Source: an uncultured Chlorobiaceae bacterium
Lineage (GTDB): Bacteria; Bacteroidota; Chlorobiia; Chlorobiales; Chlorobiaceae
NCBI GenBank assembly: GCA_903869365.1
Contig: CAIPYV010000134.1
Span: 1-63,313, forward strand
Length of the DNA: 63,313 nt
Reading direction: 5' to 3'
How positions within the stretch are numbered: position 1 is the stretch's first letter; every line of letters starts with the position of its first letter. Positions 1 to 63,313 of the stretch are shown here, in pieces. Below the pieces are notes generated by a model that saw only the letters and a program-made list of their open reading frames with translations, was not told the DNA's origin and made no database searches. A program made the position numbers and the translations under genes.

Positions 1-252
1 GTCGTTGTATAGTCCATGCCAGAGATGCCAATGGAGAATGAATGAAAACTCCTTTGAACGAGCGATAAGGTTTGGATCAGGCATTGAAGGTGGCATTATG
101 GTCTCCTTTATCTGATTTTTTATTCGTTACATACCACTTGTCACTTCATGAAACGGATTTTAAAACCATAAGAAATTAATATGTCAATTGAAATTGAGAG
201 AGCTGTTGAAAGAAATACAAATTTTCACTTAAGCTATAAAACAGATTTTTCA

Positions 253-846
253 ATGTGTGGTCGATTCGTTTTCTTTGAACTCAAGTATTTCATTGAGCAG
301 CTCCACCAGTACGAGCTGCCTTTCGTCGAGAAGCAGGAGATAGACTTTTCAGCAAACTACAACATTGCGCCTGATACCGATATTGTAGCCCTGCTTGGAG
401 ACCAAAGCCATTATACTCTTACGCTTGCCGTAAAGCCATACTTTCGCCATACACTGAACAGGACGCATTGCGTCATCCCTGCCAGTGGCTTCTATGAATG
501 GAAGCAAACCGGCCAGAGTAAAAAGCAGCCATATTACATTCACCGCTCTGATGGCAAGCCCATGGCATTCGCTGGGTTGTGGGATATCTGGAAAGCAGAT
601 GCAAGTGCCGCACCTCTTGTGTCGTGCACCATCATCACCACTGAAGCAAACCGTGAAATGAAAGAAGTGCACAGCCGTATGCCGGTCATTCTCGAACCCG
701 AACACTGGAGTGAGTGGCTGCAGGTCGGCATTCCGGGAGCCAGTGCGTTGCTGCAACCTGCCAAAGATGGCGTACTTGATCTCTATCCAGTTTCAACGAA
801 TGTCAATAATCCGCAATACAGCCAGCACGACTGCATAGAGCGCTAA
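253..846 (+). pseudogene. SRAP/YedK-HMCES family peptidase, internally deleted
   Basis: SRAP proteins crosslink to abasic sites in single-stranded DNA through Cys2, exposed after Met1 removal. The start at 253 gives MCGRF, placing Cys at position 2; the longer reading frame from 181 would bury it, so 253 is preferred. Also visible are the FYEWK segment with the conserved Glu and the HSRMP segment with the conserved His. Between the YNIAP segment and the RTHCVIPASGFYEW segment about 40-45 residues are missing compared with the family, including the WGLIPxWA and NARxET region that carries the active-site Asn. The frame stays open across the deletion, so a shortened protein may be made, but I expect it to be non-functional. 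It overlaps the end of the convergent DUF302 fragment by 4 nt. Confidence 0.7.
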
Positions 847-1040
847 AGAGCATCAAGCACACGCTCAAGCTTTTGCGTGACTTGTATGCCAAACGCCTCC
901 AGATCAGGGTTTCCTATGGTGGAAAATCTTGCTATCGGGTCCATGAACATGAGTGCTGTTTTCCCGTCATCCCTGGTATAAATCACAACATTGCATGGGA
1001 GCAGAACCCCGAGGTTTATTTTTCCGCTTATTGCATCCAA
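843..1040 (-). pseudogene. DUF302 protein, 3' fragment
   Basis: The 65 residues match the C-terminal half of DUF302 proteins: the LGVLLPCNVV strand, the DGKTALMFMDP segment and the GNPDLEAFG...KLERVL tail. The N-terminal half is missing; the sequence just upstream (1041 onward) no longer fits the family and runs into the group II intron-like RNA. Truncation by an insertion or deletion is the simplest reading. Function of the family is not established. Confidence 0.65.
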
Positions 1041-1066
1041 TAATCCTTAACGTACTTTAAAATCCG

Positions 1067-1424
1067 GTGCGACGTGAAGTCGTGTAATTGAATTCTTCTT
1101 TGCAGAACCAACTGTGCCGTCAGTTGGCCCCACCGACACACGCGGGATGAGTAATCAACCGGTGTAAAGCTGTCGGGCAACGTACCTGCAGGAAACTGTA
1201 AGCGAACCCGTGAGGGAATGCTGAATCTGCCAGTAGCAGGCGGAGAGGGTCTGCGTGGACGCAATACTTTGAGGCCCGTCGAAACAAACAGAGAACCAAA
1301 TCAACACAGTGGTGTTGTCGGGTGCCGCAAGGCGCCTTTGCAGAGGCTTGAGCCGTGTGCGGTGAAAATCGCTTGGCGGTTTCTTAGGGGACGGCGGTGC
1401 AGTAATGTGCTGCTGTTACCCGAC
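1067..1424 (+). ncRNA. Group II intron-like ribozyme, no maturase ORF, probably degenerate
   Basis: Begins with GTGCGACGTGAAGTCGTG, a group II intron 5' end (consensus GUGYG). Conserved internal blocks follow: CGCGGGATGAGTAATCAA, the GGCGGAGAGGGTCTG and ACTTTGAGGCCCGTCGAAAC blocks, and ATCAACACAGTGGTGTTG. A domain V-like hairpin lies at 1350-1383, starting GAGCCGTGTGCGGTGAAAA, followed by a domain VI-like segment and a 3' end near ACCCGAC. The RNA is only about 360 nt and has no reverse transcriptase/maturase between the ribozyme core and domain V. Domain V carries an extra U on its 3' strand (GGTTTC where GGTTC is expected) and a mismatch in the stem, so it is probably inactive. A covariance model is needed to fix the ends. 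Confidence 0.72.
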
Positions 1425-1601
1425 TTTCCTGAAGCGACCCCAACTTCTGGCCTACTGTTACGTGAGGTTGGGCAAACGCACTCCCATCTCTTGAGCAACT
1501 CCAATTACCGTTTGACAAGGAGTATGAATTTGCTCAAGACATGGTGGGGATGTAATAGATACCAGATACCTGTTCAGGAGTGCATGCAAATTTTATGGAC
1601 T

Positions 1602-1937
1602 TTACTTGCTATGCTCAACGATATAGGCTACTGAGTTGCCAATCTGGGCATCGGTAAACTCAAGATTGCCTCCCTTTGCTGGCATCAGCCCTGTTTTACC
1701 CTGAAATCCCTTGATTGATTTACTGATTAACACATCCATACCCTGCGCAATACGGGGAGCCCATACCGTTTTGTCGCCGAGTCTTGGTGTTCCCCCCATG
1801 CCGGTTTTGTGGCATACTATACAGGCTGTTTCATAAATCGTTTTACCTGCCTGAAGATCATAGGCAGCTATAGCATCGCTGCAACTCAACGAAAACACAA
1901 AAAAAGCACAAAATATTGCTGAAAAGAATCGTGACAT
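1602..1937 (-). CDS. Cytochrome c-555-like class I c-type cytochrome
   Basis: A 111-residue secreted monoheme cytochrome. Residues 1-24 form a Sec signal peptide. The heme site is CIVCH (Cys39, Cys42, His43) and the likely Met axial ligand is Met85 in GLMPAKGG. The VWAPRIAQGMDVLISKSIKGF segment and the MPAKGG...DAQ...VAYIV end closely resemble the soluble cytochrome c-555 of green sulfur bacteria, which carries electrons to the photosynthetic reaction centre and links thiosulfate oxidation to it. It is transcribed divergently from the cytochrome-porin gene at 2288, with about 350 bp between start codons, so the two may share a regulatory region and an electron-transfer route. The family call is strong; the exact paralogue is not resolved. 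Confidence 0.85.
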   Translation of the reverse strand: MSRFFSAIFCAFFVFSLSCSDAIAAYDLQAGKTIYETACIVCHKTGMGGTPRLGDKTVWAPRIAQGMDVLISKSIKGFQGKTGLMPAKGGNLEFTDAQIGNSVAYIVEHSK

Positions 1938-2287
1938 AAGCTGTATCCCGGGTATGAATGATTGATGTGATGATCTGGAAAATAGGTTATCAATTTAGAA
2001 ATCTACATGAAGGTTCCTAATAAATTTTAATAAATTTTTAAGATAATTTAGAGATTTATTAATTTTTATATAGATTGGCGCTCGTAACGTTAGCTATGGA
2101 ATACTTGCCATTCCAATTGTGAAACATACTCCATGATATTTCACAATTTACCCAGATTGATTCCCTGTAGCCCCTAATTGATAAGATCAGATTATCTGAT
2201 TTTTTCAGAGCGACTCATGTATCGTGCTGCTCTTTTTTTTTGCACAAAAAAACAACCATAACAATCAAACCACGGAGAAAATCTCTT
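1938..2287. other. Divergent intergenic region between the two cytochrome genes
   Basis: AT-rich DNA without a plausible gene. It must hold the promoters of both cytochrome genes. The stretch 2000-2060 is almost entirely A/T. A ribosome binding site GGAG (2274-2277) precedes the ATG at 2288. I see no clear operator or hairpin. Confidence 0.5.
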
Positions 2288-3649
2288 ATGAGGAAAATAA
2301 CATTCGCATCTATCGCAACACTTTGTATGGTACCAATTTTGTCCTGGAGTTCTGAGAGCCAGGCCATACCTTCATGGGGAAGAAAGTACCAGACATCCTG
2401 TCTGATGTGTCACTCTGGTATGCCACAGCGGAATGCTGTTGGTGAAGCTTTCAAGAACAACGGTTATCGCATGCCTTCCGGTGTTGAAGAGGCGTTTACA
2501 AGGCAACAACAGGTCAAGATCGGAAATGAGGAATGGAAAAAAACTCTCGGAGCTCCTGTAGAAAGTTCATACCCCTCGTTTGATCCATTAAGCCTTGCTT
2601 TCAGCGGCAACCTTATTAGCTACAAATCACCGACCCACACCTCTACCGGTGCACTCTCGGCAAAAAAAGAGCTTACATACAACGCTCCTAATGTCGCATC
2701 GCTTTTTTTTGGCGGTTCAGTAGGTGAACATCTCACATTTTTCGGTGAAATCAATGGATTCGGTGGTGCCGCTGTGGAAACCGATAAGGACGTAACTTCC
2801 ACCTCTACAGTTGATACTCCGGTCTCTTCTAATGTCAGGGCGGTCTGGCAATTTTCTCCAGGTCTCAATCTGGCGCTCGGCAACAGCTTCAGCAATGTTA
2901 CCTGGAATGGGGTAGGCGTCGGTGGAGTTGTAAACGTATCGGGTGTGCTTCCTGCTCCTGTAACGTATGCAGAAGTGAACTTCACACGAGGCGACACAGC
3001 AGGGTACTCCCTTACTGCAGGTACCAGCATGGCAGCGAAAACCACAACACCTATTGTGGCAACATCAAATACCATTGATGATCTTCTCTATCTCCGTGGA
3101 AAATTTAAACTGTTTGGTGCAGGTCTGCTCACTGGTGCCAATGGAGACCTTGGTAATCCATATACCGGTCTTGACAACCAGGTAACCATAGGGGCCGGAC
3201 TCTCTTACGCTAAGAATTATATTTCCGGTGTAGCAGATCCGAAAACTCAAATAATTCCAACAATTGGTTTTGTAGGAAATTATACAGGAGAGTCTTTGGT
3301 TTACGGTGCAGATATCCAGGGAGTCTACAAAGACTTTCAGATCGGTGTAGCTGCAAGCCATGATCGTGATCTGCAACTCAATAACTTCAAGATAGAAGCA
3401 GGATACTTTATGTACTCCTGGCTTTTTGCAAAAGTTGCTTACTCAGACATCGCAAATGCAAATGTCATAAAATCAAGTTCCTATGATGTGCATCAGCCCA
3501 CCATTGCTCCAGCACTTTCCGCGTGGTTGTCCCCAGCCGTGTCACTTACAGGGATCTACACCTATTTTACCAAAGAGAGGACTGCCAACGCAATAACCGG
3601 CGTTACCAATCAGAACACTTTTGCTTTAGCTGTAAGAGCAAGTTTCTAA
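2288..3649 (+). CDS. Cyc2-like fused monoheme cytochrome-porin (outer membrane)
   Basis: A 453-residue protein. It starts with a signal peptide (about residues 1-25, ending SESQA). A single heme motif CLMCH (Cys38, Cys41, His42) sits in the pattern A-I-P-S-W-GRKYQTSCLMCH...GEAFKNNGY. The remaining ~400 residues alternate polar and hydrophobic positions with many Gly/Thr/Ser and end in an aromatic (RASF), as in an outer-membrane beta-barrel. This is the architecture of Cyc2, the fused cytochrome-porin that takes electrons from Fe(II) at the cell surface; the heme-proximal pattern (AxPxFAR...CxxCH...FGxxFKxxGY) is recognisably similar. The start at 2288 is chosen over one at 2240 because it gives a standard signal peptide and a GGAG site. 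Substrate (Fe(II) or other) is inference. A terminator follows at 3701. Confidence 0.7.
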   Translation: MRKITFASIATLCMVPILSWSSESQAIPSWGRKYQTSCLMCHSGMPQRNAVGEAFKNNGYRMPSGVEEAFTRQQQVKIGNEEWKKTLGAPVESSYPSFDPLSLAFSGNLISYKSPTHTSTGALSAKKELTYNAPNVASLFFGGSVGEHLTFFGEINGFGGAAVETDKDVTSTSTVDTPVSSNVRAVWQFSPGLNLALGNSFSNVTWNGVGVGGVVNVSGVLPAPVTYAEVNFTRGDTAGYSLTAGTSMAAKTTTPIVATSNTIDDLLYLRGKFKLFGAGLLTGANGDLGNPYTGLDNQVTIGAGLSYAKNYISGVADPKTQIIPTIGFVGNYTGESLVYGADIQGVYKDFQIGVAASHDRDLQLNNFKIEAGYFMYSWLFAKVAYSDIANANVIKSSSYDVHQPTIAPALSAWLSPAVSLTGIYTYFTKERTANAITGVTNQNTFALAVRASF

Positions 3650-3700
3650 ACAGAGATTAACCTCTCTCCTCAAAAAAAGTACCATAGCTATGCGTCTAAA

Positions 3701-3736
3701 GAAAGGCATGATTGTATATATATAATCATGCCTTTC
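3701..3736 (+). terminator. Hairpin downstream of the cytochrome-porin gene
   Basis: Perfect 13-bp inverted repeat GAAAGGCATGATT / AATCATGCCTTTC with a 10-nt AT-rich loop, 51 bp after the stop. It may serve as a terminator from the plus strand; the run of T after it is interrupted. Confidence 0.6.
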
Positions 3737-3756
3737 TACTTTCTTTCTTCATACTT

Positions 3757-4318
3757 TCACTTGAATAATATCGCTCCACCGTGTGCTATACCGAGGCGAT
3801 AACCGTTCCTGATGCGGCTTCCAGCTCTCCGAGTTCTCCGCCGCCAGCCGCACCGCTCACTTGCCTGCAAATGTCGCCACTGCCTGCTGCAGTTCCTCTT
3901 GTTTAGTAACGCTGCGACCAAATGATCGTGAAGTGCAGATACTTTGCTTCGCAGGCCGAACCAGCTCCATCGGCAGGCAGGATTTGCCCTGCAGCACTTT
4001 GCTCCACTGCTGCCCGATGCCCCAGATATCCTCAACCTTGGTGTGTTTCAGCGCAGCCTGTATTTCGTCGGTGCTGCGGAGCACGCAGACGCCTTGATAG
4101 TGCGGGTTCTTTTTGGCCAGCCGGTTGGCAATTTTGGCAAGCGTTTTGGTTGGCGCCATGCCGACGCAAACGGGAATGCCGGTATGCAGGCGGACCGTCT
4201 TGCGCCTTTGCCTGGCATAGTCTGGCAGGTCGAAGCGGCTGAAGCTCGACATATCGAGAAATGCTTCGTCGATGGAATAGACTTCGATCTCTGGAGCAAG
4301 TGCGGCAAGGGTTGACAC
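3757..4318 (-). pseudogene. umuC: umuC (DNA polymerase V catalytic subunit) remnant
   Basis: On the minus strand from 4318 one reads the palm-domain motif YSIDEAFLDM with the catalytic Asp-Glu pair, then the GIPVCVGMAPTKTLAKIANRLAKK segment, then VEDIWGIGQQW, all typical of UmuC. After WSKVLQG the sequence jumps to KSCLPMELVRPAKQSICTSRSFG, losing about 40 residues that normally lie between them. The N-terminal part of the polymerase is absent, and the frame is lost around 3857, where family-like sequence continues only in pieces. The gene is dead. It is the first of a run of broken genes to about 10.1 kb. Confidence 0.8.
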
Positions 4319-4470
4319 TTACCGTACCCGTTCACACGAGGCATAGAAAATATACAATCTGAAGAGGAGAAGGGAAGTTGGTTAAAAAAGTGGCTGCCAT
4401 TCCAGATACCTCTTCGTCGTTCTATATTAGTTGTCTCCAGGAACTGAAGTGAAATCAATCTGAGGAGGCA

Positions 4471-4896
4471 ATGATGGATCATGAAATGATGAATACCTTC
4501 AGTGACAAGCCAATGCTTTCGGCAGATTATGCTGCGCTGCTGGCTTCGGTGAAAGCGCGAGTTCTCGCTGCCCAGTATGAAGCTTTCAAAGCGGTGAACA
4601 AAGAGCTGGTTGTGCTCTATTGGGATATTGGACGGATGATTGTAGAACGGCAGGCGAATGCTGAACATGGTTCAGCTATAGCCGAACAGTTGGCATCCGA
4701 TCTCCATGCTGAGTTTCCGGGAATCAAAGGGTTTTCACGACGCAATGTGTTCTACATGCGGGAATTTTATTTACTCTATTGCGGTGATGAGCGAGTGCAA
4801 CTACTGGTTGCACAAATCGGCTGGACTCATAATCTGATTATTCTTCAGCACTGTATTATGCGTATATTTCGAAAAACAGATAAATTCAACGAATAA
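4471..4896 (+). pseudogene. DUF1016 (YhcG-type) nuclease, N-terminal fragment
   Basis: The first ~115 residues match the DUF1016 N-terminal domain: LYWDIGRMIVERQ, a LASDLHAEFPGIKGFSRRNVFYMREFY block and the start of the VAQIGWTHNLIILQ segment. The C-terminal PD-(D/E)XK nuclease domain of this family is missing: after LQHC the sequence becomes unrelated and stops at 4896. A ribosome binding site (GAGGAGG... before 4471) remains. Truncated remnant; intact homologues occur next to restriction systems. Confidence 0.7.
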
Positions 4897-4936
4897 TTAA
4901 CGTTATCTCCTGAAAAGCATATTCACGAATTCCGCC

Positions 4937-6133
4937 ATGATTCACAGCATCAAACTTGACAATCTACTCTCCTTTGCTTCCGGCAGCCCTGCTCTGGAGT
5001 TAAAAAATCTCAATGTATTGATAGGTGCGAATGGCTCCGGTAAATCCAATCTGATTGAGGCACTTGCTCTTGTGAGAACCACACCACGAACTTCCTCTAA
5101 CGATGATTTTCAACGGACTATCAGTCGTGGCGGAACAATCAGTGAGTGGATATGGAAAGGTGACGCAAGTAATCCTGCCACAATAGAACTTGTCCTTGAT
5201 AACCCTTACTCTACACCTTCAAATCATAAACAACCTCTGCGCCACTTCTTTTCATTCAAGGGAGAGCAACAGAGAGTGATATTCGTTGACGAAACAATAG
5301 AAAATAAAGATCCCTATCCTGACCAGCCCTTTGAGCAATATTTTTATTACCGCTGTTATAAAGGAAAGCCGGTCATCAACTCGGCAATTGAAGGGAAAAG
5401 GAAACTGGGACGGGACAGTGTAAGTGAAGAATTATCCATTCTTGCCCAGCGAAGGGATCCGGATCAATACCCTGAAATAACTTACTTGGCTGATCTGTAT
5501 GAACAGTTCCGCTTTTATCGCGAATGGACTTTTGGAAGGAATACAGTATTCCTCAATCCCCAAAGAGCAGACTTGCGCAATGATCGCCTTGAAGAGGATT
5601 TTTCCAATTTAGGGCTTTTTTTGAACCGCTTAAAAACTCATAAACCAAACAGCAAAAGCTGCTATTCTGAACGGATTAAAGGAGCTTTATAACGGAGTGG
5701 ATGACTTCAATGTTAACGTTGAAGGTGGAACTGTGCAGGTTTTCTTACTGAAGGCGAGTTTACCATTCCTGCGACAAGGCTGTCGGACGGTACACTCCGT
5801 TACTTATGCCTGTTGGCAATATTGTGCGATCCTGATCCACCGCCGCTTCTCTGCATTGAAGAACCTGAACTGGGACTGCATCCTGATGTTCTCCCAAAAC
5901 TTGCGGATTTGCTGATTGATGCTTCGCAAAGAACCCAAATTATTGTTACAACACATTCGGATATCTTGGTTGATGCCATGACCGAAACTCCTGAAAGTGT
6001 GGTGGTTTGTGAAAAACAAGAAGGGAAAACAAGCATGGTGCGCCTCAGCAAGGACGATCTTGCCGTCTGGCTTGATCAGTATCGTTTAGGTCAGCTCTGG
6101 ACACGCGGAGAGATAGGAGGAACCCGGTGGTAA
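4937..6133 (+). pseudogene. AAA ATPase (RecF/OLD-like, defence type), two frameshifts
   Basis: The first part (4937-5692) has the N-terminal strand of SMC/RecF-like ATPases and a Walker A GANGSGKSN. The second part (frame resuming by about 5760, to 6133) has the ABC-type signature region RLSDGTLRYL, Walker B LLCIEEPELGLHPD and the H-loop TTHSDILVD. Between them the reading frame is lost twice: near 5645-5660 (sequence LKELYNGVDDFNVN continues in another frame) and near 5754 (TEGEFTIPATRL in a third). Restored, it would be one ATPase of about 400 residues. It overlaps the DUF4276 gene by 7 nt, the usual layout of two-gene AAA + DUF4276 loci thought to act in phage defence. Confidence 0.78.
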
Positions 6134-6618
6134 AAGCGGTCATTTATCTGGAAGGCGGCGGAGAGTCGAAAGAGCTACACAGCCGTTGCAGGGAAGGCTT
6201 TCGTAAGCTGCTTGAAAAAAATGGATTTAAAGGGAATATGCCCCGACTGGTCGCCTGTGGTAGCAGAAATTCTGTGTTCAGTGATTTCAGGATTGCTCAT
6301 CAAAGCAAGATGCATCCTTTTGTGGCTCTATGGATTGACAGCGAAGATCCTGTTGCCGATATCGAAAAAACATGGGAGCATCTTGAAAAACGTGACGGTT
6401 GGGAAAAACCTGAGAAGAGTTCCAATGAACAAGTGCTTTTTATGACCACCAGCATGGAAACGCTGATTGCAACCGACAGGAATGCACTGAAAGAATGTTT
6501 TAAAAATAATTTTCAGAAATCAGCATTACCTCCACTGAATAATCTGGAAAGCAAGAGCCGGAAAGAGCTGTTTGAACAATCCGAATGTCTTTGTTATCTG
6601 CATGCTGAAGCACAGTGA
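6127..6618 (+). pseudogene. DUF4276 (TOPRIM-like) protein, C-terminally truncated partner of the AAA ATPase
   Basis: A GTG start overlaps the ATPase gene. The protein opens with a hydrophobic strand ending in YLEGGGESKEL, the acidic motif of DUF4276/TOPRIM-like proteins, and later has LWIDSEDP, the second acidic site. A block around FMTTSMETLIATDR is typical of the family. The last dozen residues (after ELFEQSE) do not look like the family and come from the junction with the type III restriction remnant that follows, so the C-terminus is lost. With its ATPase partner frameshifted, the locus should be inactive. Confidence 0.65.
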
Positions 6619-7330
6619 TAACACCATTTCCCGGCGGCAGGAGGTGGGTCGTGGTTTACGGCTCTCCGTTAATCAGAGTGGCGACAGAATGGATCATCCG
6701 GCAACCGTGCATGATATTAATGTATTAACGGTTGTGGCAAGTGAAAGCTATAAAGAGTTTGTGACCAACTTGCAGAAGGAGAGCAGCAATTCCCTCTCTG
6801 CCCGCCCGAGAAAAGCTGATGAGGCCTATCACACAGCGAAGGCAGAAGGGAGACTGGCACCGTTACCACCAGAGCTTGCAGCACAGGCTGAGCAGATTTA
6901 CAAGTTGATCGACAGTGTTTTCAGTGAGTCCCAATTACCACAGGTGGGAGACGACCGCAAACCAAAGGCCAATCCGTTGAACGATAACTTCAACAAGAGA
7001 GAGTTCAAGGAGCTCTGGAACCGGATCAACCACAAGGCTATTGAGAGTAATAAAGTTTTCATTCATTCGTTGGTCAAGTACGACCTTTTGACCATTTTTG
7101 AACTCAACAAGCGGTACGGTTTTACCAAATTCGTCATTGTCGTCCCGTCAGTGGCAATCAAGGAGGGGGTTTACAAAACCCTTCAAATTACTGAAGAGCA
7201 CTTCAAGGGGGCTCTATGCTGGCGTGCCTTTTGAATATTTCCTTTATGACTCCTCGAAGCTGGGGCAAGTGCGTAATTTTGCTACCAGCTCGCAAATCCG
7301 GACAGTTCAGATCGCCATAAATGGTTTGAG
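6617..7330 (+). pseudogene. Type III restriction enzyme (Res) remnants in scrambled order
   Basis: From 6617 the translation gives [17 protein letters not shown] (helicase motif VI region) and [22 protein letters not shown], then a later Res segment ([16 protein letters not shown]). These belong to the C-terminal half of Res. From about 7085 the sequence becomes [26 protein letters not shown] and, after a frameshift near 7200, [28 protein letters not shown], which belong to the N-terminal half. Family order is therefore reversed, so the block is a joined pair of fragments, not a gene with simple decay. Its sequence relation to the res/mod remnants on the other strand at 8661-10024 is worth noting. 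Confidence 0.75.
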
Positions 7331-7771
7331 GCAGAAGATTCTGTCATTGAGGATTTTAAAGACTAAGGTCATCCTGCTCACCAATAAGTCAATGGAGGAA
7401 GGTTGTTATTGAAGGGAATAGTGATGAAAGAGGCGCCAGCACCAGGAATCATCCCATGCACATAGGACTGCTGCTGAACTGCTAATTATTGCAAGGAAGG
7501 GTCATTTACCGCAGGCTGAGTGCTGAGGCAAAAAAGAGTGGCGTTGGTTCGTTATATTATGAGCGTTGCATCTGGATTCCTGTTCCCTTACTCTATTTGA
7601 CTCCATCCACCCATAGCAAAAAAGCCAAACAGCATCACACCCGAAAGTACGGATAACGATTTACAAGCGTGTATCGCAAAGCTGTGAAAAATGGGCCTCG
7701 TCAGTGGTCGAGCCACATCCAGCATTGGCAACGCAAGCAGCGATCATGGATGTGCGGCTGGGTTGCGATTG
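7331..7771. other. No gene recognised
   Basis: Short interrupted frames only. A GCTGAGTGCTGAG copy of the AGTGCTGAG repeat family lies at 7515-7527. Nothing else recognisable. Confidence 0.5.
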
Positions 7772-8086
7772 TCAGGCTATTATTTTCGTGGTATGTGCTG
7801 CTTCTGCGTGCAATTTCAAACCCAGGGCATTTATTACTTTAAGAATGGTATCGAACCCTGGACTTCTCTCCCCGGAGAGAGCCTTGTACAGATTTTCACG
7901 AGACAAACCCGCGTCCCTTGCCACCTGTGTCATTCCTTTTGCCTTTGCGATGTCCCCCAATGCCTTGGTAATAAACGAGATATCTCCATTTGCTTCTTCA
8001 ATGCACATCTCCAGATAAGCGGCCATTTCTTCAGGAGTACGAAGGTGCTCGGATACCTCATATTTTGTTGTAACAGTTTTTGCCAT
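7772..8086 (-). CDS. HigA-like addiction module antidote (XRE family)
   Basis: A 104-residue antitoxin. The C-terminal part is a helix-turn-helix: AKGMTQVARDAGLSRENLYKALSGERSPGFDTILKVINALGLKL. The N-terminal part EHLRTPEEMAAYLEMCIEEANGD is typical of the putative addiction module antidote family that pairs with phage Gp49-like toxins. It lies 9 bp downstream of the toxin gene on the same strand, the toxin-first order usual for higBA. It should neutralise the toxin and repress the operon. Both genes are intact although everything around them is broken, consistent with selection for toxin-antitoxin maintenance. Confidence 0.85.
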   Translation of the reverse strand: MAKTVTTKYEVSEHLRTPEEMAAYLEMCIEEANGDISFITKALGDIAKAKGMTQVARDAGLSRENLYKALSGERSPGFDTILKVINALGLKLHAEAAHTTKIIA

Positions 8087-8095
8087 AGTGAACGC

Positions 8096-8386
8096 CTATA
8101 AATTTTGTGCCAGGTGAAGTGCAGTTTTTATATCTCTGGCTTGAGTGCTTTTATCACCACCAGCCAGCAAAATTATCACTGATCGTTCATGCTGGATGAA
8201 ATAAACCCGATAACCGGGGCCATAATCAATACGCATTTCTGAAATTCCTTCACCAACAGACTTAACATCCCCAGGATTACCTATAGCTATTCTCTCAATT
8301 CTTGCCTGAATGCGTGCACGTGCTCGGATATCTTGCAAGCTGTCGATCCACTTGGCGAAATGGTTGGTTTTACGAATTTCCATCAT
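8096..8386 (-). CDS. HigB/RelE-superfamily toxin (phage Gp49-like)
   Basis: A 96-residue basic protein with the family pattern FAKWIDSLQDIRARARIQARIERIAIGNPGDVKSVGEGISEMRIDYGPGYRVYF...LLAGGDKSTQARDIKTA. These toxins are ribosome-dependent mRNA interferases of the RelE fold. It is the first gene of a two-gene operon with the HigA-like antitoxin, and a short inverted repeat that could be the antitoxin operator lies just upstream. Full family length, no frame damage. Confidence 0.87.
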   Translation of the reverse strand: MMEIRKTNHFAKWIDSLQDIRARARIQARIERIAIGNPGDVKSVGEGISEMRIDYGPGYRVYFIQHERSVIILLAGGDKSTQARDIKTALHLAQNL

Positions 8387-8394
8387 AGCCTCAA

Positions 8395-8412
8395 TGTAGC
8401 CTGTAAACTACA
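8395..8412. promoter_or_regulatory. Candidate operator of the toxin-antitoxin operon
   Basis: Inverted repeat TGTAG-N8-CTACA begins 9 bp upstream of the toxin start codon. Position and symmetry fit autoregulation by the HTH antitoxin. Arms are only 5 bp, so this is tentative. Confidence 0.4.
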
Positions 8413-8660
8413 TCTTATCAACAAGATTATTATGGGAAACGAAAGATGAAATCACGAAACAGCTTGCGACCACGGGTCGTGACTGGGAGGTACATACGCA
8501 GATACCTGATTATTGCTACTCTGGCATCCTTCAACAAGTCGGGCTAGCAGCCTGTCGGACTAAGCGATAAAGCAGTTGGTCACAAAAAAGCCATATCAAG
8601 CGCATAGTACACCAAAAAATCCCCAATTGGCATTTCACTTTGTGGCATGTGGTATCTCAT

Positions 8661-9090
8661 TCATGCTTTCGCGTTGTTCTCTACAATGTGATTCAGCTGT
8701 TCAGTAATGCTTTCCCCTTGCGCGTTCTTCTTTTCAGCAATAAGAAATAGCCCTTTGCCCTTACTTTTTGCTGCCCCACAGTTCGCCGATGTTGCGTTTT
8801 TCTTTGGTGTCGTCGGTTGTAACACGATCTCCGCCTTTGTATTCCACAACCAAAATTCGATCATCGTTGAGCAGGGCGACAAAATCAGGATAGAAGCGGT
8901 CGGTCGAAGTTGGTAACCAGAAGGATGTTTTCGGACGGCCAGAGAGGTTGCGAATCCAGGATTTCAATTTTGGGTGATTGTCGATTACTTGCGCACAATC
9001 AAATTTTTCTCCTTCGCCGTTCAGTTCACCAATGCTGCCGAAAAAATGGTTCTTGAATTGATAGCGTCCCGAATAAGACCAAGCGGCAAC
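8661..9090 (-). pseudogene. Type III restriction enzyme (Res), C-terminal nuclease-domain fragment
   Basis: From about 9075 on the minus strand the translation reads GRYQFKNHFFGSIGEL...FDCAQVIDNHPKLKSWIRNL...SFWLPTSTDRFYPDFVALLNDDRILVVEYKGGD...TDDTKEKRNIGELW. This is the C-terminal PD-(D/E)XK domain of type III Res, with the catalytic D (YPDF) and ExK (VEYKG). The rest of Res is missing: the fragment is joined directly to the mod fragment upstream. It ends at 8661. Confidence 0.8.
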
Positions 9091-10024
9091 CTTCCCCGAA
9101 AATAATTTTTGCCCCGTCATGGGAGGGCAAACCGGACAACTCTTTTGAGGTCATAACATTGCTGCTGTTCGGTTTCTTGTCGCCCAATATGCCGTTAAAA
9201 AGCAGGTAAAACCCTACTCCCTCATGACTTCCCAAGAAAGGGGAATCTGCTGACCTGAATAGGGGATGCCCGTTTACAGGAACCAAAGATGAGCCGCCAA
9301 GGGCACAAACCGAACACCTTTGGTAACATGCCCGTTTTCATCAAACACGGGAACGCCCAAACGATAGAATCGAAATCTGCCGCCGCCTTTCCATCCCACG
9401 GTTTCGGAAATGCCTCCCTGTTCACCTTCGATCACTTTGCGCAAGCGTGGGGCACAATGCGTCATGGCATGGTCGCCCATTTCAATGCCGATATAGCGCC
9501 TTCCAATTTTGTGGGCCACTGCGGAGGTCGTACCGGAACCAAGGAATGAATCGAGAACAAGGTCGTTTTCATTTGTGGCGATTTGCAGAATGCGCTCAAT
9601 CAAGCGTTCGGGCTTGGGTGTTGAGAAAAGCGTTTCTCCAGGAAATAATTTGGTAGTTTCAGCCTGTGCGCTTCCAGTCGTTCCAACTTCTGAATGAAAC
9701 CAAATTGTTGAAGGAACTAACCCTGCTCTCACTTCCGACAAAATTATTCCTTCCGAAAACCTCATCCATAATCACTTTCAGATAGTGAGCCTCGTTGTCG
9801 TCAATTGTTACCCAAATGCTCCAGTCTTCCGTCAATAATTCGCGCAACATTTCAAGGCGAGGATACATCATGGCAAGCCACTTTTTACGCTCAAGATTGT
9901 CGTCGTAATGCTCAAACGCGCTGCGGGTGTTATAGTGTGGGTCAATAAAGATGCACTTCACTTTTCCTGCATAGTAGGGACGCAAAGCTTTCAGCGCATC
10001 GAGGTTGTCGCCCTGAATCAGCAT
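9091..10024 (-). pseudogene. Type III DNA methyltransferase (mod), broken
   Basis: Three frames together give most of a mod gene. 10024-9690 has LIQGDNLDALKALRPYYAGKVKCIFIDPHYNT, the motif IV region with DPHY where the catalytic motif is DPPY. 9690-9274 has KPERLIERILQIATNENDLVLDSFLGSGTTSAVAHKIGRRYIGIEM, motif I. The part below about 9286 has SPFLGSHEGVGFYLLFNGILGDKKP...LPSHDGAKIIFGEGCRL, the C-terminus. Frameshifts lie near 9690 and 9280. The Mod C-terminus runs directly into the Res C-terminal fragment, so most of res was deleted. The altered catalytic motif alone would inactivate the enzyme. Confidence 0.8.
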
Positions 10025-10366
10025 ATTGGCGGTATCACGGTCGCACCGGACAGGAAACTCTCTGGACTTATCATCTATGATAATAACCCCTTGCAGCCAC
10101 CTTCAAGCTCACGACGCTACGTCCAATCCGCTGCAGCCCACTTGGAGCGAATGAATGAACCATATCGGTAGCAAGCCGAGTATTTTCTCATTTTGCCTTG
10201 GTATTTGAGCCAATTATATTTTTTATGAAAATTTAAGGGTGCTTTAACGATTTTTTAAGGGAGTGTTGATTACAATATACTCAGTGGCTATTGATAATGT
10301 CTGATATGCAAACAACTGTCAAATGCCCCCTTTACGATTATAACAACATAAAAAGCAAGGTACCTT
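10025..10366. other. Intergenic, nothing recognised
   Basis: No plausible gene. It should contain the promoter of the TPR gene at 10367; an AAGG-containing site precedes its ATG. 10200-10260 is AT-rich. Confidence 0.4.
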
Positions 10367-10801
10367 ATGAAAAACTCATTCCGTTTTCTTTCTATTGCAG
10401 CAATGAATATCATGCTTGCAAGTAATGTCGTTTATGCACATAACATTCCTTCTTTGACCGCCGGAGAAGCTCAGCTTAAAGCCGGAAAGAACAAGGAAGC
10501 CATAGCAAGTTTTACCAAGGCAATAGAAGGGACTCCGAAACCCGGTTCAGATGACCTTTCAAATGCTTACTACCATAGAGGAGTTGCAGAGCGTGCGTTA
10601 GGGCAAACTGAAGCTGCAAATGCAGACTTTAGAAAATCAATTGAAGTAGATCCTACTCCGGTAGATGCCCAAGGGTATAAAAACAGGGGGTTTGCTAAAT
10701 CTGCTCTTGGAGACACAGAAGGGGCAAAAGCAGACTTTATAAAAGCCGGCTCTTTTGGTGATAACTCAGTCGATGAAGAGATAAAAAATAATAATGGGTA
10801 A
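10367..10801 (+). CDS. Exported TPR-repeat protein
   Basis: A 144-residue protein with an N-terminal signal peptide (about residues 1-24, ending VVYA). Three helix pairs follow with TPR spacing: AGEAQLKAGKNKEAIASFTKAIEG, SNAYYHRGVAERALGQTEAANADFRKSIEVDP and AQGYKNRGFAKSALGDTEGAKADFIKA. It probably acts as a periplasmic protein-protein scaffold; no partner is apparent. A terminator-like hairpin follows at 10888. Confidence 0.8.
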   Translation: MKNSFRFLSIAAMNIMLASNVVYAHNIPSLTAGEAQLKAGKNKEAIASFTKAIEGTPKPGSDDLSNAYYHRGVAERALGQTEAANADFRKSIEVDPTPVDAQGYKNRGFAKSALGDTEGAKADFIKAGSFGDNSVDEEIKNNNG

Positions 10802-10887
10802 TACCTTTTACTGATTCATAAGGGAAGATGTGATGCGTTACCTCATTCGCTTGTTATGATAACAAAATGATATCCATGAATATGCTG

Positions 10888-10912
10888 AAGCCCCGGTTTC
10901 GTGTCGGGGTTT
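10888..10912 (+). terminator. Rho-independent terminator after the TPR gene
   Basis: AAGCCCCG / CGGGGTTT stem (5 bp G-C core plus A-T/G-T extension) with a 9-nt loop, followed by T-rich sequence. Its other strand ends at the stop of the convergent gene at 10914, so it may serve both. Confidence 0.7.
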
Positions 10913-10913
10913 C

Positions 10914-11402
10914 TTATTTTGACAGCAGCTGATTTATCTCATTCTTTTTCCATAAGTACAATGCCCATAAAATTGTAAATAACTCAAGAGTGCCATCATT
11001 CCAGGGTAAATATGGATCAATATATAATGTATAAAACGAAAATGGTGCTAACCAGAACAACAAGAACTCACCATTTATGCTATCCAAAATCATGTGGATA
11101 AATCCATTGATTGTAAAAATAAAAGCTAATGGAGCATTTTGACTATTGTTATTTGCTAATTTTAACCACACAACAGAAATTAGGAGCAAAGATAGCCAGA
11201 ATATTGGAAAGTGTGTAAAGTATTCATGATGAGTATGTTTTGGATGACCAAAAGTATAGTAATAAAGTAAATCAAAATCAGGGGCTGTTGCTCCAACTAT
11301 TCCCCAAAATATAAACAGGTTATAAGATACTTTGGATTTTATAAATCTGCTATACAGTAACTTTGAGACTATATACCCGGCAGGTGCGTGTGCAATTTTC
11401 AT
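10914..11402 (-). CDS. YdjM/DUF457-like membrane-bound metal-dependent hydrolase family protein
   Basis: A 162-residue membrane protein. It opens with a HAPAGYIVSK segment, then GATAPDFDLLYYYTFGHPKHTHHEYFTHFPIFW with a His/Asp-rich metal-binding-like pattern, then hydrophobic segments at about 68-82, 90-105 (INGFIHMILDSINGEF) and 115-150. This is the layout of the YdjM/YfhO-like hydrolase family of unproven activity. It is strongly AT-rich compared with its neighbours, which suggests recent transfer. Convergent with the TPR gene. Confidence 0.6.
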   Translation of the reverse strand: MKIAHAPAGYIVSKLLYSRFIKSKVSYNLFIFWGIVGATAPDFDLLYYYTFGHPKHTHHEYFTHFPIFWLSLLLISVVWLKLANNNSQNAPLAFIFTINGFIHMILDSINGEFLLFWLAPFSFYTLYIDPYLPWNDGTLELFTILWALYLWKKNEINQLLSK

Positions 11403-11597
11403 TTACATAAATTACAAATATAACAAAATATTGCATTGCATTATCGTTGCTCTATTACTCAAAAATTTCACCTATAGTATTAAGAAATCAATACCCAGTT
11501 TTCAAAGTTCAGAAGCCAGAAAACAATCTGTTGACGGTTTCGTTTAAACAACTGTGAATGAGTTGTAGGAGCTTACTGGCCAGGTGGTTTGACGCAA

Positions 11598-11606
11598 AGT
11601 GCTGAG
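11598..11606 (+). repeat. AGTGCTGAG short repeat
   Basis: One copy of the 9-mer family, 15 bp beyond the stop codon of the broken kinase gene on the minus strand. Other copies: 7519, 25931, 32864, 36126, 36139, 39507, 46651, 48938 (start positions of the 9-mer). Confidence 0.5.
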
Positions 11607-11620
11607 GGGTTTTGTGGGGT

Positions 11621-13613
11621 TTAGGGGAGGGTGAAGGAGAAGGTGCTTCCTGTGCATTCTCTGGATTTGACATGGATGGTGCCGCCGAGCATTGTGACGT
11701 AGGCTTTGGATATGCTTAGCCCAAGTCCTGATCCTTCGTGGTTTCGGGTGAGGGTGTTGTCAACCTGTCGGAAGCGGTCGAATATTGTCTGTTGCATTGA
11801 GTCGGGAATGCCTATACCGGAATCGGTGACATAAAATTCGAGTGTGAAGCCTTGCTTGGTATAACCGAAGTCGATGGTACCGGTTCTGGTAAATTTCAGG
11901 GCGTTCTGGATAAGGTTGGTCAGGATCTGGGCAAGCTTTCCGCTGTCGGTCTCAATGATGCTTTCGGTGTCTGGAAGTCCAGGGGCGCAGTGTAACTGTA
12001 GCTTTTTTTTGCTGATTGCAGGGATGAAAAAGGCCTGAAGATCGCGCAGTACTTTGTTGACTGGCGTTGGTGTGATCTGAAGCTTTGTTTCTCCGGCTTC
12101 TATGCGTGAGATATCGATGAGGTCGTTAATGAGATTGAGCATGCGCAGGCCGCTTTGTTCAATAAGGTCGACATATTCCGCCTGTTCTTCTCCCGATAAA
12201 TAAGCCTCTTTGAGGAGTGCTGAAAAGCCGAGAATGCCGTTCATGGGGGTGCGTATTTCGTGGCTGATGTTGGCCAGAAATGCTGATTTCAGGCGGTCGC
12301 TCTCTTCTGCGTGCTCTTTGGCGGCAATGAGTTCTGCCAGCATTTTTTTTCTGCTGGGTGATGTTTTTACTGGTGCCGATTATTCTGCAGATATGACCTT
12401 CCTCATTGCGAACTGGGTTAAGGGTCGTTTTCCACCAGCTTTGCTGTCCCAGGAATGGTATGGACTCTTCATACTGTATTGCTTGATCTTTCTGAACAGA
12501 GCGGTCATAGTTATGGATGACTGCATCAGCTACTTCGGGGTCGAAAAAATCTTCGGGGGTTTTCTCTGCTATCTCCTTATTGCTGAGGCCGGTCAGTTTT
12601 TCATGGAGGGGGTTAATGCCTTTGAAGCGGAAGCCTCCGCCAGGCAAAACATCTAAGACGAAAATACAGAGATTGACTTCTTCGTAAATCGAAGCGAGAA
12701 ATTGCTGTTTTTCCTTCAGATCCTGCTCATATTGTTTTTGTAGAATTTCCTGTTTTTTACGTTCAGTAATATCATGGATTATGCCGATCCCTCCGGAAGT
12801 TTCATTATCCTGATAGTATTTGAAGTGTATTTAACCGATAAATAACGTATCGTTCGTTTTACGAAACGTGAACTCCTCTGTTCTGGTATTCAACTGCTGT
12901 ATGACGGTTTCCTGGAAGAGTGCAAGGGCTTGTGCAATATCCGCTTCGGCCAGGAATTCGGTAAATAAACGGCCAACCATATCTTGGGGTAGATAGCCGA
13001 AAAGGTGTTCAGCAGCTGGAGAGATATAGGTTAATGTTCCGTTTGAGTCAGTCAGAAATACCATCGCAGTCATTTGCTCGGTAATGGAACGGAATTTTCT
13101 TTCGGTAGATTGTAATGCCTGTTCGGCCTGCTTGCGCTGGGTGATGTCGATATGTGTACCAAGCATACGCAATGGCTTGCCGTCTGCTGTTCGGCTAATC
13201 AGGCGACTACGATCAAGAAACCAAACCCAGTGACACATCTTCTTCCAGTATGTAGTCGGTAAAGGGGTGGCCAATGACCTCATAAGGCAGATAGCCGAAA
13301 AGTTTCTCAACAACAGGTGAAACATAGGTTAAGGTTCCTGCTTACTTTTGCGTAGTGCGTCTTCAGTTTGTTTTTGCTTGCTGAGACTTTCTTCCAGATC
13401 AATCCTTGTAACAGCCAGTTCCTCCTGCTGTATTTCGAGTACGACATGGAGAACCTCCAGCTCGTGAATTAAGCGAATCATCTCTTCGGATGAATCCTGA
13501 TTAATGAGGTCAGAAGAAAGAGTGCTGATTTTTTGTTGCTGTAGGCGTTCTTCGGCTTTTGTGCGTAGCTGTGAAAGGTGCTCAGGTTTGTTGGTGTGTT
13601 GCTTTTTTGCCAC
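11621..13613 (-). pseudogene. PAS-domain sensor histidine kinase, broken by deletion and frameshifts
   Basis: It begins with a GTG start at 13613, giving MAKKQH, the N-terminus shared with the kinases at 32862 and 36814. It keeps a coiled-coil region (to about 13329), part of a PAS domain ending DGKPLRMLGTHIDITQRK, a second PAS (FRSITEQMTAMVFLTDSNGTLTYISP), a third PAS (FKGINPLHEKLTGL...GTSKNITQQKK), then HisKA (ANISHEIRTPMNGILGF) and HATPase (QILTNLIQNALKF, DSGIGIP, GSGLGLSISKAYV). Breaks: a deletion/frameshift near 13325, another near 12830, and an A8 tract at about 12342-12349 (minus strand) where seven A would keep QQKKMLAEL in frame. No receiver domain: the gene stops right after FSFTLP. 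Confidence 0.85.
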
Positions 13614-13636
13614 TATCGCTATTCAACAACGTCCCC
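13614..13636 (+). repeat. RAYT-linked 23-bp repeat, copy 1
   Basis: TATCGCTATTCAACAACGTC followed by CCC. On the minus strand it lies directly upstream of the GTG start of the broken kinase and downstream of the KaiB remnant. Confidence 0.9.
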
Positions 13637-13665
13637 GATGCACACAGGATCGAAAAAAACTGTGC

Positions 13666-13821
13666 TTAGAGAGATTTTAAATCTAAACCGACAAGGAGCT
13701 TCTCGGTGTTTGACAGGTCGCCAATAATACGGCGAAGGGGTGGTGGCAGCTTTTTGATGAGTGTCGGGATGGATATGATCTGATGTCCGGCAGCGAGCTG
13801 GGGCTGCTGATATAAGTGCAC
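13666..13821 (-). pseudogene. KaiB-like protein, C-terminal remnant
   Basis: Minus-strand translation from 13821 gives a thioredoxin-like KaiB C-terminal half: HLYQQPQLAAGHQII, then SIPTLIKKLPPPLRRIIGDL, then SNTEKLLVGLDL, ending at the stop 13666. These are the most conserved blocks of KaiB-family proteins, which in many bacteria are encoded beside PAS/GAF sensor kinases. The N-terminal half (LRLYVTG...) is gone and an in-frame stop lies just upstream (13828-13830), so only a fragment starting at the GTG 13821 could be made. It precedes the broken kinase on the same strand with the 23-bp repeat between them. Confidence 0.75.
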
Positions 13822-14138
13822 CTCTCTTTAATAGAACATCGTTTGCATAGAATCGATATTGCTCCTTATAAGGTTTTGTAAGGAAAAATAGGGAAAAAAG
13901 GAATATATAAGTTGCTTCTATTGTCCGATACAAACTATATTATTGCATAAAAATAAATGATTTTTCCTCCATTATTGTATCGTCTGATCTCTTTCAACGA
14001 TTGCGGTTAACTTTTTTACTTTTTGCCGTCAGATAATAAGAGAAAAATGAATATTTCACGACGTTGAAATGACTTGAAAATGTCAGAGTTGAAAAAGTAT
14101 TTATATACATAAAAAATAAAAATATTTATGAGGTAACC
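13822..14138. other. Intergenic region upstream of the RTX protease
   Basis: AT-rich, no gene. A GAGGTAACC ribosome binding site lies directly before the ATG at 14139. The 5' part may contain further degraded KaiB sequence, but I cannot support it. Confidence 0.4.
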
Positions 14139-16220
14139 ATGCCATTTACTATCTCTACATCTCCAAGTTTTATTGAGTCTTTTGATGCAGCAGCCTGTAT
14201 TTTAACCGGATATACACTCACTGTTGGAAATAGTTGTCAGGGTAAAATATCTTCCTCAACTGATGTTGACTATTACAGGGTACATTTAGTCGCCGGGCAG
14301 ACTTACACATTTGCTGCAATGGGCACAGGAACTGATTATCTCCATGACACATACCTGCAGCTCAGAAATTCATGCGGTTTGTCGCTTGTTATAAATGATG
14401 ATGGAGGACCAGGTTTCAACTCGTTAATCACTTACACATGCAGTACTACCGGCTATTATTACCTGGATGTCAGGGGAGATCCCGGGAGTAACCTTACCGG
14501 GCAGTACGGACTTAGTTTTACATCAGGAAATCATGCATCGTTTGATCTCTCAATGGCTGCCGCATCATTTTTTAGTTGCAATTGTCCGACATGGAGCACT
14601 ATAGGAACCCCCGCAACAGTAACCTACGGATTCAGAGAGAGTGGGCCAGCATACGATGCACTGGATAATCTGAGTACTTTTTCTCAATTGAGCACAATTG
14701 AAATTGCAGCAATCAGGACAATTCTGGGAGTCTGGAGTGCTGTCTGTAATATCACTTTTCAAGAAGTTAATCAAGGTGGCTATACGAATAATGCTACGAT
14801 ACTATTTGGTAATTATTATTCCAATAGCGACGGAGCTATAGCATACGCATACGTTCCAGGTGAACAAAATTACAGCAATAGTAATCCGTTCGGTTACGGT
14901 GCTGCGAATACATCACCCACTGCTGATGATGGTGATGTCTGGCTTAATACAGATTCTGTAAGTACAACATCTCTTCCTATAGGTTCGTTAAGTTTTTTTG
15001 CAATTATGCATGAAATTGGGCATGCATTGGGGTTAAGCCATCCCGGCGATTACAACGGATCTGACCCTTTTACTTACAACAATTTTGCTCAGTTCATTCA
15101 AGATACTGAAATGTACACTGTTATGAGTTATTTTGATGGTTTTGAGACAGGTCAAAGCCCAGGATCGTTTGCTACCGCCTATACACCGATGATAGCCGAT
15201 ATCTATGAAATGCAGTTGCTGTATGGCATCAATACGACTACCCGTACTGGTAATACTACTTATGGATTTTCCGATAACACAGGGTCCCCTATTTATTCAT
15301 TTACCACTGGAGTTATTCCGTTATTATGCATTTGGGATGCTGGCGGTATTGATACTCTTAATTGTTCCGGATTTACGCAACATCAAACCATTGATCTCAA
15401 TGCTGGCAGTTTTTCTAATGTTGGCAGTGGTATCAATAATGTTTCGATTGCTTTTGGTGCCATCATAGAAAATGCAACAGGTGGTGCGGGAAATGATATC
15501 ATTATAGGGAACAGCCTCAACAATGAACTTACAGGTAATGGTGGTAACGATACCCTAACCGGTGGTTCAGGTGTTGATACCTTCTTCATCAATGAAGGTA
15601 CCGATACCATAACAGATCTGGCTGCAGGTAATATTGCCGATAATCTGATCGTCTTCTCTGGCGCTACGGCGACAGCGACAGCTACTGGAAACTTTACGGC
15701 TACTCGTTCAACGGTCAACAATGGTACTGCCTCAATAAATACTAACGGGCATAATGTCAGTTTTGCCTTGGCTGGGGGTGCTCATGGCTGGACAATCACG
15801 AATAGTTCAGCAACAGGCGTTACGCTTATTGGCTCAGCTCATAATGATACGATTATCGGTGGCTGGGGTAATGATATAGTAAAAGGCGGCATGGGTATAG
15901 ACAAGTTTGTTTTTAATACAACACCAAATGCCTGGACAAATCATGACACTGTCACTGATTTTGTCCATGCTCTTGATATTCTTCAATTCAGTAAGGCTGT
16001 GTTTACTACAATTTCTTCCTGGACAGAAACTGCATTCTGGTCTGGTGCATGGGCGGTCGCAGGACATGATTCCACTGACAGAATTGTTTATAACACAACA
16101 ACAGGTAACCTTTATTACGATGCTGATGGCAGTGGAGCAGGATCATCCATACTGGTGGCGACCATAGGGATAACCACTCATCCAACCCTTGACTGGTATG
16201 ACATACAGCTTGTTGCCTGA
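14139..16220 (+). CDS. Serralysin-type RTX metalloprotease, secreted
   Basis: A 693-residue secreted protease without a Sec signal, as expected for type I secretion. Residues about 10-125 form a PPC-like beta domain (VDYYRVHLVAGQTYTF...YYLDVRG). The catalytic domain has the zinc site HEIGHALGLSHP (His291, Glu292, His295, His301) and the Met-turn YTVMSYFDG. Calcium-binding nonapeptide repeats follow (GGAGNDIIIGNSLNNELTGN, GGNDTLTGGSGVDTF and, after an inserted ~80-residue segment, GGWGNDIVKGGMGIDKFVF), and the C-terminus is the usual T1SS signal region. No ABC/HlyD/TolC exporter genes lie nearby, so secretion would depend on a distant system. Ends 33 bp before the convergent kinase gene. Confidence 0.9.
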   Translation: MPFTISTSPSFIESFDAAACILTGYTLTVGNSCQGKISSSTDVDYYRVHLVAGQTYTFAAMGTGTDYLHDTYLQLRNSCGLSLVINDDGGPGFNSLITYTCSTTGYYYLDVRGDPGSNLTGQYGLSFTSGNHASFDLSMAAASFFSCNCPTWSTIGTPATVTYGFRESGPAYDALDNLSTFSQLSTIEIAAIRTILGVWSAVCNITFQEVNQGGYTNNATILFGNYYSNSDGAIAYAYVPGEQNYSNSNPFGYGAANTSPTADDGDVWLNTDSVSTTSLPIGSLSFFAIMHEIGHALGLSHPGDYNGSDPFTYNNFAQFIQDTEMYTVMSYFDGFETGQSPGSFATAYTPMIADIYEMQLLYGINTTTRTGNTTYGFSDNTGSPIYSFTTGVIPLLCIWDAGGIDTLNCSGFTQHQTIDLNAGSFSNVGSGINNVSIAFGAIIENATGGAGNDIIIGNSLNNELTGNGGNDTLTGGSGVDTFFINEGTDTITDLAAGNIADNLIVFSGATATATATGNFTATRSTVNNGTASINTNGHNVSFALAGGAHGWTITNSSATGVTLIGSAHNDTIIGGWGNDIVKGGMGIDKFVFNTTPNAWTNHDTVTDFVHALDILQFSKAVFTTISSWTETAFWSGAWAVAGHDSTDRIVYNTTTGNLYYDADGSGAGSSILVATIGITTHPTLDWYDIQLVA

Positions 16221-16253
16221 TGGGATACATATTTTTAACCAAATTTTCACTGC

Positions 16254-18929
16254 TTAACGATGGAGAAGTTTCTTTACTAAACCGAGCATGTCATTTTTTC
16301 TGATGGGTTTGGTAATAAAGCTGACACAGCCTGCTTCCTGAGCTTTTACCATCTCTTCTTTCGACGTAAATGCAGTTTGGGCAATGACGGGTAACTCTGG
16401 TCGCATCTGTTTTATTTGCCGTGTGGCCTCATAGCCATTCATCACCGGCATTTTTATATCCATAAGTACCAGTTCAATTTCGGGATGGTTTTTTACCATT
16501 CCCACGGCTTCCAAGCCGTTGCCGGCATGAAGCAACGTTATGTTTTCGCCTTTCAGGGTCTTGTTCAGTAAGAAACTGCTTACATCGTCATCTTCGGCTA
16601 TGAGGATGGTTATGCTGGACGCAGGAATGAATGTTTGAACTTGCTCAGCAGGTGGCAAGAGGTACTCTGGTATACTGGTATTGAGAGGATTATAGGGAAC
16701 AGTGAAAATGAACTTAGATCCTTTTCCTTCTTCTGATTCAACCCATATAGTGCCTCCAAGCATTTCCACATATGCTTTTGAAATGCTTAAGCCCAGACCA
16801 GAGCCTTCATGAGCTCGTGTCAAGGAGTTATTGACCTGAAGGAAGCGATCAAAAATTCTGTTTTGCATGTCATAGGGAATGCCGATACCGGTATCACTTA
16901 CAGAAAAGGTGAGCATGGTGCCTTTTCTGTAATAGCCGATAGCAATGCTCCCGGAATGAGTGAATTTGAGGGCATTCTGGACAAGGTTGGTCAGTATCTG
17001 GCTGAGCTTTATCTGGTCGCTTATGATGATGCTTTCGCTGTCAGGCAGTCCTGCCTGACAGCTCAACCGTAACCCTTTTGCTTCGGCTAACGGCATAAAA
17101 AATGAATAGACATCGTGTAAGAGTTCGTTTACCGATGTTTCTGCTACCTGCACCATTGTTTCACCGGCTTCAATGCGTGAAATATCGATGATGTCATTGA
17201 TGAGATTGAGCATGCGCTGGCCGCTTCGATGCATAAGCTGAATATATTCTGCCTGCTCCTCGTTCGATAACTGAGGGTCGATCAGAAGCTCTGAAAACCC
17301 GAGAATGCCATTCATGGGTGTGCGTATCTCGTGACTGATATTGGCCAGAAACGCTGATTTCAAACGATCGTTTTCTTCGGCCTTTTCTTTGGCGGCAATC
17401 AGGGCATCGGTTAACATTTTCTGTTCGGTGATATCTTCCTTGACTGCAACAAAATTGATTATTACTCCATCGGGATTCCGAATCGCCGACATAACGGCTC
17501 TCTCCCAGAAAAGCTCACCGTTTTTCTTTTTGTTCTGCAGCTCCCCACGCCAGATATTGCCGGCAAGAATTGTTTTCCAGAGATCTTCATAGAGCGATCT
17601 CGGCATCAGGCCTGACTGAATAATTCGGGAGTTTTGCCCTTTTGCCTCTTCGAAAGTATACCCAGTGTGCTCTGTGAACTTCGGGTTGACGTATTCGATG
17701 TTGCCCTCAGGATCGGTCATGACCACAACGGCTGGACTTTGCTCTACGGCCACACTCATTTTTTTAAGTGCTATCTCAGCCTGCTTGCGTTCGGTTACGT
17801 CATTGATGATAGCATAGGAAAGATCTTTACCGTTAATATTGATGATCTGGCGTAAAATTTCCACATCGCCAACAGAACCGTCAGCCCTGCGGTGCTTAAA
17901 TAACAAAGGTACTTGTCCAGAGAGGCTTTGTTTTTCGATATCCTGCTTTGCCTGTTCAGCTGAAAGGATATTGATGTCCTGCATCGACATTCTACGAAGC
18001 TCTTCAACCGGCCAGCCATAAAATTTTGCAGCTGCATGATTGGCATCAATGATTCTGGATGAATCATGATCAATGATCAATTGCACGGCGGAATGCTTCT
18101 CAAACATTGACCTGAAACGCTCTTCGCTCTGTTGCAACGCATTGTCTTCGGCAAGTTTGTGTTCATTGATATCAATTCCAATACCAATAATAAACTTCTC
18201 TTCATTGATGATAATTCTTTTTCCTGTCGCCTGAAACCAACGAACTTCCGGGCCACCATGCATCAGGATTTTTACTTCTACTGATGCTTCATTGCCTTGT
18301 TCCAGAATATCCAGCATATTTTCGGTTACCATCGATCTGTCATCCGGATGAATGGTTTCAATGACAAAGGTTTTCTCCATTTCACCCTCAGGCTTTCCTA
18401 CGACAATGTCCCGCTCGTATGCATTCCACTGAACGAACCGTCCTTCGGAATTAACCATATAGAAGGCTCCCGGAATTGCATCGACCAGAGCACTGCTGAA
18501 AATCTGCTGGTTTTGCGATTCCTTTTGAGCAACTTTAAGCTCAGTCAGGTCCTGACTGGAAATATGAAGTGCTGTAATTTTGTTGTTGCTATCAGCTATA
18601 GGGGTAACGGTATTAAGAAGAAAGCGTCCCTCCCTTTCATCCTCAAACGTGACAATTTTACCGGTGCGAAAGGCTTCTTCAACTTTTTCTCTCCTGGTAC
18701 TTACCAGTTCAGGAGAAATTAAATCAAAAGCGTTTGTATTGATGCATTCATGGACCTGCTTGCCAAACCGTGCAACAAAAGCCGTGTTTGTTTCAAGAAT
18801 TATACCATTGCGATCTATAACAAACGAAGGCTCATTGGTATCAAAGACAGCTTGAAGCGTGTGATAGTGTTCTTCAAAATTGAAGTTGGTGTCGTCATTA
18901 TTTTCGACATTCATACTTATGCTGTTCAC
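16254..18929 (-). CDS. Hybrid sensor histidine kinase (4 PAS, HisKA, HATPase, REC)
   Basis: An 891-residue soluble hybrid kinase with no transmembrane segment, so it senses inside the cell. Four PAS domains (about 20-135, 140-262, 268-388, 390-505) are followed by HisKA with the phospho-acceptor His533 (ISHEIRTPMNG), an HATPase (QILTNLVQNALKF, DTGIGIP, GSGLGLSISKAYVEMLGG) and a C-terminal receiver with Asp824 (LVLMDIKMPVMNGYEA) and the conserved Lys in FITKPI. PAS ligands are unknown; no heme or flavin motif is obvious. It is one of five close paralogues in this window and one of two that keep the receiver. No output partner gene is adjacent. Confidence 0.92.
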   Translation of the reverse strand: MNSISMNVENNDDTNFNFEEHYHTLQAVFDTNEPSFVIDRNGIILETNTAFVARFGKQVHECINTNAFDLISPELVSTRREKVEEAFRTGKIVTFEDEREGRFLLNTVTPIADSNNKITALHISSQDLTELKVAQKESQNQQIFSSALVDAIPGAFYMVNSEGRFVQWNAYERDIVVGKPEGEMEKTFVIETIHPDDRSMVTENMLDILEQGNEASVEVKILMHGGPEVRWFQATGKRIIINEEKFIIGIGIDINEHKLAEDNALQQSEERFRSMFEKHSAVQLIIDHDSSRIIDANHAAAKFYGWPVEELRRMSMQDINILSAEQAKQDIEKQSLSGQVPLLFKHRRADGSVGDVEILRQIININGKDLSYAIINDVTERKQAEIALKKMSVAVEQSPAVVVMTDPEGNIEYVNPKFTEHTGYTFEEAKGQNSRIIQSGLMPRSLYEDLWKTILAGNIWRGELQNKKKNGELFWERAVMSAIRNPDGVIINFVAVKEDITEQKMLTDALIAAKEKAEENDRLKSAFLANISHEIRTPMNGILGFSELLIDPQLSNEEQAEYIQLMHRSGQRMLNLINDIIDISRIEAGETMVQVAETSVNELLHDVYSFFMPLAEAKGLRLSCQAGLPDSESIIISDQIKLSQILTNLVQNALKFTHSGSIAIGYYRKGTMLTFSVSDTGIGIPYDMQNRIFDRFLQVNNSLTRAHEGSGLGLSISKAYVEMLGGTIWVESEEGKGSKFIFTVPYNPLNTSIPEYLLPPAEQVQTFIPASSITILIAEDDDVSSFLLNKTLKGENITLLHAGNGLEAVGMVKNHPEIELVLMDIKMPVMNGYEATRQIKQMRPELPVIAQTAFTSKEEMVKAQEAGCVSFITKPIRKNDMLGLVKKLLHR

Positions 18930-19335
18930 TTATAGTAGGAAATCAGAAAGCGTATTACGATTAATATACCTATCAAAAATCTATTCTCTATTGATGAGTC
19001 AACCGCCAGCGCAGGTTATAATAAAAAGGGGTCTTAACCCACCTTTTTGTAATCTCAAGGGAAACAAAGCCAGCAGTGATATACAAATGGAACCCGCAGG
19101 ACGGTGTGCAGCGCTCCGTGACCGCAAAAGCAGGCAACTACGGATCGCGCAGGAAAATGTTAAACCCTAACTAATCAAAATAACTGTGGTCGACCTTGCC
19201 GCAAACGGTTTTACCTCTCCTCCATCGCTCCTCTTTAATTTATTAGAGTCTCTCTCTTCAGAAAATAACTTTGTATTTTTTGAGTCATGAAAGATGGAGC
19301 AGAACAAAAGGCGCTTAAATTCAAATGACATAGGT
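18930..19335. other. Intergenic, nothing recognised
   Basis: Between two divergent genes; interrupted frames only. No clear promoter, hairpin or RNA gene recognised. Confidence 0.4.
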
Positions 19336-19842
19336 ATGAAAAAATTAACATCGAAAGGGTTGAAATGGCTTAAGGGGTTTCACCTCATTGCCGCTGCCTG
19401 CTGGATCGGAGGCGCAGTTTCTCTACTGGCGCTCTACTTCCTGAAAGATGGAGTTACTGAGGGGAACGTTCTGTACGGAATAAACAGGAGCATCCATCAT
19501 ATCGATATGTTGATCGTGGTCGTACCCGGGGCCATTGGAAGCCTCTTGACCGGGTTACTTTATTCTATATTCAGCAACTGGGGATTCTTTAGGCACAACT
19601 GGCTCACCTTCAAATGGATCGTGACCGTAACCGCGATTGTGTTCGGTACCTTTTTCCTCGGACCGTGGGAAACATCAATGATGGATATCTCCGGAAGAAT
19701 CGGCATTGCATCATTACAGAACCCCGCATACCTCTATAACCAGCAGATGAACCTGATTTACGGCACCGCTCAGGTAATGGTACTCATTATCACTGTATTT
19801 GTTTCCATCCTGAAGCCTTGGAAATCAAAAAAGAAACCATAA
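19336..19842 (+). CDS. Integral membrane protein (DUF2269/CopD-like)
   Basis: About 168 residues with four hydrophobic segments: FHLIAAACWIGGAVSLLALYF, MLIVVVPGAIGSLLTGLLYSIF, WIVTVTAIVFGTFFLGPW and LIYGTAQVMVLIITVFVSIL. The LKGFHLIAAACWIGGA opening with a His in the first helix resembles the DUF2269/CopD group of small membrane proteins. The start at 19336 (MKKLTSKGLKW) gives a natural N-terminus; an earlier ATG at 19294 would add 14 polar residues. Function unknown. Confidence 0.65.
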   Translation: MKKLTSKGLKWLKGFHLIAAACWIGGAVSLLALYFLKDGVTEGNVLYGINRSIHHIDMLIVVVPGAIGSLLTGLLYSIFSNWGFFRHNWLTFKWIVTVTAIVFGTFFLGPWETSMMDISGRIGIASLQNPAYLYNQQMNLIYGTAQVMVLIITVFVSILKPWKSKKKP

Positions 19843-20002
19843 ATCATAAGGTTGAACCTCATATTTTACACATCATAGCTATAGCCATCAGCTTGGCTAT
19901 CTTGTGTTGAGGCTCAAATATCCCCACCCCATCAATTGACGCATACATCAACCACAGCCTCTAACGCAAGAGTGCAGAACAGCACTGCTCTGTACCCCTT
20001 TC

Positions 20003-20245
20003 CTATCTGGTCAGTATTCCTTTATAGCTTCGTTCTATGTATGCATTATCGACAGTCTCATCCAAGCCATGCTTTTCGGCTTCATCGTAAAGGTGTTGTA
20101 TCAGATTTTGCCACTCCAATGAGGTGAGGTTGCTATCGCAATCTGTTTTGAGGTGCAGGTTGTAAAGGGCTGTGCTATCTTCTTTTATTCCTTTGTCCAC
20201 CAGACGGTAAACAATTTCGTTCCAGATGCCCTTTTTCATAATCAA
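20003..20245 (-). CDS. Hypothetical protein, 80 aa
   Basis: Starts MIMKKGIWNEIVYRLVDKGIKEDS; a mixed helical, acidic protein without recognised domain. The composition and the complete frame suggest a real small gene, but there is no family I can name. Neighbours give no functional hint. Confidence 0.45.
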   Translation of the reverse strand: MIMKKGIWNEIVYRLVDKGIKEDSTALYNLHLKTDCDSNLTSLEWQNLIQHLYDEAEKHGLDETVDNAYIERSYKGILTR

Positions 20246-20459
20246 CTTGTTTAAGAACGGAATGTTTGTCTTGCAATACTATCATCCAAATCTGACGGTG
20301 AAGCCCTGTAAGCCAATGCATTAAAGTTCGAAGGGCATAAGCTGAACCTTGTTTATCGTTGAGAGTTACAGAACCATGTTAACAATATAACGAGAGGCAA
20401 GCTGGATTTTGTTGGGTTTGGCTTTGTTTGCAATTCTGTAACAGAAATACCGAAGGCGG

Positions 20460-20612
20460 TCAGTCTTTCATCCACTCTTCTGCTTCAAGCCAGTCTTCGA
20501 CATCTGATCCGATTTTTCTTCCTTTCCATTCCCAGAGGTAATACGCAGAAAGTCTGATCACTTCCTCGTACTGTTCCAAAGATATGTCTCTTTCGTTCCT
20601 TTCGTCTGACAT
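20460..20612 (-). CDS. DUF2934-like small protein
   Basis: From the ATG at 20612 the product is about 50 residues: a polar start, then EEVIRLSAYYLWEWKGRKIGSDVEDWLEAEEWMKD. The pattern IR..AYYLWE..GR..GSD..DWL.AE is that of DUF2934, a short helical domain of unknown function. Upstream methionines would add an unlikely Cys/Phe-rich extension. Confidence 0.6.
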   Translation of the reverse strand: MSDERNERDISLEQYEEVIRLSAYYLWEWKGRKIGSDVEDWLEAEEWMKD

Positions 20613-20833
20613 GGTTGCTCTCATTGATTGGTTTGTCTGGCAAGGAAAATCACATGAATTTTTTAATTCACAATGTAGCATAATAAAAAATGGTTCCAAT
20701 TCTTCAAGCTCTTGACAAGAGAAACTCTGTTACATTGGTGCAAATTCTTTAGTGCTTTTATGAGTGTTATGCTGGCAAGAGTGGCGTCAGGCCTTATTGA
20801 AATGGTTTTCGGGAAGGAAATCGCCATGAAGAG

Positions 20834-21205
20834 ATGATTGTTGTTTTTATGGCTGTTTTGAAGAAATTTGAACTGGTTGATGAGTCTCTGGCCATTTTTG
20901 ATCTGCTGAAGAAGCAGACGCTGACACCACAGGAGAGTAAACGAATCAAGAAAGTGGCGGTAGAGTTGCTTGAAAAACTGAAAGCCGAAAAACTCAAAAT
21001 CGATCACTGGCAGGAAAAAGAGTCAGCCCGTGATGCTGTCCGAATTGCGATTCAGGATTTTCTCTGGAGCGACAATACAGGGTTGCCACTGGAGTGCTAT
21101 AGTGAAAAAGAGGTTCAGAGTAAAGCGGAAGAGATATTCCGGCATGTCTATCGTGTTTATCCAAGAGTTCCTTCGCCGTTTTACAGTGGTATTGTTGCGG
21201 CTTGA
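20834..21205 (+). pseudogene. hsdR: Type I restriction enzyme HsdR, C-terminal remnant
   Basis: The sequence LKKFELVDESLAIFDLLKKQTLTPQE...IKKVAVELLEKLKAEKLKIDHWQEKESARDAVRIAIQDFLWSDNTGLP...EKAEEIFRHVYRVYP matches the extreme C-terminal domain of EcoEI-type HsdR. The helicase and nuclease domains are absent and there are no hsdM/hsdS genes in the window. It begins abruptly after 20834. Remnant. Confidence 0.8.
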
Positions 21206-21631
21206 AAAGTAACTGATTTTTTTGCTTCACATTGGCAATCTACTCTCGTTACTTGGCTTGTCTTTCGCGCATTTTTCTCGCTCGCCGCACTGAGGGGAGT
21301 GGTTGATGTCGCGGTCTGCTGGGCTAAGTTTTGTTTTGTTAGTATCACTATTCAACAACGTCCCCTATGATATGAATGGAAAAATCTTTAAATTTTAATC
21401 AATTGTAGTTTTTGTGTCGTCCAAACACTGAACTTCATTATCCGCTCGGTTGCATTAGAATTTATCTGTTGTTTATTCCGATGTATTCGTTTGCCTTCGT
21501 ATAAAGCGCTTCTTGGCAGAATCAGAGGAAGATTAATTTACCAGCATTTATTCCGTTAGCTTCAAGGCATTTCTACAAGTGTTATAGGGTGGGCTGACAA
21601 TATTATCAACTTAAAAATTCACGGAGGCGAT
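21206..21631. other. Intergenic with repeat copy 2 upstream of the RiPP-like locus
   Basis: No gene. Contains the 23-bp repeat at 21343-21365. The last part holds a strong ribosome binding site (GGAGGCGAT) directly before the ATG of the leader-peptide gene. Confidence 0.5.
21343..21365 (+). repeat. RAYT-linked 23-bp repeat, copy 2 (one mismatch)
   Basis: TATCACTATTCAACAACGTC followed by CCC; differs from the consensus at one base (A for G at position 5). Its left flank GTTTTGTTTTGTTAG closely matches that of copy 7. Confidence 0.85.
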
Positions 21632-21898
21632 ATGTCTATTGAACAGGTAAAGGCGTTTATGCAGGATGTCCTTGAAAATCCCTGTATGAAGGATGATGTC
21701 GTGAAGTGCAGCACAATCGAAGAACGGTTGACGTTTGCAACGTCAAATGGGTATGGTGTTACAATCGATGACTTCAGGGAAGTGGCAGCAACCTTCAACT
21801 CCGGTTTTAAGAAGTGTGAGACTCCCGATTCAGGGGGGCGTTTACTCTGGAACGAAAGCAGTTGTTATCAATATCATCCTGCTCCTAAGATGGTTTGA
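21632..21898 (+). CDS. Nif11-type leader peptide (RiPP precursor candidate)
   Basis: An 88-residue peptide whose N-terminal half fits the Nif11-like leader family: MSIEQVKAFMQDVLENP, then a T-x-EERLTFATSNGYGVTIDDFREVA block. Nif11 leaders recruit maturases that modify a C-terminal core. The tail (about 53-88) is polar and aromatic with Cys62, Cys78, two Tyr, a Trp and prolines, and a Gly-Gly at 68-69 that could mark a leader-cleavage site, leaving a 19-residue core containing Cys78. Whether cleavage occurs there is inference. The gene has a strong ribosome binding site and lies upstream of a membrane protein, a radical SAM/SPASM enzyme and a patatin on the same strand. One precursor only is seen. 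Confidence 0.75.
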   Translation: MSIEQVKAFMQDVLENPCMKDDVVKCSTIEERLTFATSNGYGVTIDDFREVAATFNSGFKKCETPDSGGRLLWNESSCYQYHPAPKMV

Positions 21899-22020
21899 AT
21901 GAATAGCTATTTTATTGCTCCGTCAATAGTAGTCAGGTTGAGTCGGTGTTGCCGGAGCAAGAGGTTACTGTTTCAGATGAGTCGAATACGTTGAGTTCAA
22001 AGTTATCCTTTGGGAGATCT

Positions 22021-22836
22021 ATGGGCGAAAAGGTAGAACAGCAGAAAAGCATTAAAGCTTTACATGCAGGAGGAAAAGACGATTTAGGAAACACTATTAT
22101 CCAAGTTCTGGCTTCGGGAAGTGAATTTGCTATTTATGAAATTGATCATCCGGATATTAGTGAAAGGTTGCGAGTGACTATCGATGGCCGTACCGATGAA
22201 CGCGAACATGAACTGGCTGAAAGATATAATAAGGTAAACCAGAAATATCTCGAGGCAATTGGGCTTCTTTACAGGTCTGCGAATCTTGGAGTGATGAAAA
22301 CTCGCGTGGCACATGTACTCGCGACTGTTCTCTCATCCGATAAAGATGATGGAAATAGGGAGTTTGATGAGCTTATCCACAAAATAAACGACGAGTATCA
22401 GCAGGTCACCGTCAACCGCATATTTTATTTGCTGCCGACATTGCTCTCAACCGCAATGATCTCTTTCGAAGCTTTTTACCTGGCTTGGTCGGATCAGCGC
22501 GGTGCTCCTTTATGGCCTGTGACCTGCGTGTTGCTGGGTTCGTGCTTAGGCGGTTCGCTTTCAATATTTTCAGGATTAAAAAAATTCAAGTTCGAAGAGT
22601 ATTCAAAATCGGCGTTGTATTTGATGTTCGGCATGGAACGAGTTTTGCTTGCATGTATTGCGGGTGTTGTCGCTTATGCGCTTGTCCATAGTGACATTAT
22701 CAATCTCAACAAATTATCTCTCAAGAATGAGTGGAATGTAATTATCGTTTCTATCGTTGCTGGCTTTTCTGAATCCTTAATACCGAGTGTCATTGAAAAG
22801 ATATCAAAGAATATAACCGAGAAAAAGCCTGAGTGA
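22021..22836 (+). CDS. Membrane protein with four C-terminal TM segments, unknown family
   Basis: Start chosen at 22021 because GGGAGA lies 6 nt upstream; an in-frame GTG at 21946 has no such site. The product is 271 residues: a charged cytoplasmic N-terminal half followed by hydrophobic segments around FYLLPTLLSTAMISFEAFYLAW, WPVTCVLLGSCLGGSLSIF, VLLACIAGVVAYALVHS and VIIVSIVAGFSESLIPSVI. The last segment, with AGFSE near its end, resembles a motif of bacterial membrane proteins of unknown role. The stop overlaps the GTG of the radical SAM gene, so the two are translationally coupled. It might anchor or export the modified peptide, but it has no ATPase or peptidase domain. Confidence 0.7.
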   Translation: MGEKVEQQKSIKALHAGGKDDLGNTIIQVLASGSEFAIYEIDHPDISERLRVTIDGRTDEREHELAERYNKVNQKYLEAIGLLYRSANLGVMKTRVAHVLATVLSSDKDDGNREFDELIHKINDEYQQVTVNRIFYLLPTLLSTAMISFEAFYLAWSDQRGAPLWPVTCVLLGSCLGGSLSIFSGLKKFKFEEYSKSALYLMFGMERVLLACIAGVVAYALVHSDIINLNKLSLKNEWNVIIVSIVAGFSESLIPSVIEKISKNITEKKPE

Positions 22837-24269
22837 TCTCTTTGCTTGAACACGTCATGAAATCATGGTCAATTTACAATAGGCCGTTTTATGCTGAGCG
22901 TTATGGCTATTTTCTCTACAACGCTTTATCTGGCCGGCTTCTTCAATATGACGAACCGCATTCTCGCCTGATTGAGTCTATCAGGAGTGGAGGAGGGTAT
23001 TCCGGCTATGAGGATGATCAGGATTTCATGGAAACGCTGGATCAAAACGGGTTTATTCTCGATAAACGGGATGAAGTTCGAATGCTGATGCGGAAACGGG
23101 AGATGCGCGATCAGAAGTGTGCTGACGCATCTCAACTGGTTCTCTGCATCTGTCCGACTCTTCAATGCAACTTTCGATGCGCCTACTGCTATGAACTCAG
23201 CCAGAGTGACAGCACCGTCATGAGTCTGGAGACAATTGGCAGACTCATCGATTTCATCAAAAGGCATGAGGCGTGCCGCAAACTTTCCATTACTTGGTAT
23301 GGCGGCGAGCCGACCATGGCGTTCGAGGTTGTCGAAACCCTTACGGAACGGTTTCTTGATCTCTTTCCAAACTATGATTGTGCGTCGCTTGTCACCAATG
23401 CCTACCTTCTTGATCGAGAAAAAACTGAAAAGCTGAACCGGCTTAAAATTACCAATGTGCAAGTGACGCTGGATGGGCCGGCTTCTACACATGACAGACG
23501 AAGGCCTTTGAAAAGCGGCGCATCAACCTATAGGAGGATTATTGAAAATCTCGATATACTGATGAATTCATCTTATAACGGTTCCTGCTCTATCAGGGTT
23601 AATATTGACAGGAGCAATCGAACAGCATTCTCTGGCCTTCGTTCTGAACTTCTCGACCGTTATAAAAATAAACCTCTCACGGTATATCCATATCGACTTA
23701 GCACGACACACTGCAGGGCTGATGCCGAGATAGGGGAGATGGGGAGGGATGAGTGGGCTGATTTTATTGTTCGTGGGTATCATGAAAACGATATTGTGCC
23801 AGAAAGAGGGTTTTACCCGGACAGCCAAGCTTTGAACACCTGTATGGCCAGCATGGATCACGGTTACGTGGTTGCCCCTAATGGCGAATTGTATAAATGC
23901 TGGAAAGATGTTGGCCGGAAAAGTATGATCGCAGGCTCTGTTTTCAGCAGCAAACCGGATGAGCGCAACGGAATAGCTTCAAGTTATCGAACGGTGGGCG
24001 ATCCTTTCCTGAATTCCGAATGTTTGGAATGTCGGGTTTTTCCGATCTGTGGCGGCGGATGTGTAAAAAAGCGCCTTGAGGCGCAGCAAGATGCTGACTC
24101 GGGTATCGACTTCTGCTCCCCCTATAAGGAGTCCCTCGAGGTTTATCTTGCAGCCTCTATTGACATCTATCACAAAAGGGAGATCTGCGATATCATTTTT
24201 GGACGTACTGATTGGCTGACGATGGATAAAGGCTATCGTCTTATTGACCCTTATCATGTCTTCAAATAA
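22833..24269 (+). CDS. Radical SAM/SPASM peptide maturase
   Basis: A 478-residue enzyme (GTG start overlapping the previous stop; an ATG at 22857 is also possible). The radical SAM cluster motif is CNFRCAYC (Cys112, Cys116, Cys119). WYGGEPTMAFE is the GGE-type SAM-binding motif and VQVTLDGPASTHDRRR is typical of peptide-modifying members. The C-terminal SPASM domain has many Cys (CMAS, YKCWKD, ECLECRVFPICGGGCVKKR, DFCSPYK) to hold auxiliary [4Fe-4S] clusters. Such enzymes install thioether or C-C crosslinks, epimerise, or excise residues in ribosomal peptides. The upstream Nif11-type peptide is the obvious substrate candidate. The particular modification cannot be read from the sequence. Confidence 0.92.
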   Translation: MISLLEHVMKSWSIYNRPFYAERYGYFLYNALSGRLLQYDEPHSRLIESIRSGGGYSGYEDDQDFMETLDQNGFILDKRDEVRMLMRKREMRDQKCADASQLVLCICPTLQCNFRCAYCYELSQSDSTVMSLETIGRLIDFIKRHEACRKLSITWYGGEPTMAFEVVETLTERFLDLFPNYDCASLVTNAYLLDREKTEKLNRLKITNVQVTLDGPASTHDRRRPLKSGASTYRRIIENLDILMNSSYNGSCSIRVNIDRSNRTAFSGLRSELLDRYKNKPLTVYPYRLSTTHCRADAEIGEMGRDEWADFIVRGYHENDIVPERGFYPDSQALNTCMASMDHGYVVAPNGELYKCWKDVGRKSMIAGSVFSSKPDERNGIASSYRTVGDPFLNSECLECRVFPICGGGCVKKRLEAQQDADSGIDFCSPYKESLEVYLAASIDIYHKREICDIIFGRTDWLTMDKGYRLIDPYHVFK

Positions 24270-24282
24270 ACAAGGGGGGAGA

Positions 24283-25917
24283 ATGACAAAGAAATTAGCA
24301 ATCACAGTCTCGGGTGCGGTTTCGCTTGGGAGTTTTGAGGCTGGAGTTATGTATGAGATCATCCGAGCTATTGGCGAGCATAACAGCGCCCTGCCAGAAA
24401 ATGATCCTAATCGCATTGAAATTGATGTCCTAACGGGCGCGTCAGCTGGCGGTATGACTGCTACCATTTGTGCCCAGAAATTGATGTTTGAGGCCAGTTC
24501 GCTGGAGGGTGCCTATTCCAACTCTCTCTTTGCGCCATGGGTGGCCAAGGTAAATATTATGGATTTGCTTCAGGAGCGTCCTGGAGACAGTAGGAGTAAA
24601 TCAATTCTTTCATCGCAGTTTGTTGAAGAAATCTCAAGAAACTACATTACGGCACGTTATGCGAGTCACCTTGATCCTGTTCGGTTAAAGCATGCGGCAT
24701 CGGCTAACAAGATATGGCTTGGACTGGCTCTTGCCAATCTGAATGGTGTGGACTACAGCCATCCGATCCTTCCGAATGGAAAGTTCATTTATACCCGTTT
24801 TCAGGATGAATTGATTGCCGAGATTGATAACATTTCGACAGACGATACGCTTGAATATTGGGAGGCGTTAAGAAATGCGGCTGTTTCGTGCGGTGCTTTT
24901 CCTTTTGCGTTTAAGCCCGTAACAGTTTTACGCAGCCCCCGTGAATACCTTTTTCCAAAACCAGAGACACCGATACTTGAGTCTGAAGCGTTTTGCTATA
25001 CTGACGGAGGTACGTTCCAGAATGAGCCGTTAGGGTTAGCCAAGACGCTCGTTGACAAGTTGGACCCAGGGCATATAGATACCGCTGATCGTTATTATCT
25101 GTTTGTTTCCCCGGGTGAAAAAAAATCTGTTGCTTCAACCGATTTCACTGCGGAAAAGGCGGATTTTATTCCATTTACGATGCAACTGATATCGGCTATC
25201 TTCAATCAAGGTCGATTCCAGGATTGGGTTATGGCGGATAAAGTAAATGCTCAGATTGATCTGTTGAACTCGCGGGCGAAGGGGCTTGCAGTGATGCTAA
25301 CGGGGGATTCACCTGATGCAAAGCAACTTACAAAAACGCTTAACGATGGAACAAAAAATCTGTTGGCTGCGCTTTTCGGCACAAGTGATGGCAGTCAGAA
25401 TGAGATCAATAAAAATCGTACACGCCTCAGAATCCTGTTTGCTGAAGAACTCTCATCACTTTCAGCCAATGCCAAGGAGGCACTGATTGATTCAATCCTG
25501 ACCCTGGAAAAGGCGGCTAACCTTGCTGACAAGGATGAAATGAAAATCCTTGGCATTACTGCTAAGGATACAGAGCTTGCAAGTTCGGACATGTTTGCTT
25601 TTGCTGGCTTCTTTGATTTGAGATATCGTAAACATGATTATGATGTAGGTCGCAAAAAGGCTCAGGTTTTCTTGAAAGACTCTGCATGTCCACTGGGGAA
25701 ACTCAATTTCACGCCTGAGACAGTTGACCCCATTGACGAAAGTCTGAACAATATGAAGTTGGAGGGAATGCCAGAGAAAATTCGTGAAGAAATTTGTGAC
25801 CGATTTGGGGATCGCATTAAAGATACTCTCCAAAAAGCGGGCTTGAACACCGCAGTACGTTTTGCCGTTTACAATTTTGTTATAAAACCAAAGCTGCGCA
25901 AGTTTTTGAAACTATAG
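24283..25917 (+). CDS. Patatin-like phospholipase in the RiPP-like operon
   Basis: Start set at 24283, where GGGGGGAGA lies just upstream; the product is about 544 residues. Patatin hallmarks: an oxyanion-loop-like GAVSLGSFEAGVMYE near the N-terminus, nucleophile Ser54 in GASAGG, and the Asp241 of the DGG dyad motif in YTDGGTFQNEP. These form the Ser-Asp dyad of lipid acyl hydrolases. About 300 further residues follow without a recognised domain. The gene starts 13 bp after the radical SAM stop, so it is in the same operon. A lipase here might act on a lipidated or membrane-targeted peptide, or be an effector; both are speculation. Patatins also serve as membrane-destroying effectors in some phage-defence systems. 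Confidence 0.88.
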   Translation: MTKKLAITVSGAVSLGSFEAGVMYEIIRAIGEHNSALPENDPNRIEIDVLTGASAGGMTATICAQKLMFEASSLEGAYSNSLFAPWVAKVNIMDLLQERPGDSRSKSILSSQFVEEISRNYITARYASHLDPVRLKHAASANKIWLGLALANLNGVDYSHPILPNGKFIYTRFQDELIAEIDNISTDDTLEYWEALRNAAVSCGAFPFAFKPVTVLRSPREYLFPKPETPILESEAFCYTDGGTFQNEPLGLAKTLVDKLDPGHIDTADRYYLFVSPGEKKSVASTDFTAEKADFIPFTMQLISAIFNQGRFQDWVMADKVNAQIDLLNSRAKGLAVMLTGDSPDAKQLTKTLNDGTKNLLAALFGTSDGSQNEINKNRTRLRILFAEELSSLSANAKEALIDSILTLEKAANLADKDEMKILGITAKDTELASSDMFAFAGFFDLRYRKHDYDVGRKKAQVFLKDSACPLGKLNFTPETVDPIDESLNNMKLEGMPEKIREEICDRFGDRIKDTLQKAGLNTAVRFAVYNFVIKPKLRKFLKL

Positions 25918-25930
25918 AAAGAGATTGGCG

Positions 25931-25946
25931 AGTGCTGAGTGCTGAG
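25931..25946 (+). repeat. AGTGCTGAGTGCTGAG short repeat
   Basis: Double copy of the 9-mer family, 14 bp after the stop of the patatin gene. Confidence 0.55.
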
Positions 25947-26091
25947 ATACATCGGGGTTTGCATCGGTCGTTTGAACGTATAGGTTGAGATATTTTTATT
26001 ACTCTTATCGACCAAGTGCAGCCGATCGGTGGCTCTTTTCCGGCGGAGAAGGTGGTTCGGTTTGCTTGTGTGATTACCTTCTTCGAAGAGG

Positions 26092-26340
26092 TTAATTTAC
26101 AGTGATGTAATCCTTCTCTTTTGTCGCATCCTCAATTACCGGCAGTCCAAAAAAAAATTCCGCATCATCAACATTTTTCGGTGCAACCACTTTATTTTTA
26201 AAATCATCCCTTATCCTCGCCATGAGTTCAGGATGAACAGTTACGGATGCGGGATTTTTGACGGTACGGAATCCATAAAAAATTGCCGCTATAACCTTTT
26301 CACGTAAAAAATCGCAGCCTACATCATACTTCTTTTCCAT
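26092..26340 (-). CDS. Hypothetical protein, 82 aa
   Basis: The ATG at 26340 is preceded by GGGAGG at ideal distance. The product MEKKYDVGCDFLREKVIAAIFYGFRTVKNPASVTVHPELMARIRDDFKN...DDAEFFFGLPVIED has no domain I can name. It is divergent from the DGR target gene at 26493 with about 150 bp between starts. A real gene on the strength of its ribosome binding site. Confidence 0.6.
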   Translation of the reverse strand: MEKKYDVGCDFLREKVIAAIFYGFRTVKNPASVTVHPELMARIRDDFKNKVVAPKNVDDAEFFFGLPVIEDATKEKDYITVN

Positions 26341-26492
26341 TTTCCTCCCTGTTTTCGTTTCAGAAATATACCATAATGGCATTTCCGTGACCAAATTATA
26401 TGGGTGTTGATTGTTGGAGCAATATACTTTTAAATTGGTTTTGAAAGATGCATTATCGGGCTGATATTGCATTATCGGGAGTGCGCCTCATC

Positions 26493-28274
26493 ATGATTAA
26501 ACAGAACATCATGCCGGACTCGATACTTAAAAGAAAACGTGCAAGAATCACTGACCGAAATAGATGGCCTCGCTGCTGGTGGTATCCTGTGCCAGAAGAA
26601 GATAAACGTCACTTGGATGTTGTCGGGCAACTGCATGAGAGTTACGCAAAAACGATCAATAAAACGATGTTTGCGCTTCTCGGTGTCGGGTTCTATTGTT
26701 TGCTCAAGGTTATTGGGGAGTCCGATAAATCGCTTATTGTTGCGAACACAACCATTCAAACGCCGGTGGGTGGCACCTCCATCTCCTTTCAGAGCTTTCT
26801 TTGGGTTGCTCCTTTTCTGCTTGTTATCCTGGCCGTCTATCTTCACATTGTTTACGGACACTGGCTGAAACTGGAAAGAAGACGGGAGTTTCTTAACGAT
26901 AAATCGGAGAAATTCGGTGACGCAACAATCGAGAGCATTCCTGCTCTTTTCAGCTTTAAAGAGCGTCTACCACGCTTTTTCACCAATCTCGTTTTTTACT
27001 GGTTCGTGCCGCTGACCTTGTGGATTATGGCGTATAAGGCTTTTGCCCTCAAGGAGTCCATTCTTTGGTTTTCTGGTTTTGCCTCCATTGTCACCATCTT
27101 ACTGCTTTTTCTGCAGATCAATCGTTGTCCTGATTCCAAATCAGAATCTACATCAAGATCAAGATGGTTGTGTTGGATTTTGTCCAGATGGGGAGCCTTC
27201 GGCCGGCTTGTTGCTTTTATAGTCAATGTTCCTTCAAAACGGTGGTTTTGGAATTTGCCCCGATGGGTAGTCTCAGGAGTGTTCGTTGCCTTCATGGTCA
27301 ACCTTCCATCTGTTTCTAAATCATTCCGTCGTCCACTCAATCTTCCGCGGGAAGATCTTAAGGGAGCCTGGCTGCAAGGCCTTGATATGGAAGGTGCAGA
27401 CATGAACAACGTCAATCTTCAGGGTGCGAACCTTGCTGGAGCAAATCTTCGGAACGTCAATCTTCAAAATGCCAGCCTTCAGGGTGCGAACCTCAAGAGG
27501 GCTCATTTACAAAATGCACACCTTAACGCTGCAAATCTCCAGGGAACAAATATTGGCGGAGCTAATTTTGATGGCGCAGATCTTTTTTCTGCCGATTTCA
27601 GGGAGGCAAAAGAGATGGAGCTTTATCGGATTCAAAAAGCCGCGAATTGGAATCGAGCCTATTATACTATTAATTTATTTTCACTTCTTAAACTTTCTCG
27701 AACTCACAATGATGACCTTGAAAAAATCGGCACTTATTTTCAAGGGGGGAAAATCGCTTATATACTCCAACCAGGTGATACCGGTTACGTTGATGGAGAG
27801 CAGCATGGCCTGATTGCCGCCGAAGAAGACATAAAAACTATATACACTGACGCTTGGGACAAAGTGTCTGTTACAGGATACTACCGCTGGAGTACCGGCC
27901 AATACGAAAATGAGAACAAAAGCGATTATGCCTCTCAGGCGTTGTTCAACACCAGCATACAGGTCGGTGATGGCAAAGACAATACAGATAAAATACTCGC
28001 AAAATATCCTGCCGCAGCTTTTCCTAACAGTGCAGCAGCAGTTGCAAGAGCATATCGTGGTGGTGGCTATGATGACTGGTTTTTGCCAAGCCAGAGTGAG
28101 CTTAACCAACTCTATCTTAACAGAAGTGCTGTTGGCGGTTTTGTGGACTACAGCTACTGGAGTTCTTCGGAGTTCAATGCATTCCTCGCATGGTTACAGA
28201 GTTTCGGTAACGGGGACCAGTACTACTTCATCCAGTACTTCAAGGGGCGGGTTCGTCCTGTCCGGGCTTTTTAA
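26493..28274 (+). CDS. DGR target protein: membrane segments, pentapeptide repeats and variable DUF1566/C-type-lectin-like domain
   Basis: Start taken at 26493 (GGGAG 11 nt upstream); an earlier in-frame ATG at 26448 is possible. The 593-residue product has four hydrophobic segments in the first ~215 residues (FALLGVGFYCLLKVIG, FLWVAPFLLVILAVYLHIVYG, FFTNLVFYWFVPLTLWIMAY, ILWFSGFASIVTILLLFL), then about 17 pentapeptide-repeat units of A(D/N)LxX type (LQGANLAGANLRNVNLQNASLQGANL...), then a DUF1566/Lcl-type domain with GGYDDWFLPSQSELNQLY. The last 49 codons are the variable repeat (28125-28271). In known DGRs this C-type-lectin-like fold displays diversified residues for ligand binding. Membrane anchoring suggests a receptor attached to the cell envelope; the ligand is unknown. 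Avd, template repeat and RT follow downstream. Confidence 0.93.
   Translation: MIKQNIMPDSILKRKRARITDRNRWPRCWWYPVPEEDKRHLDVVGQLHESYAKTINKTMFALLGVGFYCLLKVIGESDKSLIVANTTIQTPVGGTSISFQSFLWVAPFLLVILAVYLHIVYGHWLKLERRREFLNDKSEKFGDATIESIPALFSFKERLPRFFTNLVFYWFVPLTLWIMAYKAFALKESILWFSGFASIVTILLLFLQINRCPDSKSESTSRSRWLCWILSRWGAFGRLVAFIVNVPSKRWFWNLPRWVVSGVFVAFMVNLPSVSKSFRRPLNLPREDLKGAWLQGLDMEGADMNNVNLQGANLAGANLRNVNLQNASLQGANLKRAHLQNAHLNAANLQGTNIGGANFDGADLFSADFREAKEMELYRIQKAANWNRAYYTINLFSLLKLSRTHNDDLEKIGTYFQGGKIAYILQPGDTGYVDGEQHGLIAAEEDIKTIYTDAWDKVSVTGYYRWSTGQYENENKSDYASQALFNTSIQVGDGKDNTDKILAKYPAAAFPNSAAAVARAYRGGGYDDWFLPSQSELNQLYLNRSAVGGFVDYSYWSSSEFNAFLAWLQSFGNGDQYYFIQYFKGRVRPVRAF
28125..28271 (+). repeat. 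DGR variable repeat (VR)
   Basis: 147 bp at the 3' end of the target gene, aligning without gaps to 28856-29002. I count 21 positions where the template has A and VR has another base, covering 15 codons, mostly AAC/AAA/AAT codons turned into TTC, TAC, CTC, GAC, AGC, ATC and similar. Two non-adenine differences: 28181 (A; template G) and 28267 (C; template G, beyond the GC-rich end). Unvaried ends: GTTGGCGGTTTTGTGGAC at the 5' end and GGGGCGGGTTCGTCCTGTCC at the 3' end, the latter in the place of the initiation-of-mutagenic-homing sequence. Confidence 0.97.
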
Positions 28275-28308
28275 CTATTTATCTATTCAACAATTAACCT
28301 CTGGGGGT

Positions 28309-28330
28309 ACAGGGGGCTTTTGCCCCCTGT
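28309..28330 (+). other. Hairpin downstream of VR (DGR cruciform element or terminator)
   Basis: Perfect 9-bp stem ACAGGGGGC / GCCCCCTGT with a TTTT loop, 34 bp after the target stop codon. Hairpins of 7-10 bp with 4-nt loops a short distance 3' of VR are known to promote mutagenic homing in studied DGRs. A short T-tract further on also allows a terminator role. Confidence 0.75.
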
Positions 28331-28348
28331 TAAAAATATTTTTATGGT

Positions 28349-28702
28349 ATGGCACTCTATTACGATTTACCGGTCTACCGTGATGTCTACTCCCTGATTC
28401 TTAAAATCTTTGAGTATACCAAGGATTTTCCGCGTGAATACAAGTACACCCTGGGCCAGGATCTCAAGCGTGACAGCCTGGTGTTGGTCAGGAGTATCTA
28501 CAGGGCCAATAAAGCCAAAAGCAAGACGGAGTATCTTGAGCTCTTTCTTGACGATTTTGAAATCCTTAAACTGGAGGTGCGATTATGTGTTGACCTGAAA
28601 ATTCTGCCCATGAAAAAGCAGGCTGAAATTGCAGGGCTCATGGACGGGATTGGGAAACAAATCACCGGATGGCGAAATGCCGGGATGGTGAGAGGTGCCT
28701 GA
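28349..28702 (+). CDS. avd: Avd, DGR accessory variability determinant
   Basis: A 117-residue all-helical protein: LPVYRDVYSLILKIFEYTKDFPREYKYTLGQDLKRDSLVLVRSIYRANKAKSK, then LELFLDDFEILKLEVRLCVDLKILPMKKQAEIAGLMDGIGKQITGWRN. This is the four-helix-bundle family shared by DGR Avd proteins and 23S rRNA intervening-sequence proteins. Avd forms a basic pentamer that binds the DGR RT and template RNA and is needed for cDNA synthesis. Position between VR gene and TR, as in Bordetella phage-type DGRs, supports the assignment. Confidence 0.93.
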   Translation: MALYYDLPVYRDVYSLILKIFEYTKDFPREYKYTLGQDLKRDSLVLVRSIYRANKAKSKTEYLELFLDDFEILKLEVRLCVDLKILPMKKQAEIAGLMDGIGKQITGWRNAGMVRGA

Positions 28703-28855
28703 ATTCTGTTGGTCAAGGCTGACGGAAGCGAGCAAGGCTTTGTTCAAAAGCGGCAAAGAGACTGAGCGCCGAACGAAGAACAACATTGAAGATCGGGGCG
28801 CAGTAAAGGAAAATGCACTGAAAGCGCTTTTAGTGTATGCGAACATCTTTGCGAT

Positions 28856-29002
28856 AGTGCTGTTGGCGGTTTTGTGGACAACAACTACTGGAGTTCTACG
28901 GAGAACAATGCGAACAACGCATGGAAACAGAATTTCGGTAACGGGAACCAGAACTACAACAACAAGAACAACAAGGGGCGGGTTCGTCCTGTCCGGGGTT
29001 TT
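28856..29002 (+). ncRNA. DGR template repeat (TR), part of the template RNA
   Basis: 147 bp with 88% or lower identity to VR, all but two differences at template adenines. Read in the VR frame it is dominated by Asn codons (VDNNYWSSTENNANNAW...), the typical adenine-rich template. It lies 153 bp after avd and 48 bp before the RT gene. The RNA around it serves as template for adenine-mutagenised cDNA. Reading frames through this region (for example from 28695) should not be called genes. Confidence 0.97.
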
Positions 29003-29018
29003 GAACAAGCAAGTGTAT

Positions 29019-29044
29019 CGCCCGGATGAGAACTTCTCCGGGCG
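29019..29044 (+). other. Hairpin between TR and the RT start codon
   Basis: 8-bp stem CGCCCGGA / TCCGGGCG with a 10-nt loop, ending 6 nt before the RT ATG. It could be structure at the 3' end of the template RNA, or limit RT translation by hiding its ribosome binding site. Confidence 0.6.
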
Positions 29045-29050
29045 TTATAC

Positions 29051-30268
29051 ATGACAAAACCTTCGCCATTGCAATTTGAACTTTTTCCACCAGAACCGAT
29101 CTCTCTTGCTGAGCTTTTTGAGGCTTACGAAAACTGTCGTCGCCACAAACGAAAGACGCAGAATGCTATGGCTTTTGAACTTGATTACGAGCACAATCTG
29201 GTTGATCTCTGTGAGGAAATCAATAATGGCAGCTATCAGCCTGGGAACTCTATTGCCTTTATTGTCGACAAGCCGGTTAAACGGGAAATATTTGCTGCTG
29301 ACTTTCGTGACCGTGTGGTGCACCATCTCATTATCAATAAACTCAACGAATTGTTTGAAAAAGAGTTTATCGCCGACAGCTACTCTTGCCGCAAAGGGAA
29401 AGGAACGCATAAAGGCATTGAGCGCCTTGACCGGTTTATCCGACAATGCTCACGAAACTACAGCCGTGACTGCTGGATTTTAAAGATTGATATCAAGGGA
29501 TTTTTCATGAGTATCGATCGTAAGCGCCTTTACCATCAACTGGAGCTGTTTGTTAGAGCGAACTACCATCTTCCTGATCGCCCGTTTCTTCTTGAGCTAT
29601 GCCGCAAGGTTATTTTTTACGATCCGGCAGCCAATTGCATTATCAAAGGGAGACGTGCAAACTGGAAAGGCTTACCGGACGATAAAAGCCTTTTTCACTC
29701 CCGTCCGGGGTGCGGTTTGCCGATTGGCAACCTGACCAGCCAAGTTTTTGCCAACTTCTACCTCAATATCTTTGACCATTTCATGAAACACACACTCGGG
29801 TTGCGATATTATGGTCGCTACGTTGATGATATGGTCGCTGTTCATCGAAATAAGGCATTTTTGAACTCTTTGCTGCCGATCATCCGAGTTTATCTGCAAC
29901 GGGAACTGGGATTAACGCTTCACCCGCATAAAATTTTCCTTGAGCATTACTCGCAAGGGGTCAACTACCTCGGCGTTATCATCAAGCCAAGGAGAATCTA
30001 TGTCGTAAATCGCACCAAAGGCAACTTTTACAGCGCTCTGTTGACGTATAACAGTATAGCGCAAAGGCACAAACCTTATCATGAAGAACGAGCCGCTTTC
30101 CAGAGCCACATCAACTCTTACCTTGGTTTGATGAAGCATTACCATACCTATACCCTGCGCCGATCCATGCTGCGCAAGCACCTCTCTCCATTGTGGTTAA
30201 GACTGGTAAAGCCAAATGCGCGTATTGACAAATTCACTTTCATCAACAGGCAACGGAGGAGGTATTAG
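29051..30268 (+). CDS. DGR reverse transcriptase
   Basis: A 405-residue retron/group II-like RT. Catalytic motif YVDD at residues 257-260 (RYYGRYVDDMVAV). The DGR-specific motif 4 is GLPIGNLTSQVFANFYLN (IGNxxSQ), and motif 3 has DIKGFFMSIDR with the first catalytic Asp. It lacks a maturase (X) or HNH domain, unlike group II intron RTs. DGR RTs copy TR RNA with misincorporation at adenines and the cDNA replaces VR. All partners (VR gene, Avd, TR) are immediately upstream on the same strand and intact, so the system appears functional. Confidence 0.96.
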   Translation: MTKPSPLQFELFPPEPISLAELFEAYENCRRHKRKTQNAMAFELDYEHNLVDLCEEINNGSYQPGNSIAFIVDKPVKREIFAADFRDRVVHHLIINKLNELFEKEFIADSYSCRKGKGTHKGIERLDRFIRQCSRNYSRDCWILKIDIKGFFMSIDRKRLYHQLELFVRANYHLPDRPFLLELCRKVIFYDPAANCIIKGRRANWKGLPDDKSLFHSRPGCGLPIGNLTSQVFANFYLNIFDHFMKHTLGLRYYGRYVDDMVAVHRNKAFLNSLLPIIRVYLQRELGLTLHPHKIFLEHYSQGVNYLGVIIKPRRIYVVNRTKGNFYSALLTYNSIAQRHKPYHEERAAFQSHINSYLGLMKHYHTYTLRRSMLRKHLSPLWLRLVKPNARIDKFTFINRQRRRY

Positions 30269-30530
30269 TAGTTCCTCAGGGTATAAAAGCCAGTTGTTGT
30301 CTTCTTATTGCCTGAAAAAGAGGGTAGATACAAGAATTTTATTGCCAATATTTTTAGGAATGCAATCATCCCTATGACAATGCTTCTGTGCAACCAGCTT
30401 GATTAATTGCTTTGCTTGGGTTCAGAATAGAGTTTTTTTCGATTTGTTTGACGTAGTTCAGTAGAGAAAGTTGATATCTTTAATTACATTATAAATACTT
30501 TCAATTAATCAGAATGAACGGGAAAAGTTT

Positions 30531-31499
30531 ATGCCAAGGGGGCCGAGACTTGATGCTCCTGGCGCCTTGCATCATGTGATTATACGTGGAATTGAGCGCG
30601 GAGCTATTGTCAGCGATGATGATGACCGGATAGAGGTTGTGCGTCGTATGGGAAAGCTGGCGAAGGATTCCGGTACATCCGTCTATGCATACGCGCTGAT
30701 GACCAATCATCTGCATATTCTGCTCAAAAGCGGAAAGGGCGGACTTGCAACCTACATGCGCCGTCTGCTTTCAGGTTATGCTCAGTATTTCAACCGCCGC
30801 CATAACAGATCCGGCTATCTCTTTCAGAACCGGTACAAGTCGATTATCTGTGAAGAGGAAGCATATTTCTACAAGCTTATCGCTTATATCCATCTAAATC
30901 CTTTTAAAGCCGGTATTGTCGGCTCTATTGACGAGCTTGCACGATATCCCTGGTGTAGTCATTCTGTGCTGATGAAGCGTATCGTACATGACTGGCTCGA
31001 TCGAGATTATGTACTGCAGTTTTTCGGGAGAACGGAGGGGAAGGCGAGAAAAGCATACCTTGCGTTTCTTGAAGAAGAGATTGGCATTGATCGTGAGTCG
31101 GAACTCTCGGGAGGCGGGTTGGTCCGTTCCCATGGTGGTTGGTCGAATGTCCAGTCTATGCGACAACAAGGGCTGAAGGAATTGGGAGATGAAAGGATTC
31201 TCGGCAGTGGGGACTTTGTCAAATCGCTGCTCGCAGAGGCTGAACGGGATGTCGAACAGCAGATCAGTGCAGGGGAAAGGCTGGAATTAGTGCAACAGGA
31301 TATTACTGCTGTTTGCAAGAACGCCGGAGTCAGTGTAGCATTTTTTCGTTCAGGAAGCCGAAGTGGATCGTTGTCGGCATTGAGAAAGAGTCTTGCTCAA
31401 AAATTTGTTCAAGAGTATGGATTGTCTTTTGCAGAGTCTGCAAGGCAGCTGGGGGTGACGACCAGTGCTGTGAGTTCTATGGTGAGAAAAGGGGGATAA
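30531..31499 (+). CDS. RAYT (REP-associated tyrosine transposase, Y1/HUH family)
   Basis: A 322-residue single-strand transposase of IS200/Y1 type. HUH motif NHLHIL; the PRLDAPGALHHVIIRGIERG opening and the YFNRRHNRSGYLFQNRYKSI...AYIHLNPFKAGIV block are typical of RAYTs. The C-terminal region has an added helix-turn-helix-like segment (YGLSFAESARQLGVTTSAVSSMVRK), which distinguishes this subtype from plain IS200. A promoter candidate TTGACG-17 nt-TTGATA lies at 30448-30476. Twelve bp after the stop is copy 3 of the 23-bp repeat, and pieces resembling the 3' end of this gene precede other copies (36472, 43140). That links the gene to the repeat family. It is a single-copy full-length gene in this window, as is usual for RAYTs. 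Confidence 0.9.
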   Translation: MPRGPRLDAPGALHHVIIRGIERGAIVSDDDDRIEVVRRMGKLAKDSGTSVYAYALMTNHLHILLKSGKGGLATYMRRLLSGYAQYFNRRHNRSGYLFQNRYKSIICEEEAYFYKLIAYIHLNPFKAGIVGSIDELARYPWCSHSVLMKRIVHDWLDRDYVLQFFGRTEGKARKAYLAFLEEEIGIDRESELSGGGLVRSHGGWSNVQSMRQQGLKELGDERILGSGDFVKSLLAEAERDVEQQISAGERLELVQQDITAVCKNAGVSVAFFRSGSRSGSLSALRKSLAQKFVQEYGLSFAESARQLGVTTSAVSSMVRKGG

Positions 31500-31510
31500 G
31501 TTTGGGGAAG

Positions 31511-31532
31511 TATCGCTATTCAACAACGTCCC
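31511..31532 (+). repeat. RAYT-linked repeat, copy 3
   Basis: 22 bp, TATCGCTATTCAACAACGTC then CC, 12 bp after the RAYT stop. On the minus strand it encodes the end and stop of the MauE-like gene (RDVVE). Confidence 0.92.
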
Positions 31533-31956
31533 GAATCTTCAATAACAGGATGAACAACAGGATGTCTCTGATAATCGGAACGATACCGATCTCCTCTTTG
31601 AGGCTGTACCATTGGGATAGGAGCTTGAAGCAACCGCAGTCGTGATTGAGTCCTCTCATTATATTGTTTATCATGGCGGCGATAAAGATAACCATCATGC
31701 AGAGCATTACCGTGGAACTGAACCGCGCGAACAGGTTGATGAGAAGCATGGTACCGCACAGAAGTTCACAAAGGGAGACGAGGAGCGCAATGGAGGGGAT
31801 AAGAAATGAGGGCAGAATCTGGTATTCGGCGATGATAAGACCGAAAAACTTCAGATCCAGGAGTTTTTCTAATCCTGACATGATGAAAAAAGCACCGAGC
31901 ATCAATCTCAGTGCTGTGATTAATGCTGGTGGAAAGCCAAATTTTGTCATAGGCAT
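31516..31956 (-). CDS. MauE/DoxX-like redox-associated membrane protein
   Basis: A 146-residue protein with four transmembrane helices (LITALRLMLGAFFIMSGLEKLLD, PSIALLVSLCELLCGTMLLINLF, VMLCMMVIFIAAMINNIM, IRDILLFILLLKI). LRLMLGAFFIMSGLEKLLDLKFF and LNHDCGCFKLL (CGC) are typical of MauE/DoxX proteins that work with thioredoxin-like or rhodanese partners in membrane redox reactions. It follows a secreted rhodanese gene on the same strand with 49 bp between them, as in other bacteria. Its last codons RDVVE and stop are supplied by repeat copy 3, so its C-terminus may differ from the ancestral one. Confidence 0.8.
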   Translation of the reverse strand: MPMTKFGFPPALITALRLMLGAFFIMSGLEKLLDLKFFGLIIAEYQILPSFLIPSIALLVSLCELLCGTMLLINLFARFSSTVMLCMMVIFIAAMINNIMRGLNHDCGCFKLLSQWYSLKEEIGIVPIIRDILLFILLLKIRDVVE

Positions 31957-32005
31957 CTTGTGTTTCCTTGTTTATGATATGGCAAGGCATTGCTTCAATG
32001 GAAGC

Positions 32006-32452
32006 TCATCCTTCAATTGGGAAACCTGCATGAGCCCATTCGATCAGACCGCCTGAAAAAACCCTGACATTTCTGTAACCATTTTTCATCAGTTTTTTAG
32101 CAACATGCCTGGCCTTTCCGCAACTGTGCTCAGTGCAATAGACCACAATAAGGCTTTCAATGGCTTTGTTTTGCCTGAAATCAGGAAACTGCTCGTCAAA
32201 CCTGCTGTCCGAAAGAGAAATGGCTCCTTTGATATGTGACTTGTAATACTCATACTCGGAACGTGCATCGACAAAACATGCCGAATGACTGTCAAAAAGG
32301 GCTTTGGTGGCAGAGAGATCGAGTTCGCTGGATTCTTCTTTCGCCAGAGCAACAGATTCAGACGCATGGAGTTGTGATAAGGAAGGGGATATGCTTGAGA
32401 GTACTATAATAAGCGTAGCGAACAGCTGTCTTCGTAATGGTTTTCCTGACAT
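32006..32452 (-). CDS. Exported rhodanese-domain protein
   Basis: From the ATG at 32452 the product is about 148 residues: signal peptide (MSGKPLRRQLFATLIIVLSS, cleavage near HA-SES), then a rhodanese domain with CFVDARSEYEYYKSHIKGAISL and the active-site loop YCTEHSCGKARH (Cys nucleophile), ending GGLIEWAHAGFPIEG. It should handle sulfane sulfur in the periplasm, which fits a sulfur-oxidising bacterium. Upstream of and probably co-transcribed with the MauE-like gene. Confidence 0.83.
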   Translation of the reverse strand: MSGKPLRRQLFATLIIVLSSISPSLSQLHASESVALAKEESSELDLSATKALFDSHSACFVDARSEYEYYKSHIKGAISLSDSRFDEQFPDFRQNKAIESLIVVYCTEHSCGKARHVAKKLMKNGYRNVRVFSGGLIEWAHAGFPIEG

Positions 32453-32717
32453 GATGTTTAAAGGGATTGTTCTTTGCTGTGATTTTACAGTCAGCATTAT
32501 TCATCAGAAACAAATAAAGGGGGCAAAAATTAACGTCAGCAAATAAGACGCCATGCAACCTTTTGGCAGAAGATAATCACAACAACCATTATTTCCATAC
32601 TCTTCTGCGCCAGCCGAACCCATACCTAATCTCGTTTTCCAGATAACACTATGTTTCTTGCCGGTGTTTCTGAACGTCGAGGCTTTTTGGCATGTTCCAG
32701 CAGCTTTTGCTTGCTAC

Positions 32718-32740
32718 TATCGCTATTCAACAACGTCCCC
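32718..32740 (+). repeat. RAYT-linked repeat, copy 4
   Basis: 23 bp. On the minus strand it directly follows a receiver-domain remnant and ends it with QGDVVE and a stop. Confidence 0.9.
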
Positions 32741-32845
32741 TTGGATGAGATTGATTTCGGGATGTTGTCCCTCTTAAGGCTTTTTGTAAGCAGAAGTGTA
32801 CTTACCGGGGTCGTCTTCAGCGATGAGAATGGAGAATGATAAGTT
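32741..32845 (-). pseudogene. Receiver (REC) domain remnant downstream of the kinase at 32862
   Basis: Minus-strand pieces read ILIAEDDPG...KKP, then after a short collapse HPEINLI, which correspond to the start of a REC domain (ILVAEDD...LLKKSLKG) and to the HHPEINLVLMDIKMP block of the paralogue at 58574. The phospho-acceptor Asp and everything beyond it are replaced by repeat copy 4. The kinase upstream therefore once had a receiver like its paralogues. Confidence 0.72.
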
Positions 32846-32861
32846 CTGAGAACAAGAGTGC

Positions 32862-35800
32862 TTAGTGCTGAGTTGTGAATGCTGGGTTCTGAGGATTATA
32901 CGGGAGAGTAAAGAAAAAAGTACTTCCTGCGTCCTCAACGGATTCTACCCATATTGTGCCACCAAGAATTTCAACGAATGCTTTGGTTATGCTCAATCCG
33001 AGCCCTGCGCCTTCATAACCTCTGGTTAAGGTGTTGTCTACCTGGCGGAAGCGGTCAAATACTTTCTCTTTCATCTCATCGGGAATACCGATACCTGAAT
33101 CGATGACATAAAACTCAAGAGTACCATCTTTCCTGGTATAGCCAAAATCTACACCTCCCTTACGGGTAAATTTCAGGGCATTTTTGACGAGGTTGGTCAG
33201 TATCTGGTTGAGCTTGACACTATCGGTTGTGATAATGCTTTCGCTGTCAGACAGACCTGTTGTACAGGTAAAACGCAAACCTTTGGTTTCAGCTTCAGGC
33301 TTGAAAAACGCATGGAGGTCATGCAAAAGATCGTTGAGAGGTGTTTTGGTTACCTGTAATTTGGTTTCCTGGGCATCAATACGCGAAATATCAATGAGAT
33401 CATTAATGAGATTGAGCATGCGCTGGCCGCTCTTTTGAATAAGGTCGATATATTCAGCCATTTCTTCACCGGATAACTGAGGTTCTTTCAGCAGTTCTGA
33501 AAAACCGAGAATGCCATTCATGGGGGTGCGTATTTCATGGCTGATATTTGCCAGAAACGCTGATTTTAAACGGTCACTCTCTTCTGCTTTTTCTTTGGAG
33601 GCGATGAGTTCATCGAGCATTTTTTTCTGTTCGGTGATATTTTCTTTGACCGCAACAACATTAGTTATCAATCCTTTTGTATTCACAATGGCTGCAATGA
33701 CAACTGATTCCCAATAGAGTTCACCGTTTTTCTTTTTGTTCTGCAGTTCGCCACGCCACACCTTGCCAGAAAGAATGGTCTGCCAGAGCTCTTTATAGAG
33801 TGCCTTGCGAACCAGACCGGACTGGAGAAGACGGAGGTTTTTTCCGATTGCTTCTTCAGCCGAATACCCTGTGTGTTTGGTAAACATCGGGTTGACATAT
33901 TCTATATTGCCGCGAGGATCGGTAATGACCACAACAGCTGGACTTTGTTCTACAGCAGCACTCATTTTACTAAGCTGAGCATAAGCCTGTTTCCGTTCGG
34001 TGATGTTTTTGCTGGTGCCGATAATTCTATAAATATGGCCAGCATTATCGCGAACCGGGTTCAGCACAGTTTCCCACCAGGTTATTTTGCCCTGGAACGG
34101 CAAAGCCTCTTCATACTGTATGGTTTTTCCTTCACGAATACAGGCTGCATAGTTATGGGTGACGGTTTCGGCAACTTCCGGATCAAGAAATTCTTCGGGT
34201 GTTTTTCCTATGATATCCTCATTTTTAATACCCGTCAGTTTTTCATGCACTGGATTAATCCCTTTAAAGCGGAAACCTCCGTCATCTCGTACATCAACGA
34301 CAAAAATAGAGTGATTGACCTCATCGTAGATGCTTGCAAGAAACTGCTGACTTTTCTGTAGTTCATGCTCGTATTGTTCATGGAATATTTCCTGTTGTTT
34401 ACGCTCTGTAATATCATGGATCAAGCCAATCGTTCCGGAAGATGCATTTTCCTGATAATATTGGAAGTGAACTTCTCCGTAAAAAAATGAACCGTTTTTT
34501 TTGATGCACTTCCATTCGATTATCTTGGTACTCAAATTATGTAACAGGGTTTCGCGGAAGAGTCCCAGGCCTCTCGAAATATCCTCATCTTCCATATATT
34601 CGGTAAAGGTATGGCCAATCATTTCATGAGGGAGATAGCCGATAAGTTGTTCAGAGGCTGGCGAAACATAGGTTAAGGATCCGCGTGAGTCAGTAACAAA
34701 CACCATTTCAGCCAACTGCTCGGTAATAGAGCGGAATTTTTTTTCACTTGACAGTAAGGCCTGTTCAGCACGCTTGCGTTCGGTTATGTCATTAATAATC
34801 GAGTAAAGCAGGGCTTTACCATGAAAAGTTATTGGACAACTGAAGACATCGACATCACGTATTGAGCCGTTGGCCAGGCGATGGCTGAATGATCGATGGT
34901 TTTGCTCAGCTTTATTGAATTTCTCCATTTGACGTTTTACATATTCAGGAGGATTCATGGAGAGCTGGTGGAGTTGCTTTTGTTTGAGTGTTTCAACTGG
35001 CCATCCATAAAAATCAGCCGCTGCCCGATTAGCATCAATAATGTTCCCTGTTTCCGGGTCGATGATCAGCATGACGGATACATGTTCTTCAAAAAGGGCT
35101 CTGAAACGATTTTCGCTTTCTTTCAGTGCATCTTCCTTTTTCTTTTGATCAGTGATATCGAGAACGATACCCGCATACCGTAGAATTGTTCCTTTGGAAT
35201 TTTTTATCGGGCTGCCCTTGGAGAGCAACCAGCGTAGTTGTCCCTCAGAGTTGATTGTTCGCCAGGTGCAACTATATTCACCACCAGTATTGAGGGCTTC
35301 CTGAACGGCCTGCTCAACTGCTTCCCTGTCTTCCGTGATAATGGTACTGATCCAGGTGTCATAGGTATTGTCCGTCTTGATGGGCTTGAGGCCGTAAAGT
35401 TTCCACACCTCATCCGACCAGGTATTGGTATTGGTGCTTATCTCATGTTCCCAGAAACCAGCATTGGTTGCCTTCATAATGAGATGCATGCGGTCATTGC
35501 TTGCGGAGAGCTCCTCCTGTACTTTTTTATGTTCTTGTCGAGTTCTTAGCATGGTAATCCCATACGCGAGATTCTCAGCCAGTGTGGTGTGCAGCTTTGT
35601 TTCCTCGGCATTAAAAGCGTTCGGATGGGTTGCATAGATCGTCAATGCTCCAAATATCTCATGACCTGTTTTCAGTGGTAAGCTCTGAGAGGATGCATAG
35701 CCGCGTTTGAACGCATCGTTACGCCATGGTTTCAAAAACGGGTCATTGAGGATATCTCGCGAAGTTATTGGTTTACCAGTGCGGATTGCGCTTCCTGTGG

Positions 35801-36245
35801 GTCCTCGTCCAAATTCAGTATCATCCCAGGATATGTTGGCTGTTTCAAGATAGCCGTCCTCGAAACCTGATTGAGCTATTGGACGGACGCTTTTTTCCTT
35901 GTCGTGTTCCGCATAACCAATCCATGCCATACGATAACCGCCAACATCAACAACGATATCACAGATACTTTGCAGTAATTCAATTTCATTCGTGCTGTGA
36001 ATCAGTGCCTGATTGCATTGGTTTGTCGCACGGAGTGTGCGGGTCAGCCTGTGCAGTTCGTTTTCAGTTTGTTGTTGTTCAATGATATCGGATAGTATAA
36101 CCGGGGAGACATCACTTATTACAGTAGTGCTGAGTTCCAGTGCTGAGTCCTGAGTGCCTGGATTTTGTTTATACTGGTGTTCTTCTGCAATTTGGCTAAG
36201 CTCTGAAGGAGAAGCAGGCTTGATAGAGTGCTGCTTTTTTGCCAT
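32862..36245 (-). CDS. Large sensor histidine kinase (GAF, ~5 PAS, HisKA, HATPase), receiver lost
   Basis: A 1127-residue soluble kinase starting MAKKQHSIKPASPSELSQIAEEHQ. A GAF domain lies at about 70-235 (NEIELLQSICDIVVDVGGYRMAWIGYAEHD...LPLKTGHEIFGALTIYAT). Five PAS domains follow to about 870, then HisKA with His903 (ISHEIRTPMNGILGF) and HATPase (ILTNLVKNALKF, DSGIGIP, GAGLGLSITKAFVEILGG). It ends with an odd NPQNPAFTTQH made of AGTGCTGAG-family repeat sequence; a degraded receiver lies just beyond. Around residues 30-40 another pair of AGTGCTGAG repeats (36126-36147) is read in frame as PGTQDSALELS. Without a receiver it must pass phosphate to a separate regulator. Confidence 0.92.
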   Translation of the reverse strand: MAKKQHSIKPASPSELSQIAEEHQYKQNPGTQDSALELSTTVISDVSPVILSDIIEQQQTENELHRLTRTLRATNQCNQALIHSTNEIELLQSICDIVVDVGGYRMAWIGYAEHDKEKSVRPIAQSGFEDGYLETANISWDDTEFGRGPTGSAIRTGKPITSRDILNDPFLKPWRNDAFKRGYASSQSLPLKTGHEIFGALTIYATHPNAFNAEETKLHTTLAENLAYGITMLRTRQEHKKVQEELSASNDRMHLIMKATNAGFWEHEISTNTNTWSDEVWKLYGLKPIKTDNTYDTWISTIITEDREAVEQAVQEALNTGGEYSCTWRTINSEGQLRWLLSKGSPIKNSKGTILRYAGIVLDITDQKKKEDALKESENRFRALFEEHVSVMLIIDPETGNIIDANRAAADFYGWPVETLKQKQLHQLSMNPPEYVKRQMEKFNKAEQNHRSFSHRLANGSIRDVDVFSCPITFHGKALLYSIINDITERKRAEQALLSSEKKFRSITEQLAEMVFVTDSRGSLTYVSPASEQLIGYLPHEMIGHTFTEYMEDEDISRGLGLFRETLLHNLSTKIIEWKCIKKNGSFFYGEVHFQYYQENASSGTIGLIHDITERKQQEIFHEQYEHELQKSQQFLASIYDEVNHSIFVVDVRDDGGFRFKGINPVHEKLTGIKNEDIIGKTPEEFLDPEVAETVTHNYAACIREGKTIQYEEALPFQGKITWWETVLNPVRDNAGHIYRIIGTSKNITERKQAYAQLSKMSAAVEQSPAVVVITDPRGNIEYVNPMFTKHTGYSAEEAIGKNLRLLQSGLVRKALYKELWQTILSGKVWRGELQNKKKNGELYWESVVIAAIVNTKGLITNVVAVKENITEQKKMLDELIASKEKAEESDRLKSAFLANISHEIRTPMNGILGFSELLKEPQLSGEEMAEYIDLIQKSGQRMLNLINDLIDISRIDAQETKLQVTKTPLNDLLHDLHAFFKPEAETKGLRFTCTTGLSDSESIITTDSVKLNQILTNLVKNALKFTRKGGVDFGYTRKDGTLEFYVIDSGIGIPDEMKEKVFDRFRQVDNTLTRGYEGAGLGLSITKAFVEILGGTIWVESVEDAGSTFFFTLPYNPQNPAFTTQH

Positions 36246-36384
36246 GTGGGGATAAGATAAAATGGTAAAAGTGAACAGGACTAAAGACTTAATGTTATTA
36301 TAACGATTAAATCAAATATGATACAAGCAGTTAAAGTTCCACCCATGCCGAATGGTGTCCAGTTTTCTTCAAGAACTCCAAAAT

Positions 36385-36471
36385 GATTGGGCAGCCATGC
36401 AGTTGTTGTTGATTGAGAGCAGTGACGTAGGCTCTATGGTGAGCAATGGGTGAAAAGTTCTGGTTGATTAG
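36385..36471 (+). pseudogene. Vestige resembling the RAYT gene 3' end
   Basis: GCAGTGACGTAGGCTCTATG, then GTGAGC and a TGA stop, mirrors the RAYT end CCAGTGCTGTGAGTTCTATG, GTGAGA, stop. In protein terms SSDVGSMVSNG against TSAVSSMVRKG. It is followed directly by repeat copy 5 at the same relative position as in the intact RAYT. Confidence 0.6.
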
Positions 36472-36494
36472 TATCGCTATTCAACAACGTCCCC
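36472..36494 (+). repeat. RAYT-linked repeat, copy 5
   Basis: 23-bp consensus copy, 15 bp before the start codon of a small plus-strand gene and about 230 bp upstream of the kinase at 32862-36245. Confidence 0.9.
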
Positions 36495-36509
36495 AAATAT
36501 TAGGCTACG

Positions 36510-36797
36510 TTGAAAAAAATTATACTTGATGTTGAAAACGAAATCGGGGGACCACAGTGGACGAGCTGGGATGGGCCGGAGGAAATTATTGACGTTTATG
36601 CGCCTTATGGGGTATCCCTTGAAGAAAATGCAGTGACTGAGCGATTTGTTATGAGTGTGCTTGAGAGAGCTATTGAATCCAATGGAAAAACTTTGCCGGG
36701 TGATTGTGAGCTTTATGAGCACATGATTCTGGACAATCTGGTGTTATCCAAGGATAACAGTTATTGGCTTGTTTACCTTAAAAACAAATATTCTTAA
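36510..36797 (+). CDS. Hypothetical protein, 95 aa
   Basis: TTG start followed by KKIILDVENEIGGPQWTSWDGPEEIIDVYAPYGVSLEENAVTERFVMSVLERAIESN...YEHMILDNLVLSKDNSYWLVYLKNKYS. Acidic, no family recognised. It is enclosed between repeat copies 5 and 6 (356 bp apart), an isolated small module; codon use looks genuine. Start codon uncertain. Confidence 0.5.
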   Translation: MKKIILDVENEIGGPQWTSWDGPEEIIDVYAPYGVSLEENAVTERFVMSVLERAIESNGKTLPGDCELYEHMILDNLVLSKDNSYWLVYLKNKYS

Positions 36798-36813
36798 CCT
36801 CATAAGTGATACG

Positions 36814-39351
36814 TTAGGGGTGGCTATTATCGCTATTCAACAACGTCCCTGAAGGGAGGGTGAAGGTAAAGGTACTTCCTGCACCATCTACGGATTTGAC
36901 CTGGATTGATCCACCGAGCAACTCTATGAAGGCCTTGGTAATGGCTAACCCCAGACCTGAGCCTTCATGGTCACGGGTCAACGAGTTGTTCACTTGATGG
37001 AATCGCTCAAAAATTCTCTCTTTTTTGTTTGCTGGTATGCCAATACCTGAGTCGATCACATAAAACTCCAGGACATCATCCTTTTTGGTGTATCCGAAAT
37101 CAATTCCCCCCTTGGTGGTGAATTTCAGGGCATTCTTGATAAGATTGGTCAATATCTGGTGCAGCCTTGCGCTATCGGTTGTAATCCAACTTTCATTGTC
37201 GGGGAGTCCCTGCGTAAAGGTTAACCTCAATCCTTTTTTGATCGCTTCTGGTTTGAAAAAAGCATAGAGATCACGCAAGAGCGTGTTAAGCGATGTTTTT
37301 GTCATATTGAGCGTCGCTTCTTTGGCGTCAATGCGCGAAATATCAATAAGGTCATTAATGAGGTTTAGCATACGTTGACCGCTTTGATTGATAAGCCCGA
37401 TAAATTCTTCCTTCTCGTCACCGGAAAGATGAGGGTCTTTGAGTAACTCGGAAAAACCGAGAATGCCATTCATCGGGGTTCGTATTTCATGGCTGATGTT
37501 AGCCAGAAACGCGGTCTTTAAGCGGTCGCTTTCTTCAGCTTTTTCTTTGGCCACCCTCAATTCGGTCAAGGTGACCTGCAGCTGACTTTCAGCCAGTTTG
37601 CGATCGGTGATGTCGATTTGGGTGCCAAGCATACGCCATGGTTTACCATCTGCTGTCCGGCTCATCAAACTTCCTTGATCAAGAACCCAAACCCAATAAC
37701 CGTGTTTATGTTTCAACCGGCATTCGCATTTATAATAGTCTAATTCGCCTTTGAAATGTCGTTCTGCAATGGCCCTTGATTGACGTAAATCGTCCGGATG
37801 AATCAGATCTATCCAGGTTTGATTGGTTAAAGGCGCAAGTTCTTCAGGGGTGTATCCAAGAATATCCAGGCAGCGGTTATTAACGATTGCTTCTCCAGTT
37901 TGAAAATTCCAATCCCAGGTTCCAAGCTGCGCAGCATTAATGGTTGCCTCATACCGGGCACTTATTTCCTGGGCTTTTAATGTCGCCAGTCTGCGTTCAG
38001 TGATGTCCGTGGTTGTGCCGATAATTCTAAAGATACGGCCACTCGCATCACGGACAGGATTTAGGACGGTTTCCCACCACATATCTTTGCCAAGGAAAGG
38101 CAAAAATTCGACATATTGTATCGAGATCCCAGCTCGAACGCAGGCATCGTAGTTCCCGTGGATTGCTTTTGCTGACTCAGATTCAAAGGCCTCTTCAGGA
38201 GTTTTGCCCGAAAAATCCACATGAATGATGCTACTGAGTTTGGTATTGAGCGCACCATGCTTTTTATACCGATAAATACCGTCAGGCAGAACATCAACAA
38301 CGAAAACCGATACATTAACATCATTGAAAATACTCTCGAGAAGCTGCTGGTTTTCAAGCAACTTCTCTTCGAAGTGCCAACGGATACGTTCCCTTGATTT
38401 GCGTTCAGAAATATCCCAAATGAGGCCGATTAATCCGGTTTGATCCTCGTCCTGATAATACTGCAGATGGATTTCCGCTTCAATGAGTGAGGTGTCTTTT
38501 CTCTTTACCTTGATTTCAAAAACCTGATTTGTAAGTTTATTCAACAAGGTTGTATTGAACACCTCCTTAGCGGCAGGTATGGCATCATTATCGATGTAGT
38601 CGAAATAGTTCGTCCCAATGACCTCTCCAGGTAAAAAACCAAAAATATTTTGAATAACAGGCGACACATAGGTTATGGTACCAATGTCGTTCGTAACAAA
38701 AACCATCTCTGAAATCTGATTCACAATAGAACGAAAGTTCCGTTCGCTTTTACGCAACCTTTCCTCAACCATCTTCTGTTCGGTAATATCCGTGAGAATA
38801 ACCCGACACCCATGAGAGGTATCAATTACTTCAGCATCAATGCGCATGGTACGGTCGAGAACCCTGTGAATCGCGGATGGCTGAGCAGGAGAGGCGAAAA
38901 GTTTCACCTCACAGTTTCCTGGCACTCTCCTGGAAAAGACAGTTTCGAGCAGGTCATCCATTACCCGATAATCCGCCGGAACAACAAAAGATATAAAGTG
39001 CAACCCCAGTAATCGGGTTTGATCAACCCCAAGCAGTTTTGTGGCAGCCAGATTTGCTTTCAGTATTCTTCCGTCACGACCCAGAGTCAGATAACCGGTT
39101 GGTGCAAAGTCATACAGCTCGGTGTACATCCTGAGGCTTTCTTCCAGCTCACTTCTGGTTCGTGCAAGTTCCGCCTGCTCCACTTCAAGCTCAATCCGAT
39201 GGGTCTCTAATTCATCGAGAATCCGGGTCATTTCTTCAGGTGAAGAGAAAACTGCCGGTCTGCTTTGATGATTGATTTTCTGGTGCTTTTCAGCAAGATG
39301 GTGTAATTCTGATGCGGGAGCAGGATTATTGCTTCTCATTTTTTTTGCCAT
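36814..39351 (-). CDS. Sensor histidine kinase (PAS x4, HisKA, HATPase), truncated by repeat
   Basis: Start at 39351 (MAKKMRSNNPAPASELHHLAEKHQ) fits the shared N-terminus of its paralogues; the frame is open 72 bp further upstream. About 845 residues: coiled coil, PAS (LYDFAPTGYLTLGRDGRILKANLAA), three more PAS/PAC units to about 590, HisKA with His621 (ISHEIRTPMNGILGF), HATPase (ILTNLIKNALKF, DSGIGIP, GSGLGLAITKAFIELLGG) ending FTFTLP. The final codons SGTLLNSDNSHP are repeat copy 6 read in a different frame from elsewhere. No receiver domain remains. It is soluble and senses cytoplasmic signals. Confidence 0.9.
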   Translation of the reverse strand: MAKKMRSNNPAPASELHHLAEKHQKINHQSRPAVFSSPEEMTRILDELETHRIELEVEQAELARTRSELEESLRMYTELYDFAPTGYLTLGRDGRILKANLAATKLLGVDQTRLLGLHFISFVVPADYRVMDDLLETVFSRRVPGNCEVKLFASPAQPSAIHRVLDRTMRIDAEVIDTSHGCRVILTDITEQKMVEERLRKSERNFRSIVNQISEMVFVTNDIGTITYVSPVIQNIFGFLPGEVIGTNYFDYIDNDAIPAAKEVFNTTLLNKLTNQVFEIKVKRKDTSLIEAEIHLQYYQDEDQTGLIGLIWDISERKSRERIRWHFEEKLLENQQLLESIFNDVNVSVFVVDVLPDGIYRYKKHGALNTKLSSIIHVDFSGKTPEEAFESESAKAIHGNYDACVRAGISIQYVEFLPFLGKDMWWETVLNPVRDASGRIFRIIGTTTDITERRLATLKAQEISARYEATINAAQLGTWDWNFQTGEAIVNNRCLDILGYTPEELAPLTNQTWIDLIHPDDLRQSRAIAERHFKGELDYYKCECRLKHKHGYWVWVLDQGSLMSRTADGKPWRMLGTQIDITDRKLAESQLQVTLTELRVAKEKAEESDRLKTAFLANISHEIRTPMNGILGFSELLKDPHLSGDEKEEFIGLINQSGQRMLNLINDLIDISRIDAKEATLNMTKTSLNTLLRDLYAFFKPEAIKKGLRLTFTQGLPDNESWITTDSARLHQILTNLIKNALKFTTKGGIDFGYTKKDDVLEFYVIDSGIGIPANKKERIFERFHQVNNSLTRDHEGSGLGLAITKAFIELLGGSIQVKSVDGAGSTFTFTLPSGTLLNSDNSHP
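36828..36849 (+). repeat. RAYT-linked repeat, copy 6
   Basis: 22 bp inside the 3' end of the kinase gene (minus strand). The left flank has GTGATACGTT, as does that of copy 7. Confidence 0.9.
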
Positions 39352-39506
39352 GGGGGGGCACTTGCTTGTTACTGTAAAAAAATCCATTACCAACTGACAG
39401 GGGAGCGGGGCTTTATACCTCATTGCGATGGTATATACTGCGTCAATTTATTAAATATTTACAAAATAATATTCCTGAATGTTATCAAGACCGAGGGCGG
39501 AAAATA

Positions 39507-39515
39507 AGTGCTGAG
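39507..39515 (+). repeat. AGTGCTGAG short repeat
   Basis: Single copy just beyond the 3' end of the N-acetyltransferase gene (minus strand). Confidence 0.5.
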
Positions 39516-39519
39516 GGGG

Positions 39520-40281
39520 TCAGACAAGACCGAATCTGCTGGATAATATGGCGGCCCGGTTTTCTGCGGAGATGAATTGCTTTGTTGTTGTTCCATTGAT
39601 GATGGTTTTGAGTGTATCACCGATAAGAATGTCTCGGCCTGATGGGTTGTGCAGCACGACGAGTAATTTTTTGACAAATATGGTATCGGGGTGTGTTGAG
39701 TTGAGGTGGTTGGCTGGAACGAAATCAATCCATTCCTGGGGGTAGAGGTCAAATTCGTATTGATCTGCCCAGTGACCGTCGATGAATGCCTTTAGCAGAT
39801 ATTTTGTTTCATCAGTTGCGCTCAGGATAAAACGATCGGAGTCCTGTTTTATTTCAATACCGAGGAGATTGAGTCGCATCGGCTTTCTTATTCCGTTACT
39901 TCCGAATCCTAAATCGAAGAGCCACTTCTCATTATCCGCTTCGGCTATAATGGCCATGTGCGTTTTGGGGCGTCTTACGGGGTAATTCATCGGGCGTGCG
40001 GCAATAAATGTATGGGGAACTCCCAATTCCTGAAGTGCCATCGCAAAGAGGCCATTGACTTCATAGCAATAGCCGCCTCGATTACGCGTCAATATTTTTT
40101 CAACGATTTCTTCTGAAACCAGGGAGACAATTTTTCCGGCCTGAATATCGAGGTTTTCAAAAGGAACGGAAAATAACTGGCACCGCATAATCTCCGTTAA
40201 TGTTGCAATATCCGTGTCAGTATTACCATGATAGGCTATTCTGCTGAAGTACTTCTCAAGGGTAAAATTATCTGCTTTCAT
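39520..40281 (-). CDS. Arylamine N-acetyltransferase
   Basis: A 253-residue NAT family enzyme transferring acetyl from acetyl-CoA to arylamines or related substrates. The Cys-His-Asp triad is visible: Cys72 in RNRGGYCYE, His108 in KTHMAII, Asp123 in WLFDLGFG. The N-terminal MRCQLFSVPFENLDIQ block is typical. Length normal. It overlaps the remains of an ABC permease gene upstream by 4 nt. Physiological substrate unknown. Confidence 0.92.
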   Translation of the reverse strand: MKADNFTLEKYFSRIAYHGNTDTDIATLTEIMRCQLFSVPFENLDIQAGKIVSLVSEEIVEKILTRNRGGYCYEVNGLFAMALQELGVPHTFIAARPMNYPVRRPKTHMAIIAEADNEKWLFDLGFGSNGIRKPMRLNLLGIEIKQDSDRFILSATDETKYLLKAFIDGHWADQYEFDLYPQEWIDFVPANHLNSTHPDTIFVKKLLVVLHNPSGRDILIGDTLKTIINGTTTKQFISAENRAAILSSRFGLV

Positions 40282-41385
40282 CGCTGCTCCTGTTCCTGGT
40301 GTTGATGACCACAGAAATAATGTAACAATCCTATCATCCCTGATCCACTCTTATTCGTAAGAAAGCGCAGCATGTGTTGAGACGGCAATGGCCGATTTAC
40401 CGGAATGCGGCTTGCAATCCACCCGAACACAAGGGTAACGGCGAGGGTGATGCAAAACCCGGATGAGCTGAAGGCATACGTCAGTTCTGCATCGTTACCC
40501 AGCATGAGTTTGCCGAAAAACAGCGTAGCAAGAAGAATTGATTGTTTTATCCCTGACACGTAATGGCAGTGTGGAACCAAGAGGCGGGTTGTTATAGAGT
40601 TCCATTGCCTGCTGGTTCAGCACCACCTCAAAATCGTTTGACGGCAACAACCAGCGTCCATTGCAGATTGTTAATTTGAGCAACCTGTTTTTTCTCGGAA
40701 GAGCCACAATTCCGGCCCCTTTATCTGTTGTTAGTATTTTTGACTGAATTTCACCGCGGCCACCTATCCAGGTTTCCACTTGTCTGACATTCTCTAACAA
40801 TTGCTTTTTGTGAAATACCGTAGTCGCTTAAAGCCTCTCTCACGGATATCCCCGTACCTTTCAGTATCAGCCCCGATAATGCACCGATGACAAGAAGCAT
40901 CGAAATATATATTCTGAACAGCTGAAACCGTGACGCACCTATTGCTTTGAGAATACCCAGTTGCCGGATTTGACCGGCCATGATAGTATGGTGTTCCGCA
41001 AGGGAACCTTCTTGCCTTCTTCCCTGAAGAAACGAGCAAGTTTCATGTCATTGAAATTTTCAACTCCGTAGAGCCAGAGAGGAATCCAGACATCCGGACG
41101 GACTTCAATTCTGTGCAGGGAAAAATCTCTGAATTCAGCGGTTTCAATGTCCGGTTTACCCCTGAACTGTTCAAGGTTCAGCTTTTCAAAGTCTGGTGAG
41201 GAAAACACCAGATGAGCGGGCGCAGTGCGTTGATAATTGGCTTGTAAATCATGCATTAACAGTACATAGGATACCTGTACCATGCCCGCACCCCAGATGC
41301 CAAGGATCAATGCAAAGACAACGAGAAGTGTTTTTTTTGGATTCGAGGTCAAATCCCTTGCCGCTTTTAAGAATTGCTGCTTCAT
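40278..41385 (-). pseudogene. ABC transporter permease (FtsX/MacB-like), broken
   Basis: Starts normally at 41385 with MKQQFLKAARDLTSNPKKTLLVVFALILGIWGAGMVQVSYVLL, a permease N-terminus with one TM helix and periplasmic domain. After about 41000 the family sequence continues in other frames: MAGQIRQLGILKAIGASRFQLFRIYISMLLVIGALSGLI (the FtsX motif), a periplasmic piece ending LNQQAMELYNNPPLGSTLPL, and a final TM stretch to 40278. At least two frameshifts and probable deletions. The adjacent ATPase gene is intact but has lost its permease. Confidence 0.8.
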
Positions 41386-42071
41386 AGAGCTCCACCTTTA
41401 GTTTCTTGCGCAACTATTGCTCCATCCAGGATGGTAATGGTTCGGTCGTATGGAGAGGCGTTATCTTTTTCATGTGTCACCACAAGAACTGTTTTTCCCG
41501 CTTTGGCGAGAGAGCTTACAATGGATTTGATCGATTCTGCCGTTTTACTGTCTGAATTGCCGGTAGGTTCATCGGCAACAAGAATGGCAGGGTTGTTTGC
41601 CAATGATCGGGCAATTGCCGCCCGCTGCTGTTCTCCGCCGGATAGGGATGCAGGCATTTTGCTTGCCTGTTCTGGTATACCGACGCGTTGTAACAGGTCA
41701 TTTGCCCGATTCATGCGTTCAGCTTTGGGGATGGTGTTGACCAACTCCATTGCAAGCAGAATGTTTTCAAGAATTGTCAGCGTCGGGATCAACTGAAAAA
41801 ACTGGAAGACGATGCCGATATTTCTGCCTCGCCATGCTGCCAGCTCGCTTTCGTTCATGTGGCCGATATCAGTATCGTTCAACCTGATTATGTCTTCAGT
41901 AGGGTGGTCAATGCCGGTAATCATGTTTAAAAGGGTTGATTTCCCGCTGCCTGATTTTCCAACAATGGCAACATATTCACCCTTTTCAATAGTCAGGTTG
42001 ATGTTGTTGAGTGCAGTAAACGATCGCTCTTTGGTCTGGAATACTTTTGTTACGCCTTTCAGGGTAATCAT
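41382..42071 (-). CDS. ABC transporter ATP-binding protein (MacB/LolD-type)
   Basis: From the ATG at 42071 (MITLKGVTKVFQ) the product is 229 residues. Walker A GKSGSGKST, signature LSGGEQQRAAIARSL, Walker B AILVADEPTGNSDS, H-loop VTHEKD. The order and length fit the ATPases that drive FtsX-type permeases (LolCDE/MacB). Its stop overlaps the start of the permease remnant by 4 nt. One odd point: the D-loop reads GNSDS, where most have GNLDS. With a broken permease its function is doubtful. Confidence 0.88.
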   Translation of the reverse strand: MITLKGVTKVFQTKERSFTALNNINLTIEKGEYVAIVGKSGSGKSTLLNMITGIDHPTEDIIRLNDTDIGHMNESELAAWRGRNIGIVFQFFQLIPTLTILENILLAMELVNTIPKAERMNRANDLLQRVGIPEQASKMPASLSGGEQQRAAIARSLANNPAILVADEPTGNSDSKTAESIKSIVSSLAKAGKTVLVVTHEKDNASPYDRTITILDGAIVAQETKGGAL

Positions 42072-42519
42072 GGTGGTATACTGTACCCGCTGCGAGGAAG
42101 CCATAAATGGACAAGAAATTTAGCAGTCTCAACAATATCCGTAATACCGCCTTCAATGGTGAATGTGGCATACTTTTTTGAGGATATCTCAAAATGGTTT
42201 ACAAAGCCAGCTATTGTTGCCGGGTTATCAACGGCAATGCAGGCATAAAAGCGGCATTTATCAAGTGCTGTGAATATCGGATAATCTTTTATAACTCCAA
42301 ACGGCGTCGCATTATTTGCCAACAAGGTCACGTATTTGAGACCATTGCTTTATGCTCTTAAAGCTTTCGTTGATCAACTTTGGTTATCCGTTGAAAGTGA
42401 AAAGGGGAAAAGCAGGCAATCGAAGCCAATTCATCCAGAGACATCTCCCTGTCAATTGCCTGCTCGATATGCCTGACAACCTTGTTGATGCGTTCAAGAT
42501 GTTCCTTGGATTGCTTCAT
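42068..42519 (-). pseudogene. AraC-family regulator with GyrI-like effector domain, internally deleted
   Basis: The minus strand from 42519 reads MKQSKEHLERINKVVRHIEQ then MSLDELASIACFSPFHFQRI, the first HTH of AraC regulators, and stops near 42358. The second part (42331-42068) reads CRFYACIAVDNPA...FEISSKKYATFTIEGGITDIVETAKFLVHLWLPRSGY, a GyrI-like effector-binding domain. The second HTH and linker are missing. It sits upstream of the ABC genes and may once have regulated them. Confidence 0.75.
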
Positions 42520-42558
42520 TGGGTTTGCTTTGTTTTCAGAGTCGCCGTCGTCACTTTT

Positions 42559-42760
42559 TCAAATTCTTGCATTGATTGCATCCCAGTCAAGACGTTCAAG
42601 GTGCTTGTCGTCGTTATAAGGTGTTGACGTATAAATTCTTACATGCCTATCAGTAAAAAATTACTGCAAGTCATGCTCTGTGATTTTATCGAGTGAGCTG
42701 ATAATGTACACAATTTCTTCCTGTGGGAACTTTTTTACACCGTCAAATCCTGTTGCAATA
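42559..42760 (-). pseudogene. DarT-like (DUF4433) ADP-ribosyltransferase remnant
   Basis: One minus-strand frame reads GFDGVKKFPQEEIVYIISSLDKITEHDLQ, an in-frame TAA, then FFTDRHVRIYTSTPYNDDKHLERLDWDAIN. The F(V)FTDRHA...YNDxKxLxxLDWxxI pattern is that of DUF4433/DarT toxins, which ADP-ribosylate thymidine in DNA. Both ends are missing. Assignment rests on one block, so moderate confidence. Confidence 0.5.
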
Positions 42761-42860
42761 TTGTATGGGTTGTGATGATGAGTGACTCAATAAGCTGCAA
42801 AACACTGATGGAATTCGGGAGATAAGAGCTCGGCGGGTAATAATGCATGCTGGCTTTTGG

Positions 42861-43040
42861 GGTTTAAGGATGGAGGGAAGCTTGTTATCCTGACCAATGC
42901 TTTTTCCAAGAAAACCCGGAAAAGGCCACCGCAGGAAATTGTTTTGGCAGAAAAACGAAAAAAGGAATATCAAGAGGGGAAAAAACATGGATGAATTACA
43001 GGAATTTATTGACGAACAAAAAACCAAAGACCGATATTAG
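42861..43040 (+). pseudogene. RelE-type toxin C-terminus and antitoxin start, remnant
   Basis: The plus strand reads FKDGGKLVILTNAFSKKTRKRPPQEIVLAEKRKKEYQEG, the C-terminus of a Gp49-like RelE/HigB toxin, ending at 42994. An overlapping ATG at 42987 opens MDELQEFIDEQKTKDRY and stops, the start of a HigA-like antitoxin. Only these ends remain. Confidence 0.65.
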
Positions 43041-43054
43041 GATAAGTTCGGATG

Positions 43055-43139
43055 GAGCACGAAAGCGAGGTGGTTTGGGGTGACGACCAGCGAAGTGAAC
43101 TCTATGGCGGCAACAGGGTGATACGTTTTGGTTTGTTAG
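43055..43139 (+). pseudogene. Vestige of the RAYT gene 3' end
   Basis: GGGGTGACGACCAG and GTGAA-TCTATGG blocks followed by a stop match the intact RAYT end at 31450-31499; in protein terms [15 protein letters not shown] against LGVTTSAVSSMVRKG. Directly followed by repeat copy 7. Confidence 0.8.
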
Positions 43140-43161
43140 TATCGCTATTCAACAACGTCCC
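43140..43161 (+). repeat. RAYT-linked repeat, copy 7
   Basis: 22 bp, 15 bp before the ATG of the exonuclease gene. Preceded by GTTTTGGTTTGTTAG, nearly identical to the flank of copy 2. Confidence 0.92.
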
Positions 43162-43176
43162 GAAGATGTAAGCGTT

Positions 43177-43836
43177 ATGATCAATTGTAATTCTTCAATG
43201 CAGCAGATGTTGGCGGACAGCGTGGTGGTGCTGGATTTCGAGACGTCGGGCTTGTCTCCGAAGTATGGTGACCGGGCTATAGAGATTGGGGCGGTGCTTG
43301 TCGAGCAAGGGGTGATTGTCGATCGCTTTCAAAAGCTGATGAATCCTGGTTTCCGCATAAAACCTTTTATCGAACATTATACAGGTATTACCAATGAGAT
43401 GCTGGAAGGTCAGCCTTGCTGTGAAGAGGTGATGGTTGAGTTTTCAGAGTTTATAGCCGGTCATAATATTGTCGCGCACAATGCGTCATTCGACAAGCGT
43501 TTTCTGGATTTTGAGCTGAAACGGGTAAATCGGGTATATCATGGCGCCTGTTGCTGTTCTTTGCTCGTGTCAAGAAGGATTTATCAGGATTCTCCAAACC
43601 ATAAGTTGCAGACATTGGTGTCATATTCGGGTATCCTGCAGACTGCTGCGTTTCACCGCGCGCTGGCAGATGCCGAGATGACAGCGTATTTGTGGATGTC
43701 AATGATCGACCGGATTCGTCAGCAATACGGGATACCGATGATTTCCTTTGACCAATTGAGCGAACTCTCAAGAGTCGACAAGCTTTCTGTTCACCGATAT
43801 CTTACTTCTCTGGCCAAGGGATGTTATGTTCGGTAG
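43177..43836 (+). CDS. DEDDh 3'-5' exonuclease (DnaQ/PolC epsilon-like)
   Basis: A 219-residue exonuclease. Exo I is [12 protein letters not shown], exo [22 protein letters not shown] and exo [16 protein letters not shown], giving the DEDDh set. These enzymes proofread or process DNA 3' ends. The start at 43177 follows the repeat; an ATG at 43198 is an alternative. The last 11 bp overlap the next gene, a rhodanese, suggesting coupled translation. Confidence 0.85.
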
Positions 43837-44290
43837 TTACTGGCTGCTCGATGCCACCATCATGATGATCGAGCGTACAAACCGGGTGAAAAACCTGGCG
43901 ACTGAAGAACTGGCTGCGATGCTTGCCGGACCGGAACCGCCATTGCTCTTCGACATTCGCACTGTGGTGGAGTACGAGAAGAGCCGTATCGCAACAGCAG
44001 TGCGTCTTGATCCGGATATCGGCCCGGATGACTTTACGGCTTGCTATGGATCACTTGTATCGGGGCGTGATCTTGTTTTTTACTGTTCGGTCGGGCAGCG
44101 CAGCTCGGAACTGCTTGAACGGGTGGAGAGTGCCTGTGGGAAAGCGCGGGCGAAAAGTTGTCGCAACCTGCGCGGCGGTATTTTTCGCTGGTATAACGAG
44201 GGGAGGCCGGTCGTCGATGCCTCCGGTTTGACGGACGATATCCATTCTTATGATCCGATCTGGGGCATGATGGTCGAACGGCGTCGGTAG
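43826..44290 (+). CDS. Rhodanese-domain protein
   Basis: A 154-residue cytoplasmic rhodanese. [22 protein letters not shown] is the first conserved block, [14 protein letters not shown] the active-site loop with the Cys nucleophile, and [18 protein letters not shown] the end. Overlaps the exonuclease gene. It may handle persulfide sulfur in this presumably sulfur-oxidising organism; partner unknown. Confidence 0.82.
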
Positions 44291-44294
44291 TCTG

Positions 44295-45089
44295 CTATGG
44301 TCGGAAAGGCCTGAGGAGCAGGGCGAAGAGTTGCTGCTTCTCGGAGTCGCTTTCATCGTTGAGACCGAGACGGAGGCTGTCGAGATTATCTCTGACCAGG
44401 AGGCTGCCGAAGAGACGGTCCCAGATGGAGAGCATGCTGCCGTAATTTGAGTCGTGTTCGGTTCTGAGCATCGAGTGATGCAGGCGGTGCATCATTGGGG
44501 TTGGAATAATAAGCCGGGCCAGACGATCCAGGATGGGCGGAATGGAGATGTTGCTGTGCTGGAATTCGATGACTGGCGTCATGAGGAGGGAGTAGAGCAG
44601 CAGGTGTTCGATACCTGCACCGATCAGCATGAAGAGTGGGAGACGCAGCAGTTCTGAGATCAGGATCTCCATGTAATGGAACCGCCAGCAGGTAGTGACA
44701 TCGAGGGCGGAGTCGCTGTGGTGTATGGAGTGGAATCGCCAGAGCAATGCGGTTTCATGGTTGAGACGATGCCAGATGTACATCCACAGGTCGATGAGCA
44801 GGATGATCAGGATGGCTTCAACAACGGGGGGAAGGGCAAGAATCCCGATGCCTGTCCAGGCGGTTTTCGACCAGCCCAGCAAGAATGCCATGAGTATGCC
44901 CGAAGGAAGCAGGATCAGCAGGTTGAGAGCGGCAATTGAAAGGTTGAGCTTTGCATGGAGAGCACGGTGCTGCTGCCGGGAGAAATAGGGGTTGAGGCTT
45001 TCGTAGATCCAGAACAGCACTCCGACGGAAATGGTTGTGCCGTATAAGAGTATGCGGAGGTCAGGTATGGAAACAAAGTTTTCTGCCAT
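44295..45089 (-). CDS. Sterol desaturase/fatty acid hydroxylase family membrane protein
   Basis: A 264-residue membrane di-iron oxygenase. The His boxes are WHRLNHE, FHSIHHSD and HRLHHS, with hydrophobic segments at about 13-30, 47-72, 79-105 and 140-165. The family uses O2 to hydroxylate or desaturate lipids or carotenoids, so its presence in an anaerobe is notable. Convergent with the rhodanese gene (5 bp apart). Confidence 0.85.
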   Translation of the reverse strand: MAENFVSIPDLRILLYGTTISVGVLFWIYESLNPYFSRQQHRALHAKLNLSIAALNLLILLPSGILMAFLLGWSKTAWTGIGILALPPVVEAILIILLIDLWMYIWHRLNHETALLWRFHSIHHSDSALDVTTCWRFHYMEILISELLRLPLFMLIGAGIEHLLLYSLLMTPVIEFQHSNISIPPILDRLARLIIPTPMMHRLHHSMLRTEHDSNYGSMLSIWDRLFGSLLVRDNLDSLRLGLNDESDSEKQQLFALLLRPFRP

Positions 45090-45138
45090 GCTGTTTCAGA
45101 AGAACCGTTTGAGTGATAGAAAGGAGAGGGTAACAGTA

Positions 45139-46035
45139 TTAACCGCCTTTGGTTGCAAGTTTTTTGAAGAAATCTTTTAGATGTCTTGTCCCGGTTGCGG
45201 GGGCGACGTTGTCTATGCGGCTGACGGCCAGAGCGAAGGATATGATGTTTTTCAGGGGTTTGTTGAGAAAGCCTATGACAAAAAGGGCTATGTCGCCGAC
45301 CCACATGGGCAGGTGTGTGATTTTCGGTTCCAGGCCGAGGGCTTGGAAGGCCATGAGGTTGGTTTCGTCGTAGGTATAGGTATCCGGTCCGCCGACGGCA
45401 ATTTCACTGTTTCCCATGGTTGCTGCCGCATCGACGCAGACTCTTGCCAGGTCGGCTCCGTGGATCGGGTTGAAACGGTTTGTGCCGTCGCCGAGAAGAA
45501 AGACATGGCCTTTACGCGCGAAGGAGAAGAACATGCCCATGTCGTTGAAATACGCGGTAGGGCGTATGACGCTGTAGGGCAAACCGGAAGCTCGAAGATC
45601 ATGAACGAACAGTTCGTGAGCCTTCACCATGCCGGAATCCATCATTTTGTCGGCGTTGAAGACCGAGATATAGATGAACTTCATGACACCGTGGCTGAGG
45701 GCATCCTCCAGCAGCGCCTTGTTGCCGAGGTGGTCGATCTGTTCGCTCGTGATGTTGTGCTGGGGTTTGGTGAGGCCCATGCAGGAGAAGACGATATCCA
45801 CGTTTCTGCAGGCGTTCTTCAGGGAGGAGCTGTCGACTGCGTCTCCGATGAAGAGTTCCTCGACGATCTCCGCAACCGGTGGTTCGAAGTTCGGCCCTTC
45901 GTCTGTGAGCTTTTCCTTGTTTCTGACGAGGGCCCTTACGCTGTATCCCCGTTCGACGAATTCCTTGACGACATGCCTGCCGAGATATCCTGAAGCTCCT
46001 GCCACGAGTACTTTCTGTTTTGCCATGGTCACCAT
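45139..46035 (-). CDS. NAD(P)-binding SDR-like reductase (NmrA/atypical SDR)
   Basis: A 298-residue Rossmann protein: VLVAGASGYLGRHVVKEFVERGYSVRALVRN is the dinucleotide site; KFIYISVFNADKM takes the place of the SDR active-site region and SVIRPTAYFNDMG follows. It is a clear paralogue of the gene at 61456; both end in ATGTRHLKDFF/AYGTRHLKDFF and have a hydrophobic stretch near residue 245. Atypical SDRs include chlorophyll 8-vinyl reductases and quinone-associated proteins; I cannot assign the substrate. Upstream ATGs differ by three codons. Confidence 0.8.
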   Translation of the reverse strand: MVTMAKQKVLVAGASGYLGRHVVKEFVERGYSVRALVRNKEKLTDEGPNFEPPVAEIVEELFIGDAVDSSSLKNACRNVDIVFSCMGLTKPQHNITSEQIDHLGNKALLEDALSHGVMKFIYISVFNADKMMDSGMVKAHELFVHDLRASGLPYSVIRPTAYFNDMGMFFSFARKGHVFLLGDGTNRFNPIHGADLARVCVDAAATMGNSEIAVGGPDTYTYDETNLMAFQALGLEPKITHLPMWVGDIALFVIGFLNKPLKNIISFALAVSRIDNVAPATGTRHLKDFFKKLATKGG

Positions 46036-46082
46036 GTTTTCTCTTCGTTGAGTGTCCCTTTGCCAACGGGGCGGTTCATGAT

Positions 46083-46556
46083 TTACCCTTCATCGATCTG
46101 CCGGAGGATTTCACGCAGTGAACCGGTAGTTGTCAGCTTCTCCTCGTCAGTAACGGAGTTGTAAAAACCGATAAGGGCTTTGCCACCGATACCAATCGGG
46201 GGATATTCCTTTTTGGCAAGCATCGGCATCAGGGCAAGTAATTTCAACACACTCTCCTTATCGATACCGTTAATTCTGCTGACGACATCTTCTGTGATAC
46301 AAGAAGCGGCCTTTTCGTCCAGACCGGCAACGTAAGCGGCGCTCTGCACTGCACCGTACTGGAAACCAAGTACAGCAAAAACGATGTCTCTGTTCGTGCT
46401 GTTTTCCAATCCAGCCGGGCATTGTCCGATCGCTTCAGCAAGAAACTGCAGTGCCATTTTTGTTACTGCCTCGATGTTTTTTTCAACATTATTATGCATC
46501 AGGGTCGAGAACTGTGTTTCACCATTGCATTCGTTACGGATGTGTTTATCGGGCAT
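46083..46556 (-). CDS. Hypothetical protein, ~157 aa
   Basis: The frame is open from 46709, but the first ~50 residues look non-coding (Phe/Ser-rich). From 46556 the product starts MPDKHIRNECNGETQFSTL; an ATG at 46502 (MHNNVEKNIEAVTKMALQFLAEAIGQ) is also good. Helical, no recognised domain. A conserved protein is plausible, function unknown. Confidence 0.55.
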   Translation of the reverse strand: MPDKHIRNECNGETQFSTLMHNNVEKNIEAVTKMALQFLAEAIGQCPAGLENSTNRDIVFAVLGFQYGAVQSAAYVAGLDEKAASCITEDVVSRINGIDKESVLKLLALMPMLAKKEYPPIGIGGKALIGFYNSVTDEEKLTTTGSLREILRQIDEG

Positions 46557-46650
46557 CCGGTATTTTATGCAGTATACTATAATTGATGAAAATCTCGGAA
46601 AGAATGGGGAGAGGAAAGAACAAGTACTGGGGGAAAAGTTCTGAGATGTG

Positions 46651-46659
46651 AGTGCTGAG
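46651..46659 (+). repeat. AGTGCTGAG short repeat
   Basis: Single copy upstream of the hypothetical gene at 46083. Confidence 0.45.
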
Positions 46660-46787
46660 AGCAGAAAAGAAACAATGAAAAATAGGAGCGATAGGACGGA
46701 GGCGGCCAATGGGACTTATATACCTTGATGCATCAAAAAAAAATGTATTTTTCAGGATAAGTTTTTATTCGTTGGACAGAGTAAATA

Positions 46788-47117
46788 ATGAGCTTTGAGA
46801 CTATGAAAAGAAACCTGGAACGCATTATCGAGCATATTGAGGCAGGGGAGTATGCTGCAGCGCATGAAAGTTTGATGGGCGTGATGAAAGCATACCCGGA
46901 GGAGTGGCAATTGGAAGTTGCGTTTATCGAAACAGGTATAGCGCATGCGATGCAGCTTAAAGGGCAGGAGCGCAGACTTAGCATGGGGTTTTATGCGCAA
47001 AGTGCTGTGTGGCGGATTAAAGATATTTTAGGGCATCCGGGGGCGGCTGATTGTTTACGTACTTTGCAGAAACTTGTAGACCTTACTGTCACCGTGCGGT
47101 TCAACAGCTTGAACTGA
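46788..47117 (+). CDS. Hypothetical helical protein, 109 aa
   Basis: MSFETMKRNLERIIEHIEAGEYAAAHESLMGVMKAYPEEWQLEVAFIETGIAHAMQLKGQERR... has TPR-like helix spacing but no clear repeat consensus. It ends 35 bp before repeat copy 8. No functional assignment. Confidence 0.6.
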   Translation: MSFETMKRNLERIIEHIEAGEYAAAHESLMGVMKAYPEEWQLEVAFIETGIAHAMQLKGQERRLSMGFYAQSAVWRIKDILGHPGAADCLRTLQKLVDLTVTVRFNSLN

Positions 47118-47151
47118 TTCGACGAAAGCTGGTCGATGGAGAGTGGTCTAC

Positions 47152-47174
47152 TATCGCTATTCAACAACGTCCCC
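47152..47174 (+). repeat. RAYT-linked repeat, copy 8
   Basis: 23 bp; its minus strand forms the last codons (GDVVE) and the stop of the NADH dehydrogenase gene. Confidence 0.92.
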
Positions 47175-48425
47175 ATCGGGGTAGAAGCGCCACTCGCGGT
47201 TGACGATTCTGGTTGCGTGGCCGAAGGTAAAGTATGACCAGCCCCACTGGAGGAGGACGAAGAATCGGTGTTTGAAGCCGCTCAGGAAGTAGATGTGAAC
47301 AAGGAGCCAGATGAACCATGCCGGAATGCCGGAGAGTTTCGTGTTTCCGAATTCGACGATGGCTTTGTATTTCCCGATGGTTGCCATCTTGCCTTTGTCG
47401 AAATAGGAAAAAGGCTTCTGAGGTTTTCCGGCGACATCACGTAAAATATTTTTACCGATTGCCTTTCCCTGCTGCAGCGCAACGGATGCGAGTCCTGGAA
47501 GCTGTTCGTTGCCTGGAAGTTCGAAACGCGCCTGGTCTCCGCCGCAGAATACCTCAGGATGTTCCTCCAAGGAGAGTAATTCGGTCACGGGAATACGTCC
47601 GGAACTGTCTGTATTGATTCCCATGGTTTTGCCGATACTGCATGATCTGACACCAGCAGCCCAAAGAACCGTTCCTGCTTCTATGCGTTCCTTACCGATC
47701 TGGACACCGTTTTCATCGATATTGGTTACCTTGCTTTCGGTCCAAATTTGTACTCCGAGAAGCTCGAGCGCGCGGGCGGCTTTGCTGGAAAGTTCAGGAG
47801 AGAACTCTTTGAGGATCTGTTTGCCGGAATGGACAACAAAAATTCTTGTTCTTTTTGGATCGATATTCTTGTAGTATTTCGAAAGGTAGTATCGGCTCAT
47901 CTCTCCGATTGAACCTGCAAGTTCGACTCCTGCCGGTCCGCCGCCCACGATAACGAAGGTCAGCAGTTTTTTCCGTTCGGTCGGATCCTGGGTACGTTCT
48001 GCATGTTCGTACGCTTCCATGACCCTGCGGCGGATCTCCGATGCCTGGCCGATGGTTTTGAGTCCTGGAGCAAACGATTCCCACTCGTTATGGCCGAAAT
48101 AGTGGTGTTTGGAACCGCATGCCAGCACAAGGTAGTCATATTCTATGTCGCCAAACTCAGTCTGCACCTTTTTGTTCTGCAGGTCGACATTCTCGACCGA
48201 GCCTTTGTATATGGTGATGTTGCGGTACTTCGTCAGCATCTTGCGGAAGGGATAGGATATCTCTCCTCCGTTCAGCGCTGCCATGGCAACCTGGTAGAGC
48301 AGGGGCTGAAACAGGTGGTAGTTATTCCGGTCGATCAGGGTCACTCTGACATCTTTCTTGTTACCGAGCGCTTTGGCAGCATTGATTCCGGCAAAACCGC
48401 CGCCAACGATCACGATGTGCTTCAT
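47157..48425 (-). CDS. ndh: Type II NADH dehydrogenase (NDH-2)
   Basis: A 422-residue flavoprotein oxidising NAD(P)H and reducing quinone without proton pumping. The FAD site is IVIVGGGFAGINAAKAL, the NADH site FVIVGGGPAGVELAGSIGEM, and VFCGGDQARFE is the second FAD contact. The C-terminal hydrophobic/aromatic stretch GIPAWFIWLLVHIYFLSGFKHRFFVLLQWGWSYFTF attaches it to the membrane. The C-terminus after WRFYPD (GDVVE, stop) is supplied by repeat copy 8, so comparison with relatives would show whether residues were replaced. Confidence 0.93.
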   Translation of the reverse strand: MKHIVIVGGGFAGINAAKALGNKKDVRVTLIDRNNYHLFQPLLYQVAMAALNGGEISYPFRKMLTKYRNITIYKGSVENVDLQNKKVQTEFGDIEYDYLVLACGSKHHYFGHNEWESFAPGLKTIGQASEIRRRVMEAYEHAERTQDPTERKKLLTFVIVGGGPAGVELAGSIGEMSRYYLSKYYKNIDPKRTRIFVVHSGKQILKEFSPELSSKAARALELLGVQIWTESKVTNIDENGVQIGKERIEAGTVLWAAGVRSCSIGKTMGINTDSSGRIPVTELLSLEEHPEVFCGGDQARFELPGNEQLPGLASVALQQGKAIGKNILRDVAGKPQKPFSYFDKGKMATIGKYKAIVEFGNTKLSGIPAWFIWLLVHIYFLSGFKHRFFVLLQWGWSYFTFGHATRIVNREWRFYPDGDVVE

Positions 48426-48703
48426 TAATAACCAATTTGAAGATTTAAGCTTATCCTTGCAATTTCTATAAAGTTATCTTTAATGTATCGAAAAAATCAG
48501 TTCGATGATGTCGATAAATCCGGCGAAATATTTTTTTCATATCTGAAGGACGGGAAATGGAGAGCTCCGGTAGTTGAGGATAGAGCTGAGTTATGAAATG
48601 TTTTTGTTATACTATTCTCTCATAGTATTGCGCACTTTTTTTATTCGGTCTGGTCTCGAGGCGCAATCTCAGGGCTGGGCCTTTTTTATTTTAGAGGTTG
48701 AAT

Positions 48704-48925
48704 ATGGGAAAGCAGAAGGTGAATGCCCGGTTTGAAACAAACGGTGATACGGAAGGCTGGTATATCAAGATCATGAACCCTGAGGGAGAAGTCATTGATG
48801 ATTCTCGGAAGGCCGGTTTCCCGATTGATGTTGAGTCGTTTGGTGTCGATGATCCTGAGGATATTTATGATGCGCTGCGCGAAGAATATCCTGATGCAAT
48901 CATCAATATCAACGGGGTGGCTTGA
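48704..48925 (+). CDS. Hypothetical small acidic protein, 73 aa
   Basis: From the ATG at 48704 (MGKQKVNARFETNGDTEGWYIKIMNPEGEVIDDSRKAGFPIDVESFGVDDPEDIYDALREEYPDAIINING): a compact alpha/beta-looking protein with GAGG as ribosome binding site. No family named. It is followed by AGCGCTGAGTGCTGAG at 48931. Confidence 0.65.
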   Translation: MGKQKVNARFETNGDTEGWYIKIMNPEGEVIDDSRKAGFPIDVESFGVDDPEDIYDALREEYPDAIININGVA

Positions 48926-48930
48926 TCTGT

Positions 48931-48946
48931 AGCGCTGAGTGCTGAG
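48931..48946 (+). repeat. AGTGCTGAG short repeat, double copy
   Basis: AGCGCTGAGTGCTGAG, 6 bp after the stop of the small gene at 48704. Confidence 0.5.
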
Positions 48947-49049
48947 GGGGAGGAAAAAATTTGAAGGTCATTGATATGATGTTCTTTTTGCTTATGATGG
49001 GGAGGTTTTTCATTTTTTTTTAATGAATTATTTTTTCTGATACGAAATC

Positions 49050-50261
49050 ATGTTTGATGAAATAGAGTTTGACAAGATCAAGCGTCTTCCGAAGTATGTG
49101 TTTGCTGCTGTTAATGAGCTGAAAATGGCGGAACGGCGGGCGGGGGAGGATGTTATTGATTTTTCGATGGGCAATCCTGACGGGCCGACTCCTCAGCATA
49201 TTGTTGACAAGCTTATAGAGAGTATCAACAAGCCTCGAACTCATGGATATTCGGTTTCCAAAGGTATCTACAAGCTTCGCGGTGCGGTGGGTATCTGGTA
49301 TAAGCGCAAGTATAATGTTGATCTTGATCTTGATCGTGAGGTTGTGGCCACGATGGGGTCAAAAGAGGGATATGTGCATCTTGTGCAGGCTATCACCAAT
49401 CCTGGTGATCTTGCAATGGTGCCTGATCCTTGTTATCCAATTCATTCTCAGGCCTTTATTCTTGCCGGCGGCAATGTGCACAGGCTGAAACTTGAGATGA
49501 ATGATGATTTTACCCTTGATGAGGAGGGTTTTTTCCGGAATATTGAAAAGGCTCTGCGTGAATCGTCGCCTAAGCCGAAGTATCTGGTGGTGAATTTTCC
49601 AAACAATCCTACGACTGCCACTGTTGACCTCTCTTTTTATGAAAAGTTAGTTGACATTGCCCGTCAGGAGCGTTTTTACATTATCAGTGATATTGCCTAC
49701 GCGGAGCTGACGTTTGATGGTTATGTCACTCCTTCCATCCTGCAGGTTCCGGGTGCAAAGGATGTTGCCGTTGAGAGCTACACGCTGTCGAAGACCTACA
49801 ATATGGCTGGCTGGCGTGTCGGCTTCATGGTTGGTAATGCGAAGCTGATCGGCGCGCTCGAAAAGATCAAGAGCTGGCTCGATTATGGCACCTTTACTCC
49901 TATCCAGGTTGCTTCTACGATTGCTCTAACTGAGGATCAGAGTTGTGTTCAGGAGATTTGTGAAGTGTATCGCAAGCGGCGTGATGTCATGGTCAAAAGT
50001 TTTGAAAATGCGGGATGGCCTGTGGTCTCTCCGAGGGCAAGCATGTTTGTATGGGCTCAGATTCCTGATCAGTTCAGGGGGATGGGGAGTCTTGAGTTCA
50101 GCAAAACACTGTTGAGTAAAGCAAAGGTTGCCGTCAGTCCAGGCATTGGATTTGGAGCTTATGGGGATGAATATGTTCGTATTGCGATGATTGAGAATGA
50201 GGAGCGTATCCGTCAGGCGGCGCGCAATATCAAAAAGTTTCTTCGCGAATATGACGCATGA
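49050..50261 (+). CDS. Class I aminotransferase (AlaC/LL-DAP aminotransferase-like)
   Basis: A 403-residue fold-type I PLP enzyme. Visible: IDFSMGNPDGPTP, PDPCYPIHSQAFILAGG, NFPNNPTTA (Asn contacting PLP), IISDIAYAELTFDG (Asp/Tyr) and the Schiff-base lysine in YTLSKTYNMAGWRVGF. The sequence fits the AlaC/YfdZ alanine aminotransferase group; related enzymes include LL-diaminopimelate aminotransferase and glutamate-using transaminases. The exact amino donor is uncertain. Full length. Confidence 0.9.
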   Translation: MFDEIEFDKIKRLPKYVFAAVNELKMAERRAGEDVIDFSMGNPDGPTPQHIVDKLIESINKPRTHGYSVSKGIYKLRGAVGIWYKRKYNVDLDLDREVVATMGSKEGYVHLVQAITNPGDLAMVPDPCYPIHSQAFILAGGNVHRLKLEMNDDFTLDEEGFFRNIEKALRESSPKPKYLVVNFPNNPTTATVDLSFYEKLVDIARQERFYIISDIAYAELTFDGYVTPSILQVPGAKDVAVESYTLSKTYNMAGWRVGFMVGNAKLIGALEKIKSWLDYGTFTPIQVASTIALTEDQSCVQEICEVYRKRRDVMVKSFENAGWPVVSPRASMFVWAQIPDQFRGMGSLEFSKTLLSKAKVAVSPGIGFGAYGDEYVRIAMIENEERIRQAARNIKKFLREYDA

Positions 50262-50295
50262 GGCAATGGGGATGGCTGACTTGGGATTGGACAAC

Positions 50296-50318
50296 TATCG
50301 CTATTCAACAACGTCCCC
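50296..50318 (+). repeat. RAYT-linked repeat, copy 9
   Basis: 23 bp; minus strand gives GDVVE and the stop of the nnr gene. It lies 35 bp after the stop of the convergent aminotransferase. Confidence 0.92.
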
Positions 50319-51887
50319 AAAGGCGTGGTGTAGGGAGTCGAGGATCATGCTGGATGTGACGAGGCTTGCGATGTTGCTTGCGTGGTCTCCGGCTCGTCCG
50401 TGAAACCAGGCGGCGGCGGCGGCGGCATTGAGGATCTCTGTGCCTTTTGCTGCGATGGCTGCGATGATTCCTGAAAGTACATCTCCTGAGCCGGCTGTGG
50501 CTAGTGCTTCGGTGCCGCTTGTGTTTATAAGGATTGCTCCTTGGGGTCCGGCAATGATGGTTGGCGTGCCTTTCAGGAGAATTGATACTGCATTGTGGCG
50601 GGCGTAATTTTTTGCGGCTTCAATGGGGTTTGCGGCTATGCTTTCTACTGATACTCCGGTGAGGCGGCTGAATTCGCCGCAATGGGGGGTGAGAAGCGCT
50701 TCCTTGCATTTTTTTAATACCTCGGTTCCGGTGGATGAGAGGGCGTAGAGGGCGTCTGCGTCAATGATGAGCTTTTTGTTCTGTATTTCAGGATGTGTCA
50801 GAAGCTGTGTGATGAGGGTGATCGCTTCTTTATCGCGACCGAGGCCGCATCCGATCATGATGGCGTCGGCCCAGGCGGCTTTTTCGATTATGGTGGTTAT
50901 ATCTCTTCCGATCACGACTACTTCGGGCAGTGCGGTGTGTATTGCTGCTGCAAGGGAGATCGGCACCGAAAGGCAGATATAGCCTGCTCCGGTTTTCAGG
51001 GCGGCCCTTGCTGAGAGCATGGCGGCGCCGAGCATTGAGGTGTGTTCTGTTTGGGATCCGGCTATAATCAGTACTTTTCCATTGGTATGTTTTGCGCTTG
51101 ACGCTTCTCTCAGGATGAAGTTTCCGGCGGCGAACTCTCTGTCGGTCAACAGGGCGGAGGAGGGTTCGAGAAGAAAGTCCGGGATTGAGATTTCAGCTAC
51201 TTGTATCTCTCCACAGCGATCAGGGCCTTCGTTGAGGGAAAAGCCTGTTTTCAGAAATGCCATGGTTACGGTGATATCGGCTGCAATGGAGGGAGTGGCA
51301 GCGAGCCCTGTGGTGGCGTCGAGTCCGGTCGGAACGTCAATAGCAAGCGTGACTGCGCCGGTTCGCTCGCGGATGGTGTTGATGAGTTCAATACCTTCAA
51401 GAAGCGGGGAGGGCAGCACCATCTCCGATCCGGTTAAGCGCAGTCCGGTGCCGGTGATGGCATCAATGAGCATCGTGTAGGAGGTTTCGCCGACGTAGGG
51501 GATTGCTTCGTTGTGGCTCGCAAATATACGGAGGTTGTCGGTGTGTTTTCTGTATGCCTTAAGCGTGGCAAGGCCTTCGAGATTCACTCCCTGAAGATTT
51601 GCTTCGGGATAGAGGAGGACGAGGTCTACTGAAGCGTCAAGATTAAGGAGATGTCGGGCAAGCACAAAGCCGTCGCCGCCGTTGTTTCCTTTCCCTGCCA
51701 CGACAAGAAATGAGGTGCCGGCGAGGGAGTCGGGGTGTTGAAGGTCATGGCTTTGCAGGGTTTCCTTGATAACGCGGAGACATTCGCGTCCGGCGAGCTC
51801 CATAAGGCGGGTTTCGCCGATATGGAGCTGCTCTATTGCTGCCTTGTCGGCCCTTTTCATTTCGAGTGCGGTTACTACAGGCAGCAT
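50301..51887 (-). CDS. nnr: Bifunctional NAD(P)H-hydrate epimerase/dehydratase
   Basis: A 528-residue fusion that repairs hydrated NAD(P)H. The N-terminal YjeF_N part (about 1-225) has FLVVAGKGNNGGDGFVLARHL and AIDVPTGLDATTG. The C-terminal carbohydrate-kinase-like part (about 245-528) has GKVLIIAGS, LLTPHCGEFSRL, ILLKGTPTIIA and the catalytic ATAGSGDVLSGIIAA. The last five codons (GDVVE) come from repeat copy 9. It is 9 bp downstream of purL on the same strand. Confidence 0.93.
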   Translation of the reverse strand: MLPVVTALEMKRADKAAIEQLHIGETRLMELAGRECLRVIKETLQSHDLQHPDSLAGTSFLVVAGKGNNGGDGFVLARHLLNLDASVDLVLLYPEANLQGVNLEGLATLKAYRKHTDNLRIFASHNEAIPYVGETSYTMLIDAITGTGLRLTGSEMVLPSPLLEGIELINTIRERTGAVTLAIDVPTGLDATTGLAATPSIAADITVTMAFLKTGFSLNEGPDRCGEIQVAEISIPDFLLEPSSALLTDREFAAGNFILREASSAKHTNGKVLIIAGSQTEHTSMLGAAMLSARAALKTGAGYICLSVPISLAAAIHTALPEVVVIGRDITTIIEKAAWADAIMIGCGLGRDKEAITLITQLLTHPEIQNKKLIIDADALYALSSTGTEVLKKCKEALLTPHCGEFSRLTGVSVESIAANPIEAAKNYARHNAVSILLKGTPTIIAGPQGAILINTSGTEALATAGSGDVLSGIIAAIAAKGTEILNAAAAAAWFHGRAGDHASNIASLVTSSMILDSLHHAFGDVVE

Positions 51888-51896
51888 GGTGCTTGG

Positions 51897-54182
51897 TCAA
51901 AGAAGTTCGTCAAGGTGCAGCGAGTGCTCAAGGGAGTGATAGTATGCCTCTGCAAGCTCTCCGATGGGGAAGTGAAGAATTTCTTCGCCGTTTATGGTAA
52001 TGACGGCATCATGATCGACAACTTTTCCGATCACACGGACCGGGACATTGTGTTGGCGGGCTGCATCGATCACCTCGGTTGTGTGGTCGGGGGCTATGCT
52101 GAGAATCACTCGTCCCTGGGCTTCTGAAAAGAGCTGCTGCTGGATATGGTAGGGGCCGCTTTCGGTAGCTTCCAATTCAACGTTGAAGCCAAGCGGGGCT
52201 GCAGCGTTCATCATGGCTTTTTCGGCAAGGGCAACAAAGAGTCCACCGTCGGAAATGTCGTGTGCGGAGTGCACCAGTTTCTTTTCGGCAAGGGCAACAA
52301 GCAGTTCCTGGAGATTTTTTTCATGGTCAAGGTCTATCGCCGGAGCGTCCTGGCCTGGTGTTTCGTAGTGCATGACAAGGTATTCTGAGGCATCAAGGGT
52401 AAGTTCAGGATTGCCAAGCAGAAGGATGGCGTCACCGGAGTAGGTGAAGGTTGATCCTACGAGGTTGTCGATATCGTCGAGGAGCCCGATCATCCCTATG
52501 GTCGGGGTAGGGTAGATGGCTGAGCGTACGCCGCCGATAAAGGTTTCGTTATAGAAGCTGACGTTACCGCCGGTTACCGGTGTATTGAAGGCACGGCATG
52601 CTTCGCCCATGCCCCGAACCGATTCCTTGAACTGAAAGTAGACTTCAGGTTTATAGGGATTGCCGAAATTGAGGCAGTTGGTTATGGCGAGTGGTCTGGC
52701 GCCTGAACAGGCTATGTTTCTTGCACACTCAGCTACAGCGATTTTACCGCCGGCCAAGGGATTGAGATAGACGTAACGGGCGTTGCAGTCGGTTTTCATG
52801 GCAAGCCCTTTGCGAGAGCCTTTGATGCGGATAACAGCAGCATCGGTATGGCCTACCGGGGTTACCGTATTGGTCAGCACCATGGAGTCATACTGGCGAT
52901 AGACCCATTGCTTGCTTGCAATGTTGGGGCGCGAGAGCAGTTCAAGGCTGAGTGAGCTGAAATCAAGGTTGTTATCCTCAATCAGTTTCGCCACCGGTGT
53001 GTCGGGCTTTTTTTCGACGGCTTCACGGATATAAACGGGCGCGCCGCCGCCAAGAACAAGCGATTCAGCGGGAATTTCGGCAACCACCTGACCGTGCTGT
53101 GACACCCTTACCTGGTTGTCGCTCGTTACCCGTCCGATGACGACGGCCTGAACATCCCATTTACGATAAACTTCAATTATTTTTTCTTCAAATCCTTGAG
53201 CGGCAACAATCAGCATTCGTTCCTGCGATTCGGAGAGCATGATTTCGTACGCACTCATGCCGGCTTCACGGATAGGGACAAGGTCAAGGTCAATTTCAAT
53301 GCCGCCTGTTCCGAGTTTTTCGATTCCTCGTGCGCTCATTTCAGAGGTGGAACTGGTGATGCCGGCTGCGCCCATATCCTGCAGACCAACGACATAGCCG
53401 GTTGCAATCGCTTCAAGGGTGGCTTCAAGGAGAAGCTTTTCGGCAAAAGGGTCACCTACCTGAACGCTCGGGCGTTTGTCTTCTGATGCTTCGCTGAGAT
53501 CTTCAGAAGCGAAGGTTGCGCCGTGGATGCCATCCCTTCCGGTTGAGGAGCCGACGATCAGGACAGGATTTCCGTCACCATAGGCGGTTGCACTCACGGT
53601 TTTATGATGCTCAACAATGCCGACGGACATGGCATTGACAAGGGGATTGCCGGTATAGCCCTCTTCAAAATAAATTTCACCCCCGACTGTCGGGACGCCG
53701 AAAGAGTTGCCGTAATCGCCTATGCCACGCACAACGCCATCGACCAGATAGCGGACATGCAGGTCTTTTGGTGAGCCGAACCTCAGTGAGTTGAGTGAGG
53801 CCACCGGACGGGCACCCATGGTGAAAATGTCGCGGTGAATTCCACCGACGCCAGTTGCTGCTCCCTGGTAGGGTTCAACGGCTGACGGGTGGTTGTGTGA
53901 CTCGATCTTGAATGCTACAGCGAGGTTATCGCCGATATCAACCAGGCCGGCATTTTCTTCACCGGCAGTGGTCAGCAGGGCTTTACCTTCACGGGGAAGG
54001 GTTTTAAGCACAGCAATGGAGTTTTTATAACTGCAGTGTTCCGACCACATGACCGAAAAAATTCCTATCTCGGTAAATGAGGGTGTTCGTCCGAGAATAG
54101 CACAGATCTTTCCATATTCTTCCGTATTCAAACCGTGTTCTGCTGCAATGGCGATGGTAACTTCGACTTCAGTATGTTTCAT
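51897..54182 (-). CDS. purL: Phosphoribosylformylglycinamidine synthase subunit PurL
   Basis: A 761-residue small-type PurL, the synthetase subunit of FGAM synthase in purine biosynthesis (works with PurS and PurQ). The first block is [21 protein letters not shown], then [61 protein letters not shown] and, in the second half, [13 protein letters not shown] and [16 protein letters not shown]. Length is normal for the subunit type. It lies between nnr and secA on the same strand. Confidence 0.97.
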
Positions 54183-54208
54183 GGGTACCCGGTAAACGTT
54201 TCAAGGAA

Positions 54209-57200
54209 TCAGGGCTGCTGGCCGTGACAGTTTTTATATTTCTTTCCGCTTCCGCATGGGCATTCATCATTGCGACCAGGCTTTTTATCAGCAATTACAG
54301 GCTGCTGCGGGTTTGATGCGCTCTCTTGTTCACGATCACCCTGTTCCATCTCTACGCCAAACGATGCGGTGTAGACGCTTTCGGCGGCCTGATGTTGGGC
54401 AACCAGCCTGTCCTGACGGACGGCAGCTTTGCGCTGTTTTTCTTCCATTGCACGAGTTTCTTCAGGATCGACAGGAAAGAGCTTGAAGGCAAGTGAGAGG
54501 GTTTCGTGCTCAATATCACGAAGCAGGTCTACAAAGAGACGGAAGGCCTCCTGTTTGTATTCAAGCAGCGGATCCTTCTGACCGTAAGCACGTAAATTGA
54601 TGCCTTCACGCAGAGAGTCAATTTCACGGAGATGTTCTCTCCAGCGGAGATCAATGACGCTCAGGACGGCATATTTTTCGATCTGCTGCATAATCTCAAC
54701 CGGTACGGTGGCCTCTTTTCGGCGATAAAAAGCAAGGGCGGTATCGTAGAGCTTGCCTGCGGTCACCCCTATGCCATCGTGCTCGAAGGTATCGCGATCC
54801 GGTTTGAACTCGATCGAAAGCTCGCGCAGCAACTGCTCCTCAATACCATCGATATCCCGTTCCTTGTAGTATTTTTTAATCACGACTTCACTGTAATCCC
54901 TCAAGAGGTCAAGAATATCACTGGTCAGGCGATCCTTGAGCAGACCGTTTTTCCGGCGTGAATAGATGACCTCACGCTGCTGGTTCAGGACATCGTCATA
55001 TTCCAGAAGGCGTTTACGGATGGCAAAGTTCTGATCCTCAACTTTTTTCTGTGCGCGTTCAATTGATTTGGTGATCATGGAGTGCTCGATCACATCGCCC
55101 TCTTCATGTCCGAGACGATCCATTACGGAAATAACCCGGTCAGAACCGAAAAGGCGCATCAGTTCGTCCTCAAGTGAGACAAAAAAGACCGATTCACCCG
55201 GATCACCCTGACGTCCGGCTCGTCCACGGAGCTGGCGGTCAATACGGCGTGATTCGTGACGTTCCGAACCGAGAATAAAGAGACCGCCGAGCTCGCGTAC
55301 TCCAACGCCAAGTTTGATATCGGTACCTCGACCAGCCATGTTGGTAGCAATGGTCACCGCATTTTTCTGGCCTGCTTCGGCAACAATTTCAGCTTCACGA
55401 TCGTTCTGCTTCGCATTAAGCACATTGTGCGCTATTTTTTTTGCACGAAGCATTCTTGAAATGGTTTCAGAGACCTCAACACTTGTTGTTCCCACGAGGA
55501 CTGGCTGCCCCTTTTTCTGCAGCTCCTCAACCTTCAGCACGACAGCATTGTATTTTTCACGACGGGTTTTGTAGACAAGATCGTCCATATCCTTACGGAT
55601 AATCCTGCTGTTCGTGGGAATGACAACCACATCGAGCTTATAGATTTCAAAAAATTCGGACGCTTCGGTTTCCGCCGTACCGGTCATACCGGCAAGCTTT
55701 TTATAGAGCCGGAAAAAGTTCTGGATGGTGATGGTGGCCATGGTCTGCGTTTCACCTTCGATCTTGACATTTTCCTTGGCTTCGATAGCCTGATGCAGGC
55801 CATCGCTGTACCGGCGACCGGAAAGAATTCGTCCGGTGAATTCGTCAACAATCATGACCTGGCCGTTCTGCACGACGTATTCATCATCGCGCTGGAAGAG
55901 CGAATAGGCTTTCAGGAGCTGGCTGATATTGTGCAGTCGTTCTGAGCGGTCGGCAAAAAGGCGGTAGATCTCATCTTTTTTCTGGATTTTTTCGGCAGTA
56001 GCAACCTTTGCATCACTCTCAATAGCTGCAACTTCTGAACCGACATCGGGGAGCATGAAAATATCGCTGTCCTGATGGCTGAGCTTGCTGAGAAACTCAC
56101 GCCCTTTATCGGTCAAGTCGATAGTTCCTCCTTTTTCGTCAACAGCATAATAGAGTTCGTTGTCGACTTCGTCCATTCTGCTCGAATTGTCTTTGAGGTA
56201 CTCGTTTTCGGTAGTCTGGATCAGTTTAGCAATACCCTGCTGGGAGAGCATCTTGATGTATCGGGTGTTTTTCGGCTGTCCCCGTTTTACTCGCAGAAGG
56301 GCAAGTCCAGCATCAAAATCACCTGGTTTTGTCTTAAGAATTTTTTCTGCCTGGGTCAGGAATGTTGCTACAAGGTGCTGCTGTGCACGGACCAGCTGCT
56401 CGATCCAGGGTTTGATTTCCTGAAATTTGCTGTTGTCGGCGTGCGGAACCGGTCCTGAAATAATAAGAGGAGTTCTGGCTTCATCAATAAGGACGCTGTC
56501 CACCTCATCAACAATGGCGTAATAGAAGTTCCGCTGCACCATCTCTTCGGGGGTTCCGGCCATATTGTCGCGGAGGTAGTCGAAACCGAGCTCGTTGTTT
56601 GTGCCGTAGGTTATATCGCACTGGTATTGTACCCTTCTTTCTTCGGGTATCATGTTGTTGAGAATAACGCCGACCGAGAGATTGTGAAAATCGAAGACAG
56701 GGTTCATCCACTCCTTGTCTCTCTGGGCCAGGTAATCATTGACCGTAACAACGTGGACGCCCCTGCCGGTGAGTGCATTGAGAAAAACGGGCAAGGTAGA
56801 GACGAGGGTTTTTCCCTCACCGGTGGCCATCTCTGAAATCTTTCCGGAATGCAGTACAACTCCGCCTATCAACTGTACATCATAAGGCACCATATCCCAG
56901 ATCATCTCTCTTCCCATGACCTGGTAAGAGAGGCCTTTCAGACGACGGCACGTCTCTTTGACGAGGGCAAAGGTTTCGGGCAGAATTTCATCAAGTGCTG
57001 CGGTGGTAGCTTTTTCATACTCTTCTGAGAGAGCGTCAAGCCGCACATTTATGGTTTCAGCCTCGTCAAGATTGATATCAGGGTTATCGAGCTTCAGCGT
57101 GAGGTTTTTTTTCTCCTGCTCCAATGGCTCCAGCAGGCTGCGTACCTTCTTTTTCAGTTCCAACCCTTTCTGTCGTAGCTGGTCGTCACTGAGCGATGAC

Positions 57201-57301
57201 ATGGCACTCTGCAGCTCGTTGATGGTGGCGATAACCGGCTGGATTTTTTTTATGTCCTTATCGTGTTTGGAACCGAAGACCTTTTCAAAAATTTTCAACA
57301 T
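54209..57301 (-). CDS. secA: Preprotein translocase ATPase SecA
   Basis: A 1030-residue SecA. Walker A MATGEGKT (158-165), Walker B/DEVD ([20 protein letters not shown]), helicase motif [22 protein letters not shown] and a C-terminal SEC-C zinc tail [19 protein letters not shown]. It is longer than enterobacterial SecA because of an insertion of about 80-100 residues in NBD1 (after PLIISGPVP, a helical segment to GTIDLTD), usual in the Bacteroidetes/Chlorobi group. Drives Sec export and binds SecYEG, lipid and SecB-type chaperones. Single intact copy. Confidence 0.97.
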
Positions 57302-57644
57302 GTACGGTGATTTGCGCTCTAAAAGTTTTCAGATAGTGTTATGTCTTGAAAAAGCAGGCTGTTCCGCCCGCTATCTCTGCATATTCAATCGAGCCTTAAG
57401 GTATTGAATTAGACATTGAGAAAAAAGCGGGAAGAGATGAAAAAAAAGGGTGAAAGGGAAGTGGGCAACTGGGATACCGAATTATCTTGCCTTTGCGATT
57501 CTCCATCGGCCTGTAATGGCAACACCATGAGGGTTTAGAGCAGAAAAATTGTTATATTTTAGTCAAGTAAATTCGCAGTGTTGCTGGTCAATGACGGCAA
57601 AGCATATTCTGCCTGTTTTTGTTGATTATGAACCGGATAGAGCC
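57302..57644. other. Intergenic between secA and the Rpn-family gene
   Basis: Contains the start regions of two divergent genes. No recognised element. The frame of the Rpn gene is open back to 57549, but that extension has no family similarity. Confidence 0.4.
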
Positions 57645-58544
57645 ATGTGTAAAATAAATCCCCGTGTTGATTTCGCCTTCAAAAAGCTCTTTGGCAGCGA
57701 AGAGAACAAGGATTTACTTATTTCCCTGATCAACGCTATTGTCTCTGAAGAGGAGCAGGTGGTGGAGGTTGAGTTGAAAAATCCCTATACCCTGGCCGAT
57801 TACCGGGCAGGAAAACTCTCCATCCTCGATATCAAGGCTAAAGCTGAAAATGGGCGCTGGTTCAACATCGAAATGCAGATCAGCGAAGACCGCCATTTTG
57901 ACAAACGTGCCATTTTCTATTGGGCAAAATTAGTGACTGAACAGCTCAGTGAAGGGATGATGTACAAAGAGCTGAAGAAAACCATCAGCATCAACATCCT
58001 TGATTACGACTTTGTACCTGATACAGAGGAAGTTCACAGCTGCTATAAAATCATCAATACCGCCACCGGCAAAGATGATAAACTGCATGATGTTTTTGAA
58101 CTCCATTACATTGAGTTAAAAAAGTTCAACAAAACATCCCATCAAATTACAACAGCGCTCGATCGCTGGAGCAGCTTTTTAACGACAGCGCATCAGCTTG
58201 ACCGAGAGCATACGCCAAAAGAGTTGGCATCCGACAAAAATATCGTCAAAGCCATTGCGGCAATTGATCGCATGTTTGATGAAGAAGAGCGTCAAGTCTA
58301 TGAGGTTCGCATGCAATTTTTTGCCGACGTCGCAAGCATCATCGCCTCTGGTGCAGAAAAAAACATTGAGAAAGGTATGGTAAAAGGTATGGTAAAAGGC
58401 ATAGAAAAAGGCATAGAAAAAGCATCAAAAGCCATTGTGCTGAACATGGCTGGTAAAGGTATTGCTCTTGCTGCCATAGCCGAACTTACAGGTTTGAGCG
58501 TGTCGGATATTGCCGCTTTATTGCAAAGCTCCAATGAGCACTGA
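57645..58544 (+). CDS. Rpn/PD-(D/E)XK-transposase-like nuclease
   Basis: About 299 residues from the ATG at 57645 (MCKINPRVDFAFKKLFGSEENKDLLISLINAIV), the typical N-terminus of the Rpn/PF12784 family. The nuclease core is LSILDIKAKAENGRWFNIEMQISEDRHFDKRAIFYWAKL (Asp, then Glu-x-Gln). The family promotes RecA-independent recombination and DNA cleavage. Near the C-terminus four 12-bp repeats encode KGMVKGMVKGIEKGIEK. It is 29 bp upstream of the hybrid kinase gene on the same strand. Confidence 0.88.
   Translation: MCKINPRVDFAFKKLFGSEENKDLLISLINAIVSEEEQVVEVELKNPYTLADYRAGKLSILDIKAKAENGRWFNIEMQISEDRHFDKRAIFYWAKLVTEQLSEGMMYKELKKTISINILDYDFVPDTEEVHSCYKIINTATGKDDKLHDVFELHYIELKKFNKTSHQITTALDRWSSFLTTAHQLDREHTPKELASDKNIVKAIAAIDRMFDEEERQVYEVRMQFFADVASIIASGAEKNIEKGMVKGMVKGIEKGIEKASKAIVLNMAGKGIALAAIAELTGLSVSDIAALLQSSNEH
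58371..58418 (+). repeat. 12-bp tandem repeat in the Rpn-family gene (4 copies)
   Basis: AAAGGTATGGTA twice, then AAAGGCATAGAA twice, read in frame as KGMV, KGMV, KGIE, KGIE. Changes in copy number would keep the frame. Confidence 0.85.
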
Positions 58545-58573
58545 TTTCGTCCTTAACAGTAAGCTGCCCTCCA

Positions 58574-61459
58574 ATGGTAATAAAACAGAATAACATTAAC
58601 CTGGCCTCCTCCAGCGAGTTACGCGCTCTGGACGAAGAGCACCGGAAGGAAACTTTTGGTATGTACACCGATTTTTATGACTGTGCTCCCTTGGGTTATC
58701 TCATCTTAGAACGAGACTCTACAATACTTGAGGCAAACCTGACGGCTGCAACCATGCTTGGGGTTGAGCGCTCACGCTTATCAGGCATGCATTTTAAACA
58801 ATTTGTTATTCCTGAAGACCATCGGGTTCTGGAGGCACTGCTTGATAAAGTCTTCGTAGGCATGATTGCCGGCTACGATGAGGTTATGCTTGTGACGGTC
58901 AATAATCAGCAGGCTGCGGTTCCACACATCTTCTCTGGTAGCACGGTTCGTCTTGATGCTTCAACAAGCGAAACCTCCTCTCCATGCCGGGTCATTCTCT
59001 CCGATATCACTAGGCAAAAGCAAACTGAAGAGGTACTGCGCCGGCAGAGTCGAGCTCTTCTGGCAATGAACCACTGTAATCAGGCGATGATACATACCAA
59101 TGACGAAATAGAATTACTGCATCACGTCTGCCGCATCATGGTTGAAATCGGCGGCTACCGGATGGCATGGGTCGGGTATGCGGAACATAATGAAGAAAAA
59201 AGCGTCTCCGTGCTTGCTGAGGAAGGGTTTGTTTCTGATTACAACCAACATCACAAGCTCTCCTGGGCTGATGTTCCGCAAGGGAGAGGCCCTGTAGGAA
59301 TTACCATCCGCACGGCCCGCTCATGTGCAGTTAATCATATTCACACCGACCCTGTTTTTGAACCATGGCGCCAGGAGGCGCTGCGTCATCGATTTGCTTC
59401 GCTTCTGACCTTGCCGCTCAAAGCTGAAAGTGAAGCGTTTGGTGTCCTGACGATCTATTCCGCTACACCGGATGCCTTTGATACCGACGAAACCAAGCTG
59501 CTCGTCGCTCTTGCTGACAATCTCGCCTATGGAATCACAGCACTGCGAAGTCGTAAAATAAGCGAAGAGACGGAAAAGGCACTCCGCAAAAGTGAACGTA
59601 AATTTCGCTCCATTACCGAACAAATGACCGATGAAGTATTTGTTATCGACTCTATCGGCACCTTAACCTATGTTTCACCCGTTGTTGAAAAACTTTTCGG
59701 CTATCTTCCATACGAGGTCATTGGCCACTCCTTTATCGACTACATTGAGGAAGAAGACATTCCTGAAGCCATCCAGGTATTCAACAAAACCCTGCATTTT
59801 CAAACATCGAATCAGATGTTCGAGGTCACGTTGAAGAGAAAAGACCGTTCGCACTTTGATGCAGAAATCCATCTGCAATACTATCAGGATCAGGATTTCT
59901 CCGGAATGATCGGCTTGATCCGCGATATCACTGAGCGTAAACTCATTGAAAATCAACTTCTCAAACTCAGTACTGCCATAGAGCAAAGCCCTGCAGTTGT
60001 TCTCATCACGGATGCATGCGGTACTATTGAATATGTCAACCCCACGTTTACCAAACTTACCGGCTATTCGATAGAATACGCAAAAGGCAAAAATTCACGC
60101 ATTCTTCAATCAGGTCTCACACCAAAATCAGTGTATGATGAACTCTGGAAAACAGTATTGTCTGGTCGTATTTGGCGTGGTGAATGGCAAAACAAAAAGA
60201 AAAACGGCGCGCTCTTCTGGGAATCTGTTGTCATATCAGTTATTCTTAATGCAGAAGGAGTTATCACCAATTTCGTGGCGGTTAAAGAGGATATTACTGA
60301 ACGAAAAAAAATGCTGGAAGAGCTGATTGTAGCCAAAGAAAAAGCAGAAGAGAGCGACCGCCTGAAATCAGCGTTTCTGGCTAACATAAGCCACGAAATA
60401 CGCACACCTATGAATGGTATTCTCGGTTTTTCAGAACTGCTCAAAGAACCTCACCTCTCAGGAGAGGAAATGGCAGAGTTTATTGACCTCATACAGAAAA
60501 GCGGTCACCGTATGCTGAAGCTGATTAATGACTTGATTGATATTTCACGCATTGATGCCGAGGAGACAAAAGTGGAAATCAAAGAAACACGGCTCAACGA
60601 TCTTATGCAAGAGATCCATGCCTTTTTCAAGCCTAACGCTCGGTTCAAAGGATTGCGTTTAACCTTGACCACTGGGCTTTCAGACAGCGAAAGCCTCATC
60701 AATACTGACAGCGGAAAGCTGAGCCAGATTTTGACAAACCTGATCAACAATGCCCTGAAATTTACCATAAAGGGTGGTGTTGATTTCGGGTATCGAAGAA
60801 AGGATAACTGCTTAGAATTTTATGTTATCGACTCAGGGATAGGCATTCCCGTTGCAATGCAGGATAAGGTTTTTGACCGCTTTCACCAGGTTGACAACTC
60901 CTTGACCAGAGGCTACGAAGGTGCCGGACTTGGCTTGAGCATTACCAATTCATTCGTTGAACTCCTTGGCGGAACAATTCAGGTGGAATCAATCGATGGA
61001 GCAGGTACTACCTTTTCATTCACCCTACCGTATAACCCGGTCAATGAACCGGAGATCTCTTCTCCCACCGTGCAGTTTGGTTACGAAGCGGCTTCCTCTC
61101 TCTGCATTCTTGTCGCTGAAGATGATGCGATGAGCACCCTTTTGCTTAAAAAGAGCCTTAAAGGTGAAAATATCACCATTTTTTGTGCCGATAATGGATG
61201 GGAAGCCGTTGAACTCATTCAGCATCATCCTGAGATCAATCTCGTGCTTATGGATATAAAAATGCCGGTTATGAACGGTTTTGTGGCAACCAAACATATC
61301 AAACAACTGCGTCCCGACCTGCCCGTTATTGCCCAGTCAGCATTCACCTCCAATGAAGAGATGGAAAAAGCCAGGGAAGCCGGATGCGACAGCTTTATTA
61401 CCAAACCAATAAGCAGGAGCGAACTTCTCGAAAAGATGTATGAACAACTGAAGCTTTAG
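58574..61459 (+). CDS. Hybrid sensor histidine kinase (PAS, GAF, 2 PAS, HisKA, HATPase, REC)
   Basis: A 961-residue soluble kinase. It begins with the N-terminal helix typical of its paralogues (MVIKQNNINLASSSELRALDEEHRK). PAS about 30-155 (YDCAPLGYLILERDSTILEANLTA), GAF about 165-330 (ELLHHVCRIMVEIGGYRMAWVGYAEHN), PAS about 340-455 and 460-580. HisKA with His607 (ISHEIRTPMNGILGF), HATPase (QILTNLINNALKF, DSGIGIP, GAGLGLSITNSFVELLGG), then a REC domain with Asp894 (LVLMDIKMPVMNGFVATKHI) and Lys in FITKPI. It is the best-preserved paralogue with GAF and REC and shows what the others have lost. The 3' end overlaps the convergent SDR gene by 4 nt. Confidence 0.93.
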   Translation: MVIKQNNINLASSSELRALDEEHRKETFGMYTDFYDCAPLGYLILERDSTILEANLTAATMLGVERSRLSGMHFKQFVIPEDHRVLEALLDKVFVGMIAGYDEVMLVTVNNQQAAVPHIFSGSTVRLDASTSETSSPCRVILSDITRQKQTEEVLRRQSRALLAMNHCNQAMIHTNDEIELLHHVCRIMVEIGGYRMAWVGYAEHNEEKSVSVLAEEGFVSDYNQHHKLSWADVPQGRGPVGITIRTARSCAVNHIHTDPVFEPWRQEALRHRFASLLTLPLKAESEAFGVLTIYSATPDAFDTDETKLLVALADNLAYGITALRSRKISEETEKALRKSERKFRSITEQMTDEVFVIDSIGTLTYVSPVVEKLFGYLPYEVIGHSFIDYIEEEDIPEAIQVFNKTLHFQTSNQMFEVTLKRKDRSHFDAEIHLQYYQDQDFSGMIGLIRDITERKLIENQLLKLSTAIEQSPAVVLITDACGTIEYVNPTFTKLTGYSIEYAKGKNSRILQSGLTPKSVYDELWKTVLSGRIWRGEWQNKKKNGALFWESVVISVILNAEGVITNFVAVKEDITERKKMLEELIVAKEKAEESDRLKSAFLANISHEIRTPMNGILGFSELLKEPHLSGEEMAEFIDLIQKSGHRMLKLINDLIDISRIDAEETKVEIKETRLNDLMQEIHAFFKPNARFKGLRLTLTTGLSDSESLINTDSGKLSQILTNLINNALKFTIKGGVDFGYRRKDNCLEFYVIDSGIGIPVAMQDKVFDRFHQVDNSLTRGYEGAGLGLSITNSFVELLGGTIQVESIDGAGTTFSFTLPYNPVNEPEISSPTVQFGYEAASSLCILVAEDDAMSTLLLKKSLKGENITIFCADNGWEAVELIQHHPEINLVLMDIKMPVMNGFVATKHIKQLRPDLPVIAQSAFTSNEEMEKAREAGCDSFITKPISRSELLEKMYEQLKL

Positions 61460-62331
61460 GCCAGTTCTGCAAAAAAGTCTTTCAGATGTCGGGTGCCGTA
61501 AGCGGGTGCGACATGGTCGAATTTAAGCGCTTCAATGGCAAAAGAGAGCAGATCGGCGAGGTTGCGGTTGAAAAGCCCGGTCACCATGAGTCCCCCTTCG
61601 GCAAGCCACATTGGTAATTCGGTTATCCATGGTGTTTTGCCGCAGGCGTTGAACGCCAGTTCCATAGTCTCTTTGAAGGTGTAGATATCCGGTCCACCAA
61701 CAGGAATTTCGCGGGATTCGCCATTGACTGCATCGACACAGACTTTGGCAAGATCAGCGCCATGAACCGGATTGATTTTTTTATCTCCTTCACCAACCAT
61801 AAAGATATGGCCGCTTTGCGCCATTGAGAAAAATCGTCCCATGTCCGAAAAATAGCCGTTCGGACGTATGATTGCCCACGAAAGTCCGGATTTTTTCAGT
61901 TCTGCAGCGAAGAGTTCGTGGGCCTTGATGGTTGGAATTTCAGGCATTTTGTCCTGGTTGAACACGGATACATAGATGAACCTTGAGACATGCTCGGCAA
62001 TTGCCTGATCGAGAATGCGTCTGTTTCCAAGGTAATCAACATCGTAGCTGGTGTGATGGGCGTCGGGGGAGGTCAGGCCAAGCGCACAAAAAACAATATC
62101 AATACCTTTGCAAACGCCTGCAATACTTTCAGGAGAGGTTACATCACCGGTCACAATCTCATCAATGATGTCGTGCACTGCCGGCTCACCATGCGAACCG
62201 GGGGTTTTAAACTTTTCAGGGTTTCTTACCAGAGCGCGCACATAATAGCCTTGATCTTTGAACTCTTTTACGGCATATCTGCCGAGGTAACCTGATGCGC
62301 CGGTAATCAGTACTTTTTTTGTAACAGTCAT
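61456..62331 (-). CDS. NAD(P)-binding SDR-like reductase, paralogue of the gene at 45139
   Basis: A 291-residue protein: VLITGASGYLGRYAVKEFKDQGYYVRALVRN at the N-terminus, VCKGIDIVFCALGLTSPDA, RFIYVSVFNQDKM, IKAHELFAAELKKSGLSWAIIRPNGYFSDMGRFFSMAQSGHIFMVGEGDKKINPVHGADLAKVCVDAV and the common ending AYGTRHLKDFFAELA. About half of its positions match the paralogue. Atypical SDR without the classical YxxxK motif at the usual place. Substrate unknown; membrane-proximal hydrophobic stretch near residue 245 in both. Confidence 0.82.
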   Translation of the reverse strand: MTVTKKVLITGASGYLGRYAVKEFKDQGYYVRALVRNPEKFKTPGSHGEPAVHDIIDEIVTGDVTSPESIAGVCKGIDIVFCALGLTSPDAHHTSYDVDYLGNRRILDQAIAEHVSRFIYVSVFNQDKMPEIPTIKAHELFAAELKKSGLSWAIIRPNGYFSDMGRFFSMAQSGHIFMVGEGDKKINPVHGADLAKVCVDAVNGESREIPVGGPDIYTFKETMELAFNACGKTPWITELPMWLAEGGLMVTGLFNRNLADLLSFAIEALKFDHVAPAYGTRHLKDFFAELA

Positions 62332-62370
62332 GGTGTAGGCTCCTTCTTGTTGTTGGCTTTCAAAGTATCA

Positions 62371-63306
62371 TTAAAATGTTTGCAGTTTCTTTATTTCCCT
62401 GCGCCAGCAATGAAACAGTATATGTCCGGCATACCCTGCAAATTCAGGGTTTAACAGCGTTCGTGCCTCTGCATCAAGGATAAGATACGTCGCAGGGCTT
62501 AAAGATCGAAGAGCGGTTGTACTGTTGAACCATTTTTCAAGGTATTGTTTGACATGGGTATCGATAGGGAAGGCATCAAAACGTCCAAGACCGAAGAGTG
62601 CAATGCAATCCGCGATTTTGTACCCTATCCCGCTGTTCCGAGAGAGTCTGCTGCGTAACTCCGACAGGGGAATCTCTCTGTTACGAAGATGATCAAAGTC
62701 AATGCTTCCTTCTGCAACGCCCTGAGAGGCCAGAATAATGTTTGACGCACGGATACGATTATTGTTGGTACATCGACTGAGCGCCTGAAGGTCAGCCGAT
62801 GCCAGTCGTTCAGGAGTGGGGAAGTCATGCATGACGATCTCCTTTCCCTTGAACATGACGGTAATTTGTTCCCCATAGGTTTCGGTGAGCATCGAGACCT
62901 GCTTTCTGATCAGATGCATGCCAATCCCCTGGGCACACATAAATGAGATCAAGGTTTTAAAGGGGTCCTGCCGAAGAATTCTCAGAGGAAAATATTCAAA
63001 TAACAGCTTCCAGAGTTCGGGATACTTTTGTTGAAAATGTTCCGGAAAAACATTTTCAACAGCAACATCAAGCGAAAAGTATCGGTGAATAAACTCTGGC
63101 AATGGTGTAGATTTTATCTCATTAACCAGTGCATATATTTCAAATTCATCAGCAGCTGTCTGTCGGATAAGCAGGGGTACTGAATCAATTATTGACCAAT
63201 AATAATAATGATCAGTATCATAGATATTCCATAAGAATGATTGTCCACTGAAGAGGCTTTCCTTGATCAGTATCGATGTTTTTGATTTTATAATGAAACG
63301 ATACAA
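62371..63306 (-). CDS. OGG1-type 8-oxoguanine DNA glycosylase/AP lyase
   Basis: A 311-residue HhH-GPD glycosylase. ESLFSGQSFLWN is the first OGG_N block; LRILRQDPFKTLISFMCAQGIGMHLIRKQVSML lines the helices; the HhH with catalytic Lys is LSRNSGIGYKIADCIALFGLGRFDAFPIDTHV, with the catalytic Asp in PIDTHV. The length and OGG_N domain fit eukaryote-like OGG1 homologues found in some bacteria. It excises 8-oxoguanine from DNA. The start at 63306 is near the window end but complete. Confidence 0.88.
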   Translation of the reverse strand: MYRFIIKSKTSILIKESLFSGQSFLWNIYDTDHYYYWSIIDSVPLLIRQTAADEFEIYALVNEIKSTPLPEFIHRYFSLDVAVENVFPEHFQQKYPELWKLLFEYFPLRILRQDPFKTLISFMCAQGIGMHLIRKQVSMLTETYGEQITVMFKGKEIVMHDFPTPERLASADLQALSRCTNNNRIRASNIILASQGVAEGSIDFDHLRNREIPLSELRSRLSRNSGIGYKIADCIALFGLGRFDAFPIDTHVKQYLEKWFNSTTALRSLSPATYLILDAEARTLLNPEFAGYAGHILFHCWRREIKKLQTF

Positions 63307-63313
63307 CGATGTA

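Follow-up and report, generated by a model that had tools for sequence, protein, structure and literature searches.

A Cyc2-like cytochrome-porin on a separate branch, divergent from a cytochrome c-555 gene in an uncultured Chlorobiaceae bacterium

A cytochrome-porin gene opposite a c-555 gene

The window (the whole stretch of DNA analysed, 63,313 nucleotides from an uncultured Chlorobiaceae bacterium) carries a gene for a monoheme cytochrome-porin fusion that diverges from the gene of a small periplasmic cytochrome c, with the following features:

1602–1937, minus strand: c-555-type monoheme periplasmic cytochrome c, 111 aa, predicted to be secreted; PF13442 and PF00034 above cut-off
1938–2287, no strand: divergent intergenic region between the cytochrome-porin and c-555 genes, a 350-bp gap with presumed promoters
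2288–3649, plus strand: monoheme cytochrome-porin fusion of the W clade (defined below), 453 aa, ATG start at 2288 and stop at 3649
2288–2365, plus strand: predicted signal peptide, residues 1–26, MRKITFASIATLCMVPILSWSSESQA, with the cut placed from sequence and conservation
2366–2500, plus strand: cytochrome part, IPSWGRKYQTSCLMCHSGMPQRNAVGEAFKNNGYRMP and a few further residues, with the heme motif CLMCH at 2399–2413
2588–3646, plus strand: predicted 16-stranded beta-barrel ending in a C-terminal aromatic Phe, from an AlphaFold2 model with an OprO/OprP match
3700–3737, plus strand: terminator-like hairpin 3' of the cytochrome-porin gene, 17 pairs and then a T-rich stretch, of a kind whose number is not above chance

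The frame 2288–3649 was kept open across many genomes at 50–95% identity, which marks it as a real gene rather than a chance ORF; a TTG start could extend it to 2240, but the relatives begin at ATG 2288 in the alignment. Its product has a single CxxCH (CLMCH, residues 38–42) located 12 residues past A26, where the signal peptide is probably cut, and it resembles Cyc2 both in this one N-terminal CxxCH following a signal peptide and in exceeding the Cyc2 length threshold of 365 aa. The initial annotation had described a 453-residue protein with one N-terminal CLMCH and a predicted barrel, and the ORF, its conservation and the modelled 16 strands agree with that description. Searching the PDB with phmmer gave no match for this protein, and NCBIfam gave one weak sub-cut-off match to a heme-motif domain; none of the genome's five cytochrome-porins is covered by a Pfam or NCBIfam model. 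A sigma-70 consensus search of the intergenic region gave no site above chance.

The divergent neighbour had been named as a c-555, and this was confirmed by a match to PDB 4j20, the green sulfur bacterial cytochrome c-555, with which it is 64% identical along 86 residues of the mature protein (E 4e-36). Judged by this match, the 1602–1937 product is a genuine c-555 of the green sulfur bacterial type. It is one of several paralogues, as the genome holds at least eight c-555-family genes including this one, and its position ties it to the cytochrome-porin gene.

Gene fragments were also observed around the pair. Positions 1108–1251 match the group II intron model D1-D4-7 (104 bits); an intron ORF was not seen in the vicinity, and the match probably represents an intron fragment between an SRAP gene and the c-555 gene, while positions 3857–4893 hold a truncated DinB/UmuC-like ORF and a truncated DUF1016 ORF, decayed genes beside the cytochrome-porin.

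Predicted fold

An AlphaFold2 model of the window protein, built on 29 relatives and matched to solved structures by VIA-align, gave a barrel of 16 long strands (pTM 0.64, mean pLDDT 60), with low confidence (pLDDT under 50) for residues 1–98, heme part included. The best solved match was OprO (4rjw; Z 19.4, rmsd 3.7, 297 aligned) and the next was OprP (2o4v; Z 19.1), with further general porins within 1 Z of these scores. The model of the Cyc2 encoded in the same genome (C127, below) matched OprB (22.9), OprO (22.2) and OprP (22.1), and both OprO and OprP were named as structural relatives of Cyc2 PV-1 by Keffer et al. (PMC8406198). A fused OprO/OprP-like barrel of about 16 strands, as in Cyc2, is therefore predicted for the window protein. 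In these models, the porin fold common to the two proteins shows shared architecture, not shared function.

Five cytochrome-porins in one genome

A whole-genome search returned five full-length cytochrome-porins, encoded in the window and on C114, C76, C112 and C127, together with one short fragment. C114 carries the second W gene of the genome, 68% identical to the window protein and followed by a c-555 gene. The proteins of C76 and C112 belong to two further kinds, FB (46% identity to the window protein, with a Rieske gene adjoining) and FC (31% identity). The C127 protein (423 aa) resembles the window protein at the N-terminus only and carries ATPVYARQT...CAACH...PLL; its gene (C127:17189–18457, or 439–1707 of locus L006) has a c5-type cytochrome gene adjacent. 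A scan of named genomes with the C127 alignment returned C. ferrooxidans DSM 13031, Chlorobium N1 and Pelodictyon luteolum, as well as Trout Bog GSB-A and GSB-B, lucinid symbionts and others, and on this basis we assigned the C127 protein to orthodox Cluster 1 Cyc2. It is 94% identical to the Cyc2 of Trout Bog GSB-B. A 108-aa frame at C120:5279–5593 of the same genome (G000), 42% like the barrel of the window protein, is probably the remnant of another copy.

Separation of the W clade from Cyc2

Phylogenetic analysis of 78 sequences, including Cluster 1 Cyc2 and plasmid-borne proteobacterial Cyc2-like proteins, placed the window protein in the W clade, a Chlorobium clade (22 rows, support 100/100) whose neighbours were, in order, FB, FC and Bacteroidota RKY-type proteins. 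A branch with support of 100/99 parted this side from Cluster 1 Cyc2 and the plasmid-borne proteobacterial relatives, so that the window protein did not group in Cluster 1; "outside Cyc2" refers here to Cluster 1 and the plasmid-borne group, the Cyc2 references that the tree covers, and W may lie near Cluster 3. Forcing W and Cluster 1 into one clade was rejected (AU p 0.000163), and forcing W together with Chlorobium Cyc2 alone was rejected far more strongly. A tree of the cytochrome segment only gave the same split with support 95 and no row misplaced.

Motifs flanking the heme followed the same division. Upstream of the heme, the window protein has AIPSWGRKY where Cyc2 has AXPXFAR[Q/K][T/Y], and P-x-F-A-R-[QK]-[TY] occurred in 0/22 W proteins compared with a strict fit in 6/11 Chlorobium Cyc2. 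After the heme, the window protein has PQR in place of the Cyc2 P-x-L, which was present in 11/11 Chlorobium Cyc2 and 0/22 W proteins, 21 of the latter having P-x-R. As P-x-F-A-R is not strict within Cyc2 itself, we gave more weight to the tree and to P-x-L. The W signature can be written as PSW[AGS]RKY with mostly P-x-R, in contrast to the P-x-F-A-R-Q-T and P-x-L of Cluster 1. The closest relatives of W, the Chlorobiaceae FB and FC proteins that also occur in GSB-A and GSB-B, share the RKY...PxRN...GEAF block with W but, unlike W, retain P-x-F-A-R-K-Y.

Compared with Cluster 1 Cyc2 (Chlorobium ferrooxidans, Mariprofundus, Gallionellaceae), the window protein is alike in its signal peptide, single N-terminal CxxCH, length of about 400–450 aa, 16-strand OprO/OprP-like barrel and adjacent small cytochrome c gene, and unlike in its motifs, in its separate clade and in the absence of W from the cultured photoferrotrophs searched. 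These tests, which compare sequences of Cluster 1 and the plasmid-borne group, indicated that the window protein is a cytochrome-porin of Cyc2-like architecture on a separate branch and not Cyc2. The initial annotation had read it as Cyc2; that reading was supported for architecture but not for identity. It had named two findings as counting against it, of which a position outside all Cyc2 clades was observed as far as Cluster 1 and the plasmid-borne group were compared, and a lack of a predicted barrel was not.

Gene neighbourhoods

A c-555-family gene adjoined 19 of the 28 W-clade genes examined, and the remaining nine, all closely related, formed a single group next to genes for ResB/CcsA cytochrome c maturation, a group that also lies beside TlpA-like, DUF3570 and ApbE genes. 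In one W set, a histidine kinase and a response regulator were found upstream. Recurrent genes for a TlpA-like thioredoxin, a DUF3570 barrel, ApbE and large repeat proteins were seen at L150–L166, in one W group.

In another reading, the protein is a porin whose heme segment is vestigial or structural and whose c-555 neighbour is incidental; the DinB-like, DUF1016 and intron (1108–1251) fragments in this stretch mean that neighbours may have been shuffled. However, the heme motif was invariant in 25/25 W and 4/4 FB aligned proteins and the c-555 pairing was repeated in different genomic settings, and we regard this reading as very improbable.

FB genes, unlike W, lie mostly beside a cluster other than c-555: genes for cytochrome b (ExtP-like), an ExtQ-like protein and an eight-heme cytochrome adjoined FB in four of five loci examined, that of the window genome included, and three of these four had Rieske and ferredoxin genes too. 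At the locus of the window genome (L169, on C76), FB was found beside Rieske, ferredoxin, cytochrome b, an ExtQ-like membrane protein and an 873-aa eight-heme cytochrome, a cluster conserved in other Chlorobiaceae at L172, L173 and L175 and in part at L176. The ExtP/ExtQ-like neighbours raised the idea of a link between FB and Geobacter ExtI, which was rejected: the FB protein had no NCBIfam family match, and ExtI is described without a heme motif (PMC5877670).

Distribution among genomes and the electron donor

Across 86 Chlorobiaceae genomes, with W called at ≥50% identity, W was found in 27, Cyc2 in 22 and both in 8, as expected for independent occurrence (p 0.6). No W, FB or FC homologue was found at E 1e-5 in C. 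ferrooxidans DSM 13031, Chlorobium sp. N1, P. luteolum CIII or MAG W9. Three Cyc2 homologues have been reported for GSB-A and GSB-B, the Chlorobium of Trout Bog (PMC12285243); in our searches each had one Cluster 1 Cyc2, one FB and one FC, presumably the three homologues of that report. The nearest genome to that of the window by rpoB in the set was G037 (93%), and its Cyc2 and FB matches coincide with those of GSB-B, which makes a related lake Chlorobium the likely source of the window.

These data bear on whether the window protein could act as an Fe(II) oxidase and serve photoferrotrophy as the organism's second Cyc2. Its architecture and barrel class are those of Cyc2, RKY-type motifs were counted in the wide Cyc2 family by Keffer et al. 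(PMC8406198), and an orthodox Cyc2 in the organism makes iron oxidation plausible for the organism. Against this, W stands apart from Cluster 1 and the plasmid-borne proteobacterial group (100/99, AU p 0.0002), both Cyc2 motifs are missing from all 22 W proteins, W and Cyc2 occur independently, and W, FB and FC homologues are all absent from C. ferrooxidans, Chlorobium N1 and P. luteolum. An Fe(II) oxidase is therefore unlikely; Fe(II) oxidation by the window protein was not supported over other donors, and Fe(II) is possible as a donor but not favoured.

The window's own genome has dsrA, so sulfide oxidation is probable. Within its genus (g1), 22/22 genomes without full dsrA had at least one cytochrome-porin (p 0.003), and W occurred in 15/22 of them compared with 12/43 others (Fisher p 0.003, on counts that ignore kinship). 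On an rpoB tree, in which the branch of G004 is abnormal (its sequence is probably in the wrong orientation and was left as is), the direction of the counts was repeated in 3.4 of 13 independent pairs and reversed in 0 (median p 0.25, not significant). The association of W with dsrA loss is a hint only, not significant once relatedness is counted. A role in electron exchange with sulfur species, or in outer-membrane redox balance and not uptake for growth, would suit a likely sulfide oxidiser that keeps dsrA, and many Bacteroidota genomes beyond Chlorobiaceae encode related cytochrome-porins. The higher frequency of W without dsrA nevertheless fits a replacement donor better, and such a role seems to us quite doubtful.

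A proposed electron conduit into c-555

With a probability of roughly 0.6, we propose that the window protein is an outer-membrane electron conduit working like Cyc2 from a separate branch and passing electrons from a surface donor to c-555. The single-heme N-terminal segment would probably plug or line the predicted 16-strand barrel (residues 1–98 being of low confidence in the model) and be reduced by a surface donor; the electron would then go to the periplasmic c-555 of the neighbouring gene and could continue from there to the reaction centre of green sulfur bacteria (PscC/c-551). Candidate donors are Fe(II), reduced humic or DOM quinones and other extracellular reductants. Recurrence of the c-555 pairing, the c5-type cytochrome gene beside the organism's own Cyc2, the histidine kinase and response regulator genes near some W genes and the dsrA counts in g1 were taken in favour of a conduit, and the dsrA of the window's own genome against it. 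Electrons might also flow outward, or the protein might have some other role. We infer heme loading, outer-membrane location, the direction of electron flow, c-555 binding and the donor, and the electron uptake with a c-555 partner suggested initially is supported at that level, extracellular electron transfer into c-555 being a good inference. PioAB, MtoAB and MtrAB are likewise outer-membrane electron conduits with a barrel, but they use a separate multiheme cytochrome, whereas the window protein is one monoheme fusion.

More speculatively, the W clade may be a Chlorobium-specific outer-membrane module of cytochrome-porin and c-555, separate from Cyc2 though found alongside it in some genomes, for phototrophic uptake of electrons from a non-Fe(II) donor, reduced humic matter for example. 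Should humic matter be the source of the electrons that W proteins carry, these proteins would offer a testable gene for phototrophic electron uptake in brown-water lakes.

The presence of cyc2-like genes is taken to mark iron oxidation. Four kinds of cytochrome-porin occur in Chlorobium genomes and only one of the four is the Cyc2 of known photoferrotrophs, so counting all of them as one would overstate photoferrotrophy. The photoferrotrophy raised by the initial annotation is possible for this organism, where it rests on the orthodox Cyc2 locus on C127, but it lost ground as a role of the window protein, given that W is absent from C. ferrooxidans DSM 13031 and Chlorobium N1. A Cyc2 87% identical to that of the window genome was also seen on a contig labelled Campylobacterales MJ4_bin-227 (L052), possibly a misbinned Chlorobium contig.

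Follow-up and report, generated by a model that had tools for sequence, protein, structure and literature searches.

The diversity-generating retroelement (DGR) of Bordetella phage BPP-1 requires a hairpin after its variable repeat (VR), and the loops of such hairpins in phage DGRs have the consensus GRNA (PMC3240598). DGRs with several VRs are known from Chlorobium phaeobacteroides DSM 266 and Pelodictyon phaeoclathratiforme BU-1, as listed in Table 2 of PMC3521204. DUF1566 is reported to be the commonest Pfam domain of DGR targets (PMC6642488), and pentapeptide repeats, which figure below, are wound at four per coil (PMC8145042). Targets of the conflict type have been published (PMC10907252, PMC7159879, PMC7517822), as have targets that are membrane-bound or that carry TIR or STAND-NTPase modules (PMC8144416, PMC10907252, PMC7517822), so the original prediction overstated the contrast in calling the target described here unusual on the ground that most known DGRs act on phage tails or lipoproteins.

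The DGR machinery considered in this study is of a known kind, and the unusual part is the pairing of targets: a TM-pentapeptide protein together with, in sibling genomes, a TIR protein. In a full-text search of openly available papers for DGRs with pentapeptide repeats, the paper of most relevance treats pentapeptides as scaffolds in the effector position and not as DGR targets; the present target may have been listed earlier in subscription papers or supplements.

The cassette and its surroundings

The window, by which I mean the whole stretch of 63,313 nucleotides analysed, comes from a genome of 2.93 Mb in 136 contigs. Positions 26493-30268 hold a target gene with VR, avd, a template repeat (TR) and rt, all on the plus strand and in the canonical DGR order, just as had been predicted. 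The features are as follows.

26493..28274, plus strand: DGR target gene, an ORF whose multi-TM product has 16 pentapeptide repeats and an Lcl/DUF1566 C-type-lectin-like domain (Pfam Pentapeptide 7e-29, Lcl_C 1.8e-7)
26664-26720, 26796-26852, 26976-27032 and 27057-27113, plus strand: four clear TM segments (Kyte-Doolittle scan)
27168..27317, plus strand: weak fifth hydrophobic segment preceding the repeats, tandemly duplicated in the window protein
27366..27605, plus strand: 16 pentapeptide repeats (Pfam PF00805; AF2 pLDDT about 63-81 over residues 310-380)
27720..28271, plus strand: Lcl_C/DUF1566 C-type-lectin-like domain (AF2 pLDDT 91.3)
28125..28271, plus strand: VR, aligned to TR without gaps, with IMH at its 3' end (GGGC where TR has GGGG)
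28309..28330, plus strand: hairpin or cruciform element ACAGGGGGC-TTTT-GCCCCCTGT, 37 nt past VR, in the same position after first- and second-target VRs
28349..28702, plus strand: avd, accessory protein (bAvd 5e-19; PHROG 'Avd protein of DGR' 2e-22)
28856..29002, plus strand: TR, with 45 A among 147 nt and 14 AAC/AAT codons
29020..29043, plus strand: inverted repeat GCCCGGA...TCCGGGC between TR and rt, from an alignment of ten intergenic regions
29051..30268, plus strand: rt, DGR reverse transcriptase (RT) of 405 aa with IGNLTSQ and YVDD (RVT_1 1e-20)

The ORFs of target, avd and rt are unbroken and the catalytic motifs are in place; the target's start at 26493 is backed by alignment with two orthologues (L015/L016). 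Avd scores above the cut-off of bAvd; its match to NCBIfam DivGenRetAVD (2e-17) falls under that model's cut-off. The RT carries motifs of the DGR type, IGNLTSQ fitting (I/L/V)GxxxSQ and YVDD fitting YxDD, and its best solved match is 8ub7, 'Reverse transcriptase' (E 3e-31); its assignment to the DGR class is made from these motifs, RVT_1 and the 8ub7 match rather than from a dedicated DGR-RT model or an RT tree. The features that mark the locus as a DGR are the RT motifs, the A-specific relation of TR and VR, Avd, a gene for a ligand-binding, C-type-lectin-like fold that carries VR at its 3' end, and IMH with a hairpin after VR.

In first and second targets across the genus, a GC-rich hairpin lies about 25-37 nt downstream of VR, its stem conserved and its loop variable, as judged partly by reading the sequences; the copy in L046 is imperfect. 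No hairpin was found downstream of the TRs in the same loci. A role as rho-independent terminator was set aside, since no run of T follows directly and the hairpin recurs behind second targets. The inverted repeat between TR and rt, largely conserved in the genus (ten intergenic regions aligned), is a possible candidate for a stem-loop of the TR RNA.

About ten further genomes of the genus carry the cassette. Eight others of the same genus have its RT at 81-88%, three more give truncated matches and one further genome a match of 65%; the closest relatives (88%) are MAGs of uncultured Chlorobiaceae. Distant DGR cousins are found at L123 (G101:C27; RT 65%) and L017 (RT 55%), whose targets look secreted and combine Ig-like or collagen-like repeats with the same lectin tip. 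Searches of phage and plasmid sequences gave one short RT match each, and since these and IMG/VR produced no close relative of the cassette, a phage-borne element is unsupported. I consider it fairly probable, judging homing activity from the sibling comparison below, that the element is a chromosomal DGR, recently active, of a bacterium of the genus Chlorobium.

Several neighbouring features deserve mention in their own right. A match to the group II intron RNA D1-D4-7 (RF02012, 104 bits) lies at 1108-1251, and no intron RT ORF was seen beside it. On the minus strand, 26092-26341 is a short gene with DNA conservation of about 70-87% across some 45 genomes of the genus; its synteny was followed in three genomes in search of an empty DGR site, and no other window gene lay nearby. 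Upstream, 21632-25917 may be a RiPP cluster:

21632-21898: Nif11-leader RiPP precursor
21946-22836: membrane-type ORF
22833-24269: radical SAM/SPASM maturase
24244-25917: patatin-like protein

Differences between VR and TR

VR (28125-28271) pairs with TR (28856-29002) along 147 bp with no gap, as predicted. The prediction had counted 21 changes, all but one at template adenines; the specificity for adenine stands and the count does not, since 23 of the 147 sites differ: 21 of the differences fall on adenines of TR (16 A>T, 3 A>G, 2 A>C), and the other two are a silent G>A at TR 28912 and, close to the 3' end, a G>C at TR 28998. The chance of at least 21 of 23 mismatches falling on 45 adenines among 147 positions is P = 4.5e-11. 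Because all intact VR/TR pairs of the genus share the G>C difference, it is attributed to the difference between IMH and IMH* and not to mutagenesis. At the G>A site all nine of the other nine TRs have A, which suggests that the window TR probably changed after the last homing, losing one template adenine. Before IMH, VR is equal to the TR of its own genome at every other non-A base.

The comparison was extended to nine sibling loci, read for both repeats. Pooled over 12 intact VR/TR pairs, with the last 6 nt left out, template adenines were changed at 232 of 533 positions, as against 5 of 1162 for the other bases. Each VR has zero to two non-A differences from its cognate TR and is closer to it than to the TR of any other species, with one tie (two identical TRs), as repeated copying of TR into VR would lead one to expect. 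Between L042 and L048 the second targets match at 97.4% over 500 bp upstream; their VRs agree at 102 of 104 non-A sites and 22 of 43 A sites. For the first targets of L043 and L047 (96% upstream) the corresponding figures are 93 of 98 and 21 of 46. Two VRs within one genome agree at non-A sites in 106/106, 103/104 and 99/99 cases (three genomes).

Since VRs match their own TR while near-identical orthologues differ almost only at A, mutagenic homing appears to have been recent in this DGR family, as seen across siblings with one genome per species. The forecast that VR should vary at template-A positions is thereby borne out at the level of orthologues from different species, in loci 96-97% alike around VR. 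The same three observations (changes confined to A, VR tracking its cognate TR, and the behaviour of close orthologues) give good comparative support, drawn from the siblings, to the description of the DGR as complete and apparently functional.

Some copies are irregular. The VR of the second target of L041 has one extra codon, and one VR of L044 is short of one base and out of frame. L044 (G023:C16, oriented 2804-4603) has a third copy of the TM-pentapeptide target upstream of its DGR, the adjacent target being the one with the VR frameshift.

The possibility that other DUF1566 paralogues of this genome act as remote VRs was rejected because their mismatches to TR occur at all bases; the differences of L004, for example, fall at A 22, C 11, T 9 and G 8.

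Target proteins in the window and in sibling genomes

Pfam, the TM scan, the tip model and the fold match agree in upholding the prediction of a membrane-anchored pentapeptide protein that bears a lectin-like tip. The four TM segments of this protein, correctly foreseen, are conserved in orthologues, with the N-terminus and second loop rich in K/R; what had been missed is the weaker fifth segment before the repeats, duplicated here, whose position is that of a strong TM in homologues that lack the tip (L111, L112). The repeats number 16, not about 17, and roughly 12-21 in orthologues. Because four repeats make one coil, 16 make four coils, which at the rise per pentapeptide coil span only about 2 nm, and the proposed function as stalk or spacer is doubtful. 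The reading of a surface receptor on a stalk is the weaker for this short length and for the fifth segment.

With the K/R-rich N-terminus inside, the tip would be periplasmic if there are five TM segments and cytoplasmic if there are four or six. Its sidedness therefore hangs on the fifth segment; a periplasmic tip is slightly favoured. The AF2 model of the whole target (3 sequences) is poor (pLDDT 41) and therefore does not decide the TM topology. No signal peptide or outer-membrane anchor was seen on the target.

The prediction of a diversified DUF1566/lectin-like tip agrees with Pfam Lcl_C, with the AF2 model of the tip (31 sequences, pLDDT 91.3) and with its best solved match, 8q4e, the C-terminal domain of Legionella Lcl (Z 14.7, rmsd 2.0, 118 aligned, 31% identity). 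The existence of the tip-free homologues indicates that the TM-pentapeptide protein came first and that the tip was added to it by grafting.

Five sibling genomes (L040-L043 and L048) have, downstream of rt, a second gene that likewise terminates in this VR. All four second targets run through Pfam begin with TIR_2 (E 3e-23 to 3e-25), and that of L048 is nearly identical to the scanned protein of L042. The proteins of L042 and L048 have a TM segment and a coiled-coil-like stretch between TIR and tip; those of L040, L041 and L043 are without a convincing TM. Several sibling loci have a partial copy of avd after the second target, and VR, hairpin and the start of avd appear to have been duplicated together to give it. 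At the window cassette the TIR second target is absent, homology to siblings stopping at about the end of RT. The position that it occupies in siblings, directly past RT, is taken in the window by a gene for a REP-associated tyrosine transposase (RAYT; 30531-31499).

In the five siblings one TR overwrites both a TM-pentapeptide and a TIR-Lcl gene, and this second role of the template is new here. It is tempting, though I regard it as doubtful, to suppose that one template feeds hypervariable lectin tips to two innate-immune-like receptors at once, multi-TM pentapeptide and TIR, with the window's cassette as the single-target version. The layout of the second target in G006 and G028, where TIR is followed by one TM, a coiled coil and the diversified lectin, belongs to the same speculative picture, in which it might resemble a Toll receptor with a hypermutated outer domain.

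The same genome contains a second, independent DGR (L058; G000:C36:1-10000, minus strand) with an Avd-like ORF, TR and RT. Its target is a 1171-aa metallophosphoesterase-NACHT-FGE-sulfatase protein, and its VR/TR changes within the repeat are at template A. Neither this NACHT-type DGR nor the hairpin behind VR nor the TIR second targets of the siblings had featured in the original prediction.

Function of the target and comparison with known systems

From the anatomy of the DGR and from BPP-1 I infer mutagenic retrohoming. The TR transcript would be copied by RT with Avd, template adenines being miscopied, and the cDNA would replace VR, guided by the 3' IMH and the DNA hairpin just past the target's stop codon. 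Homing would re-randomise about 15-20 residues on the C-type-lectin tip of the multi-TM pentapeptide protein. That protein is most likely a hypervariable sensor coupled to an effector of membrane or TIR type, probably for defence or conflict, and I hold this explanation, taken as a whole, to be somewhat better than an even bet. The putative role is proposed because of the TIR partner in siblings, the genome's NACHT-type second DGR and the published conflict-type targets. Of the modules typical of conflict-system sensors (TIR, NACHT, CHAT or MoxR/vWA), TIR occurs in the second targets of five siblings and NACHT in the genome's other DGR, none at the window cassette, and no PADLOC model matches target or Avd, RT matching only generic or other RT models. 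Several details speak against the explanation: the window TR is one template A short, the hairpin loop is TTTT, not GRNA, the cassette lacks a TIR second target, and the closest out-group DGRs have apparently secreted targets.

The same DGR might instead serve adhesion or cell-cell recognition, an outward lectin tip binding surfaces or neighbours with no immune role. DUF1566 and C-type-lectin targets are often adhesive (PMC6642488, PMC8144416), the best fold match of the tip is an adhesin domain, that of Legionella Lcl, and the targets of the cousin DGRs (G101, L017) are apparently secreted and contain Ig-like or collagen-like repeats; since these are the closest out-group targets, adhesion is favoured as the older role. 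For the present target it is nonetheless rather unlikely, given that no signal peptide or outer-membrane anchor was seen, that multiple TM segments point to the inner membrane, that 16 repeats reach so short a distance, and that the same TR serves TIR proteins in five siblings, three of the five without a convincing TM. The grafting of the tip onto a TM-pentapeptide protein, and a TR shared with a TIR protein, make the target most likely a sensor and not a long-stalked adhesin.

Machinery that once worked in the lineage could also have decayed, leaving the window copy inactive and its VR a relic. The lost TR adenine, the lack of a second target and the RAYT transposase behind RT fit such decay, as do, in the relatives L044 and L048-L050, rt or avd copies broken into fragments and a VR with a frameshift. 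It is made improbable by the intact ORFs with their catalytic motifs, the intact hairpin, and the identity of VR to its own TR at all non-A bases before IMH, one site excepted. I give practically no credence to the idea that this is not a DGR at all and that chance or ordinary paralogy has brought together two DUF1566 fragments: the genome does have other DUF1566 paralogues, but they differ from TR at all bases and VR only at A, avd and rt lie next to it, about ten genomes show the same pattern, and the pooled counts refute the idea.

As a cellular DGR the element is clean and recently active, it belongs to a tractable phylum, and nine comparable sibling loci form a natural series for measuring homing. 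A template shared by membrane pentapeptide and TIR proteins makes directly testable the question of what cellular DGRs sense.

The BPP-1 DGR resembles the present one in that changes are specific to A, that Avd, RT and IMH are present and that a GC-rich hairpin follows VR, and differs in diversifying a phage tail rather than a cellular multi-TM protein; its type of hairpin has a GRNA loop 4-34 bp away, whereas the window hairpin has a TTTT loop 37 nt from the end of VR (PMC3240598). The DGRs of DSM 266 and BU-1 likewise belong to green sulfur bacteria and have several VRs; their accessions are not matched to these loci, and the relevant passages of PMC3521204 describe neither target architecture nor a TIR partner. 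Legionella Lcl is an extracellular collagen-like adhesin (PMC11162425) that shares with the tip the fold of its C-terminal domain (8q4e). HglK-type proteins have, like the target, four N-terminal TM segments and then pentapeptide repeats, a likeness of layout, and lack the diversified lectin tip (PMC8145042).

Thiohalocapsa PB-PSB1 and other multicellular bacteria use DGRs to diversify putative antigen sensors, in which a lectin-type VR domain is fused to TIR, NACHT or TM modules (PMC10907252). The genome's second DGR, with its metallophosphoesterase-NACHT-FGE target, is of the conflict-type class described there. The cassette of the window differs in that no MoxR/vWA or STAND module was seen in it, its targets being TM-pentapeptide and, in siblings, TIR proteins. 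The resemblance lies in the arrangement, for those systems too often have two targets per DGR, of mixed predicted localisation.
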